A stretch of DNA of 43,232 nucleotides from positions 722,093 through 765,324 of the forward strand of contig RDEW01000031.1 in NCBI GenBank assembly GCA_011109175.1, in the 5' to 3' direction. The notes below the pieces were generated by a model that searched no databases, was not told where the DNA came from, and saw nothing but the letters and a program-made list of their open reading frames with translations. Shown one piece after another: positions 1-43,232 of the stretch. Position numbers and translations under genes: made by a program. Every line of letters starts with the position of its first letter. The first letter of the stretch is position 1. The stretch comes from Dicyema japonicum. Lineage: Eukaryota; Dicyemida; Rhombozoa; Dicyemidae.

Positions 1-184
1 TACCACCGTAACCGTAATAAATTGAGACATTACATATTTCAAAATCAGGTTTGGAAGGATTCCTCACGGAGGATAACAATTAATCGCCAAAGTTACAAAA
101 TTCCCTAATGTTGCAAGGGTAATCTCCGGATACACCTGACAGATCTCTTGGAGCCTACGCTTTTAATAATTATTTTGCATTTAG
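1..184. repeat. Left arm of a 13.6-kb inverted repeat pair
   Basis: Bases 1-154 are the reverse complement of about 13450-13604 with one single-base difference. Weaker similarity continues to about 184 after an 11-base insertion. The outer end reads taccaccgtaaccgtaataa and the inner end carries ctccggatacacc. The window itself begins at the outer end, so the repeat may extend further left, or the assembly may have broken in this repeat. Confidence 0.85.
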
Positions 185-360
185 CCTCCGGTTCCCTTAA
201 CTTGAAAGGACCGGGGTATATTATAAATATTAAAATATAAAAAAAACTAGTCAATTAAGTAGTTTTTATATCATTCTAAGATAAGTCAGATTCTAAAATA
301 ATTATTGATAATTTCATAATCATGATAGTCACTCCTTTTTAAGAAAGCATATAAAAAACC

Positions 361-1075
361 AATCAGATGAAAAAAGAAGACTACTTCAGAAATAATCAAT
401 TCGGTTTTCGACCAGGACGGTCATGCGGTGATTGCTTATTTCATCTCAACTCCGAGTTATGCAAAACCAGAGAATCCAAATGTCTCCTGAATGTCATATG
501 TCTCGACATATAAAAATCATCTGACAGTGTTAACCAGAGCCATAATCGGTCAGTTATCTCGGACGGGAAGCACAAAAGAAATAGTGAATTGGGTGAAAGT
601 GTACCTAGAAGGAAGAAAATCGGATGTTAGATGCGGACGCAATTTTTCAAATATGATATTACTGAAGAGAGAAGTCTTACAAGGATCAATTTTATGCCCT
701 CTATTTTATAATGACCGGTTTCCCGTCTACGTTTACACCAAATACGAGATCTCTGATATATGCAGACGACGTGCTGCTGTCTGATGTGTTGAGATCGAGC
801 ATAATCTCAGAGAGGAGATTCAATGTGTACATGGAAAAGACAAAAGACTTGTGCGGTCTTCATGGTTTGAAACTGTCAGAAGAAAAATTTGGTGCAATGA
901 GGTTCTTCGGTCGGAATTGTAAAGGAAATCAGAAAGACTCCGTATGCGGAATCAACATTGTGAGCTACCTGAAGTATCTCGAAACAGCTTTTGAGAAATC
1001 TGGGACCACATTGTGCGATTTTAAACTCAAAAAAAGAAGGCTCACTATGCGATATTATGTATGAGGAAATTGGAG
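361..1075 (+). pseudogene. LINE reverse transcriptase fragment, family A
   Basis: This is a decayed non-LTR reverse transcriptase. Three reading frames must be joined. The first (about 361-505) carries the finger/palm motif NQFGFRPGRSCGD. The second (491-784) carries VLQGSILCPLF, the degenerate form of the QGS...PLLFN motif. The third (711-1064) carries the catalytic motif IYADDVLLS and the following thumb region. The enzyme would copy element RNA at a nicked target. Upstream endonuclease and ORF1 are absent here. The 3' part (from CKGNQKDS onward) matches the reverse-strand relic at 14.8-15.1 kb, which defines one family. At about 1073 the sequence switches abruptly to a second family (B). 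I see no intact copy, and the clade assignment (Jockey/I-like) is inference. Confidence 0.8.
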
Positions 1076-1760
1076 GATATCTCACGTGGTAGTCGGTGGA
1101 AGTTATTCGGATGGAATATCGTTTGAAAGAGGAGTGCCATAGGGATCTATTCTTAGCCCCCTGCTATTTAACATATTTATGGAAGACTTTCCGTCTCCGC
1201 AGAACGTCAGAACCAAGCTAATGATTTACACGGACGACATTTTAATCCTGGATTCATCTCTGAAGGCATACATCTCAGAGCGGTAACTAGGAGCGTTTAT
1301 CGACGAAGTCCAAGGTTGGTGCGATCGAGAGGCATGAAACTCTCGACGGAAAAATAGGATAAGCATGCCGGGTAGACATCAGGAGGATCCCTACACTATC
1401 TGTATACCGAGAGTTTCATCATTGAAATACCTGGAGATTTCAGTTGATGGAGAGGATCATACATGAAGGACATCGAAAGGCGAAGGAAGATAGCTTTGCA
1501 AGCACTGTTCTGTACTAGAAGACTGAAACTGGACGATGATTCCATGCTCTTTGTCTTTCTGAATGTGATTCTTCCCAGACTAATGTTTCTATACCCCCTC
1601 GAAAGAAAGGATTCTCGCCCGACTGGAGAAAACACGGCGGGCGGCAATAAAACTAGCCCTCTGGAAGAAATTGTATGATGCACTGAAGCAGGATAAGAGC
1701 AAACTTGTCAGGCCGATCACGGAAGATATTCGAATCAGGACGCTAAATTAAATAGACATC
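1074..1760 (+). pseudogene. LINE reverse transcriptase 3' part, family B, copy 1
   Basis: This is the palm to C-terminal part of a reverse transcriptase, fused behind family A. The reading at about 1085-1340 shows GVP*GSILSPLLFN, in which the usual Q of GVPQG is TAG, and then IYTDD where YADD is expected, so one position beside the catalytic aspartates has changed. A second stop (TAA) follows SER. The region after 1460 (ALQALFCTRRL, NVILPRL) is the C-terminal thumb/tail. It is about 95% identical to 4541-5230, and both stops are shared with that copy. It is a dead copy. Confidence 0.8.
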
Positions 1761-1997
1761 GAATGGATTACTCAGAAAAAGGGTACCGGGATGAAGAGTC
1801 TAGGCTTAACAGGTAGACTTAGTAGTACCTATTTCGTAACATGTTGTTGATTTAATTTTTCATTTCATTTCATTTCCGAATTGGCTTTGATGTAGAACAT
1901 ATAAGGCTTATTGGCCTATAATTGAGAGGATTCTTCCTCGATTTTCTAGGTTTGAGGATCATCTTCACAAAAATAATTGATTATAATATAATTAAAT
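1761..1997 (+). repeat. LINE 3' untranslated remnant with short pentamer repeat
   Basis: This non-coding stretch follows the family B fragment. At 1857-1876 there is a short (TTTCA)n run. Simple tandem repeats of this kind are common at 3' ends of Jockey/CR1-like LINEs, so this may mark the element's end. The next LINE begins at about 1998. Confidence 0.4.
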
Positions 1998-3026
1998 ATG
2001 GTTGTTAGAAGAAAAATAGCAAATTCGAAAGCCACAAAGTTGAAAACCAACAGCTTTATTCGTCCTCCTGGATGTGCTACGGCTGAGTCGTTCACTTTGG
2101 AGCCCTCTAAACTTGAGAACAAGTCAACGACACACAACCACACTGTAGAGTTTAAACCAATGGACGAACAAAAAAGAGCAGATTCTACAGATAACAAGAC
2201 ACTATTGATCACAGTTCACTGTACTATGAGTTCGATAAAATTGCGAATATTCTACATTATTACGATCAATATGGATCTTTGAGGCTGAGCCACAAAAGAC
2301 CGGGCTCCTTCCGACTGGACTTCCGCGACAATAACCACATGGCCGAATATATGGAGGCCATAAATGATACCTGTCCTTTTGGAACTGACAACCACCACTT
2401 CAGAACGCTCATAACGAAACCTTGTGAGATTGTCCTCAGGAACCTCCCTTTCTGGATGAGTGAGAACGACCTCCTTGGTTACCTTCAGGAGATGGCACCT
2501 TCAACCTCGAAAATAACCCAAATGTCAAGAGGATCGCAGCTTATGCCTATGGCGAAGGCCACGGTTAGTAGTAATGTAGAAGCCTCATCGCTGATACGTT
2601 GTGGCTTCTAAATTTGATCGAGCAAGATCCTCTGTGAGTGGATGAAGAGGCCCCCTCCTTTCTGTTACAACTGCGAACGAATCGGTCATATCGCCGCACA
2701 TTGCAAGGATAAGAAAGAGATGCCTCAAGTGTGGAGGGGAACACGATCTTCTTATGTGTGAATTTTCATCGAACGTGGAGACAAATTGTATTAATTGTGG
2801 AGGATCAGGACATAATGCCCGCTACAGAAGATGTCCGGCTATAAGAGAGGCATCCAGGAAAATGATCCCCAGACAGACAGTGTCTAGAAATGAAGCAATC
2901 AAGCCAACAAAAGAGATGAAGTGGACCAATATTTCACATACTCAGGATGGATCGGTGGATCGGAGCGCTACACGTATACATGAGCAGAGCAAGGCAGGAG
3001 TCCCCGAGTCGGTATCTGGGAGCTAA
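1998..3026 (+). pseudogene. LINE ORF1 (gag-like zinc-knuckle protein), family C
   Basis: This is the nucleic-acid-binding ORF1 of a non-LTR element. It starts at ATG 1998 and needs at least three frame changes (near 2222, 2620 and 2720). A middle segment (about 2222-2611) has an RRM-like stretch, EIVLRNLPFWMSENDL. Three CCHC-type knuckles follow: CYNCERIGHIAAHC (2663-2704), CLKCGGEHDLLMC (2721-2759, one residue shorter than canonical) and CINCGGSGHNARYRRC (2787-2834). Three consecutive knuckles after a globular domain are typical of ORF1 in Jockey/I-superfamily LINEs, where the protein packages element RNA. The endonuclease ORF follows directly. The frame breaks could be mutations or sequencing errors, but the downstream chimera shows that this copy is dead. 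Confidence 0.75.
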
Positions 3027-3054
3027 ATGAAATTATCGCACGTCTGAACAATCT

Positions 3055-3904
3055 ATGTACACTGCTGAAAGTGGATTTATGGAGTCTGGTGGACCTGGCT
3101 ATGGAGAGCGCAGGCCACCAACAAAAACTATGAAAAGGAATTTGAAAGTAGTGCTGGTGAATGCCCGCTTCCTTGTGAAAAGGCATGATGAACTAGCGCT
3201 ACTTGTGAGGATTGCCAAGGTGGATGTCTTGGTAGTCAACGAAACGAAAATCAAACAAGGAAGAAAGTATAATATGAAAGGATATAACTCGGTGGACATT
3301 CCATGGAAAGATGGAGCAGTGGCTGGAACTAGAACTTCAATCTTTTTTCGTAAGGATGGCAAACACGGAACGACTGTATTGTACTGGCCGACGATTCGGA
3401 ATTGTGTCCGTCGATATTCAATGTGGAGGAACATGGATAAGCGTAGGAGGGCTATACTCTAAGGACTTGGCCCGATCTTCTGCGAAAGTTGTCCAATTTT
3501 TCGAAACAAACCCGATGTCGATCGTGGTAGGAGACCTGAATACTAAAAATACGAGCTACGGATGTTGCAAAAACAACGGGGACGGGCGACTCCTTGCAGA
3601 TCTGGTTAGCGAAATTGGAGTTGAAGTCTTGACGTCTGAGGAACCTAACCATTTCTCATACTATGGCGGTGACATGCTTGGATTGGCCATAGTGTCTCCA
3701 CAGCTCCTGGATCATGTAGACAGACCAAGGTTGTTTTGGGACATAGGGAGTGATCATATCCCTCAGGAAATAACTATAAACCTGGAACCAAACATTGCAG
3801 AAGATATTTTCCTATACTACGATACCTCGTCGATAGACTGGGTTCATTATCGTCATTATTTGTCGGAGACCTTATTAATGAAGACTATTTTTTTCTACAC
3901 CTAA
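3055..3904 (+). pseudogene. LINE apurinic-type endonuclease domain, family C ORF2
   Basis: This is the N-terminal endonuclease of ORF2, which nicks target DNA to prime reverse transcription. Catalytic signatures of the exonuclease-endonuclease-phosphatase fold appear in order: the N of VNAR (about 3159), the E of VNETK (about 3238), GDLN in VVGDLNTKNTSYG (about 3528) and SDH in GSDHIP (about 3746). One frameshift near 3375 joins the two frames. All catalytic residues I can identify are kept. The length (about 280 residues) suits Jockey/I-clade endonucleases. It is followed in the same orientation by the linker and the start of the reverse transcriptase. Confidence 0.85.
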
Positions 3905-4511
3905 TGAGTTGGACGTTTTCAACTGGAACTATCCAAACACTATGCTGATGTATCTACGACTATATGGAAGAAGGTTTACTCGAAGAGCTTTCTGAAGAAC
4001 AAAGATTCTTGCCCACCTTTAATACGGGATCTTATTCGCGAGAGAAATACTCTGAAGGCGAAGCACAGACGATGTGTTTATCTGTGGGACAGGAAAATCC
4101 TGAAATATAGAATTGATGTGATACGAAAAATACTACAAAAAGCTTGGAGAGTAAACACCGAAAATAAATTAAAGAATGCAGCCTCGAAAGTTAATGGAGA
4201 ACCCGTTTCTGGAAAATGTACAGGAGGCTAACAAATGGAATTTAAAAGCAAAAAGCATTGATGGCCGATCAAGAGGGAAGGACAATTCCATTAAAAAAGT
4301 TCCTTCAGTAGTCAGAAATCAACTAGAAAATATACAGGGTGTTGATCCTATTAGTGTTATACATGAAAAATTTTCAGAGGAGATCCCTAATTCAATGGAC
4401 TACTCTATGGAAGATCTGGCAGAAGTCAGAACAGCGATTCGCGACTGCAAAAACAAGGCTCCCGGATTTGATGGCATCCTTATGATTATGTTCAAAGAAA
4501 GATCTGCATAA
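3905..4511 (+). pseudogene. LINE ORF2 linker and start of reverse transcriptase, family C
   Basis: A basic linker (PPLIRDLIRERNTLKAKHRR, about 4012-4071) is followed by a frame starting near 4176. That frame ends in the first reverse transcriptase block, DCKNKAPGFDGI (about 4443-4481). Both are standard features between endonuclease and reverse transcriptase in Jockey-like ORF2. The domain then stops: the fingers and first palm blocks are missing, and sequence of families A and B follows from 4519. The stop at about 4510 reflects that junction. Confidence 0.75.
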
Positions 4512-4518
4512 AGTTCAC

Positions 4519-5311
4519 GATATTATGTATGAGGAAATTGGAGGATATCTCACGTGGTAGTCGGTGGAAGTTATTCGGATGGAATATCGTTTGAAAGAGG
4601 AGTGCCATAGGGATCTATTCTTAGCCCCCTGCTATTTAACATATTTATGGAAGACTTTCCGTCTCCACAGAACGTCAGAACCAAGCTAATGATTTACGCG
4701 GACGACATTTTAATCCTGGATTCATCTCTGAAGGCATACATCTCAGAGCGGTAACTAGGAGCGTTTATCGACGAAGTCCAAGGTTGGTGCGATCGGAGAG
4801 GCATGAAACTCTCGACGGAAAATAGGATAAGCATGCCGGGTAGACATCAGGAGGATCCCTACACTATCTGTATACCGAGAGTTTCATCATTGAAATACCT
4901 GGGGATTTCAGTCGATGGGAGAGGATCATACCTGAAGGACATCGAAGAAAGAAAGCTTTGCAGGCACTGTTCTGTACTCGAAGGCTGAAGTTGGACGTTG
5001 ATTCCATGTTCTTTGTCTTTCGGAATGTGATTCTTCCGAGACTTATTTACAGGAGCGAGGGATGGTTCTACACCCCCTCGAGAAAAAGGATTCTCGCACG
5101 ATTAGAGAAAACCTTGCAGGCGGCAATCAAACTAGCCCTCGAAAAGAAATTGTATGAAGGTCTGACGGAGGAAGAGAACAAACTTGTCAGGCCGATAACG
5201 GAGGATGTTCGAATCTCCAGAACTCGGCACCAGGGGGACGAAATTGTCTCCTGGTGGAATGAATATATGGTCCTTTTGAATGCTGGTCAGGAATTGACGC
5301 TTCACGAATAA
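4519..5311 (+). pseudogene. LINE reverse transcriptase 3' part, family B, copy 2
   Basis: It begins with about 23 bases of family A tail (4519-4541) and then family B from GVP*GSILSPLLFN onward, with the same TAG and TAA stops as copy 1. Here the catalytic motif is intact (IYADD, about 4690). The C-terminal region is the better preserved copy: RLKLDVDSMFFVF, NVILPRLIYRSEGW, a basic helix region, and an end near the TAA at 5309-5311 after WWNEYM. A related end fragment lies at 23.1 kb. Together with 1998-4511 it forms a mosaic element with a deleted reverse transcriptase core. Confidence 0.8.
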
Positions 5312-5490
5312 GGTGGCAATCGGCCAATTTAGGTTATGACGTACCTCTGGTACAAGGAATGTGAACTAGATTTCATTTAGATCAGTGGTTTTCAAGAATT
5401 TTGACCCAATAAATTATTTTATTTGTAGGAGCCGCCATTTTTTTTAAAACTTATTTAATAAAAAAGAAAGCAAAAGTAAATTTATAGCCA

Positions 5491-5850
5491 TTAATCAATT
5501 AGCTCCTTAATAGCAGTTACAATAGAAGATTTCGAGGATACTTTGAGAACAACATTCTTCAGTATTGTAATAGCCTCCTTCAAAATTTCGCTATCAGTAA
5601 TGACTTCATATGCTTTGCATTAAGATGACTAATTCTTGTAGAAGCCATATTAGTAACTTTAGAAGAAGCACCACATTTAAAAAATGAAGATTGTTTGAAT
5701 TAATGAAATTTTAACAAAACAACTATTTTTCTAGAATCGTCTTTATAACAATCATAAATTGATTCGTGCTGTTGATAATGTCTTTTGACGGAGTATGTTT
5801 TTAAGTGTATCCAGTTTACACTTCTACAGAAACAGAGTTCTTCCGGAATC
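5491..5850 (-). pseudogene. hAT-type transposase N-terminal relic (GTF2IRD2/ZBED-like)
   Basis: Read on the minus strand, a zinc-finger-like stretch (YSVKRHYQQHESIYDCY) leads into a lysine-rich segment, then FFKCGASSKVTNMASTRISH, then YEVITDSEILKEAITILKN. It ends at TAA (plus 5491-5493) after TAIKELID. This order (finger with RHY..H, a dilysine linker, a FF motif, then a helix with D.E.LKE) is that of the N-terminus of hAT transposases related to GTF2IRD2/SCAND3 host proteins. Two or three frameshifts are needed and the catalytic domain is not seen. The upstream part of the finger runs into a 115-bp repeat at 5799-5913. The assignment rests on motif order only. Confidence 0.5.
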
Positions 5851-5913
5851 GGTATAAAAGGTAAGACGTCCATTACATGCAGTTGTGGAAACCCCTCCAG
5901 TGGAGTGGGGAAG
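5799..5913. repeat. Solo copy of the arm of the 11.0-12.6 kb inverted-arm element
   Basis: This matches 11079-11188 and the reverse complement of about 12425-12528, sharing gtatccagtttcacttc-like sequence, acgtccattacatgcagttg and ccctccagtggagtgggg. It lies exactly where the finger of the hAT-like relic should begin, so it either interrupts that relic or shares an ancestor with its 5' region. Confidence 0.7.
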
Positions 5914-6993
5914 ATGATAACCAATATAATTCTACGTATATTGCTAATTCTAGTGATAACCTCATTATCCACGTGTCCCCGTTAATAGAAACTCAATAAA
6001 TTTGTCGCCCGATTTTGTCAACCAGCTCTGGATATCAGTTACTGTGCTGCAACAAGAAAAGCATGCGATTATTCGAAACAATATATCTTAGTGATCGAAC
6101 ATCTTTTCATTAGAATGAATTTGTTTAAGAGATCACAAGTAAAGTCTCAGAAGTGGATTATTATGTGATTCCGACCCATCCAGTAGACACATAACATGCC
6201 TCGTTGTTCCTCCCTGTGCACAAATAAACCCTCATGAAAAGGAAACTGATTAGAAAGTAAAATTTAAGAATATAAGTGCAGCTTTATGAAGTTTCCTAGA
6301 GAATTTGTTGAGGAAGAAATGGCACATCTCCAACTGCACGTGGGTTTTGATGGCAGGCACATTGGTTTGAAAGAAATCAGGCACATTTGATTTTCTTCTA
6401 AAAAGTTAAATACCTGATGATAAAGACTGAAAATTGGAAAGAAATTTTCTTGCTTTTAGACATTTGTTTCAGGAATCTTTTTGTAAAGAGAGCAATGCAC
6501 ACGACACGTGGAGTTGTATTGGCTTTACAACCTAGTTGATACTCTTTGAGGTTAAGCTTCGAAAGTTATATTTTCGTCAGTCAAATAGAGTTGCTATTTT
6601 TCTTTTAGGTCTGAGAAAGACATCTATATGGATAGAGGTCACGTGTTTTAGTGTGTGAAATAAGACATAAATGGAACTCAAAGTGTCGCCAGTCGTCTTG
6701 CAATTGAAGCTTACTATTACTAATCATATGTACTGATCTCTTCATTCGCCTTCAAGGCATTCAGTGACATAACGAGTCGACACATGTCTGAAACCTTCAG
6801 CTGTTTGTAGTTCAAAATCTCTCAAGAGAATTCCAGAACATTGTTAGAGATGTACAGCCTTTACATAATGATTGTCCACTCTCTAATTATTATTATTAAA
6901 AGCACTTTCACAAAACCAAAGAACGTTATATTAACTAAAGTTTCGTTTGTTCCACATGTTTCAAAATCTGCTTCACTAGACGTCTGCATCTCC
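5914..6993. other. Intergenic, no supported gene
   Basis: I see AT-rich sequence without a long frame, recognisable motif or tandem repeat. Short stop-free stretches exist on both strands, but none connects across mini-introns into something recognisable. It may be decayed transposon. Confidence 0.4.
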
Positions 6994-7323
6994 CTATGTT
7001 TGCGCATCTGTCCTTAGATCTAGGTCTTCTGCAGATTTAAGCTTTCTTCTAATTTCATTAAGATCCTTGTTCAGAGCCACGGGTAGAGTGACTCTGGGCC
7101 TTCCTCTGAACGATGGGTTTGTTCTCATGTTAAAGTAATTGTCTATTATTATATTTGCAGGGGCGTTTATGCCCATTCTAAGCACGTGCCCAAACAGTCT
7201 CCATCTTGATTCAATAATGTCGATGCTTATTGGCCTCTCTAATTGCGAGGGAAATATACTGAAATAACCAACAACATTCTCGGAAATTTCATGAATTCGA
7301 GATTTTACTTCTGATTTACTCAT
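6994..7323 (-). pseudogene. RTE/R2-like LINE reverse transcriptase C-terminal fragment
   Basis: This 109-residue frame carries SRWRLFGHVLRMGINAPAN followed by SFRGRPRVTLPVAL. The pattern (R-W-R-x-x-GHVLRM, then a GRPRxT motif about 30 residues later) is the usual C-terminal end of many RTE- and CR1-like ORF2 proteins. Nothing upstream on the minus strand (7324-7500) preserves the rest of the enzyme. It is probably a 5'-truncated insertion, common for LINEs. It may be the missing 3' end type of the RTE copy at 26-28 kb, but no overlap exists to test this. Confidence 0.7.
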
Positions 7324-7531
7324 AAAGGACGAAGGTCAGATCATCGGCAGATTCTCCAAATTTCTTCAATCTTAAGCTGAAAAAGATTTTAACAAAAAGC
7401 CTAGGAGTATACGACAAATTCTTTGTCCAAAACGTCAAGATTCCAGATACAGATTGATGTCCGGCCCGAAAGGATGTTCATCAGCCGTTATAATTACCAC
7501 TATTTTTCTACAAAACCATTTAGTCAAAATA

Positions 7532-7592
7532 TTGTTAGTGAAATTATGAAATTGAATTATGTAATAAATTACGTAATATTTTAGTAATAATG
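7532..7592. repeat. Short dispersed repeat, copy 1
   Basis: The segment containing attatgaaattgaattatg and atattttagtaataat recurs at 8875-8936 with few changes, in the same orientation 1.3 kb away. Confidence 0.7.
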
Positions 7593-7803
7593 ATGTTGCA
7601 GTCAATTTGTGTAATCAGTCAATTCACGAAATGACTAATTAGTAATTAGTAATTACTAAGGCGGAACAATAAGACAATTTTTTAGGACATTTTAAAAACA
7701 AATTTATACAATTAGGACATCTAAAGAAAAAAATAGGACAATTATATATTTTTTTATTTTTATTGTAGACGCTGAACGCGTTCCCATCATCGTCAATTGT
7801 TTT

Positions 7804-8350
7804 TTGGAACAGGACGCCCTCCGGAGTGGGATTTCTATTCGTCTTGGGATCGACCTGTGCCAGCTTCACCCATGCCGTTGTGGATCTGTTGTGGACTGCA
7901 AAGGACTTTATCCGCTCTCTTACGTCTCGGCAGAAACCGGTTCCAAAGGCGTACAGCTATCAACGGGTTGTGAAGTGCTCTACTGAAGCGACTGGATTTG
8001 GGAGATGGAAAGCACCCAGACAGGATAAATGTCTTCTTCTCTCGAAGGAAATGCTTGATTTGGGTTGGGGCTTTTTCCCAGTCGAGACTTGCTGGTTCCG
8101 CGTTGAAACCTGGGAGGCTGTTCGGACTTTAAAAAATTATAGATAAGAAAAATACGACCAGCCTCTCCAATGATTTCATGTTCAGTCCACTGTTGTCGAT
8201 ACGAGTGGAGTCTTCGGGCCCAAGACGGGCTCTTTTATCAGATCGCTTCGGGTCAATGATTTTGTAAGTTAGCAATGAGCGTCGGGAAAACCGAATGGTT
8301 ATTGCAAAGGATTTCTCTGGCAATTATCAGGAGAAACAACTATCCCATTC
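7804..8350 (+). pseudogene. Cysteine-rich C-terminal domain of a retroelement ORF
   Basis: This is a GC-richer island. The first frame reads RLGIDLCQLHPCRCGSVVD followed by KGLYPLS. This resembles the C-x-C-G...D...GLH.LSC segment near the C-terminus of a group of invertebrate reverse transcriptase ORFs. In a second frame a DGKHPDRINV-like stretch follows (about 8005-8040). A third gives SGVFGPKTGS-like sequence near 8200-8235 and a possible QR-I-x-V-A-x-x-RGN-like end near 8310. The order fits that domain, but several frameshifts are needed and the last C of LSC is changed. I cannot name the clade. It is dead and 5'-truncated. Confidence 0.5.
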
Positions 8351-9394
8351 TATCAGCTGGATTATATGATTGTCTTGGTTCGTAATAAATTGCTTTCTTC
8401 TAAAAATAAAATAGAATTGTTTATATAAAATGCTGAAAGGTCGCTATACTTTCTAGACATTCAGTCTTATGTTTTTTATTCAAATGTTGATCGATTTAGA
8501 ATTGTTTGGATGATTTTACTATCTTAGAGCATTTTTGGCAAAATAAATCTCCTTTAGGTGTTCTTGTGAATATGTAATAGTTTTAGAAATTGTTTTGAAA
8601 CTCGTTCCACATTTTGCTTCTGAGATCAAATGGTTTTATAATAATTGAGAAAATAATGTCTAACTGCAATAATTAAGACTTCTAATACACAGCAAAAACA
8701 ATTTATAACGTGTTAATATAAACAGAAATGAAAAAATAGAAACAAATTTAAAAAATAATTATGTCCTTTTTTATGAAAATTCATCTTTGAAATAGGACAT
8801 GATTACTATACAAAGGCTTATAAAGCAACTGGAATTCAAAATTACAGAAATCTAGAAAGCACCTGGTCTGTGTATTGTTAGTAAAATTATGAAATTGAAT
8901 TATGTTAATAAACTACGCAATATTTTAGTAATAATTAATATATAAACAGAGTAGAGAAAATATGAACCGCAAATAGAAATCTCATAATATTGCACATATA
9001 AACAATATTTGGTAATCAACTACCTCAATTCGAAGCAAACATAACAAAAAAATAAAAATAAACAAAAATGGCATTTATAAATGAAAATTGAACATTAATA
9101 TTATTGAAATAAATTTTCTCTACTCAAAATGTTCAAATTCATATTTTATGTTTCGAATTAAATATTGGTTTATTAAACACAGAATCTCTACTGTTTGATA
9201 ATTTCCAAAACATTATTTTATTAACTATGTTTCTTCGCTGTCTTCACAAACCAAACTATTTTCTATTGTTTATTCAAAACTTCATTTCTTCATTAGACAC
9301 TTCTTAAAATAATTTAGGATGAGTTGATATTTTCATCGACAAACCCGATCAGTTCAGCCAGCTTTTATGCATTCACTTATAATTCAATAATGTG
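8351..9394. other. Intergenic AT-rich stretch
   Basis: Apart from the short repeat at 8875-8936 nothing is recognisable. The composition is strongly AT-rich with many homopolymers, and no frame exceeds about 60 codons. Confidence 0.4.
8875..8936. repeat. Short dispersed repeat, copy 2
   Basis: This is the second copy of 7532-7592, differing by a handful of substitutions. The pair brackets the GC-richer retroelement fragment at 7810-8350, so it could be a target-site or element-end duplication. It is too long for an ordinary LINE target duplication. Confidence 0.7.
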
Positions 9395-9600
9395 AAACCT
9401 CACAGTAAATTTCACATTCTCTTCAACCAATCAAATCATTAATAAATTTAACAAAAATTTTATAAAACGAAATTTATTATTTTTTACTCATCGCTTTAAA
9501 ATTGAACTCTTGCATTTATATTTCGTCTCAATCTGACTCAAACAAAAAAATTAACATTTCTCCATGATTTTATTTTCAGAGAACAACATTTTGGATCCAA
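9395..9600. repeat. Diverged solo copy of the 197-bp tandem repeat
   Basis: This matches the units at 20.83-21.41 kb. Shared landmarks are cagtaaatttcacattct, the aaaattttataaaacgaaat-like block, ttgcattta and aacatttctccatgatt. It is interspersed here as a single, more diverged copy. Confidence 0.7.
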
Positions 9601-9668
9601 AAACTAAATATTGTTTCAGTCCGACACATTTGATTCTGTGTTATTCTTTTTATATCAACGTACTCTAC

Positions 9669-9776
9669 AGTCGACAATTAACACTACTTAAAAATAATTC
9701 AAAAATAGCTAATTTATTTCATCAAAAAACAAAAACGAGTTTAACTCTTTTTATACATCCTTCGCTCATCAAATCT
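9669..9776. repeat. Dispersed repeat, copy 1
   Basis: The block starts cagtcgacaattaacact and includes ttcaaaaatagctaattta and acatccttcgctcatc. It recurs at 10402-10505, about 93% identical with homopolymer-length differences. Confidence 0.8.
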
Positions 9777-10247
9777 TGAGGTACGAGTCGTAATAAAATT
9801 TTCGCTAATTTAAACAAATAATTATAACTTTGAAAATTATATTGGATTTGTAATTTATACATTCTAGGATTGAAATACTATTACAAACAATCCATCCAGA
9901 ATTATGGAGACCGCTGAGAAAATATCCGATCAAAGGAATTTTTAATATTGTTTCAAACTCCATTTTTTCACTCAGTGTTTATAATATATTATTGAGGGGT
10001 AGTCTTAGATCAATGAAACCAAAACCAATCAGTTCAGCAACCGCTGACTTTGTGTGCGAATAAATTGTTTATTGCTATTAATTAAATTATGAAGTAAAAG
10101 ACTGCAGTTTCGCCTTCTTTCTGTATTCAATGAATACGCTCTTCACTTCGTTTCCCTGAGCGGGCTGAAATAATATTTCCGAGTCTTAGTAACTTTAAAA
10201 GTAAAATAATACGTTTTATTATTCATTCTTGTTGAAATCCATTTCCT

Positions 10248-10402
10248 AAATTAAAAATTAAAATTCTAAAAAGAGTTTAAAAAAGAATCATTGGAATAAA
10301 GGATGATTCGACTCTTCAAGAGATCGGTCCCTTAGAAAATTAAAATTCTATAAAGAGTTAAAAAAAAGAAATCATTGGAAAATAGGATGATTCGACCTCT
10401 TC
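10248..10402. repeat. Two-copy tandem duplication of about 85 bp
   Basis: A unit with ttaaaattctaaaaagagtt, atcattgga and ggatgattcgac occurs at about 10255-10316 and again at about 10338-10402. It adjoins copy 2 of the dispersed repeat above. Confidence 0.7.
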
Positions 10403-10505
10403 AGTCAACAATTAACACTACTTAAAAATAATTCAAAAATAGCTAATTTATTTTTCATCAAAACAAAAACGAGTTTGACTCTTTTTTATACATCCTTTGC
10501 TTATC
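10402..10505. repeat. Dispersed repeat, copy 2
   Basis: This is the direct repeat of 9669-9776. Differences are mainly run-length changes (for example five versus six T), a pattern seen across the whole window. Confidence 0.8.
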
Positions 10506-11032
10506 TGGCATATTTTCACTATAATCCTTTAGTCTATTCTGACATATTAGATTCCATCAATATCTAGCATATCTGATTTCATCAGTGTATAACGACTTTT
10601 TAAGCATGTCGTTCTGTTACTTCTTTAATGAATAGCATCGAGTTACATATTTCTTTTTAGTTGTTTATTCTAATTTCCTTTTAATTATAACATTGTGAAT
10701 TTTTATAATAGTTTTATATAGTAATCTGGCGTTCCTTATTTTTGTTTTTGTCTCATCATTTATTTCATTCACACAAGTACTTATTTGCAAGCAACCTTTA
10801 GCAGTCAAATAATTCAGATAAGCTTGGAGAGGATTAGTATCCATTACCCATAAAAGTGAACGGTTGGTTTTTACAAATCTTCTGATACCTAGAGAAGAAG
10901 TAAAGTATTGTGAAAGCAGGTATTCTAAGTGTGTCGTAAAATCAAAGAAAACAAATGGACACAGTCGTAGAATCCCTCAATCTAAAGTATAAAGAAACTC
11001 GTTGTCTATTCATATGGAGACTGTTTTTTTAT
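10506..11032. other. Intergenic, no supported gene
   Basis: No frame, motif or repeat is recognised. The stretch 9777-10247 before the tandem duplication is likewise empty. Confidence 0.4.
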
Positions 11033-11036
11033 TTAA

Positions 11037-11199
11037 CCCCGGATACACCAAGAAAGAGTTAAAGTAAACAACTAATTAAGTGTATCCAGTTTCACTTCTA
11101 CAGAAACAGAGTCCATCCGGAATCAAAATAAAAGGTAAGACGTCCATTACATGCAGTTGTGGAAACCCCTCCAGTGGAGTGGGGGAGAGAAAATGATCC
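11037..11199. repeat. Left inverted arm
   Basis: This runs from the cccc after TTAA through agtgtatccagtttcac and tacatgcagttgtgg to aaatgatcc. It is the reverse complement of 12408-12566 with roughly a dozen differences. A partial third copy is at 5799-5913. Confidence 0.85.
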
Positions 11200-11258
11200 T
11201 TTTTCATGCCCGGCCTGGCACTGGGCGTCACCTAGACAGGTGGGTCACATGACGCCAC

Positions 11259-11302
11259 TCTAATAGGAAGAGAAGAGGAAGAGGAGAGAAGAGGAAGAGA
11301 CA
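11259..11302. repeat. Purine-only tract (GGAAGA-type)
   Basis: This is an almost pure A/G run on the plus strand with repeats of ggaagag and agaagag. It is a simple-sequence polypurine tract inside the inverted-arm element. Confidence 0.8.
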
Positions 11303-11739
11303 AGCTAACAGAAAACTTCAACCAATTAACCAGGCAGCACCACATGGCGCCACGCGGTTTTCACTACGGAGAGTGTTGAGGAAAACGAATCATCTGAAAT
11401 TTGGTTATTTTGGATATGACAGTGATTTTGGTTCAATAAATTAATAATAATAAGTTTGAGATATATAGAAAGGACTCGACTTGATCTTCTGTTATAATTT
11501 TTCGACACAATTTCATGATTCAACTCACATATTCGGCTATGAATTACATTTTGGATAGCGGTTACTGATTCAATTTTTATCTTGCCTCTGTTCCGAGTAT
11601 TATTGAGACCATTTCCCATGCACATGGTTTCATTAAATCTTCTCCGACTGTATGTGGCTTTTTAGACTTTGCGACATTATAGGTCATTTTATAAGAGGCA
11701 AGCAAAATCGTTTATCGGACCATAGATTTGAGACAATAG

Positions 11740-12230
11740 TGAAGTATGGCTGAAAGCAAAATGGAATCCCCAGGATAAACTTTAAAGGTGATGGATCATG
11801 GCCAAACACTTTTCTGGATATGAGACCCAATGTGTAGATAATACTGGCTATTGACTCAAATTTTACTTGACTCAACGGAATCTTAGTTTTGAGAAGTAGT
11901 AATTTTTTGTCTCAATGGTTGACTAGAATTCACTAGATACACTTTTAGGTGATTGAGTATGCCTCAACTGTTGTCTGGTGTAGGTTACACTACGTGTGGA
12001 CAATACTGGCTATTGATGGACGCTTTACTGGACTTTCCGGAGAATAGATTTGGAAGTTGAGTATGGCTGAGAGGCTTTACTGGACTCCATGGATAACACT
12101 TTTGTGAAGGTGATCGCTTATCTGGTCCAAGAGACACTACATGAAGACAATACTGGAAATGACTCAACGCTTTACTGGACACAAGACCCCACATATGCAC
12201 AATACTGAGTATTGACTACGTTTTACTGAA
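11740..12230. repeat. Degenerate tandem repeats related to the 29-30 kb satellite
   Basis: At least three irregular units contain acaatactggctattga, tttactggact and ggataacacttttgtgaagg. The last matches ggataacagttttggaagg in the array at 29.3-30.6 kb, in the same order relative to the ctggtcca/ctgac block. The units are diverged and of uneven length. Confidence 0.6.
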
Positions 12231-12407
12231 CTATCAATGACCTTAGTTTCTCATCATATTGTTCGTACGCACGCCTTATCTCTTAACTAAATTAGAAATC
12301 TCCAACTGAGTTAGAAATACAGTTAAGAGGCCAAATAAAAGCTTAATTATACTATTTAATTATTTATTTTTTAATTTAAACACGTTTCTACCACTCGTGG
12401 CTACACT

Positions 12408-12566
12408 GGATCATTTGCTCTCCCTCACTCCACTGGAGGGGTTCCACAACTGCATGTAATGGACATCTTACCTTTTATGCTGATTCTGGATGAACTCTGT
12501 AGAAGTTGAAACTGGATACACTTAATTAGTGTTTACTTTAACTTATTTCTCTCGGTGTATCCGAGG
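12408..12566. repeat. Right inverted arm
   Basis: This runs from ggatcatttgctc through cactggaggggttcc to cggtgtatccgagg and then TTAA. It is paired with the left arm. Confidence 0.85.
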
Positions 12567-12620
12567 TTAATTTTAATTTAATTTAATTAATATTAATAAG
12601 TGAGATAAACTCAGGAAAAA

Positions 12621-13069
12621 GGTAATGTTGTATTTGAGTGACCTATATTTTTTCAAGAAAATAAAAATTAATAAAATAAATAATTATTTATTAATTAAAT
12701 CAGCATATTTAGAGTAACTTTCTCTTTTATATTTGAATAAATTCGAATAACATGGTGCGAGCTGGTAGCAAGAGCATAATTCCACAAGAAGAAATAATAA
12801 CCAAAAGTCGTGGAAATCGACGAGTCTAAATTCTTCCACCGCAAATACCATCGCGGTCAATGGCGGGAAGGTCATTGGGTCTTGGAGAAATCGAGCGCAG
12901 AACAGGGCGCTGTTTTCTCGCAGAGTTCAAGATAGGTTTATTTAAAATATTGAATATTGTAGATCGACGGAAACCTTGAAAGATGTGACACATACTTCCT
13001 GGGACGAGGATTATAACGATGGCTGGCATATCAGTCAAAAAATATAGGTCACTCAAATACAACATTACC
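12621..13069. repeat. Perfect 33-bp inverted repeat with 383-bp spacer
   Basis: Bases 12621-12653 (ggtaatgttgtatttgag...) are exactly reverse-complemented at 13037-13069. The spacer is GC-richer than the surroundings and carries a 94-codon minus-strand frame (12826-13110) without a recognisable domain, overlapping the right arm. It could be a small inverted-repeat transposon or a duplicated sequence end. No target duplication is obvious. Confidence 0.7.
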
Positions 13070-13421
13070 AGAAACTCTCTAAAAAATTTATTTTCGACAA
13101 GGAAAGGCATATATTTGAAGTATACAGAATTGGTAGGGATCCGATTGACAGTTATCTCAAATTGTTATTTTGTCAGATATTTTTAGCTTTTTATTTATAC
13201 AGGAAAGAAATTAACACGAAACCGCCTATGACACCGATATCAGTTAAAGGCCAAGGGATCGCTATATTGCATACTTAATTGACTTAACGAATTACTCAGA
13301 AATGAATGATGGATATTCATGGTTAAATTTAATGATATTAAATTGTGGATAGACGTAAAGAACGTTTTTGGTATTGGTGCTCGATAACTTTGCACTCCTA
13401 TTCATGATTCTAGATTTTTGT

Positions 13422-13604
13422 GAAAAATTAAATGTAAAATAATTACCAGGCTCCAGAGATCTGTCAGGTGTATCCGGAGATTACCCTTGCAACATTAGGG
13501 AATTTTGTAACTTTGGCGATTAATTGTTATCCTCCGTGAGGAATCCTTCCAAACCTGATTTTGAAATATGTAATGTCTCAATTTATTACGGTTACGGTGG
13601 TAAA
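13422..13604. repeat. Right arm of the 13.6-kb inverted repeat pair
   Basis: This is the reverse complement of the first 184 bases and ends outward with ttacggttacggtggta. The sequence beyond 13604 is unrelated to anything left of base 1 that can be seen. It is either the terminal inverted repeat of a large element or two solo copies of a dispersed repeat in opposite orientation. Confidence 0.85.
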
Positions 13605-13910
13605 AAATACTTTTTTGGTGGTCTCTCTTTCTTTACTCTATTCCTTATCTTCCCTTATTTTGCTAGAGTAAAACATCATCCACCTTAGCCATCTGCCTCA
13701 GGCAACACTTAGTGCCAGATAACACGAGAAGAGACCATTCGTTCTCACTCATTTAAATGGAGGAGCTATACGTGAGATGAACCGTGTTTTTCTTGCCTAG
13801 AGAACAACACGTTTTTCACTTGTTTTAAAGTAGTGAGGAAGTCAAATAAGGAATTAAATTATTTCAAAATGCAAACACAAATTTTATTAACTACGAGAAA
13901 CTCTCAATAA
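13605..13910. other. Intergenic, downstream of the minus-strand gene
   Basis: No feature is recognised beyond the poly(A) signal of the gene that ends at 13911. The interval 13070-13421 is also without a recognisable feature. Confidence 0.4.
13883..13888 (-). promoter_or_regulatory. Poly(A) signal AATAAA
   Basis: AATAAA on the minus strand lies about 23 nt beyond the TAA of the small spliced gene. Confidence 0.55.
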
Positions 13911-14317
13911 TTAGAAACCATCAGATAAATTTTCCTGCTCGTCATCAGTGATGATTATATCCGTCAGAAAACTAGATGACTGGACTCCATCGGTATTTTC
14001 AACATTGGGTGGGTTGCAAGTTTTCAAATCGTTGTTTACTTCTTCGATGAGTTTTTCCAAAATAGAAAATTCCTCATCTTAAAGTGTCCCTATGAGATTC
14101 TTAAAAAAGACTTATTATCGAAAATTTCTAAACTATTTTCGATTGTTGTTGTCTCTAAAATATCCTTAACAGAGTCATCTTCATTTTCGAAAGATGTTGG
14201 TTCAAAATAATGTTGATTCTCCTCATTATGCGATTTCTGTTTTAAATTTTTCTAAAAATCAACGATTTTATATCAAATTACATTTAATTGTTGATCATTT
14301 CCGTAAGTGCCATCCAT
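13911..14317 (-). CDS. Small spliced gene, acidic hypothetical protein
   Basis: I do not recognise the protein. On the minus strand, ATG at 14315-14317 opens a 12-codon exon (14282-14317). It is followed by a 30-nt GT...AG intron (14252-14281, gtaatttg...tttttag). The frame continues directly (KNLKQKSHNEENQHYFEP), then acidic sequence (ENEDDSVKDILETTTIEN). One single-base break near a T-run (about 14105-14110) and one TAA at about 14083 separate this from the C-terminal frame (EEFSILEKLIEEVNNDL ... TDDEQENLSDGF), which stops at TAA 13911-13913. An AATAAA signal follows at about 13883-13888. The intron, coding-like amino acid use and poly(A) signal together support a real gene of about 125 residues. 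The interruption may be sequence error or decay. Confidence 0.5.
14252..14281 (-). other. 30-nt spliceosomal intron
   Basis: This has a GT start and AG end. Removing it joins codon 12 (AAT) to AAA in frame. It contains an in-frame stop if retained. Its size is in line with the kinesin introns. Confidence 0.6.
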
Positions 14318-14765
14318 TTCACCAAAAAGATAATAAATCGCGAAATTCTACTATTTAAGATAACAAAAATTATTAAATAATTAATTATCTAATATATTAT
14401 ATAATAATTTACATCATATGGATTAGCTATCCATTGAATGAGCATTGAGGACTTTTTGATATATACCGTTTTCTTATGAATTGTGTTGAAAAGTACTCTA
14501 GAAAGCATGCTAATTGAACTCAAGCACTGAATAAAGGTACATACGAGTCAATGATGGCATCTCTTTTTAGGAAGAGATGATAAGTCGTACATCACAAAAC
14601 ACAACAAATAACGTTGAGAAGTCGAGCTCAGAAAAGCTATAAATTTAGATATATTCTAATTTTTGTTACTGCAAATAAGAGTCAATGATGCCATCTCTTT
14701 ATAGGAAGTTTTCCATCCTTTTTCTTGCTTCATCTCTTATCGACATTACTAGCAAATTTTCATCT
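14318..14765. other. Intergenic with a short duplicated motif
   Basis: The phrase gagtcaatgatg(g/c)catctcttt occurs twice (about 14546-14570 and 14670-14695), each followed by a taggaag-like sequence. Nothing else is recognised. It includes the upstream region of the small spliced gene. Confidence 0.4.
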
Positions 14766-15700
14766 TTATCTAGCTTCTCGTCGAGCCTTTTGTGAGAGCA
14801 ATCTTTGATCCCTGCTCTCTTCGATTTTCAAGAAGCAAGATAAACATTCTTTGTATGGAGTGTAATACCATCTTTCAGTCCATAAAGGAGTGATGGAATG
14901 ATTGTACGTGAAAAAATAAATAAAAAACATATCCTTTCGAGTCTCAATTTCCTCATACATAATATCGCATAGTGGGCCTTCTTTTTGAGTTTAAAATCGC
15001 ACAATTTTGGTCCCAGATTTCTCAAAAGCTGTTCCGAGATACTTCAGGGAGCTCAATGTTGATTCCGCATATGGAGTCGTTCTGATTTCCTTTACATCTA
15101 CAGTGATTTTAGTTAAGATTCTTGGTATCGTAACCGACAAAGACTCCAGGTTCATTAATCATTTTCATATCCACGGATATTAGCAATGGAATGTGGTCAC
15201 TGCCCAATTGCCGGAAGAGTAATTGGTACGTGGACGTAATTCTGAAATAGCAGGGGAAATCAAGGAAACACCAAGTTTGTCATCTCCGTAGAGATAGAAA
15301 TAATTATCCTCTTTCGATTAAGGACTTTTACTCCTAGGCCTTTAGATAGCTTCATCAGGAGCTCGCCATCCCTGTTACTCTTCTTGCAGCCAAAGGATGT
15401 GCTCTTTGAGTTGAGATCACCTCATAGTATGGCAATCGGGTTTTCACTGAAGTACTGGGAAATATCTCCTGTACATTCCTTAAAAATTAGAAATACATTA
15501 CCACCAATTGCGAGCCAACCGTCGACACAACAAACGATGAAACAATTCTCTGATTCCTTGTCTTTAGATGACACCGATAAAATATTGATGTTCCAGTCCT
15601 TGTATAGCCTGAGAGTACCGTATTCTCATTTGACTTCATCTTCGTTCGTTGACAATTATTATATCAGCTTCCTCGGCAACTTGATACTAAGCTATTAGAA
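14766..15700 (-). pseudogene. Internally deleted family A LINE: endonuclease joined to reverse transcriptase tail
   Basis: On the minus strand, endonuclease motifs appear in order: VNER (about 15655), GDLNSKSTSFGCKK (about 15420-15380) and GSDHIPLLISVD (about 15205-15170). From about 15103 the sequence is the family A tail (CKGNQNDSICGIN, then CDFKLKKKAHYAILCMRKL), ending near 14766. The entire palm with FGFRPG and YADD is missing, so about 500-600 bp were lost between the two blocks. The tail is about 90% identical to 930-1075. Several frameshifts are present. It shows that family A carries the same type of endonuclease as family C. Confidence 0.75.
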
Positions 15701-16086
15701 TGGATGGATTTTATAGAATCTAAAAGTATTTTTAATTTGTTTATGCTTTGTTAAATGATGCACTAGTATTAAAAAATCACAAAACATTGCTGAATAGTAT
15801 CAATTAGTGATTTCAAGAATTCTAAAAAGGTTTCTTACAAGATTCAAAAAGACATGGTTTTCGAATGCATAAATTACATGGGGAAATGATAACTGACAAA
15901 CACCTAACCTAGAAGTAATTGAGATCACTTTTAAGAAATTTCCAAACATTATAAAGAAGGCGAAATTTACAATATGGACGAAAAAGAGCTTTTATTATAA
16001 ACTGATTCCGTCCAGGGATTATAAACTGATATATTGATAAAAATAATATTTTACTTTAATAGTTTTTTAAATAATTTTTGAATTCC
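15701..16086. other. Intergenic, no supported gene
   Basis: AT-rich sequence with no recognised feature. Confidence 0.4.
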
Positions 16087-16130
16087 CAAATTGGCCCAAA
16101 ATTGCTCCTGAACTATTTTGGGCCAATTTG
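16087..16130. repeat. Perfect 16-bp hairpin with 12-base loop
   Basis: caaattggcccaaaat (16087-16102) is exactly complementary to attttgggccaatttg (16115-16130), with loop tgctcctgaact. The stem is GC-richer than the surroundings. No T-run follows immediately. It may be a small fold-back or a palindromic element end; no function is assigned. Confidence 0.75.
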
Positions 16131-16955
16131 AGAGACTTTACTGTATATTGTAAAGTAAACTTTGTGCGACTTTCGTCTACAAACCTCTAAATTTCGTTAG
16201 TTATTATTCTGTCAGTGACTATGAGAAAATGACCTATGATCGTTCATGATTAAATAATATGTAATTATAACATAATTAAATCAATTATTAGAAAACATAT
16301 ATTTGAGTCACTTAAGTTTCTGGACTTATTTTAAAGGATAACCCTTTTTGTTTATTTATTGTAAGACTTTTCAGTTAGAATTCGGTTGGCAATCCCTACC
16401 GTTTCATATCACTTCCATCAATATCATAATTAGGTGTGTTCACTTTACAATAACATACTTGCTGAGTCAATTTTTGATTGACGTATGTTCTAAATTTATA
16501 TTACACGTCAAAATGATCATATTCAATGTCATAACTTTTTAATAAATATTCGGTTGGTTTTATCGACAATTTTAATAGGAATTACATTCATAATTCACGG
16601 TAGATGCTCGAAAAAATTATTTAGTTTAAGATTTTATCATTTTTTAAAGTAATCGATTTTTATGTACCCTTAATGTTAAAAAATAACAAATTAATTATAC
16701 AAAAACGATGATTAAAATAGATTTATTATATTAAATGTATTGAAACAAGAAAACTACCGTAAGAAAAAATTATGTTACTGGGGACTCTTCGCATTCTTTT
16801 CTGCTGTTCAGACAGTGTTCCAGCACAGCAACGGTAAGGACTGGGTTCACGCAAACGAATCCTCCGCCAGAAAATCTTTCCAGTCACAAATAAAATATTT
16901 TATATTATAAAACTAAACTATCACTAAATGGTCCACTCATCTTTGGACGAATGTC
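16131..16955. other. Intergenic AT-rich stretch
   Basis: No feature is recognised. Confidence 0.4.
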
Positions 16956-17215
16956 TTGAAGATCGAGGCTAGCCGGAGAAGAGACTCCAAAATAACAGAA
17001 CGCTGGATTCCTAAAGAACTCCAGCCACCAATGCCTCTTGAAGCCTTGATAAAAATGAACCGCGGAACGCGCCGTCGTGACTGCGAATGTCCAGTCACTC
17101 GACCGATACGTGCTTGTGTGGGGTCGAGAGAGGAGCATCGGACCAAGATGAGGTCCCTGCTAGAACGTGCTGGGATCACGTGATTAGTTAGTTTGTGTAA
17201 CCGTGGTCTCTGGTG
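16956..17215 (+). pseudogene. Retroelement-like coding end, copy 1 (ends ...LLERAGIT)
   Basis: A 75-codon frame ends PIRACVGSREEHRTKMRSLL...GIT and stops at the TGA within gatcacgtgatt (about 17181-17183). The last 30 codons and about 30 bases of 3' sequence (tgtggtctctggtgtta-like) are repeated at 25905-26025. Conservation is best in the coding part, and the 3' sequence ends in TTA/TAA-type simple sequence. This suggests the 3' end of a LINE-like ORF inserted twice. The rest of the ORF is not recognisable. Confidence 0.45.
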
Positions 17216-17709
17216 TTATTATTATATTAACATTAATCCTCCACGTTGGTACATGTTCATTTGCTAATTTGGTTACACTAAAAGGGATTCGCAAGACCAA
17301 TCAAAATTATAGAATACACTACGAGCGAGAAAAACACCGTCATAGCCAGAATAAAAAAATTCAGTTAATCCAGCCTTCTTCAACGGTCTTCGCATGGTCA
17401 GACTTGAAGGATGTGACGCATACTAACAATTCAACCTACCTGGAGTAAAGTAGAAAAGAAGAAACAAATAACAAAATCTTCAATTCAAGTAGCCATAGCA
17501 CCACTCAAGCGTTGCCATCACGTGGCATAGTTGCAAAAATTGTTCATAATGAAATGATAATTACTTATTTATTATGTTTGAACCCGAAATCCTACAAATG
17601 AAATCAATTTTTAAACCTAAATATACACATATTTTAATATTTATTTGTTTTATCATGTACACCCCACTTTATTAACAAACAATAAAAAAAAAGTTAATAT
17701 ATTTATTAA
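17216..17709. other. Intergenic and 3' region of the minus-strand RLE LINE
   Basis: The right part (about 17600-17709) is the AT-rich 3' untranslated region of the LINE that ends at 17710. The left part has no recognised feature. Confidence 0.4.
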
Positions 17710-19493
17710 TCAACAACCTTCCTCGCCTGCCTGTTCGCCAGCCTCCTCAGGCAGGTTCGATTCTGGTTGCTGAAACAACTCCGAGAGCGCTTTGTCTAAT
17801 TGAACCCTCTGCCCATATGGCATCTCAGGGCTCTGCCTCCTATACTCCAGTGTCAGGCTCTCTAGGGTCCGCTTTAACACAGTGGACTGTAGATAGGCCT
17901 GGAGCTTCCTATTCTACCCCAATGCTTCAGATAACCATTGTGGTACTTTGTTGCAATTCCTTCCCACGTCATTACTATAGGAATAACGAGGACCTTGCAA
18001 CCGAGCATCTGCCCCATCTCGTTTGCAGAAAGTCATACTTCCTTTTTTCTCCACCTCCACAGTCTGCAAAACGGTCTTGAGACGTGATGCCAACCTCTAT
18101 GATAAGGACTTGGCCAGACTCCTTATCGTGTACCACAATGTCCGGTTTATTGTGCTTGACTAGCACCGAGGTACGGATAACACTGTCTACCTTAATTTGG
18201 ACCCTGGTGTTCTCTACTACAGATTGCACCTTATGAGTCCGCAACTTTCTGGTGTGGCGAATACCATACTTATTGCATAGTAGAAGATGAAGACTCCTTA
18301 CTACCTCGTTGTGCCTCCACACATAGTCGTGGCAGAGCATGGATCCACATCGAGTGGCTAAATGATCAACCGACATGCTCCTTGACTTACAGTGGGGACA
18401 TGTATTTGTTGATCGACCCCAAAAAATATTGCGGTCTTGCATATACGTGTACAACGCCTCCGATCGAGGTGAGTTGTCACCGTATTTTAGCCATATTGTC
18501 GACGACTTAAGGTCGACATGTGGGTTGTCCAATGCTCTGAAGAGGACCTTATGAAGGCTTTTTAAGTTGATCTTTTCCATCAAATTATTATATTGTAATT
18601 CGATCAACGCCTTCACATTTACTAGCCCACCATCATCAACACCATACTTAGCAGACAAAAAAGGTCTGATAGTGCCTAGGTGGGTTGCCCGTGTTTTCTC
18701 GGTCGTTATTATGGCGTGCTTCCTAGCAGACACACTTGACCCAGCTATCAGGGTGTCGTGCATTCGCATTAGGATACGCTCACTTAGTTGGACTACTCCA
18801 CACAGTCCACGGCCGAATTTATCACGGGGTAAATATAGTCTCTCCTTATTGGCTGCCACACATGGACATGGTTCTCTCTGAGTACTCCACGGATCATAAC
18901 ATCCATCTCATCATACTCTTTGGGCTCAAACTCCACAACACCTATGTAGTAGTTTAGCAGCGAGACAGCATACTCATTTAATGCTAGGAACAAATTCCTT
19001 GCATTTAGAGACGTCTTACACAATAACGCTGCTCTTTTACGGATGCCTTCAGTAATTTGTCGCTTTGTCTCAGGCATTATAAGGGACTTTGGAGATTCGG
19101 TAACACCCAGATACTTATATCCTTCGTGTTCCTCTAGGACTCTTACTAACTCGCTACATACTTGCGTGTTAGTCGCAGACTTTGAATAATTCAAATCTAG
19201 CCCTATACTCTCAAAGTCGTTTTTCTGGCAAGGATTCTTAACATTTCAACATCAAATGTGACAAACATGTGATCTCTGAAATGCTTCGATACCTTAAAGT
19301 CTTCATAATGGTAGAAGTAAGCATCACTTTGTAGATTATGTCGACATATTTTTTCCTTTTCAACATTTCGGCAATCACAGCAGTCAAGAGGCATTAGATT
19401 CGCTCTAGTTGATGTTGTTTGCGGCAAAGGTATCCGCGCAGGTGACTTCCTAAAACAAAGGCTTTCTGGGTTAAAACAGAAAGTTATACCCAT
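17710..19493 (-). pseudogene. LINE with restriction-like endonuclease (R2/R4/NeSL/CRE-type)
   Basis: On the minus strand from about 19493, a degenerate palm block (KHFRDHMFVTFDVEMLRIL) leads to SIGLDLNYSKSATN, then a thumb region to 18793. A 294-codon frame (18859-17975) then has RLYLPRDKFGRGL, and a cysteine-histidine motif CPHCKSRSMSVDHLATRC followed by WRHNEVVRSL. Next comes the PD-(D/E)xK nuclease core KPDIVVHDKESGQVLIIEVG. After one frameshift the end continues (VLVIPIVMTWEGIATKYHNG, then a glutamate-rich tail) to TGA at 17710-17712. This order (reverse transcriptase, CCHC, C-terminal nuclease) defines early-branching, often site-specific LINEs. The catalytic YADD is FRDH here, so the second aspartate is lost. 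The N-terminus is missing. It is a dead copy, although the nuclease part is nearly intact. Confidence 0.85.
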
Positions 19494-20829
19494 TTGCCAT
19501 CATTTTTACGCAAACCACCGTCATAACCAGAATGAGCAATGACAGATAACTGTGTATATACATAACACGTATGACAATTTCGCTCAGTGACTTTCACTGG
19601 TTTGAAGTGAAAGAAATAAAAGTTCTCAACTGACTAAGTGATTCCCGACCGACAAAGGAGATGACGAGTCCGGCGAGGTCGAGAATCCTGTACAGCTTTT
19701 TTCATTGGACATGACATTGGCTTAAAATTTCTTTATGATTGTAGATAATTCGATAGTGTATGTTTCCTTTGTAATTCGATTAAGAAATTTTCAATGGGCT
19801 GGATTTTGTGTTCTGTCCAATTAACCTTATTGCAGTCTCCTTGATTGTGGATAGTTTCAATGAGGAAGACCGTGATATCTGCATTGCGAAGGACTTGCAT
19901 ACGTCATCGTGGGTCGGATAAATTGTTCATAAATCGTGGCAAGGCTCCTAGTTTGGTGCCTAAGTGTTTCTGAGAAACTGAGATACAAATAAATCCAGGT
20001 TGCTTTTCCTATTGATCTCCGTTGTAATGATGCATATTATGTCGGTGGCAGTGATAAATAAAAATTAGATCCATTATGATTGATAAAGCAAATACGCAAT
20101 AGAAATCGTTGATTGCAACATTACCAGGCTGATTAGGGGAATTAGTCAATTAACAGATTTGTAGAATTCACCAGATAATCATGAAAACACTATATATTAC
20201 TAACAGTACTATTTAATAGAGAAAAGCACAGCAATAAGTGACCCAGTCATCTCACAATGTTCTTTTATAATCTCTCAAAGATTCTGTATGCTTTCGTTAC
20301 ATGCAAAAATGGACATTCTTCTAATAAGGACCTCAAGGGTAGGTCCACTCAAGGAACAGGGAACTGACCAATTAGCCAAGTAGCTAATTAGTTGTACAAT
20401 TAAAATTATAGCGTGCTCTATTAACGAAATATCTACTTAGTTTCATAATGGAGGAAAGCTCTTGTCATGGAAAAGATGACAGATACAGGAAAAATCAGAT
20501 ACGCAAAGTGTCCACCAAAGGAAATATTGGGTTTGTGTAGGATCTATGTTCAAATCCTGTCCAGACCAAACATTAAAGATTACGTAAGAACACATATCAG
20601 AAAGTGCATACAATGATGATAGTTACTATATTTTAATATTTTATAATAAATGTTAATTACACCATATTATTTGAGGTACAAGTCTGCTCAAATTTAATTT
20701 TTTATTATTTTTAGTATCACAAAATATGGTTAATTGATTTTTAAATTATGTACTTATTACGTAAAAAATTGAGAAATATTTAATATAAATATAAACTTAA
20801 CGGTAATTGATAACTTTCGCTAACCTTAC
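19494..20829. other. Intergenic with one dispersed repeat
   Basis: It contains the repeat at 19769-19834. A GC-richer patch lies at about 19640-19690. No gene, RNA gene or domain is recognised. Confidence 0.4.
19769..19834. repeat. Dispersed repeat, copy 1
   Basis: The block ttgtaattcgattaagaaat through ccaattaaccttattg recurs at 23302-23367 in the same orientation with about 90% identity. Confidence 0.8.
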
Positions 20830-21410
20830 AGTAAATTTCACATTCTTTTCAACCAAACAATTCATTACGAATTTTAACAAATTTTTATAAAACGAGATTT
20901 GCTATTTTTCACGATTGTCACTTTAATTTTGAGTTCTTGCATTTACATTTTCTTCACATTTAAACTTTACTTTAAACAAAATTCATTCCTAATGACAGTT
21001 CTCAGCAAAACGTTAATTCAAATGACAGAATACACGACAATTTTAACCAAACATTTCGTTAATAATTTTAACAAAATTTTTATAAAACGGATTTGCTATT
21101 TTTTCACGATTGTCACTTTAATTTTTGAGTTTCTTGCATTTACATTTTCTTCACAATCTAAACTTTACTTTAAACAAAAATTCATTCCTAATGACAGTCT
21201 CAGCAAACGTTAATTCAAATGACAGAATACACGACAATTTTAACCAAACATTTCGTTAATAATTTTAACAAAATTTTTATAAAACGGATTTGCTATTTTT
21301 TTCACGATTGTCACTTTAATTTTGAGTTCTTGCATTACATTTTCTTCACATTTAAACTTTACTTTAAACAAAAAATTTAACATTTCTCCATGATTGAAGA
21401 TTCTATTTTT
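20830..21410. repeat. Three-unit tandem repeat, about 197 bp per unit
   Basis: The anchor cacgattgtcactttaattt occurs at 20910, 21105 and 21303 (spacings 195 and 198). Units share aaacatttcgttaataattt-like and ttgcatttacattttcttca-like blocks and differ mostly in homopolymer lengths. A diverged single copy is at 9395-9600. The 104-codon plus frame crossing it is a by-product of the repeat. Confidence 0.85.
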
Positions 21411-23099
21411 CAGAAAAAATAAATTTTGTTACAGTCTGTTTGCAAAATAGTGATGGCCAACGATGAATATTTAAAATAAAAAAGACTCTATTATATCTCT
21501 TATGTGGAATTTATTAATTATCTTTATGGACATAGAATTGCTTTTTCGTTTCACTGAATATGCATGGCAGAATGAACGTTTTCCGTGTTTTTGGAATTGC
21601 TAATAGCGTATCATTGTGTTAATATTAGTTTGAACAAATTTTTCATTGTCAATGTGTTTTAGCACAAATATTGAGTTTTGTCTGCAAGTTTACTGGGAAT
21701 TGGTCATCAAAATCGATTTTGTATGGATGGGATAATATATCCAGCAGATAAATTATTAATATGGTATTACGGTTCCCTCTAATTGAAAAAAATAACTCGG
21801 ATAGCTATTTAATATTTCCAGCAGGTGTACTACTGAAGAATTATCGATCCTATAGATTTCCAAGATTTTTTTCATACCAATTAATCCGATATGAGTGATT
21901 TTAATAATACAAGATGACATTAGTGATAATTTGTATGTTCTTAGGTACATTAGGATAACACTTACATCAGACAACCTAGAGATATAAAGATTTAAAACAA
22001 CATTCAATTTCCATACTCTGCTTGTTGATTCTTCAAGTGTCTCAACGAGTACAATATATCCATCTTTAATCGTTAATTTGATGATTCATCACTTACTATC
22101 GTATTGTTCCTCAGGATTCAGTGACCAATTTATGTGATAATCATTGATGCGAGTATAACAGAGGTCTCAGAATTATGAGTGCATGTGTACCAGACCATTA
22201 GGACAATAAAAGTTAGCCCAAAAAAGAATAAAAACCTTAATTATTATGATTCTAAAATTCGTTTCTTTAATTACAAATAAAGTAATACTAGTAAATTAAG
22301 TTGATTTTAATCCAGATCGCTGTTAACCCACTTTTCTTATAAGAGGAGTGTGTTATCAACTCCATGTTATTCCATACAACTCATGTGTGTGAATTATGTT
22401 ATTCGTCAGGTAATGTTTTATATAATCTTTTCATTTCGATAATCATCCCGAATTTATAGCTTTCAGTCTACTATTTGTGATAATCCAGTAATTTTATAGT
22501 AAAATCTGCTTATTTAAAATTTAATATACAATTTGTAGAGATTTCGAATATAAAATAAGAAATTTATGGATTCATGACAAATAAGATATTGACGTCTTGT
22601 TAATCACAGAAAATAAGTCGTCGACAACCAATTTTTTATGGGATTATCGTGTTTTAGTGCCAAGATACTCGAACGATGGACTTTTCCGAAAAGCTGTCGA
22701 AATCATCTCCGCCCTGCGCGATTTTAGACATGAAAATAAATAAAATACAAACGTGAGTTCTAACTAAGCTGAGATGAGTTGTTAAGATATTAAAGTTGTC
22801 GAAAGGGCTAAATTAATTATTTAGGAGGTTTCTAGATCATCTGCGTCTTCTAATGCCTTTTTAATTGTTTTTAATCAATGTTCATTAAGGATGACGTAGT
22901 TGTTCGTGATTTCACTCTAAAAGCCTCTTAGCAGAGCAAGCATTATTCTATAATATCGTTAGGAGAAACGTCGGGATTTATTCGTAGTACGTTTCTAACC
23001 AAATTAAGTTATCCCAAATGACAAAGTGTAATCCATACTAACTAATTCTTTGATCCTGTCTCGTTCCAACAGAACCCTCACCCAAGCACAGTGACCGAG
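21411..23099. other. Intergenic, no supported gene
   Basis: AT-rich sequence. No motif, repeat array or RNA gene is recognised on either strand. Confidence 0.35.
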
Positions 23100-23230
23100 A
23101 GAGTTTTGTCCAGGGAGCTGAGGTCAATTCCATGACTCGTCGCCAGAGAGCGAGATTGTCTCCCGGTGGAATGAATAGATGGATCATTTTGAATAACGGC
23201 AAGGCACTGGGTGTCTCCTGAGTAAGATAG
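23100..23230 (+). pseudogene. LINE 3' coding fragment related to family B
   Basis: gattgtctcccggtggaatg (from about 23152) and the following bases match the end of family B copy 2 (about 5245-5285, encoding EIVSWWNEYM). The preceding ...actcgtcgccag matches actcggcaccag. Only the last 40 or so codons survive. It is the typical remains of a 5'-truncated insertion. Confidence 0.6.
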
Positions 23231-23301
23231 ATCCAAGGAAGAGCAATCTTCAACCAGGTACAGAGGGGAGCTCGTAGACTAACCGCCTTTAAGAGTTTCT
23301 G

Positions 23302-23367
23302 TTGTAATTCGATTAAGAAATTTTCATTGGGCTAGATTTTGTGTCTGGTTCAATTAACCTTATTGAA
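23302..23367. repeat. Dispersed repeat, copy 2
   Basis: This is the second copy of 19769-19834. It lies just after a LINE 3' fragment at 23.1 kb, so the repeat may be LINE 3' untranslated sequence. Confidence 0.8.
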
Positions 23368-25904
23368 GATATCGGAAGAGCTTAGGAGTTTATTAACGTA
23401 TAATCAATATATATCCAGTTCTCATGGTTAGAGTAATCCCACATCTTTATAAGCATCACATCAAACCATATCCACCATTTTACGAACTCCTCCATTGGAC
23501 TATGGGGAAAGAGACCATAAGTGAAGATATTAATATTTCTTTGTAAAGCATCTCTGTTATATTTGACTCCATAAATGGATCGACTTTATTGTTAAAGAAA
23601 ACATTTTTAAAGATCTCTTATTATAGATTCCTTTAACAGAAATGATTGTCCCATCAAGTTGTCTATTCCCTTCATGAAACAAAGTTCAGATTTTTACATT
23701 TTTTTCTGTATTTTGTTTTAAAAAATAATATAATTAATTATTTTTATTATTTAAAATAATTAATATTTAAAACGTCCAGCTGGCAATCGTTTCGCATTTG
23801 GAATATTTATAATTTAATTTCGCATCAGGTTGTGTAAGGCTTTCACAAAATCGATCATTACGTACAACTCTGAAACATGGGAATCTTGAAAATCGACTGA
23901 TAAAACCTCGGCTCCTTTTGGACTAAAATGTCCAATGCATGTAAGGAGCGAATCATTGTATAAAGATGATCTTCCAGACCCCTTAATACGAGTAGAAAAT
24001 CTACTGTCGCAAGATGATGCTGAAATCATCAGATTTGTGGACTGACACTACTTATGCTGACACTACTTGGACTGACACTACTTAATCAATAAGAAGAAAT
24101 TTTTACTGCTGACCAAATCTACAGGTAAAGATTATCGATTATGAAAATTCTTTCGTTGAAGAATGAAGTGATGTTTGCGACGGTAGGACGTGAGACGAAA
24201 ATAAAAAAGAAAGGACTTACTTGTTCATCTCTTTTCTAAATATTTCGCGATGCTACTATTAAATACGACCATCTTTTTTGTTTTTTTCTACACATAACTT
24301 TTATGAATATCAGAAACTGAGAGATGTCAGAGAGTGGTTTAATCATTCGAGGTTGTCCTTGTAATCAGTTCAGAATATTTGTGAAGAATAAAGTAATGCC
24401 AAGCATGGGAGAACAAATCATCAAGAGAAAGTGTTTCCGGGGACTACACAGGATCTCGTCTCTAATCTCAAGAGGTCGAGGATGCTATTCACTAATCAGG
24501 ACTAAGGATGACATTATGAAGTAACTTTGACTGTTATTATAGATATTTTGTCAAAGTAAACATTTCCCACATATGCCTGTGGCGAGGTTAAAGTCCACAG
24601 TGGATGTAGGATTTGAAAACAGAGAGGTACTGAGAAGTTCCTCACTCGATTGAGCTTTATCTTGAGGTCATTAGGTTTACCCACTTTATTAGAGAAAGGT
24701 TATGTTCGTGTTATTTGTTAAAAAAGGTATTACCATTTGTGTATAGTTGGGACGTTTTTAACTTCCAGAAAAAATTGCCAAAATATATGATATTTTTACG
24801 ACCTCAAAGTGCAGAAACAGTTTGGCATCAGCTGGCTAATTTTCATATATTATTGGAGGCTTTGTGGGATAAGTTTTAGTTACTTTAGTGAATTGTGCCA
24901 CATGGTATGTTGGATTGTGCCACCGTTTTAATCAGTCGTAATGTGATTTCTGGAGCCGCAGTAGATATATGTTTGATTTCTTGGAGTGTCCTCTTTGGGA
25001 TTACTTTCTTGTTAGCCACTGATTCCTTTACCTGAAAAGACTGGAGTTAAATAAAAGTGGTATCCCACTGAATTGATAGTACAAATTATTTAAACGTGTA
25101 AAATGATCGCTTCCTAGGCTCTATGCAGCCGTCAAGTGTGTTCATTAGAGTATTAAACGATTATGTCTATCTCCTACAAATGCGAATGGAGCAGTGATCG
25201 TCAGACATTCTAAAAAAGGATATACAACGTGGGATGAGCGTGAGGTTGTTAAGAATAATTTTTACAAAAATATCTTAAAGGCCTTAAGCAAAAAAATATG
25301 GCATCTAAGCTTATTCTGCAAAATTCACCATGACCTGATAAAACTGTCTTTAAATAAGTTTTCATAGACTAGAGTGCTCATGGGAGAAGTCATATTTATA
25401 AACCTCTGAACTAGATATGCCCAATCGGATCTTAATTGAGTCTTATCATCATCCAGGCATATCCGAGGTTATCAAATGAATAAATTCAACCATTATTGCG
25501 GGGGAAGGATCAGACGGCTGTTTAAAGAGGCCAAATCACATTAAAACCACTTATTCCCTTTTTAATTCGTCGATTGTTCTTGGTTTCAAATAAATAAAAG
25601 AATTCTTCTAAAAAGCCACTACAAATGTGGGAATAGATGGCTTCTCCGGTTGATCACCGTTGCAATCGTGAAAGGTGACGCTACATCAATTATTCGGCAG
25701 GGATCATTTTGACTTATTTTTGTGTTTTTTAATTAATAATTTATGTTAGTTCAGGCCTCTAGCCGGCAACCGTCAGACTGTGCCACCCGGCCTAATATAT
25801 GTGAATAAAACTTCTCAGATTATAAATCTAAAAAAACATCAATTATTTTTTATTAAAATTATAAATATAACTTTTTGCTATTAAATTATAAATATAATTA
25901 TTCC
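23368..25904. other. Intergenic with one microsatellite
   Basis: No gene is supported. A short tandem motif, (ggactgacactactta)-like, occurs about three times at 24039-24084. Frames up to 66 codons exist (for example 24324-24524), but none has a recognisable domain or plausible mini-intron connections that I could find. Confidence 0.35.
24039..24084. repeat. Three-copy 16-bp microsatellite
   Basis: ctgacactactt recurs three times with 2-4 base linkers. Confidence 0.75.
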
Positions 25905-26025
25905 ATCCCAGTACGATCTTGTGTGGGCACGAGGGAGGAGCATCGGGAAAGGATGAGGATTTTGGTGGAACGCATCGGGATCACGTGATAGTTAATTTGG
26001 TTTTACTGTGGTCTTGGGTGTTAAA
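25905..26025 (+). pseudogene. Retroelement-like coding end, copy 2 (ends ...LVERIGIT)
   Basis: The frame SCVGTREEHRERMRILVERI is followed by GIT and the stop in gatcacgtgatagtt. It parallels 17095-17215 at protein and nucleotide level. The 3' end reads gttaaataaataaag, a TAA-type simple repeat typical of LINE 3' termini. Changes between the copies are often conservative (K/R, S/T), suggesting divergence while coding. Confidence 0.45.
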
Positions 26026-26342
26026 TAAATAAAGCCATCTATCCAAAGTGGTCCTCGCCGACATCATCGACGTTGCATTACCTCTGACGATTGCACAGAG
26101 ATCAACTGGATAAGCACCGGGTCTCACATACATCGTGGCTTTTTAGTGTAATAATAATTAAAAGTAAAAAATTGAATTAGTAAAAATAATACTAATTATA
26201 AACATTTAAAATGATTAAAAACTTAGCATGTGTTATGTGGTTCGCTTTTTCAAATGGCGTCAACTGTGGAGCTAATCTCAATGCAAAAAAGAACAATTTG
26301 TTCACCACAATCTAAGAGGACTGTTTCCTTTGACGACTCTCT

Positions 26343-26560
26343 TTGATACTACCCGATGGTCTAGCTGATCATCTATGGAGAATATATTCCCGAAAAAGCA
26401 AAATCCTTACTATCATTCAACTAGACATCGATGAAATCCGTGGAAAGATCATCTTACTCAGAAACTTTAAGAAATACGACATGTGTCTCCTACAGAAGAC
26501 CAAACTTACATCCTACTCCCTCACACATATATTTCCGAGATACTCAGAGAATTAATATTG
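26343..26560 (+). pseudogene. RTE-type LINE endonuclease N-terminal fragment
   Basis: The frame reads RGKIILLRNFKKYDMCLLQK followed by TKLTS. In RTE/BovB endonucleases the equivalent segment ends in LQETKL. Here the catalytic glutamate is a lysine. It is upstream of, and in the same orientation as, the better endonuclease end at 27.25-27.6 kb, so it is probably the start of the same decayed element. Confidence 0.45.
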
Positions 26561-27229
26561 TAAACATGTATTTTCCTTTGCTAGCTTTTTTCCAAATGAC
26601 TCAAACTTCTTTCCTGGATTTTACTCATCATAACATAATGTCATGTAGGATCTTAATACCAAGCAACCGGCTTGGTGCATGAACCAAAATGCTGCCACCC
26701 CAGGTATCCTCCTATCTCAATACTGGAAAACATTATAAGTCTTAACGACCTCCAGACTAATACAAGAACTTCTATAAAGCTAATGACAATACAACTCCAC
26801 CAGACCTTACCTCGCCAAATATCGCCTCATTTGCCATCTACTTGTGGTTGACTGGTCTATTAAAAAATGTATTCTATAGAACACAAGAATCAGTTGGAGG
26901 CGTTAATCTACTCTCGTATAACTTTAGGGTTCTCGAAGATATGGATGAGGAAAGCATGTGGGATATTTAAAAGGTACTGCATCTCTATTGGATCAAGAAA
27001 CGAAGGTCTCTGGTCGATGCTGTGAACACTATGGAACCCATAAACTAATTCTTTTCCCCAGTGATTTGAAACATTACGGACAATGCTTCGCAGTCCATGA
27101 CCACCTTGTTCTTCGAACACATCAATTTTTAAAAGTCAATGACAGGATCAGTGTCCTATAAATCAAGATGAATGATATGTGCCTTCAAAGTTACATTACA
27201 ATCATTAACATGTATGCTTTACATAGTGG

Positions 27230-27600
27230 TTGATTTTTAAAAAACCCTAGTGAACTGGATGACTATTACTGTCAATTATTAAAGACTTGATCAGAATCTG
27301 AACTTCATCGTTGATATTTATTTGCCAAAGATTTTAGCGGGACACGAAGGAGAAGATTTGTCTATCGATAGACATAGACGGGGTGAGAAAACACTCAGGC
27401 AACACTACTTGCAAATTTGTGTCAAGTGCATGATCTCTTTTTCGGAAATATTGCCTTTATGCATCCAGCTCGACACAGGAGCTCATGGACTAGACATAGA
27501 AAGAATTTGGAAAACGAAAGTGCCAATAAATACAATCAAATTGACTACGTCAGACAAAAGACTAACCTTACATTGCCCGCTCTTACGGAGATTCGATGAT
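27230..27600 (+). pseudogene. RTE-type LINE endonuclease C-terminal half
   Basis: This is spread over two or three frames. A PSELDDYYCQLLK-like segment (about 27247-27285) precedes the site where GDFNAK is expected (about 27325, degraded). Then follow DRHRRGEKTLR (about 27368-27400), FFGNIAFMHPARHRSSWTR (about 27436-27493) and KYNQIDYV (about 27525-27548). The series GDFNAK, HG.GERN.RG, F.hP.rr.yTW, nQIDYi is the diagnostic order in RTE/BovB endonucleases. It is dead because of several frameshifts. Confidence 0.7.
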
Positions 27601-27839
27601 AAATAGTGACCATTAATAGTTATTGGACATTTCTGCCTGACTCCGGTACTGGAAAAACAACAACGAGAAATATGATAGATTCTAAATATGACGAATAAGT
27701 ACATCGTAAACCAACTTCGAGATGAACAATATATTATAAAGAAAAGTATTACGTAGCTTAACAATGAACATTAAAATAGAGTCTTTTTATCACACCTTAG
27801 AGAGCTGTAGCCTAAATAAGTTCAGAATTCGTGAGGCAA

Positions 27840-28260
27840 TTTAAAGAATCACAGTAGCGCTGGACCGGATGGTATCTCTCCGGAACTGATGAAATATGGA
27901 GTTATACGTCACCCCTAAACCATTACGACTTTATGGAATCTACCCCTTGGAAAAGGGATATTGATACCTATGCAAAAGCTTAACAAACCAAAATAACAAC
28001 TATAAAGATTTGTTCCAGTCATATTGTTATCACATTATGCAAGTTCTTGCATCTGTTTATTTAGACCGCTCAAAGTATCCCAAAGGAAAATACCTCAAAC
28101 GGATTTCGTGAAGGAAGGTCGACAGCAGACATTTTGTGGAGCTATAGGGAGTGGTGTGTAAGATATATAAACTGCTCAAAGATATATAAAACAGCGATCT
28201 AAAAGTGCTTATAATAATACTAGCTGCTCTGTACTCTATGGACTTTCAGAATTAACACAA
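27840..28260 (+). pseudogene. RTE-type LINE reverse transcriptase N-terminal part
   Basis: The first block, SAGPDGISPELMKYG (about 27857-27901), is followed by ILIP near 27960. Then, in another frame, comes NTSNGFREGRSTADILW (about 28090-28140). These are reverse transcriptase blocks 0-2 of RTE-type ORF2 (KAPGPDGIPPEL...; QNGFRKGRSTxDQI). No YADD is found downstream, where 28.26-28.57 kb is unrecognisable. It belongs with 26343-27600 as one decayed insertion. The C-terminal relic at 6994-7323 is of compatible type. Confidence 0.75.
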
Positions 28261-28574
28261 TTCTATCCTCATCAAAATGAAGGCACGTTCCTTTTCTGAA
28301 TAGAACCTAAAAACTTAACGGACAAAAGAGAACGTAAATTTTTAAATTCAACAATCTTTGAAATAATTGAGCAAACACTTTGTTTCTCCTGATAATGAGT
28401 AAGCAGTTTAACTAAGATCTAGTTGGCAATGAATTTCTACGATAAAAAAACGAATATGGATCACCTCTGTGCTCAATAAAATAAATTCTTTTTAATGTGG
28501 AGGACTATCGAAGGTCAAAAATCCTGATGTCCGACAAAATTAAGCAGAACAAAAATCCTGGATATCGATTCTAC

Positions 28575-28720
28575 GCTTTTAAGGACTCTCATAGAACTTA
28601 GTTTTTGGAAGTAGTGAGGTTTAGGATAAGATTAGAATGGAGATGCCCCTGATGATAGTTTTGGAAGCTCATGGCTAAAGGCTTGACTGGACACGTTTAT
28701 ATGTTAAAAAATCTAGATAT
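28575..28720. repeat. Isolated degenerate unit of the 165-bp satellite
   Basis: ctcatagaacttagtttttg, gatagttttggaagctcatg and ggcttgactggacacg follow in the same order as in the array that starts at 29.2 kb. Confidence 0.6.
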
Positions 28721-29219
28721 CAACTAAACAGTTTCTGGACTCATGGAATTTTTTTTGGAACTTGGTGATGGCTTCCTTCCCTTTCTTACGTTTATTTATT
28801 ATTATAAAGATCATTTACACCCCAATTGAATATCCATACATTGAAAGGCACCCACCAGCCTCAATAGATTTACTTAAGAAACAAATCGAAATGGACACTC
28901 CACATCAGTCAGTTAGTGTCAATGATGTATGACCGTCGCTCGTCCCGTAGCCACTACTAAGCAAACTATTTTGTAGTTGCTTGGTCGGTTGCAACAAATG
29001 TTTGCAGTTTGTGATCCACATGAAAACCACTGTACAGGAATGGACAATCGTCCTCGCCACTATGCCCACCATGCTTTCTTGACTACAAGGAACATCTCTT
29101 TATTTGTCCGGGTCCACCTACTAGTACTCTTAAGAACCAAATGTACCTGTTGGATCTTTCGGTTCGTCAGATCTTGTATGTAAAGTTTTTGTTAGCCACC
29201 TGTTTCTTTCACTTGAAAG
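28721..29219. other. Spacer between isolated unit and satellite array
   Basis: No gene is supported. Frames here (for example 28977-29183) have no recognisable domain. Confidence 0.35.
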
Positions 29220-30600
29220 GACGTAGGGTACATAAATATACGCCCGGCAGTTTCTAGGAACAAAAGTGCCGAACTTGATGGCCTTGAGATCGAGACTATA
29301 CTGGTCTCGCCGGATACAGTTTTGAAAGGTAATGGCTGATGATGGCCCAAAGCTTGACAAGTCCACGTGACACCACGTGTGCACAATACAGGCAAACGAC
29401 ACAACGATTTTCTGGAATTCCTCAGAGCTTGATATTTGGAAGATGAGAAGAAGTGGCCATGAATAGACTGGCATCCACGGCTTAACATTTTGTGAGGTAT
29501 TGGCTGATAGTCCAAAGCTCGACTGGACCAGGTGACACCGTGTGTACCCCATAGTGGCAAGCGTCATAACGATTTTATGGAATTTCCCAGAGCTTGACTT
29601 TTTGGGAAATGTGAAGAAGGGGTATGACTAGACTAGTCTTCCTCACTTAATTGTTCGTAAAATAATAGGTGATGACCCAAAGATCGACTCGACCGTGTGA
29701 CACCGCTTGTTCCAAAATACTTCTAAAGGCATAACAATTTACGTTAAAATTTTATAACGTGATTTTGACTATCTCAGAGCTTGATATTGGAAGATGTGAA
29801 AAAGAGGTCATGACTTGACTGGCATCCCCCGTATAAGAGTTTGTAATGTAATTGCTGAGGGTCCAAAGCTCGACTCGACCACGTGACACCGCGTGTGCCC
29901 TATCCCGGCATTCGGCATAACGATTTTGTGGAATTCCTCGAAGCTTGTTTTTTTGGTAGATGTGAAGAAGTTGTCATGTCTAGACTGGTCTCCCCCGCTT
30001 AATAGTTTGTAAGTTAATGGGAGATGGACAAAGCTCGACTCGACCACGTGTCACCGTGTGTGCCAAATACTTGCAAATGCATACAATTTCCGTAAAATTC
30101 TCAGAGCTTGGTTTTTAGGAGATGTTTAGAAATGGTCATGACTAGACTGGTCTCTTGTACTAATGGCTGATTGTCCAATGCTCGACTCAACCAAGTGACA
30201 CCGCGTGTGCCCCATACTGTCAAACGGCATAACGATTTTCTCGAATTTCTCAGAGCTTGGTTCTGGGAAGATGAGAAGAATGGGTCATGACTGACTGGTC
30301 ACACACGGATAACAGTTTTGGAAGGTAATGACTGATGTCCCACAGCTTGACTGAACCACTTGACACCGCGTGTGCCCCATACTAGAAAACGGTATAACGA
30401 TTTTCTAAAATTTTTTAGAGCTTGGTTTTGGGAAAATGTGAAGAAGTGGTCATGGCTAGAATGATCTCCCACGGATAACAGTTTTGGAAGGTAATGACTG
30501 ATAGCCCACAGCTTGACTAGACCACATGACACTACTGGCAAACGAGTAAAACGATTTTCGGGAATCTCTTCGATCTTAGTTTTTCTGGAGAGTCACAGAG
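29220..30600. repeat. Satellite array, about 165-bp unit, eight copies
   Basis: The anchor (t/c)c(c)aaagct(c/t)gac lies near 29348, 29512, 29676, 29861, 30027, 30173, 30340 and 30507 (spacings 146-185, mostly 164-167). Each unit runs gtgacaccgcgtgtgcccca, ataacgattttctggaatt, ctcagagcttg, gaagaagtggtcatgactag, then ggataacagttttggaagg. Pairwise divergence is moderate (roughly 15-25% by eye), so the array is old. The long minus-strand frames across it (29130-29567 and others) are produced by the repetition and share no protein domain. Confidence 0.9.
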
Positions 30601-31038
30601 CTTAAGACTTTCTTTTAGTTAATTTTGAGATGACAATCAAGTGAAGTTCCTATTCATGTATTAAGATTTTACAACCAACAAATTACATTTCTGACTTTGA
30701 ATTAGCTTCTGCAATTTCACTATTCCGAATAAATGAGGCGTAAAATGTTCCATAATCTTCTTTAAACATTAACATATATAATTCCATAATCTTCTTTAGC
30801 CTTTTGATTAGTGTGAAGCTTGAGGTGGAGCTTACTGACGAACCAACCGAGGATTTAACCTAATATTATTAATACTGGTAGTTTTGTGACTATAATTAAT
30901 ACAAAGAAAATAACTACAAAATTTCAAAAACCCACAAAGATTGATGCAGACAAAAATGTATTTAATAATAAATTAATTTAATTAAGTAATTTTATTAATA
31001 AAAAAATATGCAAAAATTCATTATTTAATTGACACGAA
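30601..31038. other. Intergenic, no supported gene
   Basis: AT-rich sequence. A short phrase, ccataatcttctttag, is repeated at about 30751 and 30784. Confidence 0.35.
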
Positions 31039-31221
31039 GTGGACTTCCGTTCTTCAAAAACGGTCTGTCAAAATGTCTCAGTTATTCGACATTATAAAAA
31101 CATTTTTAAGTCTAATTTTGACAATATTGTGCAATCGATTACCTCATCTGGATTACGTAATAAATTATTCAATTTTATTAAAAAATTTATGATAACTAAT
31201 AGAAAAGGGAGAACCAGATAA
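31039..31221 (+). CDS. Hypothetical protein C-terminal exon, duplicated at 36.8 kb
   Basis: I do not recognise it. The frame ends KSNFDNIVQSITSSGLRNKL, FNFIKKF, then a basic tail and TAA. The inverted copy at 36700-36890 encodes KSNFHNIVQLITSAGIRNKL in the same frame. The two DNA copies differ, but mostly by conservative amino acid changes. That argues this is truly coding and that 31039 lies inside a larger, unseen 5' exon. It is convergent with the TPX2-like gene (stop codons 162 bp apart). Confidence 0.45.
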   Translation: MDFRSSKTVCQNVSVIRHYKNIFKSNFDNIVQSITSSGLRNKLFNFIKKFMITNRKGRTR

Positions 31222-31383
31222 TGCTCTTAAACTTATTTTATTTCTTTTTGTTTAGTGCAAGTCTTTTATAAACGATCCGGTTCCTGGCCATGAAAACTCC
31301 CCAAAACATACCACAACAAAATGATTCAAATAAACATTCAAAATAACATGAAAATAATGGAAAACAAAATGTAATTTTTAGAT

Positions 31384-31850
31384 CTATTTTTTCACAACGT
31401 TTGGGGATTTGGGAGGAGTAGATTTCGGATGAGTTATGTTTGGAAGTTCTTGAGCCTTATATAAAGATTTAGGAACAGGCCGAGCCTTAAATACTTTTTG
31501 ATTGGTATTGTCTTTTAGTGCAGAAACACTGGCTTAGTGGGTTTGTATTCAGGTTTGGGGGGTATATATCGAGTAGTAAGGATCTTTCTATTGAGAGGAT
31601 TCGCTTTGAATGTTTTCCTTAGCGTTTCTTTAATCAATACCTTAGCTCATCCTCTTCCAACTGCTGGGTGCTCTTAATTTCACATTTTTTTGTCCTGCTA
31701 GCCGAAAACTTGAATTCTCTTGGAATCGTAGGCTTTAGGATATTATGAGGCTTCTAATTTCATTATTTTTGTTACCTTGTTATCCTGTTGAACTTCTATT
31801 AATTAAAATTACTTAATTACTTTTATAATTTTTTTTGATACTCTAACGAA
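31384..31850 (-). CDS. TPX2: TPX2-like spindle protein, C-terminal part
   Basis: TPX2 proteins nucleate spindle microtubules and bind kinesins and Aurora A; their C-terminus is made of repeated short blocks. On the minus strand, two mini-introns (31796-31820, 25 nt; 31754-31775, 22 nt) flank a 20-nt exon. Removing the 22-nt one gives an unbroken frame into HNILKPTIPREFKFSASRTK, EIKSTQQLEEDEL, then (after a one-base break) LIKETLRKTFKANPL. PPKPEYKPTKPVF and, after another one-base break, KVFKARPVPKSLYKAQELPN follow, ending at TAG 31384-31386. The blocks (t-x-P-x-x-F, a charged helix, FKANP, FKARPVP) match the rhythm of TPX2-domain repeats. The N-terminal part is not found. A fragment of another TPX2-domain protein is possible. 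Confidence 0.5.
31754..31820 (-). other. Two mini-introns (25 and 22 nt) around a 20-nt exon
   Basis: The introns are 31796-31820 (gtaattaag...ttaatag) and 31754-31775 (gtaacaaaa...aaattag). Both have equivalents of identical length at 36222-36246 and 36270-36291 in the inverted copy. Confidence 0.65.
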
Positions 31851-31860
31851 TCACGAGGTA

Positions 31861-34379
31861 GCATTGCTCGACAAAATCGTTGTATATTATTTATGTAATT
31901 TATTTATTTTATTTATTCAATAAAATCAAAATTAATTAAATAAAATTGGTTATTTTAATTTAATTATCTAATTATAAATGTCATGATATTTTGCCATAAA
32001 ATGCCATTTTAATGAAAAGATTATTTTTGTTATTAATGAGTAAAATTATACAAAAGATTTTTTAATGTTTTACCTTTTATGAAGTTATAGATACAATTTT
32101 TGCCACTTTTTTGATTTTAATGACATAATTCATTTTAATTGCCATAAATTCCATTTTTACAATTATTTAATTTTTTAATATAAAATAAAATAAGTAGGCA
32201 CATAACACTAAAAGAGTAATTAAATGAAGGAGAGTCCTGGTGTAGAGTCCAAATTTTCAGATCGGACTCAGATGTAATGCTTCTCAATAACTCTTAACTC
32301 TTTCCTTAATCAAATTGTTGTTGTTAGTCTCACGCAGATCCTTGGTGACCTTTTGGATCATTGATATATTTATTAAGCTAAAAGCCAATAAAAACAGATA
32401 GATTTTGAATGCTCTTATTCAGTAATTCAATTCTCTGAAGAAAAAAGTACTTAATGATCATGATTTCCAGATTAACCGACAAAAATAAAAAGTTTGCCTG
32501 ATTAAATTTAAAAGAAAAGATAATTTTGATTTCCTGATTGAATTCGAATGATACAAGCATCTTCTTCGTAACCATAAATTGGGTTATCATAACGATTCTG
32601 ACGGTCAAGTCGCCGGCTAGCTCTATTAGACTTAATGCTTGATCTCTTGAAGGTCAATGTATCCTATCGCACTTCTCTTAAAGTCAGAAGACATCGGATT
32701 TATTTAACTTTGTGAAATAAGTAAACATTCAAATGTTAGGATTTAAACCCGTAGCTGTTAAGAAAACTCGACTGATAAGTCTATGTCTTTCATACAACAC
32801 TTGAAATACTCAAAAGCCAAATCGTTAGTAGAAACCAATAGCTCTATCAGTTGACCTTGATAGTTATCGTGAAAAGAAACGTCAATTACTTTGGCGGGAA
32901 TAAGCAAATAGACTGTTGAGATAATTAACAAAAACTTGTCTCCGTATTCACAAATTAGCCTCAGAGCTCTTTTCTGCACATCATTAGGGCACTTCTAGAA
33001 CATGACTAGCTTCAACAATGACTACATCAATGTTTGCATGACAATCGGTGGAGATGAAAGAAGGCAGTTAACACCTCCTTCCACTTGAAGAAACGTGAGG
33101 CACATGGGAATAAACTACCTAGGTTTTCCGAAAGCTCATGCCAAAAAAGTAGTGCCAAAAATACCTTTTTTCTTCGATAGGTTTATTATCTTATTGGCCT
33201 ACATGTGTTATTCGTCTACTTGTCAGGTGATGTCTTTTACATTCATCTTCAGGACATTTCATCTTCAAAACACGTCACTGCATAAATCTCTGGGATTCTT
33301 GGATCCAACTTAATCAGTATTCTTTGATCGTCATGTCAGCTGGCGTTGATGCAAAAATCCCTGAAATAATGTTTGCCATTATCTTTTGATATTTGACTTT
33401 GTTATAGACGATATGTTTTCAATTAGGTTTAAATATTACACATGATTTATAAGAAGGTAACCAAAGGCATTTATTAATTAAAATTATTAAAAAACACTCC
33501 CAAGAAAACATAAAATTAGTTAAATTTCCCTTGTGTCGTATTCCAAATCATCCTCTCCGTTAGCTTCGATCAAGATCTACGGATCTATTGCTTGGCCGGA
33601 TCCGAAAAGGATTTCGCTTCCTTCACTCCAATGGAAGAGCCGTGCGTGACATTCTATAACTTGAAAGAGTTTGTAGAGACGATTAAATCTCCATTAAGGT
33701 TTAAGAGCAGTGTGAACAAACTGATCTTTTGATGAGATGATTATAACGTCAGAATATGCGAGAAAAAGTATATCGTCCCTGATAAGAATGGGCATTTTGT
33801 TCAAGTGTAGCCAGTTTTAACGGTCAATATGTACATCTCGTCTTCATCATGCTGCAAGAATGGCTTCCGTCCCAACCTGGATTTCCAACTCAACTTCAAT
33901 AATTTTATAATTTTATCATTTACCTTATGCTAAGAAGTCACTATTGTATTCGAGTTAGTTATCAGACGCCAGAGGAGAACAAATCACCCATAACTCGAAC
34001 ACCTTGGCCACTCGAACGGCCAGCAAAATTAGTGCATTAGCTTATTGTACAAGCAATTCATTAGGAAAACGATAATATATGCTTCCCCAAGCTGGGTCCC
34101 TTGCATGACAGTATCTGGTTAAAGAGAGATTCGGTATCTCTTTGCTTACCCTGGATCTCCTGGATGTCAAAGTAATAAATCTTTGGAGCGTCCTTTTTAC
34201 GGTTGTCAGTTTTCTACATGTTAGCAAAACTTTAGTTAATAATTTACTTTTAATTAATATAAATATAAACTCATTAAAAATTATGTGACCAGGTGATGGT
34301 CAGATAATGTTTTCAGGGGGAGATCAAAGATCCAGCACACTTATAAAACTGAAAAAAACTTTCAGAAAAGATTTTAAAA
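31861..34379. other. Intergenic, no firmly supported gene
   Basis: A minus-strand frame at 32758-32979 begins QKRALRLICEYG, which vaguely resembles C-terminal LINE sequence; I could not confirm it. The repeat at 32225-32340 is listed separately. The remainder is AT-rich and unrecognised. Confidence 0.35.
32225..32340. repeat. Dispersed repeat, copy 1
   Basis: ggactcagatgtaatgcttc, cttaactcttt and ttgttgttgtta match 34383-34485 (about 70-75% identical). A run of TTG at the end suggests a LINE 3' terminus. Confidence 0.6.
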
Positions 34380-34382
34380 AGG

Positions 34383-34485
34383 AAGGGTCCAGGTTTGGAG
34401 TCTAAACCTTATGGTAGGACTCAGATGTAATACCTTTCAGGAAACTTCTTAACTCTCTTGTTAATAAAATATTATTGCTGTTGTT
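34383..34485. repeat. Dispersed repeat, copy 2
   Basis: This is the partner of 32225-32340, in the same orientation. Confidence 0.6.
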
Positions 34486-34519
34486 AATATTTGGTGGTTA
34501 GGAGGTTATGGCTGTCTTT

Positions 34520-35690
34520 CAACAAATCGTGCACAATTCGAAATAAGAATTTTATATTCTGCCCTTTGCTTGTACACCCCCAGATGATCCAGTCTGTTAG
34601 ACTCCTCCACGTACTTCTAGTGATTGCGATTTTTGGAGGCTGTCTAAGTCCTTAGTTGTCTTCCATGTCTGAGATAGTCATCACGTTTTCGAGTTGTATA
34701 GCAGTAATGCATTGCATAGTCGTACATTTACTGGTCTTTAAACATGCACATATCTCAGTCACGTCGGTTTTAGTCTATTCAGTGCTATTGTTGACAATAT
34801 CTTCGTCAAATATGTCCCCAGTTCATATCCGTAGATGAGAGAGGGCAGTACAACTCTTTCAAAAATAATGATAAACGTCTCATTCAAATCGAGTTTCCCT
34901 GAACCCCAGAAGTACTTGATAAGCTCTTTTCTTCTTCATTTTGTCACCTTCTACATAATCCCTTTACATCCAAAACGGACACACAAAATAACGAAGATGA
35001 TCAACATTGCTGATACAACCCATTGTGTACTCCTGTTGAAAAAACTTTCTAAAGTGTGAAATTCGCATGACTTTCGACTTTTCCATAGAGAGACTTAAGC
35101 CGCAGGATTTGCTCCAGAGAATCTCTTCCAAAATTTCCCACAATCTTCTCTCAGACACTGCTGAAATATTTAAGACGTTCGATATCAGTACATCGTCCGC
35201 GTAAATAATCACGTTCCAGGGAACCAGGAAATTCCTCATAAATAAATTGAATAGCAGAGGACTCTTGCGTTTCTCACAAATGATTTTCTCCTCGACAGAA
35301 GTTTTCTTAACCAATCGATTAAAAGTTTTGGAATTTCAACTGCGACTAGCTGATAAACAGTTTTCATACAAGATATTATCAAAGCAGATGACAATTAGCT
35401 GATATCTGAAATTACGAGCTTTCTAAATTTCAGAATTTAAGATGAAAAACAACTTCTACATGATTTTCCTGGGCGAAAGCCCCAATGTTTCTTGCTGAGA
35501 AAATTCCATGATTCGATATGACCCGTAAGTTTTTGATAAATTAGCCTCTCCATGTTTTGGGGATTGAGTTAATCAGACTACTTGCTTTATTGCGCAGGGG
35601 AGTCTGTCTCGATTTTCCTGGCTTTTGGATTATCTGAATAATGGAGTCATTCTAAGCTTGCGGGACATATGGAAATTTGCTCCATATTAA
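34520..35690 (-). pseudogene. LINE reverse transcriptase relic (Jockey/I-like, related to family A)
   Basis: Minus-strand blocks in order: WNDSIIQIIQKPGK (about 35665-35625), HWGFRPGKSC (about 35495-35470), a degraded stretch, SPLLFNLF (about 35255), then the catalytic IIYADDVLIS (about 35205-35175). These are followed by the thumb (SKSCGLSLSMEKSKVMRI), an ERVVLPSLIYGYEL segment (about 34870-34830) and TWRSLTDWI (about 34600). Multiple frameshifts and stops occur between blocks, although the YADD itself is intact. Domain order and the LPSLIYG ending match families A and B. It is not close enough in DNA to be the same subfamily. Confidence 0.8.
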
Positions 35691-36209
35691 TTTCGATGTT
35701 TATTGATTTTTATATTTCTGATAGTTTTCTTTTGACTTGTATGCTTGTAGATTTCTCTTTTTTTTTCCATCCATTGTAATTCCATCTGATTTTTTTCGCA
35801 ATTTATGACATTTTTTCTGACTATTTATTTTATTTATTTAATGTAACAATGAAGTGCTGCTATTCTGTGACTATTTATTTATTTTATAACCCCGGGAACA
35901 CCGAGAAAGAAAGACAAAAGAATCAAACAGTTAGGTGATCCCAATCCCCGCAATTAATTGTGCCATTTGACGTCTGTGATCTTTCATTGTCTTTAATACT
36001 TTCCGGAAAAGCCTTCTCTCGGTCTTGCAGAGAAATCCGATCGGGAGGGGAATTTCCTATCCAATCGGTTTTCTCTTGGCATGGAAATGATCAGACGAAG
36101 CGGGTTTCCATTTTCCTCACAGACGCGAAGAAATCCGGATCCACGACTACGGGTCTTAGCTTCCATGAGTAGTGGGTCGACTGTTGATCCATTACGTGGG
36201 CAAATCATA
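35691..36209. other. Intergenic with a TTAA-element-like terminus
   Basis: At about 35888 the sequence taaccccgggaacaccgaga resembles the outer terminus of the 11-12.6 kb element (TTAACCCCGGATACACC). The next 300 bases are GC-richer than the surroundings. No opposite terminus is seen before 36.2 kb, so this is a weak candidate for a related, broken element. Confidence 0.35.
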
Positions 36210-36575
36210 CTGACTATAAAAGTAATTAAATAATTTTATTTAATAGAGTCTCAGCAGAATGACATTAAGGTAATAAAAATAATAAAATTAGATGCCTTAT
36301 TAATGCCTTACTATCTCAAAGAGAATCCAGTATCATTTATATAATCCTTAGTTCCAACACGTAGACTAAAGCCAACGATTTTTTACGAGTTTCAGATTTT
36401 GACTAGCAGGACAAAAAGATATGAAATCAAAAGTACCCAATAGTTGGAAGAAAATGAGCTAAGGTATTGATTAAAGAAACACTAAGGAAAAAGTTCGAGG
36501 CATATCCTCTAAACAAATAGAACCTAAGCCAATCTTATATCCCCAAAACTTTGCTCAACGTAAAAGAACGTAACT
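36210..36575 (+). pseudogene. Decayed inverted copy of the TPX2-like gene
   Basis: This is the same exon-intron series as 31384-31850 but on the opposite strand. Introns lie at 36222-36246 (25 nt) and 36270-36291 (22 nt), then sequence parallel to KSTQ.LEE.EL and LIKETLRKKFEAYPLN. A TAG at the Q of STQQ, a TAA/TAG-rich insertion of about 40 bases (36301-36345) and a TAG after PLNK break it. The one-base break after DEL/NEL is shared with the other copy. The C-terminal FKARPVP block is missing. Confidence 0.6.
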
Positions 36576-36699
36576 TTTGATCCTAATTAACTTTTAGGGA
36601 ACATTAGATGCTTCTACCATCTTTTTTAAGAACCAGATTGTTGGGATTTCTCAGTGTAACAACTTCGTTCACAGTTTCTGTAAAAACTTTCATTAAGGA

Positions 36700-36890
36700 A
36701 CCGGATCGTATAAAGGACTCACACAAAACAAAGAAAAAAAAAGAAGTTAAGAGAATTCTTTGGTACTCCCACTACGATTAGTTATAACATTTTTTAATAA
36801 AATTGAATAATTTATTACGTATTCCAGCTGAGGTAATCAATTGCACAATATTGTGAAAATTAGATTTTAAATTTTCTTGGGGGACAATTC
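36700..36890 (-). pseudogene. Inverted copy of the hypothetical gene at 31.04-31.22 kb
   Basis: On the minus strand, KSNFHNIVQLITSAGIRNKL is followed by FNFIKKCYN and a stop. Similarity continues through the intergenic region (gatccggttcct, shared with 31278-31290). Confidence 0.6.
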
Positions 36891-37171
36891 ATCTTCGAAC
36901 CAGTGGCAGTCGAAACAACAGGAATAATTGGAAGCAGCTCACTGACGCTGATAAACAGGCGAAGAAAAATAACGATAGGAGAAAAAAAAGTTGGCTCATT
37001 GAGGGAAAATGCGTTTTCAATTATGAGAGCAGCCAGCAGTTGTTAACTGTTAGATTTTTCGTTTAAATAAAATTCAGTTAAATTAAAAATAAAATTTTAA
37101 ACTGTTTTTATAAAATAAAAAAAATAAATAAATATAATAAATAAGCGCTCTGGAACTGTGATTTTCTGGTG
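36891..37171. promoter_or_regulatory. Upstream region of the kinesin gene
   Basis: 280 bp lie between the duplicated block and the kinesin ATG. The last 120 bp are A/T-rich with several aaataaa runs. No TATA box or trans-splice signal can be assigned with confidence. Confidence 0.25.
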
Positions 37172-40100
37172 ATGAGTAGGAAAGACAATAGTAACATTAA
37201 AGTGGCAGTTAGGTAAGAATTTATTTACTATATATCAGAGTAAGACCATTAAGCAAAAACTGAATTAGAATTTCAATGTCCATTATATGTTGAAGTATTA
37301 AAGGAAACCTCACAGATCATGATAGGAGGTAATAAGTTTTACACATTCGACCATGTGTTTGATACAAACTCTAAACAGATAGAAATCTACAACCAGTTCG
37401 TCCATAATCTGATAGAAAGGTACTAATTTTAGTTTATATAGTTTTTTCGGCGGTTACAATGCTACTGTGATTGCCTACGGTCAAGTTGACGATTTTTTAA
37501 CGTTTAGACCGGTCTGGTAAATCCTACACTCAATGGGATCATCACTAGATCTCGAACTCTCCGAAGATCTTGTAGGAATAATCCCACGTGCTTTAAGTCA
37601 TTTGTACGCAGAAATTGAGAAGGGACAAGATATCTTATATCAAGTATCGATTCAGTTTGTTGAAGTATGTGACAATTATTATTATAACAGCTTACAATGA
37701 GGATATTAATGATCTTTTGGACTCTGGGTGCAAGAAGAAAATAAGATCCACGAAGACAACCAGGGAGGAATATATCTGATGGGGACAACTACCAAAATCG
37801 TCAGCAGCATTAAGGAGGTCGGATGAATTTTTGAAAAGTAGGTAACTGACCTGCTCAAAGGTGGTTGCCTTCTAAGGACAACCGGGAGCACCAATATGAA
37901 TGAAAAGTCATCCAGATCTCACATTCAATATTCTCTCTAAAATAAAGGAGAGGCCCGTACAAGACGGAAGCACCAATTTCAAGCAAGTCCTTACATCTAA
38001 ACTTAACTTTGTGGACTTGGCTGGGTCTGAACGACTAAAGCGGACCGGTGCCACAGGGAATCGAGCAAAAGAGGGATATCAATAAACTACGGCCTGGTAG
38101 ATCATTCATGACTATTCAGTTCGCTTTGGGCAATGTAATCTCTGCTTTGGCTGAAAAATCCAGGATTGGAACTTATGTGCCTTACAGAGACTCAAAGTTG
38201 ACTAGAATTTTGCAGGACTCTTTGGGAGGGAACAGTAGAACAATTATGTTGGCCTGTGTATCTCCCACTATGAGAGACTGGACGGAGACATCAGGAACTT
38301 TGGAGTACGCTAAGAAAGCCAAAATATTGAAAACAAAGCTGTGATGAACCAGGACTTGAAAATGCAAGAAATTGCATTCCTAAAGATCATATATTAGAGC
38401 TTAAGAGAGAACTAAATATTGTATTACGTTGATTTACCACAGTATAAGTGTGGGGGTTACGAAATCCGTATAAAGGAATTGGAGGAGGAGTTAATGAAGG
38501 TCCAGATGGAGAATGAAAGACTTGTTCAGCACAATGAAGATTCAAAAAATGAAAAGGAGGACACAAAATTAGAAGAAAATTTGAATAACTTGCTTAAACG
38601 GAAGCAGCTGGAGGTATTTTATATAGTGAAATCAGATTGAGTATTTAAAAAGTATAAACAAAGAAACAACTTCAATCAATGCTAAAAGTATAATATATTA
38701 TGACCATTAGCACCAAAACGGAATACTAAAGAATTGGTGGATACACGAATAAAAATGATTGATGAGTGGATTTGCAAATTTTCCGGACTACAAGTAAAAA
38801 TAGACGACATTGAGAAGGATACGTTCAGTTGGATTAAAGTAGCTTGTATGGGAACTTATAGAAACATAATTTTGTGAAACGACGGATTTTAAAGATTAAA
38901 GAAAATTTGGATAAAATTCCCTCTCATAAAACAGTTAAATCAATTTTTATATTTAAGACACAAATTGCCTCCCAAAAAATTAAACTTGAGGAGTTATCGA
39001 CGAGTTTGGAATTTTTAGTTTGAAAGAATAGATGACACAAAATTGCAGTTGAATCATTACCTCTCAAAGAAAGTAAACCTGTGTTGTTTATATTAGAATG
39101 ACTTGAGTTCGGTGGAGGAGTTTGTTACCTTTATGATGGAAGGATTTATTGAAGATAAGCAAATAAAACCTATGTTGATAAATATGATGGCCCAGATGTT
39201 GAATATGTTTGTTTGTGTTGAATATGTAGAACGTACAATTGGAACACAGCAAGAATGAAGGGGCTCTTCTAAGGGCTAGGATATCTAAACTGAACGCTCG
39301 GAGTAGTGTGCGAGCACAACTACTTGGAGATCTTGTCTCTATGATGTCACGAGAGGATGACATACTCGATATTGACCTTAGTCTGATGACAGGAGATTTC
39401 TCTGAAGATAATTCCGAAATGGAAAAAATGTCTGAAAAAGAAAAGACATGGTTTTTTACATTATTACTTTGCAGTGAATCTAACAACGAGACTGTCGATA
39501 TACAGGATAACTATATGTCTGAATTAGACGTATTCGAATATAACGTTTGCAATACGTTTAAGACTAGAATAATCTTCGTCGACGCAGGCTGACCTATTTA
39601 CCAGAGATGATCAAAGATATCCCCATACAAAGGTCAGCTAATACAAGATTAGACGATTCATATGGGTTTATTTTCGACTAATCCTAGAACTGATAGTCTA
39701 ATCAATAAATCTAGGAGGTCCCAAGACGATGACGTCCTCGATTTTGACCATAGTACTATAGCTGGAGATTTCTCGGACGACAATTTTGAAGTATTTAAAT
39801 TGTTTAATGTCAGATAAAGAGTTATTACTTTGCAGTGCATCTAACAACGAGACTGTCGATATACAGGATAACTATATGTCTGAATTAGACGGATTCGAAT
39901 ATAACGTTTGCAATACGTTTAAGACTAGAATAATCTTCGTCGACGCAGGCTGACCTATTTACCAAAGATGATCCAAGACATTGCCATGCAAATGACAGCC
40001 AATACAGGATTAGACGAATCATATGGGTTTATTTTCGACTAATCCTAGAACTGAGAGTCTAATCAATAAATCTAGGAGGTCCCAAGACGATGACGTCCTC

Positions 40101-42687
40101 GATTTTGACCATAGTACTATAGCTGGAGATTTCTCGGACGACAATTTTGAAGGTATTTAATTGTTTAATGTCAGATAAAGAGTTATTACTTTGCAGTGCA
40201 TCTAACAACGAGACTGTCGATATACAGGATAACTATATGTCTGAATTAGACGTATTCGAATATAACGTTTGCAATACGTTTAAGACTAGAATAATCTTCG
40301 TCGACGCAGGCTGACCTATTTACAAAGATGATCCAAGACATTGCCATGCAAATGACAGCCAATACAGGATTAGACGAATCATATGGGTTTATTTTCGACT
40401 AATCCTAGAACTGAGAGTCTAATCAATAAATCTAGGAGGTCCCAAGACGATGACGTCCTCGATTTTGACCATAGTACTATAGCTGGAGATTTCTCGGACG
40501 ACAATTTTGAAGGTATTTAATTGTTTAATGTCAGATAAAGAGTTATTACTTTGCAGTGCATCTAACAACGAGACTGTCGATATACAGGATAACTATATGT
40601 CTGAATTAGACGGATTCGAATATAACGTTTGCAATACGTTTAAGACTAGAATAATCTTCGTCGACGCAGGCTGACCTATTTACCAGAGATGATCAAAGAT
40701 ATCCCCATACAAAGGTCAGCTAATACAAGATTAGACGAATCATATGGGTTTATTTTCGACTAATCCTAGAACTGATAGTTTAATCAATAAATCTAGTATG
40801 TCCAAAGACGATGACGTCCTCATTGACCATAGTACTATAGCTGGAGATTTCTCGGACGACAATTTTGAAGGTATTTAATGTTTAATGTCAGATAAAAGAG
40901 TTATTACTTTGCAGTGCATCTAACAACGAGACTGTCGATATACAGGATAAACTATATGTCTGAATTAGACGGATTCGAATATAACGTTTGCAATACGTTT
41001 AAGACTAGAATAATCTTCGTCGACGCAGGCTGACCTATTTACCAGAGATGATCAAAGATTATCCCATGCAAAGGTCAGCCAATACAGATTAGACGATCAT
41101 ATGGGTTTATTTTCGACTAATCCTAGAACTGATAGTTTAATCAATAAATCTAGTATTGCCCAGACGATGACGTCCTCGATTTTGACCATAGTACTATAGC
41201 TGGAGATTTCTCGACGACAATTTTGAAGTATTTAATTGTTTAATGTCAGATAAAGAGTTATTACTTTGCAGTGCATCTAACAACGAGACTGTCGATATAC
41301 AGGATAACTATATGTCTGAATTAGACGTATTCGAATATAACGTTTGCAATACGTTTAGACTAGAATAATCTTCGTCGACGCAGGCTGACCTATTTACCAA
41401 AGATGATCAAAGATATTGCCATGCAAATGACAGCCAATACAGGATTAGACGAATCATATGGGTTTATTTTCGACTAATCCTAGAACTGATAGTTTAATCA
41501 ATAAATCTAGTATGTCCAAAGACGATGACGTCCTCGATTTTGACCATAGTTCTATAGCTGGAGATTTCTCGGACGACAATTTTGAAGGTATTTAATTGTT
41601 TAATGTCAGATAAAGAGTTATTACTTTGCAGTGCATCTAACAACGAGACTGTCGATATACAGGATAACTATATGTCTGAATTAGACGTATTCGAATATAA
41701 CGTTTGCAATACGTTTAAGACTAGAATAATCTTCGTCGACGCAGGCTGACCTATTACCAAAGATGATCAAAGATATTTGCCATGCAAATGACAGCCAATA
41801 CAGGATTAGACGAATCATATGGGTTTAATTTTCGACTAATCCTAGAACTGATAGTTTAATCAATAAATCTAGTATGTCCAAAGACGATGACGTCCTCGAT
41901 TTTGACCATAGTACTATAGCTGGAGATTTCTCGGACGACAATTTTGAAGGTATTTAATTGTTTAATGTCAGTAAAGAGTATTACTTTGCAGTGCATCTAA
42001 CAACGAGACTGTCGATATACAGGATAACTATATGTCTGAATTAGACGGATTCGAATATAACGTTTGCAATACGTTTAAGACTAGAATAATCTTCGTCGAC
42101 GCAGGCTGACCTATTTACCAAAAGATGATCAAAGATATTGCCATGCAAAATGACAGCCAATACAGGATTAGAACGAATCATATGGGTTTATTTTCGACTA
42201 ATCCTAGAACTGATAGTTTAATCAATAAATCTAGTATGTCCAAAGACGATGACGTCCTCGATTTTGACCATAGTACTATAGCTGGAGATTTTGGACGACA
42301 ATTTTGAGGTATTTAATTGTTTAATGTCAGATAAAGAGTTATTACTTTGCAGTGCATCTAACAACGAGACTGTCGATATACAGGATAACTATATGTCTGA
42401 ATTAGACGTATTCGAATATAACGTTTGCAATACGTTTAAGACTAGAATAATCTTTCGTCGACGCAGGCTGACCTATTTACCAAAGATGATCAAAGATATT
42501 GCCATGCAAATGACAGCCAATACAGGATTAGACGAATCATATGGGTTTATTTTCGACTAATCCTAGAACTGATAGTTTAATCAATAAATCTAGTATGTCC
42601 CAAGACGATGACGTCCTCGATTTTGACCATAGTACTATAGCTGGAGATTTCTCGGAGGACGATGACGAGTTTGATAAAAAAAATTGA
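37172..42687 (+). CDS. KIF21: KIF21-type (kinesin-4 family) kinesin with tandem-repeat tail
   Basis: A microtubule motor. ATG at 37172 opens [18 protein letters not shown]. After splicing out mini-introns the motor reads [20 protein letters not shown], the P-loop TGSGKSYT (37508-37531, with frame errors), [43 protein letters not shown] (switch I), [21 protein letters not shown] (switch II region), [32 protein letters not shown] and [21 protein letters not shown] is characteristic of KIF21, not KIF4. A helical stalk follows (38460-39350; [21 protein letters not shown]-like [15 protein letters not shown]), shorter than in vertebrate KIF21. Nine 95-residue repeats come next, then TGA 42685-42687. 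No WD40 domain is found. About ten one-base indels break exons, yet no in-frame nonsense substitution is evident; I infer sequence errors. It is convergent with the transposase fragment at 42.8 kb. Confidence 0.85.
37213..39229 (+). other. Thirteen mini-introns (19-26 nt) in motor and stalk
   Basis: Positions: 37213-37238 (26), 37420-37441 (22), 37485-37507 (23), 37669-37690 (22; or 26 from 37665), 37838-37860 (23), 38097-38119 (23), 38428-38448 (21, less certain), 38614-38635 (22), 38688-38710 (23), 38839-38861 (23), 38934-38957 (24, also readable as coding), 39073-39096 (24), 39211-39229 (19; or 23 from 39207). All start GT and end AG. Most contain stops or break the frame if retained. Removing them reconnects conserved kinesin motifs (YGQ to TG at 37485-37507; INYGL to FALGN at 38097-38119) without losing or adding residues. 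Confidence 0.8.
39355..42687 (+). repeat. Nine tandem units of about 360 bp, each 95 codons plus three mini-introns
   Basis: The anchor caacgagactgtcgata occurs at 39484, 39845, 40206, 40566, 40924, 41281, 41641, 42001 and 42362 (spacings 357-361). One consensus unit of 361 bp is exon a 103 nt, intron 32 nt (gtttaag...gacgcag), exon b 78 nt, intron 22 nt (gtttattttc...cctag), exon c 104 nt, intron 22 nt (gtatttaatt...tgtcag). Exons sum to 285 nt = 95 codons and phases match across unit borders. Conserved residues include [32 protein letters not shown] and [19 protein letters not shown]. The first unit is diverged ([20 protein letters not shown]) and grades into the stalk; the last ends in an acidic-lysine tail and TGA. 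Units are over 95% identical in both exons and introns. Confidence 0.9.
39555..42567 (+). other. Intron series inside the array (about 26 introns)
   Basis: The 32-nt intron starts near 39555, 39916, 40277, 40637, 40996, 41352, 41713, 42073 and 42434. The 22-nt gtttattttc intron starts near 39666, 40029, 40389, 40748, 41106, 41465, 41823, 42187 and 42545. The 22-nt gtatttaatt intron starts near 39791, 40152, 40512, 40869, 41227, 41587, 41948 and 42307. GT and AG ends are kept in essentially all copies. In unit 1 the last type is replaced by a 24-base stretch (39450-39473) readable as intron or coding. Confidence 0.75.
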
Positions 42688-42818
42688 AGATTAATTAAAT
42701 TTTGTTAAAAGTTGATTTTCTTTATAAAATTATTATTCAGTTTATTATTATATAAAAAAATGTCTTTTGTTCACAAGCTCTCTTATTCGCAACATATATA
42801 ATATTGTTTGTTTTACGA

Positions 42819-43125
42819 TCATATTTCTTTAAGCACTGAGGATTTTTTACTTTTATCACTAAAATAATGGATTGCAAATTTTTCTATTTTTGAACGACAA
42901 AGCAATGCTATAATTTTTTCTCTGTCTCTTTTTTCATTGCAATTTGATGACAGTAGTGCATACGAATAGCTGTGTTGCCTTTTCAAATAAATGCATGTTT
43001 CATCACAGTTATAATTTTTTTTCTGGAAAATAAGCACGATTTAGACAAAAATGATTGTATATTTTTCTAAATTTCTTAGCTATTCTTTCCACGACTGTTT
43101 TTTTTAGTTCAATATCGTTGGCCAT
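42819..43125 (-). pseudogene. pogo/Tigger-like (DDE_1) transposase fragment
   Basis: On the minus strand, ATG at 43123-43125 opens MANDIELKKTVVERIAKKF and RKIYNHFCLNRAYFPEKK. A one-base break in an A-run (about 43020) leads to NYNCDETCIYLKRQHSYSY, EKRDREKIIALLCRS and SDKSKKSSVL, ending TGA 42819-42821. The segment Y/F-N-x-D-E-T, followed by K-x-R-x-T-x-L-L-C and K-S-x-x-P, is the first catalytic aspartate region of pogo/Tigger/CENP-B-type transposases. Only about 95 residues are present and the second and third catalytic acids are missing, so it is a truncated relic or a domesticated fragment. It converges on the kinesin, 131 bp apart. Confidence 0.6.
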
Positions 43126-43232
43126 TACTCTTTAAGAACTTTTTTGTTCTAATGATTTCCTTAGCAATCTTGTTTTTGGCATTTGAATCAAGTTTCAATT
43201 CTCTTTTTGATGTCATAGAGGTTAATTACAAA
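43126..43232. other. Window end, upstream of the transposase fragment
   Basis: A minus-strand frame beginning ATGACATCAAAAAGAG (about 43215) reads KLDSNAKNKIAKEIIRTKKF for about 30 codons and overlaps the transposase start out of frame. With a mini-intron or one-base correction it could be its 5' part. Confidence 0.3.

Follow-up and report, generated by a model that had tools for sequence, protein, structure and literature searches.

Tandem coding modules with introns inside them are known from the kringle IV array of apolipoprotein(a), where they are repeated within one gene. The introns reported for the dicyemids Dicyema acuticephalum and Dicyema japonicum have GT-AG ends. In the available parts of the reports their length was given as 26.2 +/- 1.9 nt for D. 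acuticephalum (n = 16; PMC2222250) and as 38.2 bp on average for D. japonicum, with 6.2 introns per gene (PMC6736024). For the kinesin KIF21A, the available part of another report describes a KANK-binding domain (KBD; PMC9145010), and KBD structures are present in the PDB (5ybu, 5ybv, 5yay). By title, a kinesin with a tail array like that of the locus analyzed here was not found among the matches listed in the open-licence literature on kinesin, KIF21, and dicyemids. The locus, from D. japonicum, is probably a diverged KIF21 duplicate with an amplified linker, the motor of which has been kept under selection and the frame breaks of which are mostly assembly errors; we assign this reading a probability of roughly 0.6.

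The window, i.e., the whole stretch of DNA that was analyzed, has 43,232 bases and forms the end of contig C117 (positions 722093–765324 of 765324), and the gene is located at the contig end. Tandem Repeats Finder identified a single strong array in the window (39461–42660, period 361, 8.9 copies, 96% matches), and anchoring on TTACTTTGCAG resolved it into nine units of 361, 361, 360, 358, 357, 360, 360, 361, and 335 nt. Kinesin exons lie directly 5' of the array and are continuous with it, in agreement with the preliminary description of nine tandem units joined to a kinesin. Repeat finding, anchoring, and the consensus place the array on the plus strand at 39475–42687, with unit u1 at 39475–39835 and the following units extending to 40196 (u2), 40556 (u3), 40914 (u4), 41271 (u5), 41631 (u6), 41991 (u7), 42352 (u8), and 42687 (u9); the last unit ends with the stop codon TGA (42685–42687). 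The consensus unit of 361 nt consists of 294 coding nt and introns of 23, 22, and 22 nt. It thus has 98 codons and is open across all of them, and it is better supported than the unit of 95 codons proposed initially. Every unit has stops in its plain frames, as had been noted before, and the longest open frame inside the unspliced array encodes 92 aa. Other tandem repeats of the window are found at 20847–21374 (197 bp), 29363–29705 (165 bp), and 30029–30300 (149 bp).

The repeat had not been recognized at first, and its origin was found within the same genome. In a DNA search of the contigs (64.7 Mb, 191 contigs) with a 401-base piece spanning one unit, the only contig matched besides C117 with its array was C101, in two short stretches of 81–85% identity, and a search with a 1.5-kb piece of C101 returned only two loci, one on C101 and one on C117. 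At the C101 locus (L009, minus strand) the kinesin of the window is present from its 5' end onward, yet it contains one copy of the linker instead of about nine, and WD40-like sequence follows the linker. The splice model of the C101 gene is almost open and has 1367 codons, of which the last approximately 25 up to the stop are doubtful, and 27 intron segments. Under the GT-AG ends required by the model, 25 of the 27 introns are 20–26 nt long and two have 40 nt, one of which is reduced to 23 nt if a frame break at KEG-ICIN is allowed. The introns are of the same size class and at the same places as those of the window gene. This agrees with the earlier proposal that exons and introns were copied together and that the array grew at the DNA level. 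When the C101 motor was aligned to its own protein with KEG-ICIN restored, 1 frameshift was found in 367 codons, at a GGG run, and the window has it too. The base absent after KEG in both KIF21 motors (L009 about 7000, minus strand; window 38077) might be an error common to both copies, a common lesion, or an unusual intron.

Several lines of evidence identify the C101 gene. Its motor is recognized by the Pfam Kinesin profile (PF00225, E=5.7e-70), and its best solved relatives are 7x4n ('Kinesin-like protein') and then KIF4. A search of 5.8 billion proteins yielded 7985 matches; the 120 listed are called KIF21A, KIF21B, 31E, or KIF4_21_27, or have unspecific names or none, and KIF21 names prevail among these 120 of 7985. 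In an alignment with ten KIF21 orthologues the C101 linker sits between the stalk and the WD40 part, and its NVKKKRRMT lies opposite KARRKT or KARRRT of the orthologues. The C-terminal GCRDGVVHLWND falls on a WD40 blade in the multiple alignment, while the score with the WD40 profile (PF00400) is 17.2 bits, below the cut-off of 27. By its sequence, the C101 gene is a KIF21 gene (kinesin-4) and the parent of the window copy, and the repeat corresponds to the KIF21 tail linker, which is single copy on C101. A general mixture of two species in the assembly was also considered; matches of the CCT/HSP60 family were found at nine loci, read as eight CCT genes and one HSP60 gene, which makes such a mixture unlikely.

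Each unit contains three GT...AG segments, as had been described, and the third falls between units. All three are on the plus strand. Intron A, of 23 nt (GTTTGCAATACGTTTAAGACTAG, within 39545–42445), was placed by splice-aware alignment and has the C101 counterpart GTTTGCAACACGTTTGAGATTAG; it starts at 39545, 39906, 40267, 40627, 40986, 41342 (22 nt), 41702, 42062, and 42423. Intron B, of 22 nt (GTTTATTTTCGACTAATCCTAG, within 39666–42566), was placed by splice-aware alignment, with starts at 39666, 40027, 40387, 40748, 41105, 41462, 41823 (23 nt), 42186, and 42545. Intron C, of 22 nt (GTATTTAATTGTTTAATGTCAG, within 39791–42330), lies between the units; its starts are 39791 (23 nt), 40153, 40513, 40871 (21 nt), 41228, 41588, 41950, and 42309. 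It differs from its C101 counterpart in 1 of 22 bases.

Of the intron sizes given initially, 32, 22, and 22 nt, the latter two were retained, while the first most likely has to be shortened to 23 nt. The frame of the unit is kept by two partitions, and 103/32/78/22/104/22 is one of them. Since by reading the 32-nt version also keeps the frame in C101, the frame does not decide. Several observations favor 23 nt. In the 20 nt directly downstream of the 23-nt intron, 10 bases differ between C101 and the array, and yet the encoded residues are basic in both (KKKRR in C101, RRRR in the array); a 32-nt intron would remove most codons of this basic cluster. Furthermore, 22–24 nt is the common intron size in the gene. 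A basic (K)ARRxT is found in KIF21 orthologues at about that place, which is a weak argument because the array exon is not recognized by the KBD profile (see below). The 23-nt intron differs between the array and C101 in 3 of 23 bases. The use of both sites is possible.

The introns have changed little since the duplication. Ten of the twelve introns are equal in length in the two copies and were compared. Between the window and C101, 12 of their 191 inner sites differ, compared with 84.5 of 399.7 synonymous sites (P=2e-6); there is no difference between intron divergence and nonsynonymous divergence (P=0.62). The higher conservation of intron sites than of synonymous sites argues that the mini-introns have been kept in both KIF21 copies. 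Among the units, 31 exon columns and 4 intron columns are variable in the raw count (P=0.18 for an intron count this low). Once 9 columns (5 exon, 4 intron), which were judged by eye to be one-base shifts in u1 and u7, have been removed, 26 and 0 remain (P=0.004), and we lean on neither count.

Upstream of the array, the window copy is composed of parts that can be aligned with C101. The motor domain and neck exons (37172–38420, plus strand, ATG at 37172) were placed by splice-aware alignment to the C101 protein and by the motor matches on C117 in the genome search. They contain mini-introns of 22–26 nt and 8 apparent frameshifts in 359 codons, one of them in the P-loop stretch. The C101 alignment places the first part of the stalk at 38443–38585 and the rest at 38586–39343, both on the plus strand, and the latter has five mini-introns (22, 23, 23, 24, and 23 nt) and 2 apparent frameshifts. 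At the junction between them (38585/38586, plus strand) about 0.9 kb of the C101 stalk is absent, as is evident from a BLAST alignment that skips from subject position 1513 to 2426 of C101. The DNA identity to C101 is 91% over the first 1.45 kb, comprising the motor and the stalk start, and 88% in the 0.97 kb that follow.

The start of the tail linker is present once at 39344–39474 (plus strand), as revealed by the C101 alignment and the reading of both sequences, and its homologue in the units is exon C. It had been described as a diverged first unit. It does differ from the others, lacking intron C and ending in a 24-nt intron-like segment that is a multiple of 3 and stop-free. The 24-nt segment (GTTTTTT...TTACTTTGCAG) was observed in this part of the window and at L009 4681–4658 on the minus strand of C101, where the counterpart is GTTTTTTGTATTATTACTTTGCAG. 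The array units keep just its 3' half, translated as ELLLC. The segment could be a fourth intron, and the frame is kept whether it is retained or removed.

A WD40 part was not seen in the 545 nt from the stop codon to the contig end, which are mostly dispersed repeat, and it might lie beyond the contig end. This repeat (42711–43232) starts 24 nt past the stop, reaches the end of C117, and is found on 14 other contigs with 77–89% identity; several other copies are longer by about 0.26–0.29 kb at query position 386–387. The 5' flank at 36600–37072 likewise consists of repeats with a high copy number (40 of 969 first-look candidates were scored). Elsewhere in the window, a scan of 10 open frames revealed two retroelement remnants, those of an endonuclease-reverse transcriptase (3278–3904, plus strand; PF14529, E 4e-9) and of a reverse transcriptase (34964–35335, minus strand; PF00078, E 2e-7).

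Comparison of the two copies was used to assess the selection on the window gene. Ka/Ks was 0.16 for the motor (95% interval 0.10–0.25; 359 codons), 0.92 for the first part of the stalk (0.25–3.73; 49 codons), and 0.27 for the second part of the stalk with the linker start (0.15–0.49; 237 codons); over all segments it was 0.23, with a Ks of 0.25. A copy that had been dead since the duplication would be expected to have a Ka/Ks of about 0.5 or more. The values for the motor and for the second part of the stalk with the linker start point to purifying selection since the duplication, and a pseudogene dating from the duplication itself was rejected on the basis of Ka/Ks. The protein-coding history that had been proposed for the array gains support from the motor value, from the C101 parent, which reads through, and from introns that are no more diverged than nonsynonymous sites. 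The array itself shows no significant amino-acid constraint. Its consensus has a Ka/Ks of 0.63 against the C101 linker (0.36–1.15), which is indistinguishable from 1, and 67.5 of about 220 nonsynonymous sites differ, yet the unit is open. The changes among the units, 24 nonsynonymous, 6 synonymous, and 1 stop, correspond to a neutral ratio. This ratio, like the stops in the plain frames and the maximum of 92 aa, would also be found in a non-coding satellite that merely resembles exons. Such an origin is very improbable, because the homologous segment represents the linker exons of the KIF21 gene on C101 and because the 98 codons of the consensus unit are uninterrupted by stops. Homology and the open consensus together speak for the coding nature of the array, and its coding origin is firm.

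Amino-acid changes are unevenly distributed between the copies. Derived changes number 17 on the window side and 6 on the C101 side, with 10 ties. Where at least 15 of 16 orthologues agree, the window has a different residue in 9 columns and C101 in 1, some of these being beside indels. The surplus on the window side would fit a duplicate that was functional for long and was then lost recently, so that the array would now be a decaying coding satellite beside repeat-rich DNA. The neutral ratio among the units, the missing parts of the stalk and WD40, and the dispersed repeats on both flanks point in the same direction. The time since such a death is limited by the Ka/Ks of the motor, and the introns are still conserved. 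We regard a recently dead duplicate as rather doubtful, and the frame breaks bear on it as well.

As assembled, the letters of the window copy do not form an open frame, with 8 frameshifts in the motor, 2 in the stalk, and 13 in the array. The latter were found by splice-aware protein-to-DNA alignment across the nine units (860 codons). Only four of the nine units (u1, u2, u4, and u6) are free of frameshifts and stops, and in three of the eight junctions between units (u1, u5, and u8) one base is missing in front of intron C. The perfect closure of phases from unit to unit, as first described, could not be upheld. HSP70 genes are essential, and in this assembly four of them (C45, C53, C65, and C66; L055–L059) have 8 frameshifts in 2094 codons, or about 1.3 per kilobase. 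Therefore, errors occur elsewhere in the assembly too; frame-based readings can be misled by such base-level errors, and frame checks on this assembly must allow for them. At the HSP70 rate, 1.4 frameshifts would be expected in the 359 codons of the motor, in contrast to the 8 observed (P=9e-5), and 3.3 in the 860 codons of the array, in contrast to 13 (P=4e-5). The frame breaks of the window are four to six times denser than those of the HSP70 genes, and error at the HSP70 level alone is insufficient to explain them. The density in the motor, including the lesion in the P-loop stretch, again speaks for a recently dead copy.

The kind of lesion argues otherwise. In u1–u8 (u9 was left out), there are 20 indel events, 17 of which are single-base and 18 of which change the length of a base run. 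The same units have 19 private substitutions, 8 of them beside indels and at most 11 away from indels. Of these 11, six (u1 columns 324–329, u7 354–355) resemble shifts next to indels and another two (u5 147 and 149) may be shifts, leaving about 3 plain substitutions by eye. In ordinary decay substitutions outnumber indels, which is the opposite of the ratio in the array. The lesions of the motor are, by eye, less restricted to base runs than those of the array. Poor read support at the contig end would fit both the dense breaks and the indels in base runs, and most of the frame breaks are best read as assembly errors near the contig end.

The same features raise the question whether the array, or its copy number, could be an artefact of repeat assembly. 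Base-run indels are abundant, and the window ends exactly where C117 ends, inside a dispersed repeat. Nevertheless, an assembly construct is improbable: the units form subtypes defined by shared substitutions, which are not expected from one mis-assembled unit, and apart from the single linker on C101, a unit used as the query had no match outside C117.

For the preferred reading, a diverged duplicate with an amplified linker, the following origin is proposed. After the duplication of the KIF21 (kinesin-4) gene, the motor of the window copy remained under selection, and the copy lost about 0.9 kb of the stalk and, to judge from the sequence up to the contig end, the WD40 part. The linker has two short stretches that resemble each other, one at the 3' end (TCTAGGATG) and one at the 5' end (TCTATGATG). 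An exchange between them may then have joined the linker end in frame to the linker start, creating the 361-bp unit. The exon that joins the units is indeed a chimera, its first part matching C101 GATAAATCTAGGATGACC (linker end) and its second part TCTATGATGTCTCGAGAGGATGACGTCC (linker start). Because TCTA-GATG is common to both stretches in the same frame, a single exchange would give an in-frame junction. Unequal exchange could subsequently have led to about nine units, one unit adding 98 residues. As each unit has three GT-AG introns in the same phases, any whole number of units would keep the frame. In addition, the introns are very short, and a donor would therefore most likely pair with its own acceptor 22–23 nt away; this intron definition would prevent mis-pairing among near-identical introns.

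The array encodes acidic stretches that alternate with one basic cluster per unit, and the predicted product would have a long tail of such stretches and clusters in place of the WD40 part. That a living protein is made from the window copy has close to even odds. A more specific version is possible, although we lean slightly against it, namely a living KIF21 paralogue in which about nine linker modules have replaced the WD40 part, splicing is faithful, and the length of the tail is evolvable. It would have one transcript with some 38 introns of 21–26 nt, 26 of which are near-identical tandem copies, and units could be gained, lost, or skipped without loss of the frame. If the protein is made, the gene would be a natural test of the spliceosome on some two dozen introns that are nearly identical and close to the minimum size, for which intron definition predicts clean removal and exon definition predicts the skipping of units. 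It would, moreover, clearly exemplify how a motor protein can replace the domain at its C-terminus with a repeated linker through in-frame exchange within exons. If the copy has died recently, it would be a pseudogene of the ordinary kind in which a coding satellite has expanded.

The position of the linker suggested that the tail might be a multivalent KANK binder. In a multiple alignment the KBD of KIF21A agrees with the linker in its place in the protein and in the basic cluster before Thr (RRxT), but the match to the KBD profile is poor and no KANK gene was recognized in the genome. With a profile of 37 KIF21 KBD segments, the C101 linker scored 0.5 bits, a value reached by 2 of the 134 shuffles listed of 200, and the array unit scored -7.1 bits, which was reached by all 99 shuffles listed of 200. 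In six frames, the C101 exon had 1.2 bits (E 35) and three in-frame array exons had -3.6 to -4.2 bits; the frames of the window that scored about 2 bits are out of frame. The KN motif (PF12075) had 0 matches in the genome and likewise 0 in 14 control genomes. The ankyrin part of human KANK1 as a query detected four ankyrin-like exons (best E 2.7e-6), and by eye the open frames at three of these four loci are not KANK-like. The idea of a KANK-binding tail was not adopted. Homologues of the tail were not found at E<=1 among 1743 candidates.

In comparison with known systems, the KIF21 gene of this genome has the same motor, order of parts, and linker between stalk and WD40 as KIF21A and KIF21B (kinesin-4; fly-type 31E). 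The window copy differs from these in that about 0.9 kb of the stalk and, up to the contig end, the WD40 part are missing, and in that the linker is present about nine times and not once. The introns of the array resemble the dicyemid mini-introns, as far as the available parts of the reports describe them, in their size class and likewise in their GT-AG ends, whereas here about 26 near-identical copies are arranged in tandem within one gene. With the kringle IV array of apolipoprotein(a) the window array shares a coding module that has been copied together with its introns, compatible phases, and a free copy number. The units of apolipoprotein(a) are of kilobase size and encode a folded domain, whereas those of the window array comprise only 361 bp, have introns of 22–23 nt, and are derived from the linker of a kinesin.
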